Translations under genes and position numbers: made by a program
Shown: piece after piece, positions 1 to 64,000 of the stretch
Numbering within the stretch: the stretch's first letter is position 1
Layout: every line of letters starts with the position of its first letter
The notes under the pieces: model-generated
Told to the model about the DNA's origin: nothing
The model's input: the letters and a program-made list of their open reading frames with translations, nothing else
The model's database searches: none
Source of the DNA: an uncultured Tolumonas sp.
Lineage (GTDB): Bacteria; Pseudomonadota; Gammaproteobacteria; Enterobacterales; Aeromonadaceae
Direction of reading: 5' to 3'
NCBI RefSeq assembly: GCF_963678185.1
Contig: NZ_OY782757.1
Span: forward strand, 2,321,501 to 2,385,500
Length of the DNA: 64,000 nt

Positions 1-2134
1 TTAGTTGTGACGCTTGTGCGGTTAACTCGCTTGCCGCCGCTGAACATTGTTCCGAGCTGGCACTGTTCTGATGTGTGATCTCATCAATCTGGCCGATCCC
101 TAAACTGATTTGCTCAATACCGGATGCTTGTTCGCTAGCAGCAGAGGCTATGTCGGCCACCAACGCGGATGCTTCCGCTGCACCGGTGACGATATCGGCC
201 AACGCCGTTGCAGTTTTATCCGCCAACTCCATACCTTTGACGGTACGTTGACTCGACTCGGCAATCAAAGAGGCAGTCCGTTTGGCCGCTTCAGCACTGC
301 GCGCCGCCAGATTACGCACTTCGTCTGCCACCACCGCAAAACCACGGCCATGCTGACCTGCACGCGCGGCTTCAATCGCCGCATTCAACGCCAACAGGTT
401 GGTTTGCGTGGCAATTTCATCAATGGCTTTAATGATGTTGGTGATATCCCGACCGGAACGATCAATTTCCTGCATCGCCACCATCAAATCATCCATTAGC
501 TTGTTACCATCCTGCGCCGATTGTTCCGCTTCCACCGACAGATGATTGGCTCGGTTGGCATTGTCCGCACTTTGCCGTGTCTGTGCTGCAATTTGCGTGA
601 TCGTCGCGCTGATTTCCGTGATTGCAGAGGCTGACTCGGTCGCGCCACTGGCTAAATCCTGACTTAAACCTGAAACCTGATCGGCATTACTACTGATAAG
701 CCCGGCACCACTTTGCAGATCAGAAATCAATCCGTTCAGTGTTTTAACCATGCGCTGTAATGCCAAACCTAACTGGTCACGATCCGAGGCCAGACGCACA
801 TCAACATCCAAATCACCTTGCGAGATGCGTTCCGCCAGATGCACTTGTTCCTGCAAACTATCCGCCATCCGATCTAAGGCGCTGGATAACTGCCCCACCT
901 CATCGACTGATGCATGCGATAACCGTTTGGATAAATCCCCTTCCTGGATGGCTTTGGCTAAATCAGCCGCTTTTCGGATCGGATTAGCAAGCGAACGGGC
1001 CGACAGCCATAATGCCATCATTGCCAAAATGGAAATCACCACACCAACACCGATCTGCCACAGCATGTTATGGGTCGCCAAGACACCGATCTCAGTATTG
1101 AGTTGTTCATTTTCGGCCAGCACTACATCGCGGCTGATTTTGATCATTACGGCCCAAGGTTTTCCAGTCCGGCCTAATTCAATCGGTGAAAACACTTCGA
1201 TCATACCGGTATCCGGGTCGATGCGGGCCAGGCTTTTACCTTCCTGAATGGCTTTAAAGCCCACTTCCCAATCTTTATCCATCACTTTCTTAAAGTGCTG
1301 CCCTATCAAATCCGGGTGTTCACTGTCAGCGACCAGTAAGCCATTATCCGCCACGATGCCGACTTCGCCTTTACCGCCAAACAGCTCTTTATCCACTTTC
1401 TGACTGATTTTTTGTACAAAGTCGAGATCGTAGTCAGCCCCAGCAACCCCGTAAAATTTACCGTCCGCCAAAATCGGCACTGACAACGTTGCCAGCCAGA
1501 CCTGCTTGCCTTGCACTATGTAGGGTAACGGCCCCAGCACACTCTCTTTATGGGTATCGCGTGGCACGATATACCAGCCGCCTTTTAAGACGCCATTCGG
1601 GTGTGTGTCGTTGGTGTCATATTCCACCAACGGTTGCACGGCAATTTTGCCATCCGCGCTGCGGGTCCAATACGGGGTAAACCGGCCAGTCATGGCATTG
1701 TTGCCATTCTGTCCGGTGGTAAAATCCTGATCTTTACCGTCAATGGCGTTGGGTTCCCAGCAAGAGTAGGTACCATTAAAATCCGGATTTTGTTTTAAGA
1801 CATTGAGTAAAACTGCATTTACCTGGTCACGTCCCAGCGCCAGATTGCCACTCTGCTCCGCCGCCATTTTGGAGACAGCAAAAGAGTCTGCCATCGTTCT
1901 GGCCGAATCTAATGCCACATCAAATTGCGCGCGGATCTCACCGGCATAACGACCACCTAGGTTATTCACGGCATCAAGTGCATTTTTCTGGACTAATTCA
2001 CTGCCTCTGGCCCCAATCAATTTTTGAGTGTTAGAGCCGGAATAAACGCTATACCCCACCAACGAGCCTGCGGTAGCTAACAGGCATATACCACCGATTA
2101 AAGCGATTTTTGTCTGAATTGAACGTAATTGCAT
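1..2134 (-). CDS. Methyl-accepting chemotaxis protein (C-terminus cut by window edge)
   Basis: Inner-membrane chemoreceptor that signals to CheA/CheW. The start at 2134 gives a short basic N-terminus (MQLRSIQTK) and a first membrane segment at about residues 9-30. A large periplasmic domain of dCache type follows ([10 protein letters not shown] and [13 protein letters not shown] stretches). The second membrane segment is near residues 355-375, then a HAMP domain. The cytoplasmic signalling tip ([20 protein letters not shown]) lies around residues 570-590. The reading frame is open to base 2 and no stop lies inside the window, so only the last residues are missing. Ligand cannot be told from sequence. 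It stands alone, convergent with nothing here; the csrB RNA lies upstream on the same strand. Confidence 0.93.
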
Positions 2135-2421
2135 AAATCCACCATAGTCTGGCTGTGATGAGGGAGGAGCGGCGTTATTCACACCTAAAAGAAACATCTG
2201 TTATGTAATTATTCCGTTTGCTCATTGAATCTAGTAAATATTCAAATAAAGACAACCTGGCTAATACGGATCTTTGACTGCTATCTATATCTTGAGCGTG
2301 AAATGAGCGCGCCATCAGGTGTGCAAACTCGATTCAGCCAAAGCAAATTCGAAAAAGTGTTAAAAATTGAAAGGTTAATCGAGAATATAATTTCTGGTAG
2401 GTGGGATTTTGCGGAAAGCAG
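2135..2421. other. Intergenic region between the chemoreceptor start and the csrB terminator
   Basis: This A+T-rich stretch holds the upstream region of the chemoreceptor. A weak ribosome site (GGTGGA) lies just before the start at 2134. A 72-codon open frame at 2225-2443 (plus) has no good ribosome site, no recognisable similarity, and runs into the csrB terminator, so I do not call it a gene. No sigma-28 promoter was obvious. Confidence 0.5.
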
Positions 2422-2450
2422 AAAAAATAAAAGGGCGACATAAGTCACCC
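2422..2450 (-). terminator. Rho-independent terminator of csrB
   Basis: On the minus strand the stem GGGTGAC / GTCGCCC (one G-U pair) with a TTAT loop is followed by TTTTATTTTTT. It lies directly after the last GGA hairpins of the RNA. Confidence 0.85.
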
Positions 2451-2893
2451 CTCTGAAAGTCTTGGTTGCCCAAGCCTGCGACGATATGGCATCGTCTTAT
2501 CTCATCCTTGAAGGCCCTTCCCGATCCATCGGGACATCCTTTTAAGCATCCTGCGTAACAAATAATCCTTACTTGTTACTTTCTTCAATCCATGAAGACA
2601 TCCTGATAACCACATCCTGTGGTGCATCCATCTGCCATCCTGGCTTGCCACTCATCCTGAGCAACAATGACTTCATCCTGAAGAATCCTGTGTCATCCTA
2701 ACTGCTACTCATCCTGAGTAACAAGACCTCATCCTGAGGTATCCTTTGTCATCCTGACTGCTACTCATCCTGAGTAACAACACCTCAATCCTGAGGCAAA
2801 TCCGTTTTGTCATCCTGACAAAGCTTCTCAACCTTGAGAAACCGCAGCGCGTCCTGCAGGAGTAATACTAAGGATTTGTCGCTTTCCTACAAG
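2422..2893 (-). ncRNA. csrB: CsrB-family CsrA-sequestering small RNA
   Basis: Read on the minus strand, this stretch contains 23 GGA motifs between 2852 and 2505. At least eleven are the exact CsrA-binding core CAGGATG. Many sit in the loop of a small hairpin whose stem differs from copy to copy, for example ACTCA-GGA-TGAGT, CCTCA-GGA-TGAGG, GTCA-GGA-TGAC and CTTCA-GGA-TGAAG. The stems co-vary while the loop is constant, the signature of CsrB/CsrC RNAs, which bind many CsrA dimers and relieve CsrA repression. A Rho-independent terminator ends it at 2422-2450. Length of about 470 nt is somewhat longer than E. coli CsrB (369 nt). The 5' end is estimated from a predicted promoter and could be off by tens of bases. 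Confidence 0.92.
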
Positions 2894-2900
2894 TAGCCTA

Positions 2901-2930
2901 AATATGCTATTTTTATAAAATTTTATGCAA
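2901..2930 (-). promoter_or_regulatory. Probable sigma-70 promoter of csrB
   Basis: On the minus strand, TTGCAT (2930-2925) and CATATT (2906-2901) are separated by 18 bases within a very A+T-rich block, placing the transcript start near 2893. Other -10 choices (TATTTA) are possible, so the exact start is uncertain. Confidence 0.45.
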
Positions 2931-3132
2931 AAAATAATAAAAATCTTATTTATCATGCAGTTAAATTGTAGTGATTCTTATTGGCTGGCATGAAGAAGCG
3001 TCATTGCTCACAATAACTATGGCAAATATCCTACACGCCTGTAAGCCATCGATAAGAATGAGAGAAGAAGGATGGGGTGAAAAATAGCAGAAACCGCCGC
3101 CAGCGGAGAGAAAAATGGCGGCGGAATACTGA
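2931..3132. promoter_or_regulatory. Upstream region of csrB with an imperfect inverted repeat
   Basis: No coding frame is convincing here. At 3030-3045 the arms CCTACA and TGTAAG flank CGCC. TGTAAG and CTTACA are the half-sites of GacA/UvrY boxes, and the site lies about 140 bases upstream of the predicted csrB start, where such activator sites occur. However, the arms are in the opposite order from the standard TGTAAG-N6-CTTACA box, so the assignment is tentative. Confidence 0.3.
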
Positions 3133-3429
3133 TTAACGCACAGAACGTGCGCGCATCTCGAAAATCATCTTTTCAGCTGTGCAGGTAAATTGCAGCGTGG
3201 TATGCAGCACAACACCGTCTGCCACTGTTTGCAGTTCACTGCTGACTTGCACCTCGGCACAGGCCTGTTTCGCCACGTCGATGTAACGCGCCTGACGCGC
3301 CAATGCATCAGCCTCGTCATCACCTTCAACCGGGATCACGACCACATCATCACCTTCGTGAATGATGGTACCGACTTCGGCCAGACAGCCGCAGGCTTCA
3401 CACACTTCTTCTTTATGTTCTACTGCCAT
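3133..3429 (-). CDS. YfcZ/YiiS family (DUF406) small protein
   Basis: A 98-residue cytoplasmic protein resembling E. coli YfcZ, a small family of unknown function. The N-terminus has a cysteine cluster (C10, C13, C15 in EEVCEACGC) followed by an acidic EGDD stretch. The C-terminal TLQFTCTAEKMIFEMRAR matches the YfcZ ending in spacing and character. I chose the start at 3429 because TTAAGGAG lies just upstream of it; the frame extends 18 codons further upstream without a ribosome site. The gene is monocistronic, upstream of csrB on the same strand. Function unknown; the cysteines hint at metal or redox chemistry, but this is inference. Confidence 0.8.
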   Translation of the reverse strand: MAVEHKEEVCEACGCLAEVGTIIHEGDDVVVIPVEGDDEADALARQARYIDVAKQACAEVQVSSELQTVADGVVLHTTLQFTCTAEKMIFEMRARSVR

Positions 3430-3533
3430 GTTCAGCTCCTTAAATAAACCAATCTGGTTACATCGGTGAAGATGCAACCCCACAGAATGGTGTCAGTCTA
3501 GCAGCATCTGCTAAAGCAAATGCCGCCGTCAGA

Positions 3534-5600
3534 TCAATTTGATGCAGAATTTATACTGGTATCTGCTAACGCCAGCATGAAGGCATATTCCTGCGCAATA
3601 TCGAGGAAATAACGGTAACGGCCGGATTTTCCGCCATGCCCGGCATCCATATCCATACTCAACAGCAGCAAATTATCGTCCGTTTTATTCGCCCGCAGTT
3701 TGGCGACCCATTTGGCCGGTTCCCAATATTGCACCTGCGAATCGTGCAAACCACTGACCACCAACAAGTGCGGATAGGCTTGCGCTTTTACCTGATCGTA
3801 GGGGCTGTAAGCTTTGATGTAGTCGTAAACCGCCGGTTCACGCGGATCGCCCCATTCATCATATTCACCGGTGGTTAACGGAATAGATTCATCCAGCATG
3901 GACGTCAATGTGTCGACGAACGGCACCACGGCGACGACCCCCAGATAACGTTGCGGCGCCATATTCACCACCGCCCCCATTAACAAGCCGCCCGCGCTGC
4001 CGCCAGAGGCGAATACCCGCGCCGGATCCCCGTACCCTGCCGCCAGAATGCCCTCGGTCGCATCAATGAAATCGGTAAAGCTGTTCATCTTTTGCAACTG
4101 ACGGCCTTGTTCATACCAGTGCCGCCCAAGTTCTTCACCACCGCGCACATGTGCAATCGCAAAGATAAAACCGCGATCCAACAAACTGAGACGGGAAGAA
4201 GCAAAATAAGGCTCTTCGCTCATGCCATAGGCACCGTAACCATAGACCAGCAGCGGGTTTTGCCCCGGCTGGTAGCAATCTTTGCGATAAACCAGCGACA
4301 CTGGGATTTGCGTACCATCACGCGCGGTAACCCACAGGCGCTGGCTTTGATAATGCTCCGGTTTGAAATCACCCAGCACCGGCTGGCGCTTCAGCATTTT
4401 GCGTTCGCCACTGACAATATCCAGCGCGTAGTGTGTGGTCGGTGTGGTTAACGAGGCATAGCCATAACGGAACTCGGGGTTATCTGGATCAGGATTGGTA
4501 CCCAGCCATAACACATAAGCCGGATCATCGACCGCGATAGTGCGCACTTCCTGCCCTTGCAGATCGAGCTGACGTAAGCGGGTTAATCCGGCATCACGCT
4601 CTTCGACAAACAAGGCATTTCGAAACAGCACAAAATCTTGTAACAGAATATGTTCCCGTACCGGTAACAGCGCCTGCCAATGTTGTTCCGCACCATCATT
4701 CGCCAGATAGAGCGCGAAATTACGCCCCTCTCGGTTGGAGCGGATATAAAACTGCTGCTGGAAATGATCGAGGCTGTATTCATGACCGCGACGGCGTGCC
4801 AAAAACAGCGTCGGCGAGCTGTGCGGTATTTTCAGCGGCAGCAGATGTACTTCGGTGCTCATGGTGCTCGACAACGAGATCAGCAGATATTCTTCAGAAC
4901 GGCTGTGGCTGATGTGCAGATAATAGGTGTTGTCGGCCTCTTCATACACCAAGCGGTCTTGTGCCGGTTCGGCGCCCAAGGTGTGGTAATAGACCTGATA
5001 CGGCAGCAGCGTTTCACTGTCTAACCGTACATAAAAGAAACCGGCACTATCAGCGCTCCACACCACATCACCAGAGGTGTTTTCGACCAGATCAGGCAGC
5101 CAGTCGCCGGTTTGCAGATTGCGCACGCGGATCTGATATTGCCGCCGTGAGACATAATCTTCGCTGCAAGCCATCCAGTGATTGCTGGGGCTGATTTCCA
5201 GAGCGCCCAGGTTGTAAAAATCACTGTCACCGGCCCGCTGGTTGCCATCCAACAACAATTCGGTCGGTGCATCGGGGCGCGCGGCCAGACGTTCATACAG
5301 TGGATATTCCTGTTCCGGCAAATAACGGCTGCGATACCAATACCCTTTCAGGTAATACGGCACCGAGCTGTCATCCGGCAGCTGACGGTCGACCATTTCC
5401 TGATAGAGCGTCTTTTGCAGTGCTTCGGTCGGCCGCAACATGGCCTCGGTATAACCATTTTCAGCCTGCAAATAATCCAGTACCGCCGGATCACTGCGGG
5501 TATCATCACGCAACCAGTAGTAGGGGTCGATGCGTTCATCACCATGATAAGTCAGGGAATGCGGGTGAACGGCGGCAATCGGGGGAAAAATCGAGTTCAT
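3534..5600 (-). CDS. ptrB: Oligopeptidase B (protease II)
   Basis: Serine peptidase of family S9A that cuts after Lys/Arg in peptides up to about 30 residues; cytoplasmic. The 688-residue product has the N-terminal beta-propeller (DPYYWLRDD near the start) and a C-terminal alpha/beta hydrolase domain. The nucleophile is Ser535 in GGSAGG; the Asp and His of the triad are in SGLHDSQV and DAGHGGKSGR. Length matches E. coli PtrB (686). Start 5600 was chosen because AAGAGGCG precedes it and the protein then begins as the family does; an upstream in-frame start at 5648 adds 16 unlikely residues. Single gene, divergent from kefF. Confidence 0.95.
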   Translation of the reverse strand: MNSIFPPIAAVHPHSLTYHGDERIDPYYWLRDDTRSDPAVLDYLQAENGYTEAMLRPTEALQKTLYQEMVDRQLPDDSSVPYYLKGYWYRSRYLPEQEYPLYERLAARPDAPTELLLDGNQRAGDSDFYNLGALEISPSNHWMACSEDYVSRRQYQIRVRNLQTGDWLPDLVENTSGDVVWSADSAGFFYVRLDSETLLPYQVYYHTLGAEPAQDRLVYEEADNTYYLHISHSRSEEYLLISLSSTMSTEVHLLPLKIPHSSPTLFLARRRGHEYSLDHFQQQFYIRSNREGRNFALYLANDGAEQHWQALLPVREHILLQDFVLFRNALFVEERDAGLTRLRQLDLQGQEVRTIAVDDPAYVLWLGTNPDPDNPEFRYGYASLTTPTTHYALDIVSGERKMLKRQPVLGDFKPEHYQSQRLWVTARDGTQIPVSLVYRKDCYQPGQNPLLVYGYGAYGMSEEPYFASSRLSLLDRGFIFAIAHVRGGEELGRHWYEQGRQLQKMNSFTDFIDATEGILAAGYGDPARVFASGGSAGGLLMGAVVNMAPQRYLGVVAVVPFVDTLTSMLDESIPLTTGEYDEWGDPREPAVYDYIKAYSPYDQVKAQAYPHLLVVSGLHDSQVQYWEPAKWVAKLRANKTDDNLLLLSMDMDAGHGGKSGRYRYFLDIAQEYAFMLALADTSINSASN

Positions 5601-5831
5601 ACTACGCCTCTTATCCTGTTGAAATGCAGTGACTATAGGCAAAAGCATATCACAGCAAACCCGAATGGCATCCGACGTGCTTAACAGGATGATAACAAAG
5701 TAAGATTTTGCTAAAAGAAAAGCCGCATGCCAGCGTCAGATGTTTTATCCTTGTAGCCCTGTGTGAACTAAGCTGAATAAGACGCCGTCGTGTATTTTCT
5801 TATTCAGCGACCCGGGAGGTGGTGGCCAGCT

Positions 5832-6428
5832 ATGAAACGTATTTTGATTATCTTCGCGCATCCGGGCTATCACCGCTCACATGCCAACCGAGCTATGTTG
5901 AAAGGCCTGAAAGGGCTGGAAGACGTCAAAGTACATGATTTATATCAGCATTATCCCAATATGTTTATTGATGTCGCGCGTGAACAACGCATGCTGCGCG
6001 ATTACGATATTATTATTTTTCAGCATCCGTTTTACTGGTATTCCTGCCCCGCTATTTTAAAAGAGTGGATGGATCAGGTGCTGGAATATGGTTACGCCTT
6101 CGGCCCGGAAGGGAATGCGCTAAAACATAAATTTCTGATGTCTGCCGTTACCACTGGCGGAAGTGCCGTTTCCTATTCCACTGGCGGGCATAACCATCAT
6201 CCGATCACGGACTATCTGTTACCGTTTCAGCAAAGCGGGCTGATGTGCGGCATGCGCTGGCTACCGCCATTTGTGGTGTATGGCTATCACAGCGTTGCCG
6301 ACCCTGAATATCTGAAAATGAAAGGTCAGCAATATCGTCGCCTGCTGACCGCGCTGCGCGATGAAGAACTCACGCCGCAGCAACTGCATAATGCTACTTA
6401 TCTGACCGACCTGCTTAAGGAGCTGTGA
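5832..6428 (+). CDS. kefF: Glutathione-regulated K+ efflux ancillary protein KefF/KefG
   Basis: Flavodoxin-fold, quinone-oxidoreductase-like subunit that is needed for full activity of the KefC/KefB potassium efflux system, bound to it at the inner face of the membrane. The protein begins MKRILIIFAHPGYHRSHAN, the FMN-binding first strand and loop. It continues with the DLYQHYPNMFIDV and FQHPFYWYSCPAILKEWMD motifs, and TTGG. The sequence mixes KefF-like (HSHAN, WLPPF) and KefG-like (HDLYxHYP) features; the adjacent transporter looks more like KefC, so I use kefF. Start 5832 follows GGGAGG; the frame upstream is unlikely. Its stop overlaps the kefC start by one base, so translation is coupled. 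Confidence 0.88.
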   Translation: MKRILIIFAHPGYHRSHANRAMLKGLKGLEDVKVHDLYQHYPNMFIDVAREQRMLRDYDIIIFQHPFYWYSCPAILKEWMDQVLEYGYAFGPEGNALKHKFLMSAVTTGGSAVSYSTGGHNHHPITDYLLPFQQSGLMCGMRWLPPFVVYGYHSVADPEYLKMKGQQYRRLLTALRDEELTPQQLHNATYLTDLLKEL

Positions 6429-8290
6429 TGGAGCAAAGTCTGCTGTTTGATGCTGCCATCTTTCTGACCGCTGCGGTGGTTTCGGTGCCGATCGCCCGCC
6501 GTTTAGGCTTGGGGTCGGTGCTGGGTTATCTGATTGCCGGCGTGGTGATCGGCCCTTATCTGTTTAATTTTGTCGGCGCCAACGACAGCGTCATGCATGT
6601 CGCGGAATTTGGTGTCGTGTTGATGCTGTTTCTGATCGGGCTGGAACTCAAACCCGCGCTGTTGTGGCAATTGAAAGGCCCGATCATCGGTATCGGTGGT
6701 AGTCAGGTGTTATTTACGACCATCGCCTTCTCCTTGATTGCCCTAGTGTTTGATCTGCGTTGGCAACAGGCAATTGCTATTGGCATGATCCTGGCGCTCT
6801 CATCCACCGCGATTGTGCTGCAAAGCCTCACCGAGCGGCGCATGCTGAAAAGTGAAGCCGGCCAGACCAGTTTCTCTGTGCTGCTGTTTCAAGATATTGC
6901 CGTCATTCCCATGCTGGCGTTGTTGCCGTTTCTGGCACCGGGGCTAAAAACGGTGACCGAAACCAGCACCATGAGCGGCTGGCAAAGTGGTTCGCTGATC
7001 GCGTTGGTTATCGCTGGTATTATTCTCGGCGGACACTACCTGATGCGGCCGGTGTTTCGTTTTATCGCTCAATCTGGCTTACGTGAAATCTTCGTCGCCG
7101 CCGCATTATTACTGGTGATTTTGACGGCGTTAGCCACCGAATCAGTCGGTTTATCGCCCGCATTGGGCACCTTTCTCGCCGGCGTCGTTCTGGCAGAAAG
7201 CGAATATCGCCATGAGCTGGAAGCCAATATTGAACCGTTTAAGGGGTTGTTACTCGGCCTGTTTTTTATCTCGGTGGGTGCAGGCATCAACTTCTCGTTA
7301 CTGGCCGAACACCCCTTCCTGATCGCCGGGTTGTTGCTGTTACTCTTAGTAATTAAGTTCCTGATTTTACAAGGTGTCGGCGGACTAGCACATATGGCGC
7401 ATGGCCATCGCTGGTCGTTTTCATTTGCCTTGGCACAGGGTAGTGAGTTTGCCTTTGTACTGTTCTCGTTTGCCCATCAGCTGAAACTGTTTAATGCAGA
7501 ACTGACGGCATTATTGACGTTAACCGTCGCATTATCGATGGCCTTTACTCCGTTGTTGTTGATGTTAAATAGTTACCTGCAAACACAGTGGCAACAGCAG
7601 GAAGACCAACAGCGGGAAGCCGACCCGATTGATGAACAGGATAACCCGGTGATCATCGTCGGGTTTGGTCGTTTCGGTCAGGTGATTGGCCGTTTACTGC
7701 ATGCCCATGGCATCGGCACCACGGTATTGGATAACGATGTCGCGCATATCGATATGCTGCGCAAATACGGCTACAAAGTGTTTTATGGTGATGCCGATCG
7801 GATTGATTTACTGCAAGCCGCCGGTGCCGGTAAAGCCAAACTGCTGATTGTGGCAGTCAGTAATCAGGCGAAATCCATTGCGCTGTGTGAGCTGGCACAC
7901 CGCCATTTTCCGCAATTAAAAATTCTGGTTCGTGCGGTCGATCGCGCGCACGCACATCAGTTGCTGCAATTGGGTGTCGAATTGATCTATCGTGAAACAG
8001 TAGGCTCTGCTGTCGATCTGGGTGTCGCAGCGTTACGTCAGCTGGGTATCCGCGGAAATCTGGCATGGCGTGCCGGACAAACGTTTAAAGAACACGATGA
8101 AAAACTATTACGCGAACAGACTGCATTCCTCGACGACGAAAAAATGTATATCACCAAGAGCGTGCAATACCGTCACCTGCTGGCGGAGATGCTGAAAGCG
8201 ACCCAGGAAGATCGCCACAGCGAATTGATGCACGCCTGGGAACATATGGACGACGAAGATGCGGATGATGATCATGAGGGCACGCACTAA
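6428..8290 (+). CDS. kefC: Glutathione-gated K+/H+ antiporter KefC
   Basis: Inner-membrane CPA2 antiporter that releases K+ and acidifies the cytoplasm when glutathione adducts of electrophiles appear. Residues 1-385 carry about twelve hydrophobic helices with family motifs (LGLGSVLGYLIAG, FLIGLEL, SSTAIVLQ, LFQDIAVIP). A linker is followed by a TrkA-N/KTN domain starting near residue 410 (IIVGFGRFGQVIG, a Rossmann GxGxxG). The C-terminus is acidic. Length of 620 residues equals E. coli KefC. I prefer ATG 6428, five bases after AAGGAG, over GTG 6425. Second gene of kefF-kefC-uspA. Confidence 0.93.
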   Translation: MEQSLLFDAAIFLTAAVVSVPIARRLGLGSVLGYLIAGVVIGPYLFNFVGANDSVMHVAEFGVVLMLFLIGLELKPALLWQLKGPIIGIGGSQVLFTTIAFSLIALVFDLRWQQAIAIGMILALSSTAIVLQSLTERRMLKSEAGQTSFSVLLFQDIAVIPMLALLPFLAPGLKTVTETSTMSGWQSGSLIALVIAGIILGGHYLMRPVFRFIAQSGLREIFVAAALLLVILTALATESVGLSPALGTFLAGVVLAESEYRHELEANIEPFKGLLLGLFFISVGAGINFSLLAEHPFLIAGLLLLLLVIKFLILQGVGGLAHMAHGHRWSFSFALAQGSEFAFVLFSFAHQLKLFNAELTALLTLTVALSMAFTPLLLMLNSYLQTQWQQQEDQQREADPIDEQDNPVIIVGFGRFGQVIGRLLHAHGIGTTVLDNDVAHIDMLRKYGYKVFYGDADRIDLLQAAGAGKAKLLIVAVSNQAKSIALCELAHRHFPQLKILVRAVDRAHAHQLLQLGVELIYRETVGSAVDLGVAALRQLGIRGNLAWRAGQTFKEHDEKLLREQTAFLDDEKMYITKSVQYRHLLAEMLKATQEDRHSELMHAWEHMDDEDADDDHEGTH

Positions 8291-8304
8291 GCCCGGGAGG
8301 ATTT

Positions 8305-8748
8305 ATGAACCAAGACTATACCTATCAGCATGTTTTAGTGGCACTGGACATTAACGACGACTTCCAGCCGATCCTGGGCAAAGCCATCGCGCTGGCGCGC
8401 CGCAATAACGCCAAACTGTCGGTGCTGCATGTCGATATCAATCTGCGCGATCTGTACACCGAAATGGTCGATATCGACGTCGAACGTGTGCAGCGCAAAG
8501 TGCTGGCCGATACCAAAAACAAACTGGACACCATTCTGGCCGGCATCGATTATCCGCTGGAGCGCAGCATGGTGATGTGTGGTGATCTGGTGGAAGAAGT
8601 CAATCAGGTCGTTGAAGCGCAAGGCATTGATTTACTGGTATGTGGTCATCATCAATCCTTCTGGAACCTGCTGGCCTCTGCCGCCCGGCAACTGATGAAT
8701 TCTGTGACCTGCGATCTGTTGATCGTGCCATTCAGCGGTCGTAAATAA
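8305..8748 (+). CDS. uspA: Universal stress protein UspA
   Basis: Small cytoplasmic Usp-fold protein of the UspA type, which lacks the ATP-binding G-x2-G-x9-G(S/T) motif. The 147-residue chain tracks E. coli UspA closely, including NAKLSVLHVDIN, the GDL loop and the C-terminal VCGHHQSFW...ARQLMNSV segment. Start 8305 has GGGAGG at a good distance. It sits 14 bases after kefC and is followed by a terminator, so it is likely cotranscribed with the electrophile-defence genes kefF-kefC. Most uspA genes stand alone, so this linkage is of interest. Confidence 0.9.
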   Translation: MNQDYTYQHVLVALDINDDFQPILGKAIALARRNNAKLSVLHVDINLRDLYTEMVDIDVERVQRKVLADTKNKLDTILAGIDYPLERSMVMCGDLVEEVNQVVEAQGIDLLVCGHHQSFWNLLASAARQLMNSVTCDLLIVPFSGRK

Positions 8749-8757
8749 AAATTGGGC

Positions 8758-8789
8758 TAGTGATGTCTGCGAAGGCATCACTATTTTTA
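8758..8789 (+). terminator. Rho-independent terminator after uspA
   Basis: Eight-base stem TAGTGATG / CATCACTA around a ten-base loop, followed by TTTTTA, ten bases after the uspA stop. Confidence 0.8.
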
Positions 8790-8887
8790 TACCTGCATCA
8801 AATTTTTTCTTTCATCCCATGCGGAAAACACAAAACTTCAACATTTGTGTCTACACTAAAAATGATTTTTCATTAAGGAGACTCGAC

Positions 8888-9046
8888 ATGACAGGGTATC
8901 ACGCCGGTTTAGATGACGAAGATGAAGATTTTGGGGATGGTCCGGAAGACGATGAAGGTTATGAACCGGACTGGGATGACGAGGATGAAGAGTGGAACGA
9001 TGGTGAAGATGACTTCGACCTCGATCCAGATGATGAAGAAGAGTAA
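8888..9046 (+). CDS. Extremely acidic 52-residue protein of unknown function
   Basis: Start ATG 8888 has AAGGAG seven bases upstream, and a clean terminator follows the stop, so this is a real, independently transcribed gene. The product contains 18 Asp and 12 Glu in 52 residues (58%), no Lys or Arg, and a single His. Three Tyr/Trp-Asp type spots (GYEPDW, EEWND) break up the acidic run. Net charge is near -30. Such proteins can be intrinsically disordered, DNA mimics, cation buffers or chaperone partners; nothing here decides among these. I do not recognise the family. Confidence 0.75.
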   Translation: MTGYHAGLDDEDEDFGDGPEDDEGYEPDWDDEDEEWNDGEDDFDLDPDDEEE

Positions 9047-9054
9047 ATTCGCGT

Positions 9055-9085
9055 AACGCCAGCAGCCCTGCTGGCGTTGTTTTTT
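9055..9085 (+). terminator. Rho-independent terminator of the acidic-protein gene
   Basis: Perfect eleven-base stem AACGCCAGCAG / CTGCTGGCGTT with a two-base loop (CC), followed by GTTTTTTG. Confidence 0.9.
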
Positions 9086-9179
9086 GCACAAGACTGAACT
9101 TTCGACAGCAGCTGTTATACCATGATGCCATTATTTATTGCGTCTGACGCGATGACTCGCCGATCTCAGGAACCACTGC

Positions 9180-10286
9180 ATGTCTGAATCTCATTTCGAT
9201 ACCGAAGATTTTCGTATTCCCGTCACCGTGCTGACCGGTTTTCTCGGCAGCGGTAAAACCACCCTGTTGAACTACTGGGTCAAACAACCAGAAATGGCTA
9301 ATTGTGCCGTCTTAATTAACGAATTTGGCGCAGTCGGCCTCGATCACCATCTGGTGGAAAAACTGGATGATAACGTGGTAATGCTGGAGTCCGGCTGTGT
9401 CTGCTGCACGGTACAAGGCGATCTGGTCAATGCGCTGCGTGATCTTTTCATGCGTGCGATGCGCCGTGAGATCAAACCGTTTCAGCGTGTGTTAATTGAA
9501 ACTACTGGTCTGGCCGATCCTGGCCCCGTCTTGTTTACCCTGCGCAACGATCCGTTCTTTGCCCAACGTTATCGTTTCGACGGTACGGTTACTGTCGTTG
9601 ATGTCTGCCATATCGAACACCAACTGACTCAACAATATGAAGCGGTAAAACAAGTCGCGCTGGCAGATATGCTGGTGCTCAGTAAAAGCGATCTGGCTGA
9701 TTTTGGTGTGTTGCCGGGAGTTGAAGCCTTATTGCAACGCATTAACCCGATGGCACCGCGACATGTCGCCATCAAAGGCCAGTTGTCACCGGCAGTGCTT
9801 GAGCAAAACGGCCCGTTTGGTAATGGCTCACAGCGTAGCACGCAGGAGATCCGCCAGTGGTTGCAAGGTGCTATTACCGAATTAGGGTTGGCATCACCGA
9901 TAAAACCAGCTGTTGCTTCGCATTCGCCGTTAGTGGCCACTACCCCGCTCAGCAGCGCGCACAGTGACGTAGAAGCCTTCTGCCTGCGTTACACAAAACC
10001 GATGCCAACGGCACGTTTTCTCGATGGCTTACGCATGGTGCAAATGCGTTACCCGGAACGACTGTTACGCTTTAAAGCGATCCTCTGGCTGGAAGAACAA
10101 GAGCAGCCGGTGGTCGTGCATGGTGTGCATGACCAGTTGTATCCCATCATGAATTTGCCAGCATGGCCAACCGGTGAACCAGTAAGTGAACTAGTCTTTA
10201 TCATGAAACAGACTGATCGGCGGGAAGTGGAAGAGATGTTGCAGGAAGAGTTTTTCCCTAAATATCCAAGATTCCAATATGAATAA
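9180..10286 (+). CDS. COG0523 (CobW/YjiA-like) GTP-dependent metal-transfer protein
   Basis: G3E-family GTPase of the group that delivers zinc, cobalt or other metals to target enzymes. Visible motifs are Walker A GFLGSGKTT (Lys26), the metal-binding CxCC at Cys73-Cys75-Cys76 (SGCVCC), ETTGLADPGP for switch regions, and SKSD as the guanine-specificity loop. A CobW C-terminal domain follows from about residue 255. Length of 368 is longer than E. coli YjiA (318). The gene lies 157 bases upstream of a gamma-carbonic anhydrase, a metal-dependent enzyme, so a role as its metal chaperone is plausible but inferred. No His-rich stretch and no clear Zur box were seen. Confidence 0.88.
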   Translation: MSESHFDTEDFRIPVTVLTGFLGSGKTTLLNYWVKQPEMANCAVLINEFGAVGLDHHLVEKLDDNVVMLESGCVCCTVQGDLVNALRDLFMRAMRREIKPFQRVLIETTGLADPGPVLFTLRNDPFFAQRYRFDGTVTVVDVCHIEHQLTQQYEAVKQVALADMLVLSKSDLADFGVLPGVEALLQRINPMAPRHVAIKGQLSPAVLEQNGPFGNGSQRSTQEIRQWLQGAITELGLASPIKPAVASHSPLVATTPLSSAHSDVEAFCLRYTKPMPTARFLDGLRMVQMRYPERLLRFKAILWLEEQEQPVVVHGVHDQLYPIMNLPAWPTGEPVSELVFIMKQTDRREVEEMLQEEFFPKYPRFQYE

Positions 10287-10379
10287 CAGCAGAACATGCT
10301 AACCGTGGATGCATCTGACAATCTGATACAAATTGAAGGGTTGCATTTCTGCTTATGCCGAGGTATTTCTGTTGCCTCT

Positions 10380-10397
10380 TTGTGATCAAGATCAATT
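10380..10397 (+). promoter_or_regulatory. Candidate FNR/CRP-type site upstream of the carbonic anhydrase
   Basis: GTGAT-CAAG-ATCAA at 10382-10395 matches the FNR consensus TTGAT-N4-ATCAA at nine of ten positions; read as CRP, TGTGA-N6-TCAAT also partly fits. It lies about 50 bases before the start of the next gene. Which regulator binds cannot be decided here. Confidence 0.4.
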
Positions 10398-10442
10398 TTT
10401 GCAACACAATCTACGTTAGAACACTGGCGTCAGGGAGCATAT

Positions 10443-11003
10443 ATGATCCGTAAAAATCCGTCAGGCCATCTGCCTGTTATTGCTGAATCAGCTTATGTCG
10501 ATTCAACCGCCATCATCTGCGGTAAAGTCATCATTAAAGAAAATGTGTTTGTCGGGCCTTATGCAGTTATCCGTGCTGACGAAGTCGACGCCAATGGCGA
10601 CATGGAACCGATTGTGATTGGTGCGAACTCCAATATTCAAGACGGCGTTGTTATTCACTCTAAATCGGGTGCTGCCGTTACGATTGGTGAATACACTTCA
10701 ATTGCCCATCGTTCCATCGTGCACGGCCCTTGCACCGTTGGAAACCGTGTTTTCATCGGCTTTAATACCGTGTTGTTTAACTGTGAAGTGGGTGATGGAG
10801 CGGTGATCCGCCACAACTCGGTGGTTGACGGTCAGGATCTGCCGGCAGAATTTTATGTGCCATCCAGCACACGTATTTGCCCAGAAAGCGACTTGAGCGA
10901 AATTCCACGCGTCACCGTGGCAGCCACCGAATTTTCGGAAGACGTGGCGCATACCAATATTGATTTGGTGAAGGGTTATAAAGCGTTGCAGAACGAGTTT
11001 TGA
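10443..11003 (+). CDS. Gamma-class carbonic anhydrase-like protein (CamH type)
   Basis: Left-handed beta-helix protein built from hexapeptide repeats, expected to form a trimer that interconverts CO2 and bicarbonate. The three metal-ligand histidines are in place: His72 (DGVVIHSK), His89 and His94 (AHRSIVHG), with the same five-residue spacing as in the archetype Cam. The chain lacks the acidic loop of Cam, as CamH proteins do. A C-terminal helix (DLVKGYKALQNEF) ends the 186 residues. Start 10443 follows CAGGGAGC. It may pair with the upstream metal chaperone. A non-enzymatic hexapeptide protein cannot be excluded. Confidence 0.8.
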   Translation: MIRKNPSGHLPVIAESAYVDSTAIICGKVIIKENVFVGPYAVIRADEVDANGDMEPIVIGANSNIQDGVVIHSKSGAAVTIGEYTSIAHRSIVHGPCTVGNRVFIGFNTVLFNCEVGDGAVIRHNSVVDGQDLPAEFYVPSSTRICPESDLSEIPRVTVAATEFSEDVAHTNIDLVKGYKALQNEF

Positions 11004-11017
11004 TTTAGCACTGTAGC

Positions 11018-11062
11018 ATTGAAATGAAATCCGTCTAAGTTACCAATGGGTTTCATTTCAAT
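11018..11062. repeat. Long inverted repeat at the edge of the type VI cassette
   Basis: Fifteen-base arms (11018-11032 and 11048-11062, core ATTGAAATGAAA / TTTCATTTCAAT, one G-U pair) flank a 15-base loop. It lies between the stop codons of two convergent genes and may act as a two-way transcription barrier, although no long T-run follows. It also marks the junction between normal and low-G+C DNA. Confidence 0.6.
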
Positions 11063-11064
11063 AG

Positions 11065-11556
11065 CTATTCATTAGTATTCTTATCACAACCCAGATACTC
11101 TTTATTTCCATTATCATAATCAAAAAACAAACAAGAGATATCGTTTTTTAAATATACATCTTCTTGATTTAGCGAATATAGACCTACTCCATTTTTTTGT
11201 CTTCTCGTGACAGTAAAAAGCCGGTTTGAATAACTTATACATTTTTCATTGTTTTTTATTTGTTTTAACAAACATAATTGAACAGAATCTTCATTGCTCT
11301 TGCCTTCAAATTCATTCTTAACAAATAAAATATATTTCCCATTATTCAGCATATTCGTTTTATTCAGAATTAATTTTTTATTTTCCAACCAAAACCGTAT
11401 GGCACCAGCCATATTTTTTGGTGCCATACTGATAGTTAACACATATGAACCATTATCACTTTCGGAATTATAAAAATTAACAATGGATGCAGGTGACAAA
11501 AGGAAATAAGATAAAAAGACAGCCCCTATCAAGAATAATAAAATTATTTTTTTCAT
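11065..11556 (-). CDS. Membrane-anchored periplasmic protein, candidate type VI immunity protein
   Basis: A 163-residue protein with a basic start and a single hydrophobic helix at about residues 3-23, then a hydrophilic domain likely in the periplasm with several cysteines (C94, C105, C142, C154 approximately). It is rich in Lys and Asn and low in G+C, unlike its neighbours. Its ATG overlaps the stop of the upstream effector gene by one base (TAATG), so the two are translated together. Position immediately after an effector of a vgrG cassette is typical of immunity genes. No family is recognised; the role is inferred from position and topology. Confidence 0.6.
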   Translation of the reverse strand: MKKIILLFLIGAVFLSYFLLSPASIVNFYNSESDNGSYVLTISMAPKNMAGAIRFWLENKKLILNKTNMLNNGKYILFVKNEFEGKSNEDSVQLCLLKQIKNNEKCISYSNRLFTVTRRQKNGVGLYSLNQEDVYLKNDISCLFFDYDNGNKEYLGCDKNTNE

Positions 11557-12764
11557 TAGAATATACCTTCTATATCCCTTGTGTGATTCATTTCTGTTAT
11601 AAATGGCTTATAACCATATGTTTTCCACCGTTGGAGAATAAACCAAGCCCTAAATAGAATAAACTTCTCAAATCCTTTTTCAGTTACATCTTTTTTATCC
11701 AGACCAAAATGATCCTGGGCTTTAAATGCAATTGAACATTTGAATCTTCGATTAACTAAATCAACATCTAAATGAGTTAAAGTTAATTCGAGTGCAGTCA
11801 GTCCATGAACACAAAAAACCATCCCGTTCACATAATCAGAAACCGAATCAAATCCAGGTAATTTTATCGAACCATCTTTATCATTAGCTAATATATTCCA
11901 TATTTTTTTAATATCTTCGTTATCTAGATCTCCGTCTCTATCATTTAGTGTCATTTTAATCTGATCAGATACCTTTCTAACCACTGCGTTCGTGTTTTCA
12001 TGTGTCTTTGCTATTTCATCAAGCAGATGATGAGTAAATTTATCCCCAATATTTCGCTCAAAATGATCGATCATCATTGGTGCCAACTTAGAGGACTCTC
12101 CATAAATAGCAAATGGCTTTGAAAAAATCCGAATATTAATAAAAAGTGAGGCCGCAGATTGTCTAAAATCATCCTCACAAAACGACACGATCCGCCCTTT
12201 CCCAAGATCTAATATTTGTTCTTTTGACATATCGCCACACTTCATGTCATCTGATAACAAATAATCATCCATTGGCCTTTTTGACTTAAATATTAATACT
12301 GGCAATTTCAATTTTTCTAGAGACGTCATTTCTAATATATAACTGTTATTAGTCGCAATACGGAGCAATTTTGTCTCCTTATATTTCTTAGGAATCGCTT
12401 TCGGCTCATAGAGCCACAAATCACCCAGAGTAATATACTGATATTTCATTTTACTCTTCTGATAGCCTTTATTTTTATCTGAATACTCTTTAGCTGGTGA
12501 GGTTTGTGGCATCGGCCGGGGCTTATGTTTTTTAGCTTCCGTTAATAACGCCTTAGTCTCCAGCTTGAGTTCCACAGGCCCTGCTGGCAGGTCGGTTAAT
12601 AACAAATATCCGCCAGTCAACGTTACAGCATGTATGTTACCTGTCGCATCCTTAAGTGTTCCGGTTAATGAGCCAAAAGGTTTATTCAGCTCATCCACTA
12701 ACCGAATTTCAACCCAGAACTGGTTTTTCTGACATTCCAGACAGTTTTTTATGTTATTGCCCAT
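11556..12764 (-). CDS. DUF3289-domain protein, candidate type VI secretion effector
   Basis: A 402-residue protein. The N-terminal 60 or so residues (WVEIRLVDELNKPFG, LLTDLPAGPVELKLE) form a transthyretin/Ig-like module typical of cargo carried by VgrG. The C-terminal part from about residue 165 shows DUF3289 features: MDDYLLSDDMKCGD, MIDHFERNIGDKF, QDHFGLDKKD and a final FRAWFILQRWKTYGYKPF. DUF3289 has no established activity that I can name with certainty. It overlaps the DUF4123 gene upstream by 11 bases. Low G+C and Lys/Asn-rich codons from residue 80 onward suggest recent exchange of the toxin part. A periplasmic target is suggested by the membrane-anchored partner. Confidence 0.72.
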   Translation of the reverse strand: MGNNIKNCLECQKNQFWVEIRLVDELNKPFGSLTGTLKDATGNIHAVTLTGGYLLLTDLPAGPVELKLETKALLTEAKKHKPRPMPQTSPAKEYSDKNKGYQKSKMKYQYITLGDLWLYEPKAIPKKYKETKLLRIATNNSYILEMTSLEKLKLPVLIFKSKRPMDDYLLSDDMKCGDMSKEQILDLGKGRIVSFCEDDFRQSAASLFINIRIFSKPFAIYGESSKLAPMMIDHFERNIGDKFTHHLLDEIAKTHENTNAVVRKVSDQIKMTLNDRDGDLDNEDIKKIWNILANDKDGSIKLPGFDSVSDYVNGMVFCVHGLTALELTLTHLDVDLVNRRFKCSIAFKAQDHFGLDKKDVTEKGFEKFILFRAWFILQRWKTYGYKPFITEMNHTRDIEGIF

Positions 12765-13632
12765 TGTCTTCCCGCATCTTGCTTTGTTGGTATTTTTCTA
12801 TCAGTGCAATGACCTTGTGCATGACATCGGTTTGTTCTGCTTCGGGGGGTAATGCAACTACATTTTGTATGCCTGGCCACCAGTCACGAAAACCAAACAA
12901 ATAAAGAATCAACACAGACGGTAGCCACAGATCAGGTATAGATTGTTTGCTCAGTTCGTCGTAATGCACATCTAATGCATGCCGGATATTCCCGAATTTT
13001 TCATATTGTTGGGTGGTTAATTCCGGAGCCTGTTGCCACAGCCATTGTGCAATATTCGTCAGGCATGTCTCTTTTTCGCCGGGCTGCCCCGCAAAATGAG
13101 CGGGCCGCATCCGCCACCAAGGCCCGGAGTGTTCGGTGAAATCAGCGTTGGGATAAGGTGAATAAACCCGCCAATCGGCTTGATGCCAAATTAACAACGA
13201 TGCGATAGGGCCGAGAAATTGGCAGATCTCAGTCTCGGTATATGTGGCAAGCATTGGCGCCAGCACACGCGGATCGTAATAGCGAAACAACACTTCTTCA
13301 CCATCTAACCCCGCAATCAGCAGACTTTGCCAATGTCGTATCAGCCGCTCGACAGGGTATGGGTTGGCAATCAAAACGCCTTGCGCCTGACCTGCACGTT
13401 CTTGCTCTTGCCACCACATCTGCCAATCGGCCAGCTGTGCTAAAGGGAGTAACCAAGGGCCATGTAAAATGGCATCGGCAAATTCAGTACCACCGTAGAG
13501 CGGCCATGCTTGCGTGTCGCTGGCATGTCGATACCAATAGTGCAGCGGTTGGTTATCCGCCAGCGGGTCGATTAATGCGTAGATCGCATGATCGGCAGGT
13601 AAGTGCTGTTGCCAGTGAGTTAAGGTCATCAT
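12754..13632 (-). CDS. DUF4123 type VI effector adaptor/chaperone
   Basis: DUF4123 proteins load specific effectors on the tip of a matching VgrG. The 292-residue chain starts HWQQHLPADHAIYALIDPLAD, the usual DUF4123 opening. It continues with YGGTEFADAILHGPWLLPL and the central LLIAGLDGEEVLFRYYDPRVL with its conserved RYYDPRV. The gene sits between vgrG (four-base overlap) and the effector candidate (11-base overlap), exactly the order expected of an adaptor. Two ATG codons start the frame (13632 and 13629). G+C is close to that of the genome, unlike the effector downstream. Confidence 0.85.
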   Translation of the reverse strand: MMTLTHWQQHLPADHAIYALIDPLADNQPLHYWYRHASDTQAWPLYGGTEFADAILHGPWLLPLAQLADWQMWWQEQERAGQAQGVLIANPYPVERLIRHWQSLLIAGLDGEEVLFRYYDPRVLAPMLATYTETEICQFLGPIASLLIWHQADWRVYSPYPNADFTEHSGPWWRMRPAHFAGQPGEKETCLTNIAQWLWQQAPELTTQQYEKFGNIRHALDVHYDELSKQSIPDLWLPSVLILYLFGFRDWWPGIQNVVALPPEAEQTDVMHKVIALIEKYQQSKMREDNGQ

Positions 13633-15668
13633 TTTTTCTGCCTAGCTCGGCAGAGTTTAGAAGCAGCAGCGGCTTTTTTTCTAGCGGTAGCCATGACGGC
13701 TCCGATGGGTTGCATGGCATCTAATAGTGTTAATGGTGTACCCACCAAAGGTGCAGCACCGCCGTTCAAACTGATCGAGGGTGCCACCATCTGTACACCC
13801 GCAGCACTGATAGTAATAAAACTGCCACCGACTTTGAGCGTCAACCCCGCTCCGGCTTCCAGATTAATTTTAATCGCCGCGTTTTGATGCAATTCATCGC
13901 TAACGGATACCAGAAATGACTGATCGACCTGATGTTGGAACATGCCATTCAACTTGAGTTGATCGTTGGCTTTCAGGTGTTCAAAACTGTCTTGTTTAAC
14001 GCGCTCTTGCCGATCGCCTTTAACTCGTTCAATGGCGTTGCCATGGGTGAGCCGGTGGCTATCGCCATCGATGACGGCAAACGCGTTGGCTTTGACCATC
14101 AGTTCCCAATCCCGTTGCGCGTGCAGGTAAATCTGCTCATGGCCTTTTTTGTCTTCAAAACGCAATTCGTTAAAACCACCACCGCCCGGTGTCGATAAGG
14201 TTTTAAACACGCTGCGGCTTTTATGTATGGGTAATTCATAAGGCAGGTGATTCGCACCGTTATACACACAGCCCAGCACCAGTGGTCGATCAGGGTTGCC
14301 ATGCTCAAAACTGACAACTACCTCCTGCCCTACACGCGGTATCCAATGGCTGCCATAACGATCGCCCGCCCAGCTTTGTGCCAGCCGTAACCAGCAAGAG
14401 GTTTTCTCATCACCCTGACCGGCCCGGTCCCAATGAAACTGCACTTTGATGCGGCCCAACTCATCGGTGTATATCTCTTCACCTTTCGGACCTGTTACGA
14501 TTGCGGTCTGATAACCGGATAATGTGGGTCGTTTGTGCCAGCATGGCGGCACAAACAGACTCTGCCATGGCATAGCGGTAAAGTGGTTACGATAACTAGC
14601 CTGCCCGCCACTGGTTTCTTCTAAAACTTGTGGTTGTTCGCCTTCATGCCGCACCGATTTCACCAACCACAGCGGTTCAAATTCACGACGCGGTAAGTCA
14701 TTAAACGTGGCAAATTTTCCGGTTATTAACCCGCTATGATCGGTAACGCCATTCATCATTACCGCAGCCTGATTGTGCCGGGCTTGTGCCAGCTGGCTTA
14801 AGCGCAAGGTATCAGCATCGTTATCGCTGAGCATCGGCCATCGATAGTCTTCTAAACGTTCAACGGCTAATGGTTGAGTCGCTAGTTTGGGGGATTGCGT
14901 ATTATTAGTTTGTTCGTTCTTGGCGGCGAGTAGCGGCGTGATTTCGGCCTGTAATGGTGTCAGTGGGCGAGTAAAAGTGAAATCACGCCCGGTCACTTTA
15001 CCAGCAACAGTATGCCAAAATGTCTGGCATTCACGTAACGCGGGTTTATCAGCATTGAGCCCGCTGGCTGGACGGTGCTTCATGCTAACACCGGCTGGAA
15101 AAGCAAAATTACCATCGCCCAGTACTAAAACCGAATGACCGTTTTGCACTTCGTAATGATAGTGAATGCCTTCCTCTGCCAAGAGCCGATGGATGAAGTC
15201 ATAATCCGATTCGGCATACTGCACGCAGTAATCACGTAACGGATGTTTTTCATGCAGCCGCCAGTGATAATCCAAACTGGTGAATTGAGCTTCCTGCAGT
15301 AATTTTTCAACAATTTGCCGGACACTCAATTGCTGGAAAATTCGATAGTTCACGCGATGACGTAATAATGCCAGCCGGGGCCGCAAGGTAATGAGATATT
15401 CCGTGAGACGTAACCCGCTATCCCCCTGTGCCATTCCATGTACCACACCGGTGACCGCACGATAACCCTCTGGGGTTTTGATGCTGAGTGTGCACGGCTG
15501 AGAAAGGAAGGCGGCCAGATCTAAGGCAGGGTCTTCACAGACGAGGGTGATGGAAAAATCAAAGCTCTGGCTGATGCACTCTTCGCCGTGAAAGCGTAAT
15601 ACCTGAAAAACCGCGGGCAGACCCGGCACTGAAAACAGAAACCGCGCCTGATTGGCTTCGAAGAACAT
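13629..15668 (-). CDS. vgrG: Type VI secretion spike protein VgrG
   Basis: Trimeric spike at the tip of the type VI secretion tube. The 679-residue chain has the gp27-like head (residues 1 to about 370), then the gp5-type OB-fold (DELGRIKVQFHWDR, WAGDRYGSHWIPRVGQEVVVSFEHGNPDRPLV, described here in two parts around residues 400-460). A repetitive beta-needle follows (residues 490-620). It ends in a short Lys/Ala-rich tail with no C-terminal toxin domain, so its payload is the separate gene downstream. No hcp or sheath genes are present nearby: this is an orphan vgrG cassette that depends on a secretion machine elsewhere. Confidence 0.95.
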   Translation of the reverse strand: MFFEANQARFLFSVPGLPAVFQVLRFHGEECISQSFDFSITLVCEDPALDLAAFLSQPCTLSIKTPEGYRAVTGVVHGMAQGDSGLRLTEYLITLRPRLALLRHRVNYRIFQQLSVRQIVEKLLQEAQFTSLDYHWRLHEKHPLRDYCVQYAESDYDFIHRLLAEEGIHYHYEVQNGHSVLVLGDGNFAFPAGVSMKHRPASGLNADKPALRECQTFWHTVAGKVTGRDFTFTRPLTPLQAEITPLLAAKNEQTNNTQSPKLATQPLAVERLEDYRWPMLSDNDADTLRLSQLAQARHNQAAVMMNGVTDHSGLITGKFATFNDLPRREFEPLWLVKSVRHEGEQPQVLEETSGGQASYRNHFTAMPWQSLFVPPCWHKRPTLSGYQTAIVTGPKGEEIYTDELGRIKVQFHWDRAGQGDEKTSCWLRLAQSWAGDRYGSHWIPRVGQEVVVSFEHGNPDRPLVLGCVYNGANHLPYELPIHKSRSVFKTLSTPGGGGFNELRFEDKKGHEQIYLHAQRDWELMVKANAFAVIDGDSHRLTHGNAIERVKGDRQERVKQDSFEHLKANDQLKLNGMFQHQVDQSFLVSVSDELHQNAAIKINLEAGAGLTLKVGGSFITISAAGVQMVAPSISLNGGAAPLVGTPLTLLDAMQPIGAVMATARKKAAAASKLCRARQKK

Positions 15669-15806
15669 AAATTATCCCGTTTATTATGCGATGGATCAGT
15701 TACGGGCACACCATAACTGCCGGCGTGGCGCCGGTATAAACGGGAGTTTAGAGTGTAATTTTAGCCATATGAAGCCGTCAGTTTCGACAGCCTCATAAAG
15801 CCAAAT

Positions 15807-16415
15807 TTATTGCAGTGGGCGTTGCACCGGCCAAAGATTGCGTACATCAATGGCCGCCATACCCGCCGCTGCCGCGGCTTTCAGACCGGCATCCGCATCT
15901 TCAAACACTAGACAGCGTTCTGGCGCGATACCCAATTTTTCTGCGGCGAGTAAGAAGGTATCGCCTGCCGGTTTCGGATTTGCCACCTGATCCGCACCGA
16001 CCACAATAGGCAGATAACGATCTAAAGACAAACCAGCCAAAATGCGACGCGCCATATCAGTGTGACAGCCGGTGCCGACGGCCATCGGTTTTTCACCTAA
16101 AAACGGCAAGACCACACCGGCCACTAATGGTGTCGGCGATAAGGTGGTGGGCAATAATTCATAAAAGCGGCGATCACGCACCGTCACCACGGCAGCAACA
16201 TCAACCAGCATACCAGCTTCATTGGCAAGAATTTCCACCGTATCAGGGATCGGCACCCCGCCTAATTGCTGCATCCGCTCACTGGTAAACGGGATCGCAA
16301 ACTGGGTGAGCGCATGCTGCCATGCCAGATCGTGCGCCTGTAAGGTGTTCGACAAGGTACCGTCGAGATCAAAAATCCACGCTGCGTATTGCTGATAAGC
16401 CTTCACATCAAACAT
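15807..16415 (-). CDS. HAD-superfamily phosphatase (YqaB-like)
   Basis: Cytoplasmic sugar-phosphate phosphatase or phosphomutase of the HAD subfamily with a helical cap. Motif I is FDLDGTLSNT (nucleophile Asp near residue 17), motif II is VGTG, motif III Lys is in NPKPAGDTFLLA, and motif IV is VFEDADAGLKAA. It resembles E. coli YqaB (fructose-1-phosphate and similar substrates). Length 202. Start 16415 has AGGAGAA upstream. Probably cotranscribed with the oxidoreductase gene 35 bases upstream. Confidence 0.85.
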   Translation of the reverse strand: MFDVKAYQQYAAWIFDLDGTLSNTLQAHDLAWQHALTQFAIPFTSERMQQLGGVPIPDTVEILANEAGMLVDVAAVVTVRDRRFYELLPTTLSPTPLVAGVVLPFLGEKPMAVGTGCHTDMARRILAGLSLDRYLPIVVGADQVANPKPAGDTFLLAAEKLGIAPERCLVFEDADAGLKAAAAAGMAAIDVRNLWPVQRPLQ

Positions 16416-16450
16416 CGAATTCTCCTAATTTGTCCCTTCACAACACGCGT

Positions 16451-17395
16451 TTAATTTCGCGGATTGAGCAGCAGCTTGCCGCGGGTGCGCCCGCTTTCAA
16501 TCGCCAGATGCGCGTTGGCACCTTCGCTCAGCGGGTAAATAGTACTGATATGCACCTGCAGATCGCCGGCTGCACATTTTTCCAATAAAGTGGCTAATGC
16601 GGCGCGATCGGGGTGAACCATCATGCCCAGTGCGGTTTTACCTTGTGCAGCCGCCGCCTCTTTAATTTGTGGCGCAGTGACGGTCGGTACAGTGACTTGG
16701 CGACCACCGGCTTTTAATAGCGCTAACACCGATAGACCACTATCAAAACCCACCAGATCAAACACCAAATCAAGCTGGCCCTTGAGTGCGGCCATGGCGT
16801 CACTGTCGTGATAATCCACTACCTGGTCGGCGCCCAATTCCCGTAAAAAAGAGTGATTACTGGTCGAGGCACTGGCAATCACTTTGGCACCGGTTTGTTT
16901 GGCCAGCTGCACCGCAATATGGCCCACACCACCCGCGGCAGCAGAAATCAGCACCGTTTCACCGGCTTGCAACTGGCCGTGTTCAAATAACCCCTGCCAG
17001 GCGGTCAGCCCAGCCAACGGTAATGCCGCAGCTTGCTCAGAGGAGATCTCTTCCGGCACCGGTAGTAAGTCGTCGGCTACTGCGAGCAGCTGTGACGCAT
17101 ACGCACCACCACGAAAGACCATACCGCAGACACGCTGACCGACGGCGAAATCGGTTACTGCCGACCCTACTGCCTGCACCTGACCACAGACGTCAAAACC
17201 CGGCGTCCACGGCAGATCATCTTTATGTTGCGCAGCCGCCCAGCCTAGACCGGCGCGGGTTTTCGCATCGACCGGATTGACCGCAGCATATAATACGTCG
17301 AGCAGCACTTCGCCAGATGCGGGTGCGGTAAGTTCCTGATTTGCTAGTTGTAACACCTCTACCCCGCCAAAACGGGTGATTTGCAGTTGAGCCAT
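16451..17395 (-). CDS. Zinc-independent NAD(P)H quinone oxidoreductase-like protein (MDR family)
   Basis: Medium-chain dehydrogenase/reductase related to quinone oxidoreductases. The 314 residues show a GroES-like N-terminal half (VNPVDAKTRAG, PGFDVCGQV) and the NADPH-binding AAAGGVGHIAVQLAKQTGA around residues 152-170. The catalytic-zinc cysteines of alcohol dehydrogenases are absent. C-terminal ending GRTRGKLLLNP is typical for the group. Substrate unknown. It is transcribed away from the small membrane protein gene at 17449, with only 53 bases between them. Confidence 0.87.
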   Translation of the reverse strand: MAQLQITRFGGVEVLQLANQELTAPASGEVLLDVLYAAVNPVDAKTRAGLGWAAAQHKDDLPWTPGFDVCGQVQAVGSAVTDFAVGQRVCGMVFRGGAYASQLLAVADDLLPVPEEISSEQAAALPLAGLTAWQGLFEHGQLQAGETVLISAAAGGVGHIAVQLAKQTGAKVIASASTSNHSFLRELGADQVVDYHDSDAMAALKGQLDLVFDLVGFDSGLSVLALLKAGGRQVTVPTVTAPQIKEAAAAQGKTALGMMVHPDRAALATLLEKCAAGDLQVHISTIYPLSEGANAHLAIESGRTRGKLLLNPRN

Positions 17396-17448
17396 CGGCG
17401 ATCCCTTACTACCATCAAAGATACCTGCAGCATAACAAGAGAGCCATC

Positions 17449-17616
17449 ATGGCGCGATTATTCCTGCTTCCCTTTTTGCTGGCGCTCGGTTGGACAATCT
17501 ATCTGTCCTATTACCGAATTTCCCTCTATCAAGGGCGTAAAGGCTATTACTGGATCATTGCTGGCACTGGAATGATGGTCATTTTCTTTGGTCTGATGTT
17601 ATGGATCACGCATTAA
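17449..17616 (+). CDS. Small two-helix membrane protein of unknown function
   Basis: A 55-residue frame with ATG 17449 preceded by AAGAGAG. The chain is two hydrophobic helices (about residues 3-20 and 34-53) joined by a basic loop (YRISLYQGRKGYY), with His at the C-terminus. The hairpin topology and the ribosome site support a real gene. It stands between the oxidoreductase and glpF and might be an unannotated small protein. No family is recognised. Confidence 0.6.
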   Translation: MARLFLLPFLLALGWTIYLSYYRISLYQGRKGYYWIIAGTGMMVIFFGLMLWITH

Positions 17617-17718
17617 TTCCATCAAACTAAATCTAAACAACCATAAACCCACCAAAATACACCCCAATTGAATACCATTAACAATAAAAAGCGCTTCTCA
17701 ATTGTTCACTTTGGCCAA

Positions 17719-17790
17719 AACGAACTAATTCGAGCATTTTTATGCGCGAGATCAAACATTCAGAATGAAGGTATGTTCTCAAGCGAAGTA
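17719..17790 (+). promoter_or_regulatory. Degenerate GlpR operators upstream of glpF
   Basis: The 18-mer at 17742-17759 (ATGCGCGAGATCAAACAT) matches the palindromic GlpR consensus ATGTTCGATAACGAACAT at 13 of 18 positions. Another at 17773-17790 matches at 11, and half-sites AACGAAC (17719) and TCGAGCAT (17730) lie just upstream. The cluster ends about 60 bases before glpF. Confidence 0.6.
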
Positions 17791-17853
17791 ATTGTTAATA
17801 ATTTGTTTACCGCATGAGACGGTATTGTTACGAAAACTAATAAGGGCAGCACG

Positions 17854-18699
17854 ATGAACAAACAAGCAACACCGACTCTGACTGGCGAATGCCTGGCTGA
17901 GTTTATAGGAACCGGTTTACTAATTTTTTTCGGCGTCGGTTGTGTCGCCGCACTGATACTGGCCGGCGCTAATTTCGGGCAATGGGAAATCTCGCTGACA
18001 TGGGGATTGGGTGTCTCGATTGCTATTTTTGTAACTGGCGGGATCTCTGGTGCACATCTGAACCCGGCGGTGACGCTGGCGCTCATGGTGTGGAAAGGCT
18101 TTGAGAAACGCAAAGTATTACCGTTTATGCTGGCCCAACTGGCTGGCGCCTTCTGTGCAGCCGCACTGGTGTATTTCCTCTATAGCAATCTATTTACGCA
18201 ATGGGAGAGCACTCACCATGTGATACGCGGTTCGCTGGAAAGTTTAGGCACTGCCGGCATCTTTTCGACCTATCCGCATGCCCTGCTGAATAACTATCAG
18301 GCCTTGACCGTTGAGCTGGTGATCACCGCCGTGCTGATGATGAGCATTCTGGCGTTAACCGATGAACAAAATGGCGCACCAAAAGGATTTGCCGCGGCGC
18401 TGCTGATTGGCATTTTGATTGCCGTGATCGGCGCATCACTCGGCCCACTCACTGGTTTTGCCATGAATCCAGCCCGCGATCTGGGCCCTAAATTGTTCGC
18501 TTTTTTCGCCGGTTGGGGTGATATCGCACTGACGGGTGGCCGTGATAATCCCTATTTCTGGGTGCCGATTGTGGGCCCGATCCTTGGTGCACAATTGGGT
18601 GCCGCCATCTATCTCAAATTACTCGCACCTTGCCTGCCCGCCAACCGGGCACTGAAAACCCAATCCGCCGATACAGTGAAGACTGCAGCTCAGATCTGA
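17854..18699 (+). CDS. glpF: Glycerol uptake facilitator GlpF
   Basis: Aquaglyceroporin channel of the inner membrane that lets glycerol diffuse in. The 281-residue chain has six hydrophobic helices and both pore-forming NPA boxes (Asn70 in HLNPAVT and Asn205 in MNPARD; the Arg and Asp after the second box are typical of glycerol channels). Start 17854 follows AAGGGCAGC. The glpK start is 25 bases after its stop, so the two form an operon in which incoming glycerol is trapped by phosphorylation. Confidence 0.96.
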   Translation: MNKQATPTLTGECLAEFIGTGLLIFFGVGCVAALILAGANFGQWEISLTWGLGVSIAIFVTGGISGAHLNPAVTLALMVWKGFEKRKVLPFMLAQLAGAFCAAALVYFLYSNLFTQWESTHHVIRGSLESLGTAGIFSTYPHALLNNYQALTVELVITAVLMMSILALTDEQNGAPKGFAAALLIGILIAVIGASLGPLTGFAMNPARDLGPKLFAFFAGWGDIALTGGRDNPYFWVPIVGPILGAQLGAAIYLKLLAPCLPANRALKTQSADTVKTAAQI

Positions 18700-18712
18700 G
18701 TGCACACAATGA

Positions 18713-20218
<1,506 letters not shown>

Positions 20219-20310
20219 GTCACTATCGCGCAGGTCAGCGTAAGTTGACCTGCTCAATCCGGCGATAATTTGTGCATTTTTCATTTATTGATCACATTTT
20301 CGTCACACTA

Positions 20311-20369
20311 ACGCTCGATATTGTTCTATATTTTCGATAACGAACATTAATATGTTTTTATTCGAGCAA
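20311..20369 (+). promoter_or_regulatory. Three phased GlpR operators in the glpD promoter
   Basis: The 18-mer at 20330-20347 (ATTTTCGATAACGAACAT) matches the GlpR consensus at 17 of 18 positions. Flanking degenerate sites at 20311-20328 and 20352-20369 keep strong half-sites (CTCGATA and ATGTTT...TCGAGCA). Spacing of 19-22 bases puts them on about the same helix face, as expected for cooperative GlpR tetramers. Confidence 0.82.
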
Positions 20370-20387
20370 AAAGCTGGAGCACATTTT

Positions 20388-21929
20388 ATGATGAACACCA
20401 TTCCGCATTACGATTTGGTTGTCATTGGTGGCGGGATCAATGGCACCGGCATTGCCGCCGATGCCGCTGGTCGCGGGCTTACTGTGGCACTGTTCGAAGC
20501 GGACGATCTGGCCAGTGCCACGTCTTCGGCTTCGAGCAAATTGATCCACGGTGGTTTGCGTTATCTGGAACATTACGAATTCCGGCTGGTCAAAGAAGCA
20601 CTGGCGGAACGAGAAACCTTGCTGCGCATGGCACCGCATATTGCCCATCCGATGCGTTTTCGCCTGCCGCATCGCCCGCACCTGCGCCCGGCGTGGATGA
20701 TCCGTGCCGGTTTGTTCCTGTATGACCATCTGGCGAAACGCGTGACGCTGCCCGCCTGCAGCAGTATCAAATTTTCACCGAACGATGGTGTACAGCCGCA
20801 TCTGGTCAAGGGCTTCGAATATTCGGATGCCTGGGTCGATGACGCTCGTTTAGTGGTGTTGAATGCCATGCAAGCGCGCAACCATGGCGCACGCGTAGAC
20901 ACCCGCACCGCCTGTATTAAAGCGGTGCGCGAAAAAGAACATTGGCAGCTGACGCTGCAAGATCAGCTGAATGGCAACACTTTTAACATCACGGCGAATG
21001 CCCTAGTGAATGCCACCGGCCCGTGGGTAAAACGGTTGTTTGATGAAACCATGACGCTGAAATCACCGCGGAATATCCGCTTAGTAAAAGGCAGTCACAT
21101 CATCGTGCCGCGCATTCATGAGCGTGAAGAGGCTTATATTCTGCAAAATGAAGATAAACGCATTGTGTTTGTCATTCCGTATCAGCAGCATTTTTCCCTG
21201 ATTGGCACCACCGATCTGGAATACACCGGTGATCTGCGTGCAGTGCAAATTAATGCTGAAGAAGTGCAGTATCTGTGTGATGTGGTGAATAAACATTTCA
21301 CGCATCAAATCGCACCTGCGGATGTGGTGTGGAGTTATTCCGGCGTACGCCCATTGTGTGATGATGAATCCAGCTCACCGCAAGCGGTTACCCGCGATTA
21401 CACGCTGGAGCTGGCCGATGAACAGGGCAAAGCGCCGCTGTTATCGGTGTTTGGTGGCAAACTCACCACCTATCGCAAACTGGCACAGGCCGCTTGTCAT
21501 AAACTGGCCCCCTATTTCCCACAAGCACGGGAAGATTGGACTGCCAGCAGCAAACTGCCCGGTGCTGAGTTTGAAGGCAACGTGCTGCATTTAACCCAGC
21601 GTTATCGCAAACAAGCGCATTGGCTGAATGCCGCCACCGCCCGTCGGATCGCCAGTTGTTACGGCAGCCTCGCCGCCAGTTGGTTACCGGCTGAATTAAC
21701 GGTCAGTTTTGGTAATGAATTATGTGTCGAAGAAGTCGATTATCTGATCGATCAGGAATGGGCCTGCACCGCAGAAGATATTTTGTGGCGCCGCACTAAG
21801 CTCGGCTTAACACTAGACGATGAAGCAAAAGCACAGCTCAAAGCCTATGTGGCACAACGCATGGCAGCGCGGTTAGCTAAATCAGAAATCAAGCAAGTGT
21901 CTGAGTTGGCGGAAACATCAGCCGCTTGA
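20388..21929 (+). CDS. glpD: Aerobic glycerol-3-phosphate dehydrogenase
   Basis: Membrane-associated flavoprotein that oxidises glycerol-3-phosphate to dihydroxyacetone phosphate and passes electrons to quinone. The 513 residues open with the FAD-binding VVIGGGINGTGIAADAAGRG, then SSASSKLIHGGLRYLEHYEF and LPHRPHLRPAWMIR, all characteristic of GlpD. The substrate-site Arg lies in YSGVRPLCDDE and the DAO C-terminal domain follows. Start 20388 (with a second ATG at 20391) follows GGAGC; the ATG at 20352 lies within the operator cluster. It lies 169 bases after glpK, with its own promoter. Confidence 0.96.
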   Translation: MMNTIPHYDLVVIGGGINGTGIAADAAGRGLTVALFEADDLASATSSASSKLIHGGLRYLEHYEFRLVKEALAERETLLRMAPHIAHPMRFRLPHRPHLRPAWMIRAGLFLYDHLAKRVTLPACSSIKFSPNDGVQPHLVKGFEYSDAWVDDARLVVLNAMQARNHGARVDTRTACIKAVREKEHWQLTLQDQLNGNTFNITANALVNATGPWVKRLFDETMTLKSPRNIRLVKGSHIIVPRIHEREEAYILQNEDKRIVFVIPYQQHFSLIGTTDLEYTGDLRAVQINAEEVQYLCDVVNKHFTHQIAPADVVWSYSGVRPLCDDESSSPQAVTRDYTLELADEQGKAPLLSVFGGKLTTYRKLAQAACHKLAPYFPQAREDWTASSKLPGAEFEGNVLHLTQRYRKQAHWLNAATARRIASCYGSLAASWLPAELTVSFGNELCVEEVDYLIDQEWACTAEDILWRRTKLGLTLDDEAKAQLKAYVAQRMAARLAKSEIKQVSELAETSAA

Positions 21930-21947
21930 GTGTTGAAACTTCGGTCA

Positions 21948-22037
21948 AAGGAACCACTCTGCCGACACGCCGTAAACCCATCCGTGGGGGCTCCGCCGCG
22001 CCATCCTTGGCGCGGAGGGTCGTCAAAATGGTTCCTT
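21948..22037. repeat. Palindromic extragenic hairpin element between glpD and glpR
   Basis: Outer arms AAGGAACCA (21948-21956) and TGGTTCCTT (22029-22037) enclose a G+C-rich hairpin with stem CTCCGcCGCGCCA / TGGCGCGGAG, in a 90-base unit. It has the look of a dispersed intergenic repeat (I recall similar GCCATCC-type elements in other gammaproteobacteria, not checked). It may also stop transcription from both convergent genes. Confidence 0.7.
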
Positions 22038-22078
22038 CGTCCTCGCTTTTGGTATCAAGATCCACTATCTCATGCGGA

Positions 22079-22840
22079 TTAACAGATACAACACTCCACC
22101 TGCCCTTGCTGCATGATCCGCACAATCTCTTCCGGTGGTTGCTGGTCGGTAAACAGCACATCGACCTGACTGATATTGCCTAAATTCACCATCGCATTGC
22201 GGCCAAATTTGGTGTGATCGGTCGCCAGAAACACCTGTCGCGAGTGCTGAATAATCGACTGCGCCACCCGCACTTCCTGATAATCGAAATCGAGCAGCGC
22301 GCCGGTCATATCAATGCCAGAGATACCGATGATGCCGTAATCCATGCGGAACTGACCGATAAAATCACGCGTCGCCTCGCCGATAATCCCACCATCACGA
22401 TTACGAATTTCGCCACCCGCGATGATGACCTTAAAGTCATCTTTTTCCGTCAGTGTCATCGCCACGTTGAGGTTATTGGTGACCACCCGCAGATCTTTAT
22501 GCTTGAGCAGTGCGCGGGCAATTGCCTCAGTGGTGGTGCCGATATCGATAAACAACGAGGCGCCATCGGGAATGCGCGCCGCCACTTGCGCGGCAATGCG
22601 CTCTTTTTCCGTCAATTGCATCACTTTACGGGTGCTGTAGGCGGTGTTGCTGGTGCTGGAGTTCGGCAGTGCAGCCCCGCCATGATGCCGGATAATTTTC
22701 TCTTGTTCCGCTAGTTCGTTCAGATCGCGGCGGATCGTCTGCGGGCTGACATCAAACTGCGCCACCATCTCTTCGGTGGAAACAAAACCGTGCTGATTCA
22801 GCAGGTTCAGAATTTTCTGATGTCGTTGACTCTGCTTCAT
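22079..22840 (-). CDS. glpR: Glycerol-3-phosphate regulon repressor GlpR
   Basis: DeoR-family repressor released from DNA by glycerol-3-phosphate. The 253-residue chain starts MKQSQRHQKIL, then the winged helix (VSTEEMVAQFDVSPQTIRRDLNEL, split at residue 20-44) and RHHGGAALP. The effector-binding domain has FIDIGTTTEAIA, NNLNVA and the loop GGEIRNRDGGIIGEA. These match E. coli GlpR closely. Start 22840 has AGGGAGTG upstream; the extra 15 codons at 22885 are unlikely. Convergent with glpD across a hairpin element. Its targets are the operators before glpF and glpD. Confidence 0.95.
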   Translation of the reverse strand: MKQSQRHQKILNLLNQHGFVSTEEMVAQFDVSPQTIRRDLNELAEQEKIIRHHGGAALPNSSTSNTAYSTRKVMQLTEKERIAAQVAARIPDGASLFIDIGTTTEAIARALLKHKDLRVVTNNLNVAMTLTEKDDFKVIIAGGEIRNRDGGIIGEATRDFIGQFRMDYGIIGISGIDMTGALLDFDYQEVRVAQSIIQHSRQVFLATDHTKFGRNAMVNLGNISQVDVLFTDQQPPEEIVRIMQQGQVECCIC

Positions 22841-23183
22841 GTTCACTCCCTGAGCGCAACAATCAGCGATTGCTGCGAATATCACCGTAAACGAAAAAAT
22901 CCTCTTCGCATGTTAGCGGTATTTTTCGCTGGCGAAAATAAAATCACGTTCCCCGCTGCGCAGTTTGCAATGCCGCGCGCCTTCCCTTAAGCTACGCACC
23001 GTTTGATGCGTTGTTTGCACGTTTTCACCTTCCATTTCGCCATTTGACGTTTGCTCAGATGCTGCGGCCTGAAACCGGTACAAATTTCCCCGACATTCGT
23101 TGCTACTTTGGTGCGATGTCCTGCGTCCGACACCCATTTCGCCTGTCCGGCGGTCTTGTTATTGGTTTAATTCAGGATTAGTC
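22841..23183. promoter_or_regulatory. Divergent intergenic region of glpR and dbpA
   Basis: Around 343 bases with no convincing gene. At 22921-22940 the palindrome ATTTTTCGCTGGCGAAAATA has the TTCG / CGAA core and spacing of a GlpR site and lies about 80 bases upstream of glpR, suggesting autoregulation. The rest has nothing that I can name; the frame 22913-23137 (minus) is not supported by a ribosome site. Confidence 0.45.
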
Positions 23184-24593
23184 ATGTCTGATACAAATTC
23201 GGCTGCAACTGCGGCATCGTCTGCTTTTGCGCAATTAAAACTGCAACCTGCGTTGCTGGAAAACCTCACCGCGCTGGGTTACAGCGAAATGACCCCGATT
23301 CAGGCGCAAAGTCTGCCAGCGGTGTTACAAGGTAAAGATGTGCTGGCGCAAGCCAAAACCGGCAGTGGTAAAACAGCAGCCTTTGCGCTCGGTTTACTGC
23401 AAGCACTGGATGTCAAATCACTGAACGTACAAGGTTTGGTGCTGTGCCCCACTCGCGAGTTGGCCGATCAGGTGGCCGGTGAAATCCGCCGTCTGGCGCG
23501 TCTTATTCCTAACGTAAAAGTATTAACGCTGTGTGGTGGTATGCCGATTGGCCCACAATTCAGCTCGCTGGAGCAAGGTGCCCATATCGTGGTTGGCACC
23601 CCAGGCCGCGTGCAAAAACACTTAGATAAAGAGAGCTTAAGCCTGTCGGCCCTGAAAACGTGGGTATTGGATGAAGCCGACCGAATGCTCGACATGGGTT
23701 TTGCCGATGCCATGCGCGAAATTGCGAAAGTCTGCCCGCGTCAACGTCAGACCCTGCTGTTCTCGGCTACTTACCCGGAAGACATTCAACGCCTGAGTGC
23801 GGAGTTCCAGCGCGAGCCATTAAGCGTGCGCGTGGAATCAACCCACAGTGCCGTGCAGATCGAACAGCGTTTCTTTGAGCTGCCAAATCAAGAAGCCAAA
23901 TTCCCCGCGCTGCTGAAACTGTTGCAACATTATCAGCCACGTTCCACGGTGATCTTCTGCAACATGAAACACCAGACCCAGCAGGTGGCTGATGCGTTAT
24001 CAGCCCAAGGTTACAGTGCACTGGCGCTGAACGGCGATCTGGAACAGCGCGAACGCGACCAAGTGGTGGTGCGTTTTTCTAACCAAAGCTGCGCCATTCT
24101 AGTGGCGACCGACGTGGCCGCGCGTGGCTTGGACATTAAAGAGTTACAGGCCGTGGTGAACTACGACCTAACACCCGACCCAGAAATTCACGTGCATCGT
24201 ATCGGCCGTACCGGTCGTGCGGGGCAAACCGGTCTGGCGTTGACGTTGACCACCGCATCACAAGCCAATCGTGTGGTGCTGATCGAAGATTATCAGCAAA
24301 GCCGCGCCGTCTGGGGCAACCTCGATGAACTGAAGAAAAACCCGGACAACATGAAACCCGAGATGGTCACGCTGTGCCTCGACGGTGGCCGCAAAAGCAA
24401 AGTGCGCCCCGGCGATATTCTCGGTGCACTGACCAAAGAAGCCGGCTTTAACGGCCAGCAGATCGGCAAAATCAATATTGCAGAATTACATGCCTATGTC
24501 GCGGTGCATCACAGCATTGCCAACAAGGTCTACGGTTATTTACAGGACGGCAAAATTAAAGGCCGCAAAGTGAGAGTACGCAAGCTGGTGTAA
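23184..24593 (+). CDS. dbpA: ATP-dependent RNA helicase DbpA
   Basis: DEAD-box protein that acts in assembly of the large ribosomal subunit, activated by hairpin 92 of 23S rRNA. In 469 residues the Q motif (TPIQAQSLP), Walker A AKTGSGKT (Lys63), DEAD box (Asp163 region), SAT (LLFSATYPED) and [11 protein letters not shown] occur in order. The C-terminal about 75 residues (KSKVRPGDILGALT, YGYLQDGKIKGRKVRVRKL) form the DbpA RNA-binding domain that gives specificity. Start 23184 follows AGGA; upstream codons to 23100 are less likely. Next to rhlE, in the same direction. Confidence 0.95.
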   Translation: MSDTNSAATAASSAFAQLKLQPALLENLTALGYSEMTPIQAQSLPAVLQGKDVLAQAKTGSGKTAAFALGLLQALDVKSLNVQGLVLCPTRELADQVAGEIRRLARLIPNVKVLTLCGGMPIGPQFSSLEQGAHIVVGTPGRVQKHLDKESLSLSALKTWVLDEADRMLDMGFADAMREIAKVCPRQRQTLLFSATYPEDIQRLSAEFQREPLSVRVESTHSAVQIEQRFFELPNQEAKFPALLKLLQHYQPRSTVIFCNMKHQTQQVADALSAQGYSALALNGDLEQRERDQVVVRFSNQSCAILVATDVAARGLDIKELQAVVNYDLTPDPEIHVHRIGRTGRAGQTGLALTLTTASQANRVVLIEDYQQSRAVWGNLDELKKNPDNMKPEMVTLCLDGGRKSKVRPGDILGALTKEAGFNGQQIGKINIAELHAYVAVHHSIANKVYGYLQDGKIKGRKVRVRKLV

Positions 24594-24681
24594 GGCCTTA
24601 TTACCGACGACTTGCATCTTCTAAAAGCGATACGCACAGCGTTGCTGCTTTCACATTTTATAAAACAGGAATCACCATTTA

Positions 24682-26148
24682 ATGTCATTTACTGAACTGG
24701 GCTTAAGCGAACTCATACTGCGTGCCGTGAAAGAAAAAGGCTACGACACTCCATCCCCGATCCAACAGCAGGCGATCCCTGCCGTGATGGCCGGTAAAGA
24801 TGTGATGGCGGCGGCACAAACCGGCACCGGTAAAACAGCCGGCTTTACCCTGCCGCTGTTGCACCGTCTGTCACGCGGTAATCTGGCTCGCTCGAATGCC
24901 GTTCGTGCACTGGTGCTGACGCCAACGCGTGAGCTGGCAGCACAAGTTGCTGAAAGCGTCACCACCTATGGGAAATACCTGCCGCTGAAATCAGTGGTGG
25001 TGTTCGGTGGCGTGAATATTAATCCGCAGATGCTGGCGATGCGCAAAGGCGCGGACGTGCTGGTGGCAACGCCAGGTCGTCTGCTGGATCTGGTCAGCCA
25101 GAACGCCCTGCATTTCCGCCAACTGGAAGTGCTGATTTTAGATGAAGCCGACCGCATGCTGGACATGGGTTTTATCCGCGATATCCGTAAAATCATCAAC
25201 ATGCTGCCAAAAGATCGTCAGACGCTGATGTTCTCTGCGACCTTCTCCGATGAGATCCGCACACTGGCGAGTGGCTTGCTGAATGAGCCAGTACAAATTG
25301 ATGTGGCACCGCGCAACACCACCGCGGAAACCATCAAACAAACCATCTGCCCGGTCGATAAAGGCCGCAAACCGGCGCTGTTGTGTCATTTAATCAAACA
25401 CAACAACTGGCAGCAGGTATTGGTGTTTATGCGCACCAAACATGGCGCCAATAAACTGGTCACCCAGCTGGAAACCGCTGGCATTCAGGCCGCCGCTATC
25501 CACGGTAACAAGAGCCAGGGCGCGCGCACCCGTGCGTTATCCGGCTTTAAAGATGGCTCTGTGCGTGTGCTGGTCGCCACCGATATTGCCGCACGCGGCA
25601 TCGACATCGCGCAACTGCCGCAAGTGGTGAACTACGAACTGCCAAATATCGCCGAAGATTACGTGCACCGTATCGGTCGTACCGGTCGTGCCGGTATGGA
25701 AGGTCATGCGATTTCTCTGGTCAGTGCTGATGAACAGCCATTGCTGGTTGATGTGGAAAAACTGATCCAACAAATTCTGCCGCGTGAAGAATTTGATGGC
25801 TTCAAGCCACAAAATCCGGTCGCGATGACCACCACAGCACAACTGACGCGCCCAGTGAAAAAACCGAAAAAACCGAAGATGGAAAGTTTCGGTGACAACG
25901 AACCTCGTCCACCGCGTACGCCTCGTACAGCACAAGGTGAACAACGCAAAGCCAACAACCCTCACATGGGCCAGCCACGCGCGCATCAAGCCCGCCAGTC
26001 GGAAGGCGCGGCAAAACCGGCATCGCCAACTCGCTCTGGCACTCAGCGCGCCGGTCAGCCAGCACGTTCGCCACATGCACCTGCTGGTCGCCCACAAGGT
26101 AACCGTTCAGCTGCAGGCGGACAACGCAGCAGCAAACCGCAACACTAA
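24682..26148 (+). CDS. rhlE: ATP-dependent RNA helicase RhlE
   Basis: DEAD-box helicase implicated in ribosome assembly and RNA turnover. Starts [16 protein letters not shown] as RhlE does; Walker A AQTGTGKT (Lys51), [33 protein letters not shown] and [11 protein letters not shown] follow. A long basic, Pro/Gln/Arg-rich tail from about residue 385 to 488 likely binds RNA without a fixed fold. It lies 88 bases after dbpA; the A+T-rich gap may hold its own promoter. Length 488, slightly above E. coli RhlE (454), owing to the tail. Confidence 0.94.
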
Positions 26149-26160
26149 GTTATACCTGAA

Positions 26161-26189
26161 TTGCGGAGCCATTCTCATTGGCTCCGCAA
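26161..26189 (+). terminator. Strong hairpin after rhlE
   Basis: Stem TTGCGGAGCCA / TGGCTCCGCAA with a short loop, 12 bases after the rhlE stop. A T-run is lacking, so it may stop RNA decay rather than, or in addition to, transcription. Confidence 0.65.
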
Positions 26190-26295
26190 TCGTCATCTCA
26201 CAATTCTGCACTCCAGCTACAACCTCGCCGGCCATACCATCTACACTCTTCTTATCTATCGTTAACATGCATCTGAGCCACAAGATAAGCTGCTG

Positions 26296-29200
26296 ATGAC
26301 AAGTCATATGAAAGACAAACATGCCCCCACATTGATCTGGTTAATCATCACTCTTTTAGCGGTGGGGTTAGGTGTTGGCTTGCAAAAACATCTGCTGGAA
26401 CAACAACAGCACGAAGCACAGGCTAAGCAGGTACACCAGATCGTGCTGGATATTCAATCCATCAGCAGCCGCAGCCCGGTGATGGGGGCTTGTGTGTTGA
26501 TGGGGCTGGTTTCCGATAGTATCAAACAGCGGCTTGATGGTCTGATCCCAGCCGATGACCCGCGACTGCAGCAGGAATTTGTCAGTGTCTTGCAGCAATA
26601 TCATGCCGATATTGCGGTGGTTGAAGATAACACCGGTCTGGTGGTCGGTTACTTTAATAACAATCCCGCGTACAGCTCACTGGGCGTCAACGTCAGTTAT
26701 CGGCCTTACTGGCAACGAGCCATCAAAGGAGTTCCAAACGTTTATCCCGCCATTGGTGTCGCCGATGAACTGCGCGGGTTATACATCGCCGCACCGGTGC
26801 ACCGCACCATGTCGAATCAATCGCCCGTGAACGGGGTGTATACCGTGCGTGTCAGCGCGGCATTACTGGATGAAACACTTAAAACACAAACCAGCCCCGC
26901 GCTACTGGTATCACCAGATGGTGTGGTATTTGCGTCTAATCGACCGAAGTGGATCTTAAAGATGGCCGCCCCGATCACCGAGCCACAACGTCAGCGCTTA
27001 ATAGCCGAAAAACAATTTAAAAATCTGTTCCGTGACCATGTTCCAGCCTCACTGCCTTTTACCCTGAATAAAGAAAGTATCGCTTTTGAGGGCAAACAAT
27101 ATGCTATCAGCAGCGCTGCGCTAGATTGGCCGGACCAGCAGGGCTCCTGGCAAGTCGTGTTATTACAGGATATGTCAGGCTGGTTGCCACTGTGGCAGGC
27201 GGCCCTGTTAGCCGCACTGATTATTGTCGCCATGTCGATCTTACGCTGGGTCTGGTTATTACAGCGGCAGATGGAAGCCGAAACCGTAGCCGCAGCAGAA
27301 ACACAACAAGCAATTCAGCAACGCGCCCGCCAACATCTGCAAGACCTTTCCGATGCTCTGCCGCTGGCGATTTTTCAGTTCCGTAGTGGCGACGATGAAG
27401 AGCACAGTCGTTATACCTATGCCAGCGCAAAAACCCGTGAAGTATTAGGGCTGAACCCCTATGAATTACTGACAGATGTACGGGCGCTGGAACGTATTTT
27501 ATTGCCGGAAGAATGTAGTTCGGTGGTTGCCGCCATTACCCAAGCCTTTCAGGAGCACCGCGATTTTGATCTGGAACACCGGATTTATCGCCATGGCGAG
27601 ATCCGTTGGGTACGGGTCAAAGCACTCTGCAACCGGCAGGAAGAGCATGACTGGATCTGGAACGGTTACTGGATGGACATCACCGCCCGCCATCAGCAGA
27701 CCGAGCAATTACGTCAGGCCAAAGAAGCCGCCGAATCGGCCACCCGTACCAAATCGATGTTTCTCGCCAACATGAGCCATGAAATCCGCACGCCGATGAA
27801 TGCGGTGATCGGGCTGGCGTATCTGGCGCTGAAAACCGAACTTTCCGCCAAACAGCGCGACTATCTGAATAAAATTCATCAGGCCGGCACGTCGTTACTG
27901 GGCATCATCAATGACATTCTCGATGTCTCCAAAATCGAAGCCAATCAGCTGAAACTGGAACATATCGCCTTTAATCTCGACGATGTATTAGCCAATCTGT
28001 CGGTCATGTCATCACAACGGGCGAATGAAAAAGGGCTGGAGCTGCTGTTTGATATCGCGCCGGATATTCCACGCAGTCTGCTGGGTGACCCGTTACGGCT
28101 GGGCCAGATCTTAATCAATCTGGTCAGTAACGCGGTGAAATTTACCGAACAGGGTTATGTGCATTTGCAGGTGCGCCAGCAAGCGCGAGCTGACGACCAG
28201 CTGACGCTGCAATTTACTATCCGCGATACCGGTATTGGCATGACGCCGGAACAAACCAGCCGCCTGTTTCAAGCCTTTACGCAAGCCGATGGTTCAACCA
28301 CCCGCCGCTTTGGTGGCACCGGCCTGGGCCTGACCATTGCCCGCCATTTAGTCGAGCAAATGGGTGGCACCATCCAGGTAAAAAGTGAACCTGATGTCGG
28401 CAGTGAATTTTCGTTTGCCATCCAACTGACCGCCAATCAGATCATGAACGAAAAACGCCGGCTGATCCCCGGTGCAATCACCGGACTGCGAGTGTTGGTG
28501 GTCGATGACAATGAGGTAGCCTGCGATATTTTGCTCGCCGCATTACAGCAATTACCGCTGCATGCCGAAGCGGTGACCAGTGCTAACCAAGCGTGGTTAC
28601 GCTTGCAGCAAGCCAATCAGGAAGGTACGCCATTTCATTTGCTGATGACCGATTGGCAGATGCCGGAAATGAATGGCATTGTGCTGGCACAACACGCGCG
28701 GGAATTACCCATACCACCCCGCATGGTGCTGGTCACGGCGTTTAGTTATGACGACATTCAGCAGGAAGCCAAAGCCGTTGGTTTTGAAGGTTTCCTGACC
28801 AAACCGATCAGCCAGTCGCAGGTGGTTGATGGTCTGATGCGGCTGTTTGCGCCACCGCAAGGTGAAACCATCGCGGTATTCGAGCATCTGCTCTTACCGC
28901 AATTCCGGCAAGCCAATGTGCTGCTGGCGGAAGATAACCCGATCAATCAGCAAATTGCCGTCGAAATGATGATCGCCAGCGGTATCCACACCGACGTAGC
29001 AGCCAATGGTCATGAAGCGATGTCGTTACTGTTTTCTCATGAGCCAACGCATTACGATCTGGTGTTTATGGATCTGCAGATGCCGGGCTTAGATGGCCAT
29101 GAAGCCACGCTAGCGATCCGCGCCGATGCCCGTTTTCAACAACTCCCGATCATCGCCATGACTGCACACGCACTGCAGGATGAACGCGAACGTTGTCTGG

Positions 29201-29955
29201 TCGAAGGCATGAACGACCATATTGCAAAACCGATTGATCCACAGTTGTTCTATAAACTGCTGAGCCACTATCTGGTTCACAAACTGAGTGGCAGTCGGCA
29301 AAGCGCATCCAGTAATGCAAACCTGCAGCTGCAGCTACAGCTGGATGGGCTGGATAGCCAAACCGCGTTACAGCGGGTTAATGGTAACCAAACCCTTTAT
29401 CTACAGTTATTACAGCAATTTTGCCATGAACAAGGCGGCATTCCGGCCCGCATCCGCGATTTACTGGCACAACAACAGCCAACCATTGCCAAACCATTGG
29501 CCCACAGTCTGAAAGGGGTGGCCGCCAATATTGGTGCTATTGCGGTATCCGATCTGGCGGCACAGCTGGAAAAAGCACTGAGTCATTCCACTGACATGGC
29601 GGGTTTACTGGTGATGACGAATCAGCTGGATGGCGCACTGCAGCAACTCTGCCGCCAAATCAACACGCAAATCATTCCGCATGATCTGCAGTTGGCCACT
29701 ACCACCCATCATTTACAACGTGTCACTGACGAAGCGTTGGCAACACTGCGGAAGCTGATTGGCGATAACGATTGCGGCGCGTTAGATCTGTACGCTCAGC
29801 TAGAGCCCGGTTTACAGGCGCTGATCCCGCAGGCGGAATTACAACAGATCAATAATCATCTGCAGGCATTTGATTTCGATCTGGCACTGGCACGATTAGA
29901 ACGTTTTACGCTGGTTCCGGCACCGGCAACTCCAGACGTTCAATCACCCGATTGA
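26296..29955 (+). CDS. Multidomain hybrid sensor histidine kinase (Cache-PAS-HK-REC-REC-Hpt)
   Basis: Inner-membrane sensor of 1219 residues. Membrane segments lie near residues 12-32 and 298-318; between them is a periplasmic Cache-type domain (YRPYWQRAI, RGLYIAAPV). A PAS/PAC module follows (YTYASAKTREVLGLNP ... GYWMDITAR), then HisKA with His495 (MSHEIRTPMNAVIG) and HATPase (GGTGLGL at 673). Two receiver domains carry Asp786 and Asp926, and a C-terminal Hpt has His1070 (HSLKGV). This is a full phosphorelay in one chain. No regulator gene is adjacent in the same operon; the convergent HD-GYP gene may be a functional partner. Weak ribosome site. Confidence 0.92.
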   Translation: MTSHMKDKHAPTLIWLIITLLAVGLGVGLQKHLLEQQQHEAQAKQVHQIVLDIQSISSRSPVMGACVLMGLVSDSIKQRLDGLIPADDPRLQQEFVSVLQQYHADIAVVEDNTGLVVGYFNNNPAYSSLGVNVSYRPYWQRAIKGVPNVYPAIGVADELRGLYIAAPVHRTMSNQSPVNGVYTVRVSAALLDETLKTQTSPALLVSPDGVVFASNRPKWILKMAAPITEPQRQRLIAEKQFKNLFRDHVPASLPFTLNKESIAFEGKQYAISSAALDWPDQQGSWQVVLLQDMSGWLPLWQAALLAALIIVAMSILRWVWLLQRQMEAETVAAAETQQAIQQRARQHLQDLSDALPLAIFQFRSGDDEEHSRYTYASAKTREVLGLNPYELLTDVRALERILLPEECSSVVAAITQAFQEHRDFDLEHRIYRHGEIRWVRVKALCNRQEEHDWIWNGYWMDITARHQQTEQLRQAKEAAESATRTKSMFLANMSHEIRTPMNAVIGLAYLALKTELSAKQRDYLNKIHQAGTSLLGIINDILDVSKIEANQLKLEHIAFNLDDVLANLSVMSSQRANEKGLELLFDIAPDIPRSLLGDPLRLGQILINLVSNAVKFTEQGYVHLQVRQQARADDQLTLQFTIRDTGIGMTPEQTSRLFQAFTQADGSTTRRFGGTGLGLTIARHLVEQMGGTIQVKSEPDVGSEFSFAIQLTANQIMNEKRRLIPGAITGLRVLVVDDNEVACDILLAALQQLPLHAEAVTSANQAWLRLQQANQEGTPFHLLMTDWQMPEMNGIVLAQHARELPIPPRMVLVTAFSYDDIQQEAKAVGFEGFLTKPISQSQVVDGLMRLFAPPQGETIAVFEHLLLPQFRQANVLLAEDNPINQQIAVEMMIASGIHTDVAANGHEAMSLLFSHEPTHYDLVFMDLQMPGLDGHEATLAIRADARFQQLPIIAMTAHALQDERERCLVEGMNDHIAKPIDPQLFYKLLSHYLVHKLSGSRQSASSNANLQLQLQLDGLDSQTALQRVNGNQTLYLQLLQQFCHEQGGIPARIRDLLAQQQPTIAKPLAHSLKGVAANIGAIAVSDLAAQLEKALSHSTDMAGLLVMTNQLDGALQQLCRQINTQIIPHDLQLATTTHHLQRVTDEALATLRKLIGDNDCGALDLYAQLEPGLQALIPQAELQQINNHLQAFDFDLALARLERFTLVPAPATPDVQSPD

Positions 29956-31291
29956 GGGCGGCAAAACAGTCGGCATCAATCGCGGTGCCCACCGTTTCCG
30001 CCATGATATCGAGGGTTTTTGGAATCGGGATCGCGCCACGATATGGCCGGGCCGCAGTGATCGCATCAAAGATATCCGCCGTGGTAATGATGCGGGTTTC
30101 CAGCGTGATCTGCCCGGCGGTCAGCCCTTTCGGATAACCTTGACCATCCAGCCGTTCATGATGTGCGCCCGCCACACGCGCCAGCTCCGCAAAGGCCGAA
30201 ATCCGGCTTAAAATATTTTCGGTAAACTCCGCATGCCGCTGTACCGCTGCCCATTCCTCGGCATTCAGTTTGCCAGGTTTATCCAAAATCGTATTACTCA
30301 CCCCCAGCTTGCCCACATCGTGCAATAAGGCGCCGCGTTTCAGCCAACGCCGCCGCTCTGGCGATAAACCCAGCTCCTGCGCCAGCATATCGGTATACAG
30401 CGCCACCCGACCGCTATGGCCGGCGGTGTAAGGGCTTTTCGAGTCAACCACCTGACCAAAGGCCGCGGCGATCTCATCCAGATAATCTTCATCTAACGGC
30501 CGCTCGCCCTCACCGGCTAACAACGCAAACACCTGCTGCTCTAACGTCGGTGACGCCAGCGTTTGCCAGAAAGAGTCATTATTAGAAACTTGCTCAAACA
30601 GCTGAACCAGCGTTGGATCAAACCATTTTTTCACGCGCTGCTGCACCTCTTTGCGCGCCGCGACCGGCCCACTGGCGGAATGAAACACATCAACAATCTG
30701 CGCCAACAATGCAATTCGCGCATACAACGGGATCTGCTCACCGACCAGCCCAGCCGGTTTACCGCCGCCATCCCAATGTTCATCCAGCGACAAGATGCCT
30801 TGTGCGACCGGTTCACTAAACCGCAGCTGCCGGGCAATCTCCGCCCCGCGCTGACAACGTGTTTGGATCAGTTCTGTCGCGATCTGCTCACCGTTACGAA
30901 AGATAGTAAACAGACTGCTGAAACGTTCGCTTAAACCAGCCTGCAAACCGGTATGTTTTAAGACGAACGTCACCACGTTGGCGATGCTGCTATCGACTTG
31001 CGAAAAATCGTGTTTAAAACGCAGATCATCGGTCAGGTATAACTCGCAGATCCGCGCGGCATTACTGCTACAGCCCAGATCTTTCAGCAGCAACATGTAA
31101 TACAGTTCATGTAATTGCTGTGCCGGCAAACCGAGCCGCTCACCGAGCTGCATGCCGATCCAGCAACAGCGTACGCAATGCCCTTCCGGCTGCCCTTCGG
31201 TGATATCCAACGCATGACTGAGCGAACCGATCAATTCCGACAGACGTAACTCATTACTGGTGCTAAAGCGCTGCATGTCGCTGATCTCCAA
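29906..31291 (-). CDS. Tandem HD-GYP cyclic-di-GMP phosphodiesterase-like protein
   Basis: 461-residue cytoplasmic protein. The C-terminal HD-GYP domain is intact: LLHDVGKLGV holds the HD pair, HHERLDGQGYPKG holds HHE and the GYP-type loop. The N-terminal half looks like a degenerate second copy, with LKDLGCSS where HDIGK is expected but keeping DEHWDGGGKPAG. Only the C-terminal copy is expected to hydrolyse c-di-GMP. The 3' end overlaps the end of the hybrid kinase gene by 50 bases on the opposite strand. There is no receiver domain, so control is by other means. Confidence 0.88.
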   Translation of the reverse strand: MEISDMQRFSTSNELRLSELIGSLSHALDITEGQPEGHCVRCCWIGMQLGERLGLPAQQLHELYYMLLLKDLGCSSNAARICELYLTDDLRFKHDFSQVDSSIANVVTFVLKHTGLQAGLSERFSSLFTIFRNGEQIATELIQTRCQRGAEIARQLRFSEPVAQGILSLDEHWDGGGKPAGLVGEQIPLYARIALLAQIVDVFHSASGPVAARKEVQQRVKKWFDPTLVQLFEQVSNNDSFWQTLASPTLEQQVFALLAGEGERPLDEDYLDEIAAAFGQVVDSKSPYTAGHSGRVALYTDMLAQELGLSPERRRWLKRGALLHDVGKLGVSNTILDKPGKLNAEEWAAVQRHAEFTENILSRISAFAELARVAGAHHERLDGQGYPKGLTAGQITLETRIITTADIFDAITAARPYRGAIPIPKTLDIMAETVGTAIDADCFAALNRVIERLELPVPEPA

Positions 31292-31340
31292 AGGCTGGTA
31301 TCAAAAAGCATAGAGGAAAAAAGTGATACGCGGCAAAAAC

Positions 31341-31378
31341 AAAAAAGGCGCAAACTTGGCGGTATCGCACCTCTTTTT
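31341..31378. terminator. Bidirectional terminator-like hairpin between the MarR gene and the HD-GYP gene
   Basis: Stem GGCGC (31347-31351) / GCACC (31367-31371), one G-U pair, is flanked by AAAAAA on one side and TTTTTT on the other. It probably ends the MarR transcript (minus). Confidence 0.55.
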
Positions 31379-31428
31379 TGTGAGCTGGGTTTTTGTCAGC
31401 TGGAAAAAGTTTGTTCAGGAACGCAGGT

Positions 31429-31917
31429 TCAGTCGTCGCTGGCTGCTGTTAACGGGTTGTGGTCGGGACTCAGTAGCTGGGCAAATTGGGTGTCGGCCAA
31501 TTTCTGCATAATCGCGCGCCACTGTTGTTCAGCATCACTACCCGCGTCGTTAAACACTTGTGTCATCAGCTCGCGTTGGCTTTGCGATAAGCGATTTTCC
31601 AGCGCTTGCCCTGAGCTGGTTAGCGTTAACCGCTTGATGCGTTTATCAAATTCGTCGGTATTCGCTGCGATCAAATCGAGCTCTTTTAGCACACGTAACG
31701 GGCCATTCAGCGCTTGTTTACTGACGTCAAGAATCTTCAGCAACGCATTCACGCTGATGGCGGGGTTGCGCCCGACAAAATAGAGAATACGGTGATGCAC
31801 ACGCGCTAACCCCTGCTCCGCCAAGATCGCATCGGGGCCGGAGGTAAACGCACGGAAGGCAAAATGGAACAGCTCTAACGCCGCATTGAGCGAATTTTGA
31901 TTATTTTGGTCAACCAT
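31429..31917 (-). CDS. MarR-family transcriptional regulator
   Basis: 162-residue winged-helix protein. The N-terminal dimer helices, the recognition part (ISVNALLKILDVSKQALNGPL at about 55-75) and the wing (ANTDEFDKRIKRLTLTSSGQ) follow MarR order, with the DKR wing signature. It is divergent from the aminotransferase gene with 131 bases between; a near-palindrome ACTTAATTGAGT at 31922-31933 could be its operator. It likely controls that neighbour and itself, which is an inference from arrangement. Confidence 0.85.
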   Translation of the reverse strand: MVDQNNQNSLNAALELFHFAFRAFTSGPDAILAEQGLARVHHRILYFVGRNPAISVNALLKILDVSKQALNGPLRVLKELDLIAANTDEFDKRIKRLTLTSSGQALENRLSQSQRELMTQVFNDAGSDAEQQWRAIMQKLADTQFAQLLSPDHNPLTAASDD

Positions 31918-31918
31918 A

Positions 31919-31933
31919 TTGACTTAATTGAGT
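31919..31933. promoter_or_regulatory. Candidate MarR operator
   Basis: Near-palindrome ACTTAATTGAGT, with one mismatched pair, lies right at the start codon side of the MarR gene in the divergent promoter region. The match is to symmetry only, not to a known consensus. Confidence 0.25.
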
Positions 31934-32048
31934 GCGCTGGCAAGATAGGTCAACTTCGCTGACGTATCTACCGATAATTTACTAGAATCTATCGTCCTGC
32001 ATCAGAAATAGCAATGAAACAACTCATGCCCGCAGCACCGGAGGCCGC

Positions 32049-33203
32049 ATGTTCGCCGAACGCATTCAACATCTCACATCCTCAATCATCCGAGAAATCT
32101 TAGCCAGCGCGCAAAAGCCGAATATCATTTCATTCGCCGGCGGCTTACCGGCGGAAGGCAGTTTTCCGGATATTGACTGGTCGGTGTTGCCGAACAAGGT
32201 CAGACAATATGGCATGAGTGAAGGTGAACCGGAACTGCGTGAAGCAATTGCTGCCGAAGCGCGCCAGAAAGGCATCGATTGTGATGCCAATCAGGTGCTG
32301 ATTTTGTCGGGCTCACAACAAGGGCTCGATTTAGTCTCGAAACTGTTCATCGACCCGAACAGCAAGGTGCTGGTTGAATCACCGACCTATCTGGCGGCGT
32401 TGCAGTGTTTTAATTTGTTTCAAGCGCAATGCCAAGGCATCCAACTCGGCACCCAAGGGCCAGATATCGGAAATTTTGAACATCAGATCCGCGACCACAA
32501 ACCGCGTTTTTCTTACCTGATCCCGAGTTTCCAAAACCCGTCGGGCACCTGTTATGACGTGGCCTCACGTCAGGCCGTAGCGGCGTTACTCGATCAATAC
32601 AACCTGCCATTGATTGAAGATGAGCCGTACTGCGAGCTGGATTATGACAATCTGACCAAACCGCCAATCTGCTCGTTTCTAAAAACCGCACCGTGGATCT
32701 ATTTTGGTTCGTTTTCCAAAGTGCTGATCCCCGGTTTACGGATCGGTTATCTGATTGCGCACCCTGATTTGATCACTCATCTGGTGCGTCTGAAACAGGC
32801 AGCGGATTTGCACACCAACCGTCCAGGACAATGGCTGGCGCTGGAGTACATGAACTCGGCCGATAAACCACAACGTCTGGAACGTCTGCGTGACTTTTAT
32901 CGTGTACGTCGCGACGCATTTGCCGCGGCACTGGAGAGTGAATTTGCCGATCTGGCGGAGTGGCAGATCCCATCCGGCGGACTGTTTTTCTGGTTAAAAT
33001 TGAAAAACGCGGTGGATACCCGCCCGCTGTTAAAAATTGCGCTGGAAGCCGGGGTGGCCTTTATGCCGGGTGAAGCGTTCTTTGCGGAAAGCAATCCGCC
33101 GCATGGTTATATCCGCCTGAACTTCAGCCATACCGAACCAGAGAAAATGGTGGAAGGTTTACGCCGTCTGCGCAAAGTATTATTGGAAGCCAATATCGCT
33201 TAA
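32049..33203 (+). CDS. PLP-dependent class I/II aminotransferase
   Basis: Fold-type I aminotransferase of the LysN/MocR-like group, without a DNA-binding domain. The 384 residues begin ERIQHLTSSIIREIL; PLP contacts include GSQQGLD (phosphate loop), NPSGTCYD, EDEPYCELDY and the Schiff-base Lys224 in GSFSKVLIPGLRIGY. Likely amino donors are aromatic, branched or alpha-aminoadipate, but specificity cannot be read here. It is divergent from the MarR regulator and ends at a shared terminator with metF. Confidence 0.87.
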   Translation: MFAERIQHLTSSIIREILASAQKPNIISFAGGLPAEGSFPDIDWSVLPNKVRQYGMSEGEPELREAIAAEARQKGIDCDANQVLILSGSQQGLDLVSKLFIDPNSKVLVESPTYLAALQCFNLFQAQCQGIQLGTQGPDIGNFEHQIRDHKPRFSYLIPSFQNPSGTCYDVASRQAVAALLDQYNLPLIEDEPYCELDYDNLTKPPICSFLKTAPWIYFGSFSKVLIPGLRIGYLIAHPDLITHLVRLKQAADLHTNRPGQWLALEYMNSADKPQRLERLRDFYRVRRDAFAAALESEFADLAEWQIPSGGLFFWLKLKNAVDTRPLLKIALEAGVAFMPGEAFFAESNPPHGYIRLNFSHTEPEKMVEGLRRLRKVLLEANIA

Positions 33204-33220
33204 CGGCCCAAAATGGCATG

Positions 33221-33257
33221 AAAAAAGGCGCGATACCACAAGGTATGGCGCCTTTTT
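33221..33257. terminator. Bidirectional terminator between the aminotransferase and metF
   Basis: AAAAAAGGCGC-ATACC / GGTAT-GGCGCCTTTTTT forms a strong stem with runs of A and T at either side, so it serves both convergent genes. Confidence 0.9.
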
Positions 33258-33282
33258 TATATTCAGATTTTATATCAAAGCA

Positions 33283-34194
<912 letters not shown>

Positions 34195-34245
34195 TTACGG
34201 CCTGTGGGACGGAAGGCTCCGCTTCCTGCATCGACCAAACAAAAC

Positions 34246-34277
34246 AGATGTTTGGACGTCTAAATGTCTATACATCT
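34246..34277 (-). promoter_or_regulatory. Four tandem MetJ boxes upstream of metF
   Basis: Consecutive 8-mers AGATGTTT, GGACGTCT, AAATGTCT and ATACATCT each resemble the MetJ box AGACGTCT (the best has seven of eight). Tandem head-to-tail arrangement is what MetJ dimers bind cooperatively. The array starts 70 bases upstream of metF. Confidence 0.85.
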
Positions 34278-34341
34278 TATTTGAACTGTTCAGAATGTCA
34301 ACATCTCACCTTAAGCATATCTGACATTCTGTTGTCCGTCG

Positions 34342-36228
34342 TTATTCTGCCGCTGACATGGTTTGCAGCATGGCACCTAAACCACTGTAACGTTCGGTCT
34401 GTTTCCGTACCATCAGGGCCAGCACTTCCGGTGTGGCAAACAGATCCAGCTGTTCACGGGCGCGCGTGATGCCGGTGTAGAGCAATTCGCGTGTCAGCAA
34501 CGGGTTCACGTCGGGCGGCAGCAGCAGCAGGGTGTGAGTAAACTCTGAGCCTTGCGATTTGTGCACCGTCATTGCCCACGCCGTGTCATGGGCTGGCAAA
34601 CGGCTGGGCAGAAAGCCGTGCGCTTTGCCATCAGGCAACACAAACCAGACCCGCAGCCGTTCGCCGTCGCTGGCGGCAATGCCGATATCGCCGTTATACA
34701 GGTTCAGCCCATAGTCGTTTTCGGTGATCATCACCGGCCGCCCAGCAAACCACTCGCCGCTCATCTGCAATTTAGCCTGCGCTTGCAAACGCTGGCCGAT
34801 GGCCTGATTCATGCCGTTAATGCCCCACGGCCCATCGTGTAACGCACACAACAGCCGGATCTGGTTGAACGCCTTCAACAAATCAATCGCATTATCAGAT
34901 GTAACGGGCGCAGCGAGCAGTGCCAAATAGGCGTGATAACCTTTGGCTGCCACACTGATGGCCATCTCGAGACGTTGTTCGTCACTGTGCAGGCGGATAT
35001 CGCGATAGTCTTGTGCCCACACGGCATGCGCCGCTTTCACGTCCCCGTTGTTCACCGCTTCCGCCAGTTTGCCGATGCCGGAATCGGCCGCAAAACGATA
35101 GCTTTTACGCAGCAGACAGAGACGATCGCGCAGCGGGTGCCCCGCAGGTTGCACGTAATTTTGCAGCTCGTAACCGGTGCGCTGTTGCAATTGTCGCGCT
35201 TGTTGTGAGCTTAACCCTTGCGCGACAAACTGGCAGATATCGCCCAGTACCGCACCCGCTTCCACCGATGCCAGCTGGTCTTTATCACCGAGTAAAATCA
35301 AGCGTGCCTGCGGCGGTAAGGCGACCAGCAAACGCGCCATCATCGGTAAATCGATCATCGAGGCTTCATCGACCACCAGCACGTCAAGCGGTAGCGGATT
35401 TTGCCCGTTATGCCGAAATTCCGGTAACCCGGGGATCACGCCGAGCAAACGGTGCAAAGTACTGGCTTGTGTCGGAATACCGGCCAGCCATGCTGCATTC
35501 ACCTGCCCGGCCAGCTCGGTTTTCGCTTTGGCGATCGATTCCGTCAGACGTGCCGCCGCTTTGCCGGTCGGTGCTGCCAGCCGGATCAACAACGGCTGTT
35601 CACTTTGCGCCACCAGCAGTGCCAGCAGTTTGGTCACGGTCGTCGTTTTCCCTGTGCCGGGGCCACCGGAGATCAGCGTAAAACGTCCGTCACAGGCAGT
35701 CGCTACGGCTACGGCTTGCCAATCAACGTCTGTTTGTGGCGTAAACAATTGGCGCAATTGCTGGGCCAGTTCAGGGGTATCAGCGCTCGTTGCGATTGGC
35801 AAACTGGCTTGTTGTAACCAACAGGCGACTTGCTGTTCAAAACGAAAATAGCGGCTGAGGTAAAGTCGTCCGGCAAATAAGGTCAGGGGTTGCCCCGCTT
35901 GCTCTTCAACCACCGATGGATCGCTGACCCGATGCACCAACGGGCTGCGCTCTAACAGGGTCGTCAACTCAGATACGCTGACCGCTGGTAAAGCGACCTC
36001 GGGTAACAACGCCTGCCACTGCGCCAGCCGTTCCGGCCACGTCGTCAAATCAAAACAGACATGACCCCGCCCCAGCTCTTGGCTGGTGATCGCCACCGCC
36101 AGCTGGATGCTGTCATTCGCATCCCAACGTGCCAATAGCTGCGCCAGTTGCACATCCAGATCGCGTAAGAGTCGGGCGTCCAATAATGCTTGCCACAGCG
36201 GAGTTAACACAAAAGAGGTGGTGGTCAT
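34342..36228 (-). CDS. recD: Exodeoxyribonuclease V alpha subunit (RecD helicase)
   Basis: Fast 5'-3' helicase subunit of RecBCD, the repair nuclease-helicase for double-strand ends. The 628 residues show Walker A GGPGTGKTTTVTK near residue 190, VDEASMIDLPMM (motif II), GDKDQLASVEAG (motif III), and the C-terminal TVHKSQGSEF and YTGITRAREQL. Its ATG overlaps the recB stop by one base. It is the last gene of recC-recB-recD. Confidence 0.95.
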   Translation of the reverse strand: MTTTSFVLTPLWQALLDARLLRDLDVQLAQLLARWDANDSIQLAVAITSQELGRGHVCFDLTTWPERLAQWQALLPEVALPAVSVSELTTLLERSPLVHRVSDPSVVEEQAGQPLTLFAGRLYLSRYFRFEQQVACWLQQASLPIATSADTPELAQQLRQLFTPQTDVDWQAVAVATACDGRFTLISGGPGTGKTTTVTKLLALLVAQSEQPLLIRLAAPTGKAAARLTESIAKAKTELAGQVNAAWLAGIPTQASTLHRLLGVIPGLPEFRHNGQNPLPLDVLVVDEASMIDLPMMARLLVALPPQARLILLGDKDQLASVEAGAVLGDICQFVAQGLSSQQARQLQQRTGYELQNYVQPAGHPLRDRLCLLRKSYRFAADSGIGKLAEAVNNGDVKAAHAVWAQDYRDIRLHSDEQRLEMAISVAAKGYHAYLALLAAPVTSDNAIDLLKAFNQIRLLCALHDGPWGINGMNQAIGQRLQAQAKLQMSGEWFAGRPVMITENDYGLNLYNGDIGIAASDGERLRVWFVLPDGKAHGFLPSRLPAHDTAWAMTVHKSQGSEFTHTLLLLPPDVNPLLTRELLYTGITRAREQLDLFATPEVLALMVRKQTERYSGLGAMLQTMSAAE

Positions 36229-39200
36229 TACATGAGCTCCCCGTTGGTTACGGCCGCTTCGCCGGCAAATAAGGCATCTAACGCGTCGATATGGGCTTTG
36301 TCCGGTTTAGTCGCATACACGCCACTGCCCGCCTCACCGTTCATGCCGCGCAAAAACAGATAACAGACACCACCGATATGCTGGTCATAGTCATAATCGG
36401 GCAGACGGCAACGCAGATAACGATGTAACGCCAACGTATAAAGCTGATATTGCACATCATAACGATGCTCAATCATGGCTTGCGCCATCGCAGCTTGCTG
36501 ATAGGCCGCCGCATTATCACCAAGATAATTCGATTTATAATCGACCACGTAAAAACGGCCGTCGTGCTCAAACACCAAGTCGATAAAACCCTTCAGCATG
36601 CCCTGCACTTCATTAAATGCCAATGCCGGTGCTTGGGCGGAAAGTAGATCGCCTGCGGCCAGACAACGGTTAAGTGCGGGTGCAGAAAGCGCTGACAGCG
36701 GTAGCAAAAATTCCATCTCGCTTAAGCAATGCGCAGGGGTTAACTGTGCCAGCGACAAACCGGGGAATAGTTCACTGGTTAAGATCTGTGCCAGCCACTG
36801 TTCCAGTACCGGCAACCACGGCTCCGGCTGCCAATCGTGGCTCAGTTGCACACCTTGCAGATGCTGCACAATCCATTGCTGACGGGTGGCACCATCGGCA
36901 CCAAAATCGAGATCTTCCAATAAGCTATGTAGGAACGTACCGGCATGCGCACCACGCGGGAAACTAAATACATCAAAACGCGGCGCTAACGGTTCAGTAT
37001 CAGTAGTCGTCAACGGCGCAGCCGGTTTGGGTGTCGCAGAACCATGGCTGACCGTGAGTGCCGAATAGGAGGTCACCCGCCAGTTGCGCTCCAGCTGCCC
37101 GCTAAACTGCCGTGCTTGTGCCGCAGGTAATAGCGGTTTAACTTCCTGATACGGGTCAGTTGGAAAGGTTATTTCTGCTACTTCCGCCGCTAAATCATGA
37201 TTATTCTGTATCTGTAGCCACTGGCGGAATCGCTGCGTAAATGCCGTATCGCTATCGTTTTTCAGCAAATAATCCAGCGCCGCCGGACGATCATCTTTCG
37301 CCTTGGTTTTGCTGTTCGGCTTCAAATCCGCCAACCCCAGCCAAGTAACAAACACACCGCGCGTTAACGCCACATACAGCAGCCGCAGATCTTCCGCCAA
37401 ACGCTCTTCGGCCGCGTGATCCCACGCTGCCTCCGAACCGGACAGATCCAATCGCACGCCGCTCTCGGTGTGATAACGCGGTGTGTCGTTGCCGCGATAA
37501 GCACAGATAAACGGCAGCAACACCAACCCATATTGCAGCCCTTTCGATTTATGGATGGTGACGATCTGCACGCGCTGGCGCTCGGAATCGAGCCGCAGTT
37601 GCTGCTCGTCCGCATCACCATTCGGCTGCTGACAACGCTCCAATAACCAGCGCAGCAGCGCATGTTCACCGTTCAGCGCACTGGCGGCGGTTTGCAGCAA
37701 TTCGCCCAGATGCAGCACATCGGTCAGTTGGCGCTCACCATTCACTTCACCCAGTAAACGCTCCGGGATCTGATACCAGAACAGCCATTGGCGCAGCATC
37801 GGCAAAATGCCCCGTTGTCGCCATAATTCACCCGCCTGCCGGATACGCTCGACGGTCTGCTCCCACAAGGTTTCATCGTCATTCAGGTTGGCCAGTTGTC
37901 TCATCGTCCAGCCTTGCAGGCCGGTCGCCATCGCCGCACGAATTAACATCTCATCCTGCGGATTGAGGCAAGCTTCCAGTAGACGCGCTACATCGTGCGC
38001 TACCGGTTGTGCAAACACCGACTCTCGGTTGGAAAGATAGACGCTGGCAATGCCGCACTCGTGCAATGCTTGCTGCATCACGGCAGCTTCACGCCCGCTG
38101 CGCACCAGCACCGCAATATCATTAGGTCGTAACGTTTTACCATCCAGCATCGCCTGCTGCTTTTGTGCCGCCGTCAGCCACGCATGAATTTGCGCCGCCG
38201 CCGCCAGCGCCATACGTTGCTGATAAGCGGCACCACTGATTTCCCCTTCCAGCGGAAGGCAGCATTGCAATGCCGTTTGCGGCCGGCCTTCTAACACAAA
38301 ACCGGTCTCTTTGCCCTTGGCTTTCACCGTTTCAAACGGAATACTCTCTTGATAAATAAACGGGGCGTGGGAGTGAGCAAATAAGGCATTCACCGCACGC
38401 ACTAATTCATCGGTGGAACGGTAGTTGGTTTGCAGCGTGTAATGGGCGGCCACCTGCTGTTTCGCGGCGATGTAGGTAAAAATATCGGCACCACGGAACG
38501 CATAAATCGCCTGTTTCGGATCGCCGATCATGTAAAACCCGCACTCTGGGTTTTGCCCATACAGCGTGGAAAAGATCTGATATTGCAGCGGGTCGGTATC
38601 CTGAAACTCGTCGATCATGGCAACCGGATATTGTTCGCGAATGCGTTCCGCCAGCACAGCACCACGCTCGGAGCTTAATGCTCGTGCCAGATTGGCCAGC
38701 AGATCATCGAACGACAGCTGTTGCTGACGCTGTTTTTGTTGCTGCAAGCGCGCGCGCACTTGCGTCAGCGCATCAGCTATTACCACGTCGTCGATGTCGT
38801 TGGATTGCGCCAGCAGCGTTTCAATCTGATCAAACAACGGATGCGTTGGCACGGCGCCGGTTTTGGTTTTCGCGGCCAACACCGACGCGGAGAAATTTTC
38901 CAGCGCCTTGGGTAACTGATAACTTTTGAGCGGCGCATTGACCCACTCACTGACTTTATTCAGCCAGTTCGGCAGATTTTTTTTCGAATAACTCTGTTTA
39001 CTAACCCCCGATGCCGCAATCACAGCTTCAAGGCTGCCCACAGCCGCGAGCCATGCTTCTCGTAAACTATTTAACCGACCGATGATCGCCTGATGGCGTT
39101 CGGCCAAGGTCTCGCCGGTACGCGGCTGACATTGCAAACCCGCTAACGCCAGATGCGGACTGATGTCGCGCAACAATACATCCGGCCCTTTCCAGTGATC

Positions 39201-39746
39201 GAGCAGCGCTTGTGCCAGCAAGGTATCGGCCTGATAGGTAATGTGGCGCCAAAAATCGGCCACGGCCGAGGCGCGCAGGTTTTGCTCTTCAGTTAAAAAT
39301 TCATTATCAAACAGACTGCCCGATTCAAAGGCGTTTTGCGTCAGCATGCGCTGGCAAAAACCATGAATGGTGTAGATCGCCGCTTCATCCATCTGCCGCT
39401 CAGCAGTCAGCAGCTGGCGTAACGCCAGCGCTTTGTTCGGACATTCATCCAGCAAGCGTTGGATCAGCGGGTCTTTGCTAAAACCCGCCTCAATTGCCCG
39501 TCGCGTGTCACGGATCGCTTTTAAGATACGCTCGCGCAGCTCAGCCGTGGCCGCTTCGGTAAAAGTCACCACCAGAATGCGATCAACCAGCAGCGGCGTG
39601 CCAAACCCCGCCTCACCCGCACCATGCCCCAGCAACAAACGCAGATACAGCCCGGCAATGGTGTAGGTTTTACCGGTGCCGGCACTGGCCTCGATCAGGC
39701 GTAATCCACTGAGCGGGAAACTGAGAATATCCAGTGGCTTACTCAT
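36228..39746 (-). CDS. recB: Exodeoxyribonuclease V beta subunit (RecB helicase-nuclease)
   Basis: 3'-5' helicase and the only nuclease centre of RecBCD; it also loads RecA after Chi. The 1172 residues begin with EASAGTGKTYTIAGLY (Walker A), followed by VVTFTEAATAELRER, IDEFQDTDPLQY (motif II), QAIYAFRGAD and TIHKSKGLQY, with LYVALTRG. The nuclease domain has VVDYKSNYLG with Asp near residue 1069, corresponding to the E. coli active-site Asp. The start lies eight bases inside the end of recC. Normal length. Confidence 0.96.
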   Translation of the reverse strand: MSKPLDILSFPLSGLRLIEASAGTGKTYTIAGLYLRLLLGHGAGEAGFGTPLLVDRILVVTFTEAATAELRERILKAIRDTRRAIEAGFSKDPLIQRLLDECPNKALALRQLLTAERQMDEAAIYTIHGFCQRMLTQNAFESGSLFDNEFLTEEQNLRASAVADFWRHITYQADTLLAQALLDHWKGPDVLLRDISPHLALAGLQCQPRTGETLAERHQAIIGRLNSLREAWLAAVGSLEAVIAASGVSKQSYSKKNLPNWLNKVSEWVNAPLKSYQLPKALENFSASVLAAKTKTGAVPTHPLFDQIETLLAQSNDIDDVVIADALTQVRARLQQQKQRQQQLSFDDLLANLARALSSERGAVLAERIREQYPVAMIDEFQDTDPLQYQIFSTLYGQNPECGFYMIGDPKQAIYAFRGADIFTYIAAKQQVAAHYTLQTNYRSTDELVRAVNALFAHSHAPFIYQESIPFETVKAKGKETGFVLEGRPQTALQCCLPLEGEISGAAYQQRMALAAAAQIHAWLTAAQKQQAMLDGKTLRPNDIAVLVRSGREAAVMQQALHECGIASVYLSNRESVFAQPVAHDVARLLEACLNPQDEMLIRAAMATGLQGWTMRQLANLNDDETLWEQTVERIRQAGELWRQRGILPMLRQWLFWYQIPERLLGEVNGERQLTDVLHLGELLQTAASALNGEHALLRWLLERCQQPNGDADEQQLRLDSERQRVQIVTIHKSKGLQYGLVLLPFICAYRGNDTPRYHTESGVRLDLSGSEAAWDHAAEERLAEDLRLLYVALTRGVFVTWLGLADLKPNSKTKAKDDRPAALDYLLKNDSDTAFTQRFRQWLQIQNNHDLAAEVAEITFPTDPYQEVKPLLPAAQARQFSGQLERNWRVTSYSALTVSHGSATPKPAAPLTTTDTEPLAPRFDVFSFPRGAHAGTFLHSLLEDLDFGADGATRQQWIVQHLQGVQLSHDWQPEPWLPVLEQWLAQILTSELFPGLSLAQLTPAHCLSEMEFLLPLSALSAPALNRCLAAGDLLSAQAPALAFNEVQGMLKGFIDLVFEHDGRFYVVDYKSNYLGDNAAAYQQAAMAQAMIEHRYDVQYQLYTLALHRYLRCRLPDYDYDQHIGGVCYLFLRGMNGEAGSGVYATKPDKAHIDALDALFAGEAAVTNGELM

Positions 39747-42700
39747 GGTCTGCCTCCTGCAAGTGCTGGCGTAATGGCAGCAATAATTTTACCGCCCACG
39801 TTTGTATCTGTGGCCAATGCTCCTCGGCTAACTCCGGGAAACAGCGCGCTAGGTAAGTGTCTTGGCCTTCACCGATCACAAAAAAGTCATCGCCCTGGTA
39901 AGTTTTTAACGCAGGTTCGCGTGCCTGTAACTGCTGCGCTTCATCACCCAGTTCGCCACTTTCGGTCAGGGCTTTTTCCAGCCACACCCACGCCGTGTTT
40001 ATCGGCAAACAGAGCGGGCGCTGCATGCCAGCCAGAAATGCCGCCCACCACAATTGCAGTTTTGCTCGCGCATCATCGACACTGAGCACCTCAAGTGTCC
40101 ACTCGCCTAAGTTGCCGTTATCCAAGGCCAGCAACTGCGTGGGTTTAGTCAGTTTTCCTGCGGCTGACAACGCCAAATGTTCCAACCAGATCGCCACCAG
40201 CCAGCTTGCTTTGAGTTTACTCACCCGATGCCGCACCAATTGCCCGTGATAAACATCACCGACACTGCCCAGCAACTGCCAGTGATTAAAATCCAGATGG
40301 AAGGTCTCGCGCTGCGCATTTTCCAGCGGCCATGCTTGCATCGCCATGACCAATGGCATGAGATTATTGGCATCGCCCTGCAATGCCAGCTTGCCAAACT
40401 CCCCATCGGGCAACTGCCCTTCGGCCAGCAAGCGCGGCTGCCAAACCGCCTCGGCCACACCAAGGCGCTGATAACGCAACAGCCGCTCTCGTAGCTGATA
40501 TTGTTGTAATTTATCTAACCAAAACGGTTCGTTATCTTCTAGCGCCGCTTCACGTTCCAAAAACTGTACGCGCAGGCGACGGCGGAAAAAGCCAGCGACG
40601 GGGTTGCGGAAAAAACGCAGCCAATCGGCCAATTCTATTTCGGGTTTATGTTTGGCGAGATCAAGCTCATCGGGTAATGGCAGCTCACCAGCAAAAAAAA
40701 CAGCGTTCCCCGTAGGCGTCAGCGCCGGCAGCCAATCGGCGGCATAACTGAACAGACGAGCTCCCGCCGCTTGCGCATCCGGTGCAAAATAGCGCGCATC
40801 GTAAGGTACCAGCGGATGCTCGGTCAGCAGATGCGCCAGTAATGACGTCTCTTGTTCCGCTTCGTCACACTCGCAGGCCGCTGCCAGACAAAATGCGCGC
40901 TGGCAATACTCCTGCAATTCGGTGACGAGCACCGATGGCATCAGATGCCGATTGTCGGTGGCGCTGTGCGACACATACGAGATATAGAGCTGTTCCTGGG
41001 CTGCAAGCATGGCCTCTAAAAACAGATAACGGTCGTCTTCGCGGCGCGAACGATCGCCTTTGCGTGGCTGGTTGGCCATCAAATCAAAACCCAGCGGCGG
41101 CATGCTACGCGGATACAAGCCATCGTTCATGCCGAGCAGACACACCACTTTAAAGGGGATCGCACGCATCGGCATCAGGGTGCAAAAGTTGACCCGTCCG
41201 GCGAGGAATTGCTGCCCGCCCCGCACTGCATTCAACTCACTTTGCAGATGGTCATGGAATACGGTCAACGGCAGTGGCGCCTGATAATTCATCTGCGACA
41301 GCCGTTGCTGCCAGCTTTGCACCGTTGAACGGATCAGGCTCAGTGCCGTTGCATCGTCGTCATCCAACTGCTCTTCCGGCAGGTAAAAATCAAGCAACAA
41401 CCGATCGACCAGATTCTGCCACTCAGTGATCGGCCGAGCCGTTTCCAGCGTGTCACGCAGCGCCAGCACCTGGCTGATAAACCGTGCCAGCTGACCGAGT
41501 TTCACCGCATTTTGCCCTTCAATCGCGGTGTACGGTGCGACATCAGCAAACAGGGTTTCGTTGCCACTGGCAAAGCCGAGCAGCATCCGCTCCAACCCAA
41601 ACGACCAGGTATGCCGCTCACGCGGTGGCAACTCGAAACGATCGCCATCGGCTGGTGCTAACCCCCAGCGCACGCCCGACTCCAGCGCCCAACGGCGCAG
41701 CGTGGTCAGGTCACTTTCCGCCAGCCCGAAGCGTTTGAGCAGTGCCGGTACCGCCAACAACTCCAGCAACTCGGTCGCGGTACAGCGTAAACTCGGTAGC
41801 GATAACAAGATCAGGAAACTTTGTAATAACGGATTTTCCTGCGTTGCCGAACGATCAGAAATCGAAAATGGAATATAACGTTCGCCAGCGGCACTACCGA
41901 ACACGGCTTGGATATAGGGGCCGTAGCGGTTGATATCTGCCACCATCACCACGACATCTTTCGGCGTCAGGTTTGAGTCAGCGCCAAAGCGTTGCAGCAG
42001 TTGGTCGTGCAGCACTTCCACTTCCCGCAATGGGCTGTGACAACCATGCAGCACCAGTGAGCGGTCTTCCGCTGTGATCTGACGTTTTGGTTTGATGCGC
42101 GTGCCATCTTGCAGTTCCAGCAGATCTTGCTGCACCAGATGCAACAGACTATCGCTGTTGATCTCGGCAAAAGCATCAATTTCAGCGGCACTGATTTCCG
42201 CCAGTAACGCCAGATAATCACGCCCCTGTTTACCCAGCGACACCAATAACGGGTTGCCCTGCTGCTCGCCGTCATCGCTGAACAAGCGCGCTAATTCGGT
42301 CTCAGGTAATAGCGGCTGCTGCAATTCCGCCTGTTGCCAACGTTCACGACGCTGCGCCAGCAAGTTATTCAGCACCCGCCGGTTGAGCTGATTCTCTTCC
42401 TGCAGATCGCCCCAGTAATAGCGGCACGGATTGGTGAGCAGCAGATGCACCTCACAATGCTCGCCCAGCGCCATCAGCGCTTCCAGATAATGCGGCGGCA
42501 ATGATGAGATACCAAACACAAACAATCGCTGCGGCAACACCGCGTTCGGTTTACCGGCTTTCAGCGTGTTGATAAAACTAGAGAATAAGTTAACCCGATG
42601 CAGATGACTGGCTTGCTGTTCGGTCAGCGCGACTAATTTACGCCACAACACCGGCTGCCACGGTTGCGCTTCTGCGCCCAGTGCGCCGCCTTGCTCCCAA

Positions 42701-43143
42701 TCGACAATCCAGTCCGGCCGATAGACCAGATATTGGTCGAACAAGTCGGCGATGCGCTGACACAGCTGATAACAACGCCGACCATCGTCGTCTTGCGCCA
42801 GATAACCGGCCAATGGGGCAAACAGTTCATCCGCCATGCATTGTGGTAACAACTGCATCAGTCGCCACAACATCGCCGGTTTGGTGTACGGATTTTCTTT
42901 CGGTACTTCCGGCAGCACCTGATGAAACATCTGCCAGATAAAACTCGATGGCAGTGGAAACACGATATTCGCCGCCACACCCAGATCTTGTGCCAGTGTT
43001 TGTTTCAGCCACTGCGCCATGCCGGGGCTTTGCACCAGAATAGTTTCTGCCGCCAATGCGGGTTGCAGCGGTGACAATTGAATGAGATGTGCCAACAGAC
43101 TTTTTAAAACATCCAGCTGATTGGAGTGATAAACCCTGAACAT
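39739..43143 (-). CDS. recC: Exodeoxyribonuclease V gamma subunit (RecC)
   Basis: Subunit that recognises Chi and splits the DNA strands for RecB and RecD; it is a helicase-like fold without activity. The N-terminus MFRVYHSNQLDVLKSLL and later ILVQSPGMAQWLKQ, FPLPSSFIWQMF, NPCRYYWGD, CHSPLREVEVLHD, and TLMPMRAIPFKVVCLLGMNDG match RecC. Start 43143 follows the family N-terminus; an ATG at 43167 adds eight residues. In E. coli ptrA lies between recC and recB; here they overlap. First gene of the recCBD operon. Confidence 0.95.
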   Translation of the reverse strand: MFRVYHSNQLDVLKSLLAHLIQLSPLQPALAAETILVQSPGMAQWLKQTLAQDLGVAANIVFPLPSSFIWQMFHQVLPEVPKENPYTKPAMLWRLMQLLPQCMADELFAPLAGYLAQDDDGRRCYQLCQRIADLFDQYLVYRPDWIVDWEQGGALGAEAQPWQPVLWRKLVALTEQQASHLHRVNLFSSFINTLKAGKPNAVLPQRLFVFGISSLPPHYLEALMALGEHCEVHLLLTNPCRYYWGDLQEENQLNRRVLNNLLAQRRERWQQAELQQPLLPETELARLFSDDGEQQGNPLLVSLGKQGRDYLALLAEISAAEIDAFAEINSDSLLHLVQQDLLELQDGTRIKPKRQITAEDRSLVLHGCHSPLREVEVLHDQLLQRFGADSNLTPKDVVVMVADINRYGPYIQAVFGSAAGERYIPFSISDRSATQENPLLQSFLILLSLPSLRCTATELLELLAVPALLKRFGLAESDLTTLRRWALESGVRWGLAPADGDRFELPPRERHTWSFGLERMLLGFASGNETLFADVAPYTAIEGQNAVKLGQLARFISQVLALRDTLETARPITEWQNLVDRLLLDFYLPEEQLDDDDATALSLIRSTVQSWQQRLSQMNYQAPLPLTVFHDHLQSELNAVRGGQQFLAGRVNFCTLMPMRAIPFKVVCLLGMNDGLYPRSMPPLGFDLMANQPRKGDRSRREDDRYLFLEAMLAAQEQLYISYVSHSATDNRHLMPSVLVTELQEYCQRAFCLAAACECDEAEQETSLLAHLLTEHPLVPYDARYFAPDAQAAGARLFSYAADWLPALTPTGNAVFFAGELPLPDELDLAKHKPEIELADWLRFFRNPVAGFFRRRLRVQFLEREAALEDNEPFWLDKLQQYQLRERLLRYQRLGVAEAVWQPRLLAEGQLPDGEFGKLALQGDANNLMPLVMAMQAWPLENAQRETFHLDFNHWQLLGSVGDVYHGQLVRHRVSKLKASWLVAIWLEHLALSAAGKLTKPTQLLALDNGNLGEWTLEVLSVDDARAKLQLWWAAFLAGMQRPLCLPINTAWVWLEKALTESGELGDEAQQLQAREPALKTYQGDDFFVIGEGQDTYLARCFPELAEEHWPQIQTWAVKLLLPLRQHLQEADHE

Positions 43144-43439
43144 GCCCGTTACCTGTGTCTGAGCCAATCTTTCGATAATAGAGGAAAGCGACCGCTCATC
43201 ACTATTCGTTTGGGCACAATCTTCGGAAAAATCGATTATTTAGCCAGTCAACAATCCGGTAGCATGACTTTTTGCAGTGATTTGCATCATAAAGTTGAAA
43301 TATTACGCAGACAGGGCAAAAATGCGCATCTTGGTCACACCCTCACTCTGACCAATAACCTGAGCATGTAAAAAACAAAACCGATAAATAGCCAAACTAA
43401 CTCAATTAGCTTGAATCAAGTAACAATTACAGGACCCCT
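43144..43439. other. Divergent intergenic region of recC and the L,D-transpeptidase gene
   Basis: About 296 A+T-rich bases. A GACCAATAACCTG-type stretch and A-rich runs precede the transpeptidase gene, whose ribosome site (ACAGGACC) is at the end. No further gene, repeat or named operator is visible; the frame at 43126-43371 lacks a ribosome site. Confidence 0.4.
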
Positions 43440-44372
43440 ATGAACATCATGCGCAATGCCATGCCGGCTCTGCTGTGTGGTCTGACCCTGACCAGCCTGT
43501 CAGCGTCGGCCGTCGAATACCCGTTGCCAGCAGCAAACAGCCGCTTAGTTGGCCAGAATATTGAGTATGTTGTCCCAGCCGACAGCAAACAGCCTCTGGA
43601 AGCAATCGCAGCCAAATATCAGATCGGCCTGAGTGGCATGATGGAAGCCAACCATGGTGTTGATCCTTACCTGCCAAAACCAGGCAGCACACTGATCATT
43701 CCACAACAGCTGATCCTGCCGGATACCCCGCATGAAGGCGTTGTCATCAACGTGGCAGAAATGCGTCTGTATTATTATCCAAAAGGCAAAAAAACCGTCG
43801 AAGTGCTACCCGTCGGTATTGGTCAGCTGGGTAAAGACACGCCGGAAAACTGGGTAACCTCAGTGCAACGGAAACAAGCCAACCCAACCTGGACCCCAAC
43901 CGCGAAAGTGCATAAAGAATATGCCGCTATGGGTGAACCGTTGCCTGCAGTCGTTCCTGCTGGCCCAGAAAACCCAATGGGTCTGTTCGCATTGTATGTC
44001 GGTAACCTGTACGCCATTCACGGCACCAACGCCAGCTTTGGTATCGGTCTGCGTGTCAGTCACGGTTGTATTCGTCTGCGCAATGACGATATCAAGCACC
44101 TGTTCAGCGTCGTGCCTGTCGGTACTCGCGTACAATTCATCAATCAACCAGTGAAAGCCACCCAAGAGCCGGATGGTCGCCGTTATCTGGAAGTGCATGA
44201 ACCACTGTCACGCACCATGGAAGAGCTGAACTCAACCGAACAGGCGTCATTACCAATGACTGCAGGTATCGGCCACTTCATTGCGAAAGCTGATACTGAT
44301 TCACATGTGGTTAAGCAAATACTGGAAGACCGCACTGGTTTACCAACGCAGATCAATCCGCAAGCAAACTAA
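43440..44372 (+). CDS. L,D-transpeptidase (ErfK/YbiS/YcfS type)
   Basis: Periplasmic enzyme that joins the C-terminal lysine of Lpp to meso-diaminopimelate of the wall, or makes 3-3 cross-links. A signal peptide covers residues 1-24 (LTSLSASA before VEYP). A LysM-like segment (residues 40-95) precedes the YkuD catalytic domain. The nucleophile Cys210 sits in [11 protein letters not shown] with His208 beside it, and HGTN supplies the other His. Length 310 fits the Lpp-anchoring group. The gene is convergent with lpp at 44578, strong context for an Lpp ligase. Confidence 0.93.
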
Positions 44373-44390
44373 TTGCCGCGAATTGCATTC

Positions 44391-44418
44391 AAACCTCGCT
44401 GCGGCGGGGTTTTTTTAT
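44391..44418 (+). terminator. Terminator of the L,D-transpeptidase gene
   Basis: Stem ACCTCGC / GGCGGGGT (imperfect) followed by TTTTTTT. Confidence 0.8.
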
Positions 44419-44518
44419 ATCTGGAAAAAATGAGATACCACGATGACAGATAAAATCGGCAGATAAATGGGAGAGAAAAACAGAGAGAGAATTAGGAAAT
44501 GAAATTATCAGCGGCCCA

Positions 44519-44553
44519 AAAATGATGAGGCACCGCAAAAGCAGTGCCACATC
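44519..44553 (-). terminator. Terminator of lpp
   Basis: On the minus strand GATG-T-GGCAC-T-GC-TTTT-GC-G-GTGCC-T-CATC forms a long hairpin followed by ATTTTT, 25 bases after the lpp stop. Confidence 0.88.
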
Positions 44554-44577
44554 AGAGGGTTCATCACCAAGAAATAA

Positions 44578-44826
44578 TTATTTCTTGTAATGAGTTGCCA
44601 GGTTGTCCAGACGAGCGTTAGCGCGAGCAGCTTCTGCTTTAGCGTCAGCAACGTCAGCAGCCAGTTTGCTCTGACCGTCTTTGATTGAACCAACTTCAGT
44701 AGCCAGCTGGTCAACTTTACCAGTCAGGGTCTGAACGTCAGATTCGATTTTAGAGGTGTTTGCACAACCAACCAGCAGGGTTGAGCTCAGAGCGATGGTG
44801 CCCAGCAGTACTTGATACTTGTTCAT
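44578..44826 (-). CDS. lpp: Murein lipoprotein (Lpp-like)
   Basis: Abundant outer-membrane lipoprotein that ties the outer membrane to the peptidoglycan. The lipobox LVGC places the lipidated Cys at residue 21. The mature 62 residues form heptad repeats (a coiled coil: LTGKVDQLATEVGSIKDGQSKLAADV). The chain ends YKK, so Lys82 can be attached to the wall. It is four residues longer than mature E. coli Lpp. AAGGAG precedes the start. The attaching transpeptidase is encoded next door. Confidence 0.95.
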   Translation of the reverse strand: MNKYQVLLGTIALSSTLLVGCANTSKIESDVQTLTGKVDQLATEVGSIKDGQSKLAADVADAKAEAARANARLDNLATHYKK

Positions 44827-44869
44827 GATAACTCCTTTGACTTTATTAGGATGGCTTCAAAGCCTCAAT

Positions 44870-44900
44870 AGTATGACACAAAAACGGTCATACGAATCAA
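44870..44900 (-). promoter_or_regulatory. Probable lpp promoter
   Basis: On the minus strand TTGATT (44900-44895) and CATACT (44875-44870) are 19 bases apart; TCATAC gives the usual 18. The region is A+T-rich, as expected of a strongly transcribed gene. Confidence 0.4.
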
Positions 44901-45027
44901 TACTAACGGAGATTTTTTTGCATTTTGCACACAAAAACTCAATGTACTGATCCTTGGCGCTATCTTCTCCGATTTATGCTCATCAAACAATCGCTATGAT
45001 AGGACTCAGACAGAAAAAACACGAAAA

Positions 45028-47658
45028 TTACCCTGTTACATCAATTTTTGAGTGATTTTTTTGCCATAAGTGAGTCAATTGCGTCACTAGATCGGCTCGA
45101 GTATAGGGTTTCGTTAATAATGGCCAGTTTAGCTTGGCGACTTGTTCACTAAAGTCATGCCCACTGACTAACAATAATTTTAAATCGGCGTTCAGCTGTT
45201 GTGCTTGCTGTACTATTTCGATGCCACTGGCCTGACCGGGTAATACGATGTCGCTGATCAGCAACTTTACATCGGGAATAGTTTTCACCCATGTCAGTGC
45301 CTGATTACCACAATCGGTATCCATGGTCAGACAACCGATGCTGTGCAGATATTCGCATAATGTTTGTCGCACATCAGTCTGATCTTCCAGCACCACAACT
45401 AATGGCATCTCGTTGGCTGCCCACACCGGTGCGGGTATGCTTGTGCTAGGTAATGCGATCGGTTCGGCCTCCGCACAAGGTAACTGCAGACGCACACAGC
45501 TACCACGTTGTGGTTCGCTGTCAATTTGCACACGCCCACCCGACTGGCGCACAAAACCGTACACCATCGATAGGCCCAGCCCACTGCCCTTACCGGCAGC
45601 CTTGGTAGTAAAAAATGGTTCAAACACCCGCCGTAAAACTTCTGCCGTCATCCCACAGCCTTGGTCAATCACCTCGACCGTGACCATATCCTGTATCCGG
45701 CCACTGGTGCGTTCCACCCGCTGGTTGAACAAACGAATACGGATGGTGCCACTACGCCCCTCCATCGCATCACGGGCATTCACCACCAGATTCAACAAAC
45801 TGTTTTCCAACTGGTTAGCATCCATCCATGCCGCTCGCAGGTTGGGCTGAATATCCAGTTCCAGCCGCAGGGTGGCGGGTAACGAATGTTCCATCAGTTC
45901 ACGCAGATTCGTCACCAACTCGGCCAAATCGATGGCGCGTGGGCGTAGTGCCTGTTTACGAGAAAACGCCAGCAGGCGCTGCGTCAGTTGGGCACCTCGC
46001 TCGGCGGCTTTGTAGGCGCGTTCAATCCGCTGGCGTGTGCGTTCTTCCAATTCATCAGTTTGCAGTAATTCCAGATTGCCGAGAATAACGGCCAGTAGGT
46101 TATTAAAGTCATGTGCAATACCACCGGTCAGATGCCCCACCGCTTTCATTTTCTGGCTATGGATCAGCTCGGCTTCCAGCACTTTCCGGTCGGTGCGGTC
46201 TAACACCATGCTGGCGATACTTTTGTTGGTCAGCCGGTTCAGGCGCAGTTCAACGTAACGTTCACCATCCAGCTGCAATTCCAGCGTCAATACGCTGTCA
46301 TCATCGCGCCACAGATGATCGGGCGATAAGGGTTTGCCATCACTGCGTTGCGCACCGTGCTCTTGCAGACGTTGTAATAATTCGCGGAAATGACAACCAT
46401 GCACGATCTGCTCCATTTGCAGCAAAGAAGCATATTGCGGGTTGCACACCACCAACGCCCCCTCGGCATCAAACAGCGCAAAACCATCGCGGATGGAAAG
46501 AAAGGTAGTCTCCAGCTGAATGCTTTTTTCTTTAAACAGTTTGGTCACCCGCGCCAGTGACGCGGCGTTATTGGCAAACACGTTAAAAGCACGCGCTAAA
46601 TCACCCAGTTCGTCTTGCCGGTGCAAAGCCGGCACCCGCACCGTGCGTTCGCCTTTGGTTAGCCGCGTCATCGCATCGGCAATCGCGGAAACCAGCACAC
46701 CTAAATTGTCGTAGATGTAATTACCCGCTAATGCGGTAATGACCACCGCTAACAAACCAAAGATTTCGATAGTGAAGGTGCTGGTTTGTAATTCGCTGTG
46801 CGTGCGTTCAGCGCGTGAGCTGGCGGAATGCACTACCAGTTGCACATACTGGTTGATGTCTTCATCCAGCAGGTTGACCAGCGCCTTGATACGGAAGGTA
46901 TGATAAGCAATTGCCAGATCACTGTTTTGCAGTTTCTGGTTCAGCTCATCGACCGGCTGCAAAGTATTACACAATTCCCGCAAGGTGCTGCGTCGTTCCG
47001 GATCTGCCTGCGCAATGCCCTGTTGCCAGTGTTGGCGTAATAAAGACAGCTGCTTGAGCACGTCTGGTGAGGCCGGAATAGTCAGCGTCATCTCGAGCAT
47101 ATTGGCAAACAAGCCTTGCTCCAGCGCGGTCGGCCAGCCGGCAGCATCTTCTTTTGCCAATAGTTCCAGCTGCGATTGCGCCTGATAAATCACACCGAGC
47201 AGATCGTGACGTTCCAGATGGCGGGTACGGGTCAGATCGAGCAGACGACGTACACTTTCTTGTAATTCATCGCTGCGTTGATGAATACGGTTGATCAGTT
47301 GCGGTTGTTGCTGTGCCAGCGGTGCAGCAGCCATTTTAGTTAATGAATCGCGTAACCCTTGCAGTGAGTTCTTCAATAAATCCGATTCACTTTGATATTC
47401 CATCGCGCCGATGACTTGCGTCAGACTCACCGCCACGGTCGCCACTTTCGCAGTTTTAACGCCCACTTCCATACCGCTGCTCATTTCTGACAGCGTGCTT
47501 TCCTGCATATCTGTGAGCAACCTCCCAGCGTTGTTAAAACCAAATACGGCAATGATGCCAATCGCGAGGGTTAACGACACCACCAGTAAGTTGAAGGACA
47601 ACAGACGGCCACGAACACCAGAAAACAACGGCTTACGATGAAAAGAGGGTGACGGCAT
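45028..47658 (-). CDS. Hybrid sensor histidine kinase with TorS-like helical sensor region
   Basis: Inner-membrane kinase of 876 residues. Membrane segments lie near residues 20-40 and 298-320; the roughly 260 periplasmic residues between look all-helical and coiled, like the sensor of TorS, which reads a periplasmic binding protein. Then follow HAMP, a PAS_7-like module ([17 protein letters not shown]), HisKA with His516 ([11 protein letters not shown]) and HATPase ([10 protein letters not shown]). A C-terminal receiver has Asp803. There is no Hpt domain. It is divergent from a ribose/xylose-type ABC operon, and an OmpR-type regulator ends that operon; the pairing is inferred. Confidence 0.88.
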
Positions 47659-47815
47659 GGCAAATACTCACAACCAATAGAGCTGCCAGAGTAGCCGCTT
47701 GGCGCAGTGAACAAAAGTGCCATTCACATTATGACAATTGTTAATCACACAAAACATACGCCATTTACACACCGGTGTTTTACTGCTGCCATGAAACTTC
47801 ACCACGAGGCAGATG

Positions 47816-49339
47816 ATGAGCGACAAACAACCCATTCTGGAGATGCGAAACATCGCCAAACGCTTCGGCCAGTTCTACGCCCTGAAAGATGTCAGCCTGA
47901 CTATCTATCCCGGCGAAGTGCATTCCCTGATGGGGGAAAATGGTGCCGGTAAAAGTACACTGATGAAAATTCTGGCGGGTGCTTACACCGCGACCGCTGG
48001 CGAAATTGCGATTGATGGTCAGCCTTACACCATCAATGGCCCGAAAGACGCGTTGAATGCCGGTATTACCCTGATTTATCAGGAGATCAATCTGGCGCCG
48101 AACCTGACGGTTGCGGAAAACATTTTTCTCGGTTCCGAAATCACCCGTAACGGGATGGTGAACCGCCAGAAAATGGAAGAAGAAACCGAGTTGGTACTGG
48201 CCCGTCTGGCCGCACGATTTAAAGCCTCTGCCAAAGTATCCAGCCTGAGCATTGCCGAACAACAGCAGGTGGAAATTGCCCGCGCCCTGCACCGAAACAG
48301 TCGTGTGCTGGTGATGGACGAACCGACCGCTGCGCTCTCTTCCCGCGAAACCGACATGTTGTTTGCGCTGATCAAAAAACTGCGCAGTGAAGGGTTGGCA
48401 ATCATCTACATCAGTCATCGTATGGCTGAAATCTATGAATTATCCGATCGCGTCAGCGTATTACGTGATGGTCAATATATCGGCAGCCTGATGCGCAGCG
48501 AACTCTCCGCCAGCGAACTGGTCCGCATGATGGTGGGCCGTCCGCTGAACGATCTGTTCAACAAAGACCGCACCATAAGCAAAGGTGACATGGTGCTGGA
48601 ATGCCATGATCTGACCGATGAAGACAAAGTACTGTCTGGCACATTGAATGTGCGGGCGGGCGAAATTGTCGGCTTGTCAGGTCTGGTTGGTGCTGGTCGC
48701 TCCGAGTTAGCTCAGCTGATTTTCGGCGCCCGTAAAATTACGTCCGGCAATATCAAACTAAAAGGCAAACCACTGGAAATCACTAATCCGCGTGATGCGA
48801 TCGACTGTGGTATCGGCTTTTTAACAGAAAACCGCAAAGAACAAGGCCTGTTTCTGGAAATGACGGTGCACGACAACATCGTGATGGCCACCATCGAACG
48901 AGACAGCCACTTCGGTGTACTGAATGAGCAGAAAAACCGTGCCATCAGTGATACCGCCATCAAGACACTGAACATTCGCGTGCCACACAGTCAGGTCGCC
49001 GCCGGTAGTTTATCCGGTGGTAATCAGCAAAAACTGCTGATTTCACGCTGGGTCGCCATTCATCCGAAATTATTGATCCTGGATGAACCAACCCGCGGTG
49101 TTGACGTCGGCGCGAAAAGTGAAATTTACCGGATGATGACCGATATGGCACGTAAAGGCGTGGCCATTCTGATGATCTCCAGTGAGTTACCAGAAATCGT
49201 AGGCATGAGTGACCGCGTTTATGTCATGCGCGCCGGCAGTATTGTCGGTGAGTTAGACGGCGAAGCGATCACCCAAGAAAACATCATGGAGCTGGCTACT
49301 GGGGCAACCCACCACATGGCCGGCGCGGAAGTGGCATGA
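47816..49339 (+). CDS. Sugar ABC transporter ATP-binding protein (RbsA/XylG type)
   Basis: Cytoplasmic ATPase with two fused ABC domains, as in ribose, xylose and galactose importers. The first domain has [12 protein letters not shown] and [14 protein letters not shown] (signature) with DEPTAALSS; the second has a degenerate Walker A (GLVGAGRSE) and a proper signature [14 protein letters not shown] with DEPTRGVD, the usual asymmetry. Length 507. Of two ATGs, 47816 is six bases from GAGG and is preferred over 47813. First gene of a seven-gene operon. Confidence 0.93.
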
Positions 49340-49352
49340 GAGAGAATCAGGA

Positions 49353-50351
49353 ATGAGTAACGCTATGAGCACACCCAATACCAATGCGGCTACCAGCCCG
49401 GAAAAGAAATTCACGCTACATAAAGTGATCCAGTCGGTCGGGATCTTACCGGTTCTGATCCTGATTTTTATCGGTTTCAGTTTGATGACGCCAAACTTTG
49501 CGACCGAATCAAACATCATGAATATCGTACGCCAGTCTTCCATTAATACGGTACTGGCCGCCGGCATGACCTTCGTCATCATCACTGGTGGGATCGACTT
49601 ATCAGTAGGTTCCATTTTAGGCTCAACCGCCGTCATGGCGATGGTGACCTCACTACATCCGTCACTCGGTATGCTGTCCATTCCGGTCGCGCTGATGGGT
49701 GGTCTGTTGATGGGTACGCTGAATGGCGTGATGGTCGCCTATATCGGTCTGCCACCGTTTATTGCCACCCTAGGTACCTATACGGCGCTACGAGGCGCAG
49801 CTTATCTGCTGGCTGACGGCACCACCGTGATCAACAACAACATTAGCTTCGAATGGATTGGTAACTCTTATTTAGGTTCCATCCCATGGTTAGTGGTGAT
49901 CGGTTTTGTGGTCATTGCGATCTGCTGGTTCATCTTACGCAAAACCACACTGGGAATGCATGTGTACGCCGTGGGTGGTAATGCCAATGCAGCACGTTTG
50001 ACCGGTATCAAAGTGGGTATGGTGCTGACCTTCGTGTATGCCATGAGCGGCTTACTGGCTGGCTTAGGCGGCATCATGAGTGCCTCTCGTCTATACAGTG
50101 CCAACGGTAACTTAGGTGTTGGCTACGAATTGGATGCTATCGCGGCGGTAGTGCTCGGTGGTACCAGTCTGTCTGGTGGTATTGGAACTATCACCGGCAC
50201 GTTAATCGGCGCATTGATTATCGCCGCCATGAACAACGGGATGACGCTGATGGGTGTCTCTTACTTCTGGCAGCTGGTGATCAAAGGCTGTGTGATCATC
50301 ATTGCAGTTCTGATTGATAAATATCGTACCCGGAAACATGCGGGCGCTTAA
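49353..50351 (+). CDS. Sugar ABC transporter permease (RbsC type)
   Basis: Inner-membrane channel of the ribose-type importer. The 332 residues show about nine hydrophobic helices and family motifs GGIDLSVGS, PPFIATLGT, GMHVYAVGGNANAARLTGI and GGTSLSGGIGTITGTLIGAL (here split at the conserved GGT and GTLIGA). Start 49353 has AGGA very close; ATG 49365 is an alternative. Thirteen bases follow the ATPase gene. Confidence 0.93.
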   Translation: MSNAMSTPNTNAATSPEKKFTLHKVIQSVGILPVLILIFIGFSLMTPNFATESNIMNIVRQSSINTVLAAGMTFVIITGGIDLSVGSILGSTAVMAMVTSLHPSLGMLSIPVALMGGLLMGTLNGVMVAYIGLPPFIATLGTYTALRGAAYLLADGTTVINNNISFEWIGNSYLGSIPWLVVIGFVVIAICWFILRKTTLGMHVYAVGGNANAARLTGIKVGMVLTFVYAMSGLLAGLGGIMSASRLYSANGNLGVGYELDAIAAVVLGGTSLSGGIGTITGTLIGALIIAAMNNGMTLMGVSYFWQLVIKGCVIIIAVLIDKYRTRKHAGA

Positions 50352-50426
50352 TACACACGACGAGTGTCTAACGACACCCAAAACAACGCAACACCCCCTA
50401 AACAATAACGGCGGAGTACAACAACT

Positions 50427-51368
50427 ATGCGTTTGAACAAACTGATGTCCACCCTGATCGCAGCAGCAGTCATTACCACCGCACCGCTGGCTCAGGCCAA
50501 AGACCTGAAATCTATCGGTGTTACCGTTGGCGACCTGGCGAACCCTTTCTTCGTACAGATCACCAAGGGTGCGGAAATGAAAGCCCGCCAACTGGCAGGT
50601 AAAGACGTCAAAGTAACACTGGTTTCCAGTGGTTATGACTTAGGCCAACAAGTAACTCAGATCGACAACTTCATCGCTGCTGGCGTGGATATGATCGTAC
50701 TGAATGCGGCTGACTCAAAAGGTATCGCGCCTGCAGTAAAACGTGCCCAGAAAGCCGGCATCGTGGTGGTAGCAGTTGACGTAGCAGCAGAAGGCGCCGA
50801 TGCCACTGTGACCTCGAACAACACCCAAGCGGGTGAACTGGGTTGCCAATACATTGCTGACAAACTGCAAGGTCGCGGTGATGTTGTGATCATCAACGGC
50901 CCACCAGTATCTGCGGTAACCAACCGTGTTGATGGCTGTATGAACACCTTCAAAAAATACAAAGACATCAAAGTACTGTCTTCTAACCAAAACGGTAAAG
51001 GTAGCCGTGAAGGTGGCTTAGAAGTCATGACTTCTCTGCTGGCCGCTTATCCAAAAATTGATGCGGTATTCGCTATCAATGACCCTACCGGTATCGGTGC
51101 GGATCTGGCAGCCAAACAAGCGCAACGCAAAGAATTCTTCATCGTCGGTGTAGACGGTTCACCTGATGCAGAAGTGGCGCTGAAACGTAACGACAACCTG
51201 TTCGTTTCTACGCCAGCACAAGATCCACAAGTAATGGCATCTAAAGCAGTAGAAATTGGTTATGACATTCTGCAAGGCAAACCAGCACCAAAAGAACCAG
51301 TGCTGATCCCTGTAACCCTGATCGACCGCAACAACGTGAAGGATTACAAAGGCTGGACAGTTAAATAG
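50427..51368 (+). CDS. Periplasmic sugar-binding protein (RbsB family)
   Basis: Secreted solute-binding protein that delivers a sugar to the membrane channel. Signal peptide of about 24 residues (cleavage after PLAQA). The mature protein has the type I fold: GVTVGDLANPFFVQI, DNFIAAGVDMIVLNAAD, VDVAAEGADATVTSNN, and AINDPTGIGADLA. The binding sugar cannot be read with confidence; the genes downstream suggest a pentose. A hairpin terminator follows its gene, which may set it at a higher level than the enzymes. It could also present the sugar to the divergent kinase. Confidence 0.93.
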   Translation: MRLNKLMSTLIAAAVITTAPLAQAKDLKSIGVTVGDLANPFFVQITKGAEMKARQLAGKDVKVTLVSSGYDLGQQVTQIDNFIAAGVDMIVLNAADSKGIAPAVKRAQKAGIVVVAVDVAAEGADATVTSNNTQAGELGCQYIADKLQGRGDVVIINGPPVSAVTNRVDGCMNTFKKYKDIKVLSSNQNGKGSREGGLEVMTSLLAAYPKIDAVFAINDPTGIGADLAAKQAQRKEFFIVGVDGSPDAEVALKRNDNLFVSTPAQDPQVMASKAVEIGYDILQGKPAPKEPVLIPVTLIDRNNVKDYKGWTVK

Positions 51369-51383
51369 TTCATCCCGTATGAC

Positions 51384-51407
51384 ACGCCGCCGCAAGGCGG
51401 CGTTTTT
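51384..51407 (+). terminator. Intra-operon hairpin after the binding-protein gene
   Basis: Perfect ACGCCGCC / GGCGGCGT stem with GCAA loop and TTTT. It lies between transport and catabolic genes, so partial termination or 3' end protection is likely. Confidence 0.8.
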
Positions 51408-51476
51408 GCCACTGTGGTCAGCGCTCAATTTAACGTTGAACGCTAACCAGACTGGCAACGTTCCGGGAGCCGATTT

Positions 51477-52922
51477 ATGTACCTGGGTATTGATTTAGGT
51501 ACTTCCAGCCTGAAAGTTATTTTGCTGGATACCGACGAACACATCATCGACAGTGTGAGCATGCCACTGACGGTACAACACCTGCAGCCCGATTTCAGCG
51601 AGCAAAATCCGCACGACTGGTGGCAGGCGCTGCAACAGGCCATGCTGCAACTCAAAACCCGCCAACCCGCCGCGCTACGTCAGATAAAAGGCATTGGCTT
51701 CAGTGGCCAGATGCACGGCGCCACCCTGTTAGATGATAAGGGCCAGATCCTACGCCCCTGCATTTTATGGAATGATGGCCGCAGTACCGCCGAGTGTCGC
51801 TGGCTGGAGCAACGCGCTGATTTCATCGGTATCACCGGTAACCGCGTGATGGCGGGGTTCACCGCGCCCAAACTGCTGTGGGTACAACGTCACGAGCCGG
51901 ATATTTTTGCCCGTATCGCCCATGTGCTGCTACCCAAAGATTATCTGCGTTATCGCCTAAGTGGCGACTTTGCCAGTGACATGGCCGACAGCGCCGGCAC
52001 CTTGTGGCTGGATACCGCACGCCGCCAGTGGAGCGAAGAGCTGCTGGTAGCTTGTAATCTCACCGTTAGCCAGATGCCGGATTTGTACGAAGGTAATCAG
52101 GTGACCGGCACGCTATACGATGCGTTAGCCGATGACTGGGATTTACCGCGCAACACACCGCTGATTGCCGGTGCCGGTGATAACGCCGCCAGCGCCATTG
52201 GCTTGGGTGTTATCAAAGCCGGTGATGGCTTTGTCTCGCTCGGTACATCCGGCGTTATTTTTTCCGCTTCAGATCAGTATTACGCCAACCCGCAGCAAGC
52301 GGTACACAGTTTCTGCCATGCCCTGCCCGATCGCTGGCATCAGATGGCGGTAACACTCAGCGCCGCCGCATCGTTAAGCTGGTTTTCCCGACTCACAACC
52401 ACGCCGGAAGCGCAACTGGCGCAGGAAGCCGAAAAGCATGAGGCGGGTGATGTATTATTCGCCCCGTTCCTGAATGGTGAACGCACCCCCTGGAATAACC
52501 CGCATCTACGCGGCGCGTTTTTTGGCCTCGCCGATTCGCATCAACGCGGTCATTTAGCGCGCGCAGTCATGGAAGGCGTTGCCTTTTCACTGGCCGATGG
52601 TTATCAGGCACTGCAACAAGCCGGTTGTGCGCCACATCAAATGATTGCCACTGGTGGCGGTGCCCGCAGCCAATTTTGGTTACAGATGATTGCCGATCTC
52701 ACGCAATGCCGCATCATTGTGCCAACCTATGCCGATGTCGGCGCCGCCTTTGGCGCTGCCCGACTGGCTCGCTTGGCCATCGAGCCGGAAGCCTTATCAC
52801 ATCTGACTTCGCACGCCGTACCTGCGACAGCCATCATCCGACCACAATCACAACCCGAGCTGCAGGCGCACTATCAGCGTTACCAGCAGTTAACACGTTG
52901 GTTGTGCCACCAGGAGGGGTAA
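51477..52922 (+). CDS. xylB: Xylulokinase-like FGGY carbohydrate kinase
   Basis: Kinase that phosphorylates D-xylulose or a close ketopentose at O5. The 481 residues follow XylB: GIDLGTSSLKVILLD, FSGQMHGATLLDDKG, LRPCILWNDGRSTAECRWLE (read around residues 98-117), PKLLWVQRHEPDIF, LPKDYLRYRL, and AGAGDNAASAIGLG (catalytic Asp region), with GGGARSQFW near the end. Start 51477 has GGGAG. The isomerase start abuts its stop, so expression is coupled. Symbol given by similarity; specificity is inferred. Confidence 0.87.
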   Translation: MYLGIDLGTSSLKVILLDTDEHIIDSVSMPLTVQHLQPDFSEQNPHDWWQALQQAMLQLKTRQPAALRQIKGIGFSGQMHGATLLDDKGQILRPCILWNDGRSTAECRWLEQRADFIGITGNRVMAGFTAPKLLWVQRHEPDIFARIAHVLLPKDYLRYRLSGDFASDMADSAGTLWLDTARRQWSEELLVACNLTVSQMPDLYEGNQVTGTLYDALADDWDLPRNTPLIAGAGDNAASAIGLGVIKAGDGFVSLGTSGVIFSASDQYYANPQQAVHSFCHALPDRWHQMAVTLSAAASLSWFSRLTTTPEAQLAQEAEKHEAGDVLFAPFLNGERTPWNNPHLRGAFFGLADSHQRGHLARAVMEGVAFSLADGYQALQQAGCAPHQMIATGGGARSQFWLQMIADLTQCRIIVPTYADVGAAFGAARLARLAIEPEALSHLTSHAVPATAIIRPQSQPELQAHYQRYQQLTRWLCHQEG

Positions 52923-53633
52923 ATGCGTCGTTCTCAGCTCAATGAAATTTTAACCGAAAGCCAGGCACTGTTTGCCAAACACCAGATCGCGCTGCCGCCA
53001 TTCGCGCACTTCACGCCCAACGAATGGGCCAAACACGATCTTAGCCGTTTTCAGGAAGTGTTCGATCTGCAACTCGGTTGGGATGTCACCGACATGGGCA
53101 GTAATGATTTTGCCTCGACGGGTCTGACCCTGTTCACCCTGCGTAACGGCTCTGTCGGCGGTAAACCTTACCCGAAACCGTATGCTGAAAAAATCATGAT
53201 CAGCCGCGAAGGTCAGGTCACGCCTTGTCATTTCCACTGGTACAAGATGGAAGACATCATCCATCGCGGCGGCGGCAACATGATCATTGAGCTGTATAAC
53301 CGCACCGCGGATGAACAGTGTGACACCACCGATATTGAGGTTGTGCTCGACGGTGAACGCCAACGGCACAAAGCCGGCAGCCGCCTGCGTTTAACTGCGG
53401 GGCAAAGCATCACGTTAACACAAGGTCTGTATCACTCGTTCTGGGCCGAACCCGGTTTCGGGCCGGTGATCTTGGGTGAAGTCTCTATGGTGAATGACGA
53501 TCGGTGTGATAACCGATTCCTGCAACCACAATCCCGTTTCAGTGAAATTGAAGAAGACGAATCGCCGTTACACCTGTTGTGTAACGAATATGCCCGTTTC
53601 CTACCGCTACAGGAGCCATCGTTATGTCGCTGA
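52923..53633 (+). CDS. D-lyxose/D-mannose isomerase-like cupin protein
   Basis: Cupin metalloenzyme resembling D-lyxose isomerases, which interconvert D-lyxose with D-xylulose (and often D-mannose with D-fructose). The 236 residues include YAEKIMISREGQVTPCHFH (first metal histidines), YKMEDIIHRGGGNM (Glu ligand), and TLTQGLYHSFWAE (last His). AGGAGGGG precedes the ATG. The product D-xylulose would be the substrate of the kinase encoded just upstream, so a lyxose route D-lyxose to xylulose to xylulose-5-phosphate is suggested. Ten-base overlap with the aldolase gene. Confidence 0.8.
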   Translation: MRRSQLNEILTESQALFAKHQIALPPFAHFTPNEWAKHDLSRFQEVFDLQLGWDVTDMGSNDFASTGLTLFTLRNGSVGGKPYPKPYAEKIMISREGQVTPCHFHWYKMEDIIHRGGGNMIIELYNRTADEQCDTTDIEVVLDGERQRHKAGSRLRLTAGQSITLTQGLYHSFWAEPGFGPVILGEVSMVNDDRCDNRFLQPQSRFSEIEEDESPLHLLCNEYARFLPLQEPSLCR

Positions 53634-54484
53634 TTTCTCTCGCTCAAGGTTTATCACATGCACGCCAACATGGTTATGCATTGGGCGCGTTTAATGTGCT
53701 GGATACCCATTTCCTGCGTGCACTGTTTGCCGCCGCCGAAGCACAACGTTCACCGTTCATTATCAATATCGCCGAAGTGCATTTTAAATATGTCTCGCTC
53801 GATGCCATCTGTGCCGCCATCAAAGCGGAAGCGGCATTGCACGATATTCCGGTAGTATTAAATCTCGATCATGGCACCAGTTTTGATGCCGTGATGAAAG
53901 CCATTCGTCTGGGTTTCACCTCGGTGATGTTTGATGGCTCGGGTTTAAGTTATGAAGAAAATATTCGCCAGACTGCGGAAGTAGTTAAGATGTGCCATGC
54001 ACTCGGTATTTCAGTGGAAGCCGAACTGGGCGCCGTCGGTGGTGACGAAGGTGGCTCACTGTATGGCTCGTGCGACAGCAGCAAATTTACCGACCCGAGC
54101 AAAGCGACCGATTTTGTCACCCGCACCGGCATCGATGCGCTGGCTGTCGCCATTGGTAATGCGCACGGCAAATATCGCGGCGAACCGAAACTCGATTTCC
54201 CGCGCCTGCAAGCGATTCAGGAACAGACCGGTTTACCACTGGTGTTGCACGGTGGCTCTGGCATCAGTGATGCGGATTTCCGCAAAGCTATTTCGCTGGG
54301 TATCCATAAAATCAACTTCTACACCGGCATGTCACAAAATGCGCTGGTCGCGGTTGAGCAAGCGATGCAGCATCGCGAAACCGCCTACGATGAGCTGGCA
54401 CACATGCTGATGGGCATTGAAAGCGCCATTCAGCAAACGGTGGAAGAGCAGATGCAGATCTTTGGCAGCGCAGGGAAAGCCTGA
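53624..54484 (+). CDS. Class II ketose-bisphosphate aldolase
   Basis: Zinc aldolase of the fructose/tagatose-bisphosphate group. The 286-residue chain has HALGAFNVLDTH-type start (GYALGAFNVLD), NLDHG with zinc ligand His83, EAELGAVGGDEGG, GNAHGKYRGEP with another His, and HGGSGISD. It is shorter than FbaA and closer to GatY/KbaY. Its natural substrate in this operon is unclear: a bisphosphate made by the kinases encoded on either side is likely. Start 53624 follows AGGAGCC, inside the end of the isomerase gene. Confidence 0.87.
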   Translation: MSLISLAQGLSHARQHGYALGAFNVLDTHFLRALFAAAEAQRSPFIINIAEVHFKYVSLDAICAAIKAEAALHDIPVVLNLDHGTSFDAVMKAIRLGFTSVMFDGSGLSYEENIRQTAEVVKMCHALGISVEAELGAVGGDEGGSLYGSCDSSKFTDPSKATDFVTRTGIDALAVAIGNAHGKYRGEPKLDFPRLQAIQEQTGLPLVLHGGSGISDADFRKAISLGIHKINFYTGMSQNALVAVEQAMQHRETAYDELAHMLMGIESAIQQTVEEQMQIFGSAGKA

Positions 54485-55521
54485 TGAACGCCCCGCGCTG
54501 TGGCATTCTCGCCGCTGGCACCCTGCTGGTTGATCATGTGCATCTGATTGACGACTGGCCGGAACAGGGGCGACTGGCCACCATTCTGCACACGGAAAAT
54601 GCCACTGGCGGCGCAGTACCTAACGTATTGCGCACGCTGGCCCGGATGAAAACCGGTCTGCCGCTCGCAGCGGCCGGCTTGCTCGGTGATGATCTGGATG
54701 GCGAATTCATTCGCCAATGCCTCAACGATGATGATATTGATTGTCGCTGGCTGCAAACCGCGCCGCACCCAACCAGCATGACGCAGGTGATGACCAATCA
54801 TCGCAACGGGCAACGCACCTTTTTCCACGCGCATGGCAGTAATGCCGCATTTGACCGCCGCGTGTTATCCGATCTGCACAGTAATCACCGCATTTTGCAT
54901 CTGGCTTACCTGTTATTGCTGCAACAACTGGAAGTAGTTGATGAGGAATACGGTGTTATTGCCGCCCGCTTGTTCCACCAGTTACAGCAACAGGGTTATC
55001 TGACCTCGTTGGATCTGGTCTCTATTGATGACCCAGAACGCGCCAAGCGCGTGGTGCTGCCGACATTGCCATATGTCGATTACCTGATCATCAATGAGCT
55101 GGAAGCCGCCACCTTAACCGGGCAACCACTACGCATGGCTGACGGCAAACCCGATCTGATCCAAATTCCGCATGCGGCGAAAAGCCTGCTGCAACACGGC
55201 GTACAACGCGTGGTGGTGATCCACTGTCCGGAAGGTGCGTGGGCCGCCAGCCGTCATGGCGACAGCCTGTTTACCCCATCGTATTGGATCGAGCCGCAGG
55301 AGATTGCTGGCACGGTTGGCGCAGGTGATGCGTTCTGTGCCGGGGTGTTATATGGCCTGCATCAGGAGTGGAGTCTGCGCGATACGCTGCAACTGGGCAA
55401 TGCCTGTGCGCGGTTTAACCTGCGCAGCACCAACGCCATTGATGGCGCAGCGCCGCTGACCGAGTTACAGGCGTTTATTGCACAACAGGCAAATGGTAAC
55501 GGAGGTGATCAGGCTTTATGA
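54484..55521 (+). CDS. PfkB/ribokinase-family sugar kinase
   Basis: Kinase of the ribokinase fold. Markers are AAGTLLVDHV at the start, NATGGAVPNVLRTLAR (sugar site), NELEAATLTG and the anion-hole GTVGAGDAFCAGV with catalytic Asp282. The ATG overlaps the aldolase stop (TGATG), so they are coupled. A phosphorylation that prepares a bisphosphate for the aldolase is a reasonable guess. The stop region overlaps the end of the convergent regulator gene by 13 bases. Confidence 0.85.
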   Translation: MNAPRCGILAAGTLLVDHVHLIDDWPEQGRLATILHTENATGGAVPNVLRTLARMKTGLPLAAAGLLGDDLDGEFIRQCLNDDDIDCRWLQTAPHPTSMTQVMTNHRNGQRTFFHAHGSNAAFDRRVLSDLHSNHRILHLAYLLLLQQLEVVDEEYGVIAARLFHQLQQQGYLTSLDLVSIDDPERAKRVVLPTLPYVDYLIINELEAATLTGQPLRMADGKPDLIQIPHAAKSLLQHGVQRVVVIHCPEGAWAASRHGDSLFTPSYWIEPQEIAGTVGAGDAFCAGVLYGLHQEWSLRDTLQLGNACARFNLRSTNAIDGAAPLTELQAFIAQQANGNGGDQAL

Positions 55522-56249
55522 ACAACGGTCACTTCGCGCGACATGACGTAACCGGCACCACGGATGGTGCGGATATATTCCGGCTGTTTCGGGTTGGGTT
55601 CAATTTTCCGGCGCAGGCGCATGATCAACACATCGATGGTGCGGTCGAACACGTCCAGCGCATCGCTGTGTGTCATCTCCAGCAGTTGATCGCGGGTCAG
55701 CACTTTACGCGAATTTTTCAGCAGCACCGTCAGCAGCGAATATTCGCCCTGCGTCAGCTCAATGTCGTCGCCGTCGGGGGTGTGCAGGCGACCGGTATGG
55801 GTGTTGAGCAACCAACCGTCGAAACGATAACCGGGGCCACTGATCGGCACCATGGTTCGGCGTTGTGGTGCGTCACCGGCCGGGGTGCGGCGCAACACCG
55901 CTTTCGCGCGCGCCACGACAATGCGCGGCACAAAAGGTTTGGCAATGTAGTCATCAGCCCCCATTTCCAGGCCTACGATCATGTCTGATTCGGTGGCTAA
56001 ACCGGTCAGCATAATGACGGGTAGATCGGGGAATTGCAGACGGATTTGTTGTAACAATAACAGACCGCTCATGTCAGGCAGCATTAGATCCAGCAGTACC
56101 AGCGCAATATCAGGTTCCTGCTGTAACGTCTGCAGGGCAGATTGCGCCAGATGACAGGTTCGAACTTCGAACACATGTTCGCAGAGGACATCGGTCAGCA
56201 ATTCGCAGATAGCGACGTCATCGTCCACGACCAGGATCTTGTTTTTCAT
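55509..56249 (-). CDS. OmpR/TorR-type response regulator
   Basis: Two-component regulator of 246 residues. The receiver domain has the DDD acid pocket (residues 9-11), phospho-acceptor Asp54 (LLDLMLPD), and Lys in YIAKPF. The C-terminal winged helix (LTQGEYSLLTVLLKNSRKVLTRDQLL read in parts from about residue 165, IRTIRGAGYVM at the end) is of the OmpR kind. The region GLEMGADDYIAKPF is also seen in TorR. It is convergent with the sugar operon, and no kinase gene is adjacent; the TorS-like kinase at 45028-47658 is a candidate partner. Confidence 0.88.
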   Translation of the reverse strand: MKNKILVVDDDVAICELLTDVLCEHVFEVRTCHLAQSALQTLQQEPDIALVLLDLMLPDMSGLLLLQQIRLQFPDLPVIMLTGLATESDMIVGLEMGADDYIAKPFVPRIVVARAKAVLRRTPAGDAPQRRTMVPISGPGYRFDGWLLNTHTGRLHTPDGDDIELTQGEYSLLTVLLKNSRKVLTRDQLLEMTHSDALDVFDRTIDVLIMRLRRKIEPNPKQPEYIRTIRGAGYVMSREVTVVHKA

Positions 56250-56378
56250 TATGAGGTCCGTGCTTATTTTTAGAGATAAATCAAATTGTAGTCATTTGTG
56301 ACGTCGAAACCAGAGAACAAACAATGAACTGTGAGCTGACCAACTTCAGCTACATCAAACAATAAGAGGAAATAAACC

Positions 56379-57293
56379 GTGCGCATCGGAATTGATTTAG
56401 GTGGAACCAAAATTGAAGTTATCGCGCTGGATAACGAGGGTAGCGAGCTGTTCCGCAAACGAGTGCCTACGCCTCGCCATGATTACCAGCAAACCCTGAA
56501 CGCCATCACTGGTCTGGTGCTGGATGCTGAAGCTGCCACCGGCAAAAAAGGTTCGGTGGGGCTGGGCATTCCCGGCACCATCTCGCCATTTACCGGCAAA
56601 GTGAAAAACGCCAACTCCACCTGGCTGAACGGCCAGCCGCTGGATAAAGATCTGGAAGCCATGCTCGATCGCCCAGTGCGCATCGCCAATGACGCCAACT
56701 GTCTGGCGGTCTCAGAAGCGACCGATGGCGCCGGTGCCGGCGGTAAAGTGGTGTTTGCCGTCATTATCGGCACCGGTTGTGGTTCTGGCATTGCCATCAA
56801 TGGCCGCGTACATGCCGGTGGTAACGGCATTGCCGGTGAGTTTGGTCATAATCCGCTACCTTGGATCGATGAGGAAGAGTGGAACTACCAAAACGCCACA
56901 CCGTGTTATTGCGGCAAAAAAGGCTGCATAGAAACCTATGTATCAGGCACGGGTTTTGCCAACAGCTATAAATTCGATACCGGCCTCGAACGCAAAGGCG
57001 CGGAAATCATGGCGCTGGTGGCCGAGGGTGATGTCGCCGCGACCAAAGCGATTGAAGATTACGAACGCCGTCTGGCCAAAGCACTGGCGCACGCCGTCAA
57101 CCTGATGGACCCGGACGTGATCGTGTTAGGCGGTGGCATGAGTAACGTGGAACGTATCTACGACAACATTCCACGCCTGATGAAGGAATACGCTTTCGGT
57201 GGTGAATGTGAAACGCCGGTGCGCAAAGCGCTGCACGGTGATTCCAGCGGTGTGCGTGGTGCGGCCTGGCTGTGGCAGCGCGACGATCTGTGA
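56379..57293 (+). CDS. mak: Fructokinase Mak (ROK family)
   Basis: ROK sugar kinase that phosphorylates fructose to fructose-6-phosphate. The 304 residues closely follow E. coli Mak: [61 protein letters not shown] (catalytic Asp), the zinc motif [12 protein letters not shown], and [27 protein letters not shown] precedes the start. It stands alone with its own terminator, next to the sugar operon and malT. Confidence 0.94.
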
Positions 57294-57318
57294 TCGCTTA
57301 ATTGGTATAGCTAATGTT

Positions 57319-57352
57319 GTGATGGCGCCTGATTTCCGGCGCCATTTTTTTA
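57319..57352 (+). terminator. Terminator of mak
   Basis: Stem ATGGCGCC / GGCGCCAT with an eight-base loop and TTTTTTT. Confidence 0.88.
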
Positions 57353-57356
57353 GCGG

Positions 57357-60077
57357 TTATACCCCATAACCCATCAGTTTCAGCAGTTTTTGCGCCTGCT
57401 CGACGGCATCCTGCCGATGCAAAATACCCAGTTTCTGATACAGATTGCGGATGTGCGTTTTGATGGTGGTCGCCGCGACATCCAGCTCAACCGAGATCTG
57501 CTCATTGCTGTAACCGGAATAAATCAGCCCCAGCACCTGCCACTCACGCTGTGTCAGCGGGCTGGTGCGGATCAGTTCCGGCACATTCGGGTGATTCAGC
57601 AATTTTTCGACAAACCCCTCATCGAAATGGGCAAATTTATGGCGATGATGCTGATTGATATCCTTCAGCAGCCGCTGCGCTTTGTGCTGCTCCATCTCCG
57701 ACAAGGTATTCAGCTGCAACAACTGGCGCAACAGTTGCGCGACGATCTCACCTTCGATGACGAAATGGCTGACAAAACCGGTGCGGTTCGACAGCGTCAG
57801 TGCTTCCATCAATGCCCGTTGCGCTTCACTGCGTTCGTTGCGTTGCCAATGCAGCACGGTAGACAACAGTAAGTTACGATTCAGATCGCTGTAGAGGTTC
57901 AGCCGGTTCGCTTCCGCATTCAGGTGTGTGAGAATTTCATCGGCTTGCGCATACTCTTCCAGCAGCAAATGCGCACGGGCAATATTACGCCACTGCCCTT
58001 GCAGGAAATGGTTACACGCCGCTTCCGGACGTTCGGCCTGAGCCAGCCAGTTGCGTACCGACTGTTTATCCCCGGTCATTTGCCAATACAGCAGACGCGG
58101 AATGTCGGCATTGTTGATCCAGTCACTGTGGTAATCGGCGTTATGCAGCAACACCTCGCAGCGTTGTAAATGCTGGCTGGCATTATCGATATCCCCGCGC
58201 GCCAGCGACACTTTCGCCAGCATAGCAACACACTGCAGCTGCTGTTTTTGCTCATAACCAGTCAGTACCTGCAAGCCTTGCCGGGCGCAGCTTTCCGCCT
58301 CATCCAGCCGGTACCACGACCACAACACCTGCGCCCGCACCCGCAGCAAAAATTCATGCAGCGGTAGCTGTTCCAGATGTTGTGCTTGCACCAGCTCCAG
58401 CGCTTTGTCCTGCACTTCATAGGCCGCTTGCAGGAACCCTTGCGCGATCAGAATCTCGCTCTGCTGCAACAAGGCCCACAACGCGTAATGATAGGTACCA
58501 TGCCGACGCGCCATTTGCTCAGTGCGCTGCATCATCGGTAACGCGCTGCTGAGCTGCCCCAGATAATGGTGCACTTCGCCAATCACCGAGGTGGCAACAA
58601 TGCGGCCATAAAAATTGGTTTGCGGTAATTGGGTCAGCGCTTCGCGCGCCAGATGAATGGCCTCTTCCGGGCGATTGGCATTCAGCGCCACCTGTGCGCG
58701 CAGCGCATTAAACTCGCCTTGTAGTGCGTCGTTCAGCCGCACCTGATGTTCCGCCATCGCCTGTTTGGCGCGCTCCAGCAACGCATCGACCTGTGTATAG
58801 CGGTGCTGACTTTGCGCCAGCCAGGCCTGCAACAACACCAGATTCGGGCTTTGAATCAGCTCAGTATACGGCAACGCGTCAAGACAACTCGACAGCAACG
58901 CCAACTCGCCGTGATGGAATAACGACCAGCCGTACTGCAGTAAAATCTCGCGCAGCAACAGCGCATCATTGGCCGCCAGCGCATGATGGATCGCTTCCGA
59001 TGGAATATTCATCGCCTGCCAGCCTGCTGCGGCACGACGGTGTAATTCCGACAACTCAGCCGCCAGTTCCTGCTGACAGCAGTGCTGCAGGAATGAGGCA
59101 AATAACGGATGGAAACGGAACCAGATGGTGTCGCCATCCATGTCCATGCGTTGCAAAAACAGCCCGCGCCGCTCGAGATCGCTCAGTTGTGCCAGCCCGT
59201 CTTGGCGACCCGTCAAACGCGTCACCAGTGCGTCATTCATCGAACGCAACACCGAACAGCGCAATAAGAAATCACGGGTGGGGGCATCAATGCGGTCCAT
59301 GACCTCTTCGGCTAAATATTCCCACAGATAGGTGGTGTTGAGGCCGGATAACCGACGCGCCGATTGGTGTACCGATGAGCGTGACTCTGGCGCCGACAAC
59401 GCAATTAACTGTAGTGCCGTGGCCCAGCCTTCCACCTCATCACACAGTGTGGCGCTCTCTTGTTCATCCATCGGTGTCGGCAGTCGGTTGAGGAAAAATT
59501 GCTGCGCTTCCTGATGGTTAAACGCCAATAGCTGATCATCCAGCTCCAGCAGTTGCTCACGCACGCGCAGATTAGCAATGCCTAGCGGCGGCAGCGTGCG
59601 GGAAATCACCACCAGCGTCAGATTATCGGGCTGGTTACGCAGGAAAAAGCGCATCGCTTCATGAATTTCTTCGTTATCGATCAGGTGATAATCATCGATG
59701 ATGAGATAGGTGGGTTCAGTCCAATCGGCCAGTTCGGCAAACACCTGCCCCAGCAGTGATGACAGACGCGCGTATTGATGTTTCTGACTCAGCGCTTCAC
59801 TTTTAACGCAATGCCCCTGGGTGGCATGTTGTAAGGCGGCCACCAGATAACGGGCAAACCGTTCCGGTTGATTGTCACTGTCATCCAGCGAAAACCAGCC
59901 TGCATGCGGCAATGTGGTCGCCCACTGCGCGATCAGCGTAGTTTTGCCATAACCTGCCGGGCCATGCAACAGCACCAAACGATAATCCAGCGCCGTTTGC
60001 AGGCGTTCTAATAAACGGTCACGGGTAATGGCATTTTGCAGTCGTACCGGACGACTCAGTTTCGATGGGATCAGCAT
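57357..60077 (-). CDS. malT: Maltose regulon activator MalT
   Basis: ATP- and maltotriose-dependent activator of maltose genes. The 906-residue chain starts [21 protein letters not shown], has Walker [10 protein letters not shown] (Lys45) and IDDYHLI (Walker B), then long TPR-like helical repeats that bind maltotriose. The C-terminal LuxR-type helix-turn-helix ([34 protein letters not shown]) contacts DNA. Length matches E. coli MalT (901). Start 60077 fits the family; six extra residues from 60095 are unlikely. Divergent from malP, its target. Confidence 0.96.
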
Positions 60078-60334
60078 AAGGTTGTTTCCAGTCACCTGCC
60101 GTTTTGCGAACCACGGCGGGTCAATATGTTCAGCTGTGGCACACGGTGCCTGTCAGCTCGTTTTTTTTCAATGGAATCACTCACAAAACGATACTAACCG
60201 CTCAGGAAAAAACTTTCCTACGCCCCTCTCATCCTCCCTGAAAAGCCTAAACCGGGATGAGGTAGCAGCTGATTTTTCTGGTCAGGATAGTCATCAATGC
60301 CCTTTCTGTTTTCCTGATGACGAAGGATAAAGCA
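60078..60334 (+). promoter_or_regulatory. malT-malP divergent region with MalT boxes
   Basis: A perfect GGGATGAGG at 60254-60262 and an inverted TCATCCTCCC at 60229-60238 match the MalT box core GGATGA. They are set about 70-105 bases before malP, as expected for an activated promoter; a possible -10 is near 60284. GAAGGA just before 60335 is the ribosome site. Confidence 0.75.
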
Positions 60335-62770
60335 ATGATCAGTAAAAAAAGCACTAACAATCCGGCGCCTTTTACTGCCGCCGATTTTGAAGCGGCGTTA
60401 ACGCGCCAATGGCAACACTTCGGTTTGCAGAAAGCGGCCGATATGACGACTTATCAATGGTGGCTAGCCGTGTGTGGTGCCATCAATGAACAACTGCTGG
60501 CACAACGTGCTGCCAACAAGCTAACTGCCGCAACGGGCACTGGCCGCCACGTGAACTACCTGTCACTGGAGTTTCTGGTCGGTCGGTTAACCATGAACAA
60601 CCTGATCAGTCTGGATTGGTTTCCGGTGGTGGAAGCCACACTACAGCAATATGGCCATTCACTGACCGATCTGCTGGAACAGGAAGTCGACCCCGGTTTA
60701 GGTAACGGTGGTCTGGGCAGACTGGCCGCCTGTTTTCTGGATGCCATGGCCGCCCTGTCGCAACCGGCGACCGGTTATGGGTTGAGTTATCAGTATGGTT
60801 TGTTCCGCCAGTCGTTCCTGAACGGCGAACAACAGGAAGCGCCGGATGACTGGCACAGCGAACATTATCCGTGGATGACAAGACGTCTCGATTTCTCCGT
60901 ACCGGTCGGTTTTGGCGGTGAAGTGGCGCTGGATGCTGAAGGCCGCCAATATTGGCAACCGGCACTGACCGTGCAAGGCGAAGCGCATGATTTACCGATC
61001 ATCGGTTATCACAACCAAGTGGTGCAAACTCTGCGTCTGTGGCACGCCAGCCACCCAACCCCGCTCGATCTGCAAAAATTCAATGACGGCCATTATTTAC
61101 ACGCCGTGGAAGCCGGTGTCACAGCCAGCAAACTGAGTAAAGTGCTCTACCCGAGTGACAATCATCAGGCCGGTAAAGAGCTGCGCCTGATGCAGCAATA
61201 TTTCCATTGTGCCTGCTCGATTGCTGATATTATGCGTCGCCATCTGGCCGCCGGTCGTTCACTGCTGTCGCTGTCCGAGCATGAAGTGATCCAGCTGAAT
61301 GACACCCATCCGACCATTGCCATTCCTGAGTTGATGCGCGTGTTGCTGGATGATCATCAGATGTGCTGGGAAGATGCCTGGTCGATCTGCACCCGACTGT
61401 TTGCTTACACCAACCACACTTTGTTGCCGGAAGCGTTGGAATGCTGGCCACAAGATCTGGTCGCGACCTTGTTACCACGCCATTTCTATATCATTGATGA
61501 AATCGATCGCCGTTTTATGGCACTGGCCCAGCAGCAATGGCCGGATAATGAACGCGTTTGGCCGAAAATCGCGGTAATTTACGACGGCCAGATCCGCATG
61601 GCCAATCTGTGTGTGGTTACCTGTTTTGCCATCAATGGCGTGGCACAATTGCACTCAGACCTCGTAAAAAGCGATCTGTTCCCCGAATACAACACGCTGT
61701 GGCCGCAGAAATTCCACAACGTTACCAACGGTATTACACCACGCCGCTGGCTGAAACAGTGCAACCCGGCACTGGCCTCGCTGCTGGATGAAACATTAAA
61801 AGTGGATTGGGCGCGCGATCTCGACACACTGCGTGATCTGGAACCGTTTGCCAGCAAAGCGAATTTCCGTCACCGTTACCGCGACATTAAGTTCGCCAAT
61901 AAACAACGTCTGGCTGACTATGTATGGCAGACGCAAGGCATCAAGCTCGACCCGAATGCCATCTTCGATGTGCAGATCAAACGCCTGCATGAATACAAAC
62001 GCCAGCATCTGAACCTGCTGCAAATTATCGCCCGCTACCAGCAGTTACGCGCCCAGCCAAATCTCGATGTGCCGGCCCGTGTGTATCTGTTTGCGGCGAA
62101 AGCGGCCCCTGGTTATCACTTGGCGAAAAACATCATTCTGGCCATCAACAAGGTGGCGGAACGCATCAATAACGATCCGTTTGTGAACGACAAACTGAAA
62201 GTGGTGTTCCTGCCGGATTACCGCGTCAGTCTGGCGGAATTATTGATCCCCGCTGCCGACGTATCGGAACAAATTTCTACTGCGGGTAAAGAAGCCTCAG
62301 GCACCGGCAACATGAAACTGGCGATGAACGGCGCGATCACCGTGGGCACGCTGGATGGTGCGAACGTCGAGATCTCGGAGCAGGTGGGCACCGATAATCT
62401 GTTTATCTTCGGCCACACGGTCGAGCAGGTCAAAGCGTTGCTCGCGGCAGGCTATAACCCGCATGATTATTATCGACAAGATCCACGCCTAAAGGCGGCC
62501 TTGGATGAGCTGATGAGCGGCTATTACACCCCGGATGAACCGCAAGCGCTGCAACCGTTGTGGCATAGCCTGCTGGAAGGCGGTGATCCATATCTGGTGC
62601 TGGCCGATTTCGATGCGTACTGGTATGCCCAACAACAGGTTGATGCGTTGTATCAGCAACCGGAAGAGTGGCTGCGTCGTTGTATTCTGAATACTGCCCG
62701 TACCGGCATGTTCAGCGCCGACCGTTCTATCCGTGATTATCAACAACAGATCTGGCAGCCACAGGCGTAA
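60335..62770 (+). CDS. malP: Maltodextrin/glycogen phosphorylase MalP
   Basis: PLP enzyme that removes glucose-1-phosphate from maltodextrins. The 811 residues include [43 protein letters not shown], and the PLP-binding Lys661 in [15 protein letters not shown]. Length and character fit bacterial phosphorylases. Start 60335 is eight bases from AAGGA; an in-frame ATG at 60317 adds six residues. Cotranscribed with malQ, eight bases downstream. Confidence 0.95.
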
Positions 62771-62778
62771 GGGCAGGT

Positions 62779-64000
62779 ATGGATATTTCGACTATTGAAA
62801 CGGCCGCGAGTGCGGCCGGTATTGCCAGCAGTTACATCAGTGCTTCCGGTCAGCCGGTGCAGATCGCGGCCAGCGCCCGACAAAAAATTCTGGATGCTTT
62901 GCAAACCAGCCCCGCTACCAGCGAGTCGTTCTTACCGCCGGTGTGTGTCTTCCGGCAAGGCGAACTACCGCGCATTTTATTACAAAAGCCGGTACCGGAT
63001 ACCTGCCACTGGCGCTTACAACCTGAACAAGGCAAACCGCTGCGCGGCACGCTTAGCCATGGTTTTCTGACCTTACCGGAAGAGTTACCGCTCGGTTATC
63101 ACACGCTCTGCCTGTTGCAAGGCCGCAAAGTGATTGCCGAAAGTCGGGTTATCATGGCACCAAAGCGTTGTTATGAACCGGAAGCGATCCGACAAGGTAA
63201 AAAAATCTGGGGCGCGTGTGTGCAGTTATACACCCTGCGTTCCGATGAAAACTGGGGCATTGGGGATTTTGCCGATCTGAAACAGATGCTGACCGAACTG
63301 GCCACTTACGGTGCCAACTTCATCGGTCTGAACCCGCTGCATGCGCTGTATCCGGCCAGTCCCGACAGTGCCAGCCCGTATAGCCCATCATCGCGCCGCT
63401 GGCTGAATATTATCTATATTGCCGTACACAAACTGCCGGATTTCCAACTCAGCTCTGCCGCACAATTGTGGTGGCAAACACCACAGATCCAGCAACAGCT
63501 GCAAGCACTGCGTGATAACGATCAGGTGGATTATGCGCAAGTTACCGCACTGAAACTGACCGGGTTAAAGCTGGCCTATCACTATTTTGCGACGCTGCCG
63601 GACGACACACCACGTGTCACCGAGTTTGAACAGTTCCGCAAACAACAAGGCGAAAGCCTGCAGCAACAAGCCACTTATGATGCATTGCATGTGCACCTGA
63701 AACAGCAAGATGCCAATGCCTGGGGCTGGCCGGCATGGCCAGCGGAATATCAGCAATGGCACAGCCCGGCGCTGGAACAGTTCCGTAAAGAACAGGCGGA
63801 GGAAATTCGTTTTTACGCCTGGCTGCAATGGCTGGCGCAAGGGCAACTGCAGGAGTGCCAGCAGACTGCGCGTGAACACGGCATGTTAATTGGTTTATAC
63901 CGTGATCTGGCGGTGGGTGTGACCGAAGGTGGCACCGAGACCTGGTGCGATCGCGAATTGTATTGCCTGAAAGCCGCCGTGGGTGCACCACCGGATATTC
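62779..64000 (+). CDS. malQ: 4-alpha-glucanotransferase MalQ (3' end beyond window)
   Basis: Amylomaltase that shuffles glucose chains between maltodextrins to supply phosphorylase substrates. The 407 codons present start MDISTIETAASAAGIASSYI, then the N-terminal domain, and the catalytic barrel begins with GACVQLYTLRSDENWGIGDF and ASPYSPSSRRWLN; YRDLAVGVTEGG is near residue 375. E. coli MalQ has 694 residues and the catalytic acids lie beyond residue 440, so they are not in view. The start is eight bases after malP, with GGCAGG. Confidence 0.93.
   Translation, partial: MDISTIETAASAAGIASSYISASGQPVQIAASARQKILDALQTSPATSESFLPPVCVFRQGELPRILLQKPVPDTCHWRLQPEQGKPLRGTLSHGFLTLPEELPLGYHTLCLLQGRKVIAESRVIMAPKRCYEPEAIRQGKKIWGACVQLYTLRSDENWGIGDFADLKQMLTELATYGANFIGLNPLHALYPASPDSASPYSPSSRRWLNIIYIAVHKLPDFQLSSAAQLWWQTPQIQQQLQALRDNDQVDYAQVTALKLTGLKLAYHYFATLPDDTPRVTEFEQFRKQQGESLQQQATYDALHVHLKQQDANAWGWPAWPAEYQQWHSPALEQFRKEQAEEIRFYAWLQWLAQGQLQECQQTAREHGMLIGLYRDLAVGVTEGGTETWCDRELYCLKAAVGAPPDI

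Follow-up and report, generated by a model that had tools for sequence, protein, structure and literature searches.

A minus-strand element of the window (the whole 64,000-nucleotide stretch of Tolumonas DNA analysed here) carries many GGA motifs between two genes, which raises the question of whether it encodes a CsrA-sequestering RNA and, if it does, what controls this RNA and what sets the number of its CsrA sites.

A CsrB-family RNA in Tolumonas

The element, at approximately 2857-2422 on the minus strand, is almost certainly a CsrB-family regulatory RNA of Tolumonas; CsrB-type RNAs are already known as a kind, and this RNA is an added member. The predicted transcript (2422-2857) is about 436 nt long and contains 24 GGA motifs, its 5′ end being provisional and its 3′ end taken from a terminator. 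A minus-strand search with the Rfam CsrB covariance model (RF00018), which the earlier note had put forward as a check, gave 69.3 bits with an E-value of 3e-18 over 2423-2778 (model positions 1-356), in agreement with that note, though the score is 1.7 bits under the curated cut-off of 71 bits. Because the locus lies below the cut-off by this margin, a default Rfam scan lists nothing: there were no matches in the whole window at the gathering score. At permissive E-values eight were listed in the window, among which CsrB alone was significant and the next best had an E-value of 0.15. The CsrB model also matched all 10 congeners, 9 of them above the cut-off. The locus illustrates how default annotation can miss such RNAs by a small margin.

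Genes for the proteins of the Csr circuit are present in the genome, namely a single csrA (64 aa, PF02599 at 89.6 bits), uvrY (215 aa, 67% identical, with no internal stop) and barA (48% identity over residues 1-915 of 918); BarA-UvrY is thus common to E. coli and Tolumonas. Together with the RF00018 match and the nine congeners above the cut-off, these genes support the CsrB-type reading given in the earlier note. No clear CsrD was found in the genome, where 36 weak matches reached at best 21% identity over residues 147-639; CsrD helps CsrB turnover in E. coli and is not needed for membership of CsrB/RsmB. A literature search of open-licence papers found no report of a Csr RNA in Tolumonas, and neither this RNA nor varying CsrB modules were found described in them.

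The RNA fills in the Csr circuit of Tolumonas. In this circuit the BarA-UvrY phosphorelay would activate transcription through an 18-bp box upstream of the gene, and the untranslated RNA of about 436 nt would display some 24 GGA sites, of which approximately half would sit in the loops of stable hairpins. Such sites would bind CsrA dimers and draw CsrA off its mRNA targets, and this withdrawal may shift the expression of metabolism, motility and biofilm genes, while modular repeats within the RNA would set the number of CsrA sites per molecule.

Transcript ends, GGA motifs and predicted fold

The element is intergenic and, judged from the open reading frames, has no coding frame, with an intrinsic terminator at its predicted end. 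The terminator stem (2429-2454, minus strand) comprises 11 pairs from 2454 to 2429 and leads into a run of T that ends at 2422, which confirms the strong terminator described earlier; the absence of an open frame was likewise borne out, since no minus-strand ORF of at least 60 aa overlaps the span. One plus-strand ORF of 72 aa (2225-2443) overlaps its end. E. coli CsrB (b4408) is likewise untranslated.

At the other end, conservation points to a likely minus-strand promoter at 2865-2893, with a -35-like TTGTAG (2892-2887), a 16-bp spacer and a -10-like TAGTAT (2870-2865); a scan for the strict sigma-70 consensus found no promoter site. The sequence CTTGTAGGA starts at 2893, and its counterpart in E. 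coli, CTTGTAAGA, lies 36 nt before the csrB start by hand count, so that the motif CTTGTARGA at this distance is common to the two genes; the 5′ end of the Tolumonas RNA was placed 36 nt from CTTGTAGGA accordingly, after E. coli csrB (hand count). All 11 Tolumonas csrB loci with the upstream part present have the form TAGTATTA. This spacing, together with the TAGTAT at 2870-2865, suggests that transcription starts near 2857, and therefore the first GGA counted in the earlier note (2887) would fall in the likely promoter and not in the RNA.

The minus strand of 2422-2893 contains 25 GGA, 18 AGGAT and 11 CAGGATG motifs, so the earlier count of 23 GGA was right about their abundance and not about the exact number, which is 25 in this span and 24 in the likely transcript. 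CAGGATG had been described as the form of most of them; its 11 copies are present, at a share nearer half. When the likely transcript was shuffled 2000 times with its dinucleotide composition kept, GGA averaged 14.1 (sd 2.5) against the 24 observed, AGGAT 1.4 against 18, and CAGGATG 0.12 against 11, and no shuffle reached the observed value for any of the three. Along the minus strand of the window, stretches of 438 nt held a mean of 4.5 GGA, and the densest stretch off the locus held 16. For comparison, E. coli CsrB is 369 nt long with 22 GGA and 6 CAGGATG, and E. coli CsrC, counted alike, has 14 GGA in 246 nt.

Folding of the span 2425-2893 gave an energy of -175.2 kcal/mol (z -7.3), and none of 100 shuffles was as stable. 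The description of hairpin loops that all carry GGA was partly upheld: 13 of the 24 GGA motifs, and not all, occupy loops with a closing stem of at least four pairs. In 300 shuffles this number averaged 3.4 (sd 1.8, maximum 10), a difference that partly reflects the smaller number of GGA motifs in the shuffles themselves; the fraction in such loops was 0.54 at GGA and 0.30 at other positions.

A conserved box upstream of the RNA

Upstream of the promoter lies an 18-bp box, TGTAGGATATTTGCCATA (3018-3035, minus strand), located by a genome pattern search and by its spacing, and flanked by the half-site-like GCTTACA and TGTGAG. Judging from its sequence and position, we read it as a candidate UvrY site. 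At up to one mismatch the box has exactly two sites in its own genome, one before csrB and one before a second RNA described below, and a wider pattern returned the same two; the longest sequence that the upstream regions of both RNAs have in common, by eye, is TGTAGGATATNTGCCATA plus a few flanking letters. At up to three mismatches there were 26 sites in the genome compared with 25 for a reversed control, so the weaker sites look like chance.

All 11 Tolumonas csrB loci have 165-166 bp between the box and TAGTATTA. Among eight second-RNA loci, where the distance was taken to a point one base further upstream, seven show 165-166 and one shows 156. The G008 form of the box has two differences. 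Inspection by eye of the 11 csrB loci showed GCTTACA immediately before the box in 9, and every one of them has TGTGAG or TGTAAG immediately after it. Across 41 sampled genomes of the family, the box at up to one mismatch was found at 21 sites in 12 genomes; 20 of these precede a GGA-bearing RNA, one of them cut short, and the remaining site runs into a contig end.

A different regulator acting at the box of this CsrB RNA is the alternative that survives best, and we consider it unlikely. It would fit the right half of the box, which does not match the CTTACA of the TGTAAGN6CTTACA consensus given in the consulted part of one E. coli study (PMC4682653), and the csrB1 gene of Vibrio tasmaniensis, which is independent of VarS/VarA according to the sections seen of PMC6262261. 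It would also fit the failure to find the box, at up to one mismatch, in 29 of the 41 family genomes, including all of the genera g2, g3 and g4. Since the CsrB model matched in all 11 searched genomes of g2, g3 and g4 without the box, this form of the site extends at most to Tolumonas and one further genus. On the other side, the E. coli csrC UvrY site was mapped by ChIP-exo and footprinting (PMC4682653, as far as consulted) and begins at -168, and the box occupies a similar position, approximately -178 to -161 from the predicted start, in a genome that has a uvrY gene. The box itself agrees with the csrC site at 12 of 18 letters, a figure that is unremarkable taken alone, since a chance position in the region before E. 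coli csrB also reaches 12; the congeners G002 and G008 carry TGTAAGACATTTGCCATA, which agrees at 14 of 18 (hand count) and argues against another regulator. We retain the box as a candidate UvrY site.

A separate observation concerns G020:C38 (L045 1500-2600), where two CsrB-like RNAs lie in tandem with boxes 505 bp apart, each with one mismatch. This arrangement may show what an ancestral duplication looked like.

A putative second Csr-like RNA

A CsrB search of the whole 3.95-Mb genome gave a weak second match of 28 bits at G000:C1:2316719-2316953, 4.5 kb to the left of the window. The corresponding putative Csr-like RNA, of about 277 nt with 12 GGA motifs, is intergenic on the minus strand at G000:C1:2316658-2316934 (L056 1066-1342), outside the window and 7.4 kb from csrB, beside a gene that we take to be pspF. 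It has the same upstream box as csrB, its score with Rfam is far below the cut-off, and its terminator, GGGGTGACATGATGTCGCCCC, is close to that of the csrB RNA. Among four second-RNA loci scanned with Rfam, CsrB was matched weakly in two (L056 at 28 bits and L058 at 23.4 bits), and no CsrB match was obtained at E 0.01 in the other two (L048 and L059).

The second RNA is complete in 8 of 11 genomes, and in G003 the box and the -10 are followed by the contig end; it was not found in G006 and G008, whose records may not extend to its site. The GGA count of 12 is not significant by itself, being reached by 157 of 2000 dinucleotide shuffles. In three diverged species (71-73% identity), 10, 8 and 8 of the 12 GGA motifs are retained compared with 44-47% of other triplets, values that are not independent of one another because the three species are mutually related. 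This RNA is harder to recognise than its sibling, and the case for it as a Csr-like RNA rests on the box, the spacing, the terminator and the retention of GGA.

Genomic neighbourhood

Downstream of csrB, an ORF for a methyl-accepting chemotaxis-like protein (1-2197, minus strand; L080 7461-9698) runs off the window; in line with the earlier note, we take it to belong to the chemoreceptor family. Upstream lies a gene for a small protein of 98 aa (3133-3429, minus strand), identified as an ORF and by neighbourhood comparison as a conserved neighbour of csrB, and presumably YfcZ-like. The gene order common to the longer stretches is prolyl-oligopeptidase-like, small YfcZ-like, csrB, in some cases the chemoreceptor, wrbA-like, psp-like and the second RNA, the protein names being our assumption; the G008 stretch gave no wrbA-like match. 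The neighbours differ from those in E. coli, where csrB lies beside syd and yqcC.

The gene next to the RNA had been singled out earlier as a chemoreceptor, which holds in its own genome and is not conserved. In 7 of the 11 genomes the stretch extends as far as the wrbA-like gene; among these seven, the chemoreceptor is beside csrB in four (G000, G001, G002 and G005) and absent in three (G004, G007 and G010), and its absence from these three indicates that it does not belong to the system. The same pattern bears on whether the element could be a 5′ UTR leader that controls the chemoreceptor gene in cis through CsrA, as its position 225 nt upstream of that ORF on the same strand might suggest. 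This possibility is very improbable and was rejected, because a strong terminator intervenes and because G004, G007 and G010 keep the RNA without the chemoreceptor.

A search with the small upstream protein found 13 records, of which the six most similar, at 77-96% identity, all carry the label Tolumonas and the other seven show 32-40% identity. One contig labelled Oscillospiraceae, JAFUBI010000177.1 (L039), encodes a YfcZ-like protein at 38% identity; it may be a mis-binned contig, since the other 12 YfcZ-like records are labelled Tolumonas, Moritella, Aeromonadales or proteobacterium.

Tandem hairpin modules

Within the csrB RNA, Tandem Repeats Finder (TRF) reported a period of 56 with 2.7 copies at 2819-2645, and a parse of the pattern and its pairs resolved this array (2645-2819, minus strand) into three consecutive modules with lengths of 61, 56 and 58 nt (2819-2759, 2758-2703 and 2702-2645). 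Each module is laid out as a hairpin of the GTC-AGGA-GAC type, a linker usually with GGA, a CCTC/CTTC hairpin and a TTACTC/TTGCTC hairpin. These internal 56-nt tandem modules, detected by running the repeat finder on the Tolumonas RNA, may set it apart from E. coli CsrB.

Because of this genuine 56-nt array, the element might be taken for a decayed tandem repeat of the DNA that does nothing as an RNA. This is the least credible reading of all, and it was rejected on the Rfam CsrB match, the fixed spacing of the upstream box, and a non-repeat 3′ part, terminator included, that can be aligned across all 11 genomes.

Among the 11 genomes, the CsrB-family RNA has three modules in seven (G000, G001, G003, G005, G006, G009 and G010), four in three (G002, G004 and G007) and five in one (G008); the G003 RNA is located at the edge of one contig, and the upstream box of this genome was taken from a different one. 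The RNA accordingly ranges from 425 to 532 nt with 23 to 32 GGA motifs, tracking the number of modules. In six diverse genomes, modules are more alike within a genome (mean identity 86.6%) than between genomes (81.4%), and all G008 modules but the last are 97.9% identical. These values suggest copy gain or homogenisation within species; the pattern does not hold everywhere, the within-genome identity being 79.8% in G003 and G004.

The stems had also been said to vary with compensating changes. Such changes are present, and they amount to weak evidence, with two-sided changes in 2 of the 15 base pairs of a module, no more than in shuffles (mean 1.8, with 307 of 500 shuffles reaching 2). Over a set of 30 distinct modules, the share of cells that pair is 94.7%, compared with at most 58.8% in slid controls; for letter shuffles the figure is 93.8%, owing to the low variation of the columns. 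Counted by cell, there were 8 two-sided changes compared with 4.3 in shuffles, 4 of 500 of which reached 8. Two-sided changes were also seen outside the repeats, in the 3′ part, where they affect 5 of the 64 pairs predicted, among 11 sequences, several of which are nearly identical.

A tentative proposal, which we regard as possible and somewhat more doubtful than probable, is that the sponge capacity of Tolumonas evolves like a tandem repeat, through gain and loss of a module of about 56 nt (3, 4 or 5 copies in the 11 genomes), beside a fast-diverging sibling RNA, and that the control exerted by UvrY may be confined to this pair of RNAs genome-wide. The range of module copy numbers and the box with exactly two sites merit further attention, and the natural series of three, four and five modules would make it possible to measure how site number affects CsrA titration.

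Comparison with Csr RNAs of other bacteria

A similar arrangement is that of CsrB1 and CsrB2 in Shewanella oneidensis. As described in the consulted part of PMC3171408, this species and Tolumonas each have two Csr RNAs close together, one of them of about 420-450 nt. The S. oneidensis pair has UvrY boxes upstream and its dependence on UvrY was shown, whereas the Tolumonas box is a candidate; a transposase gene separates the two RNAs in S. oneidensis, while chemoreceptor, wrbA-like and psp-like genes do so in Tolumonas, and the second Tolumonas RNA is much more diverged than the S. oneidensis pair.

In Vibrio, sibling sponge RNAs (CsrB, CsrC and CsrD, and CsrB1-4 of V. tasmaniensis) occur in several copies by duplication, as here, in the portion seen of PMC6262261; there whole genes multiply, whereas in Tolumonas the number of hairpin modules within the gene also differs (3-5 copies). 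The Pf1-Pf3 RNAs of Pseudoalteromonas fuliginea, with 25, 21 and 9 GGA motifs, likewise include siblings with fewer motifs and a conserved upstream sequence (PMC11882849, as far as consulted); they belong to another genus, and no varying internal module was seen in the part of that paper examined.

Multiple CsrB matches were also seen elsewhere in our sample. In G033:C1:4533806-4536939 (part of L010), from another family of the same order, five CsrB matches lie in a row about 700 bp apart. One genome has six CsrB matches, several of them overlapping, at G025:C1:595028-595758 and 68227-70096 (part of L011), and the overlapping matches are perhaps one long or repeated sponge RNA.
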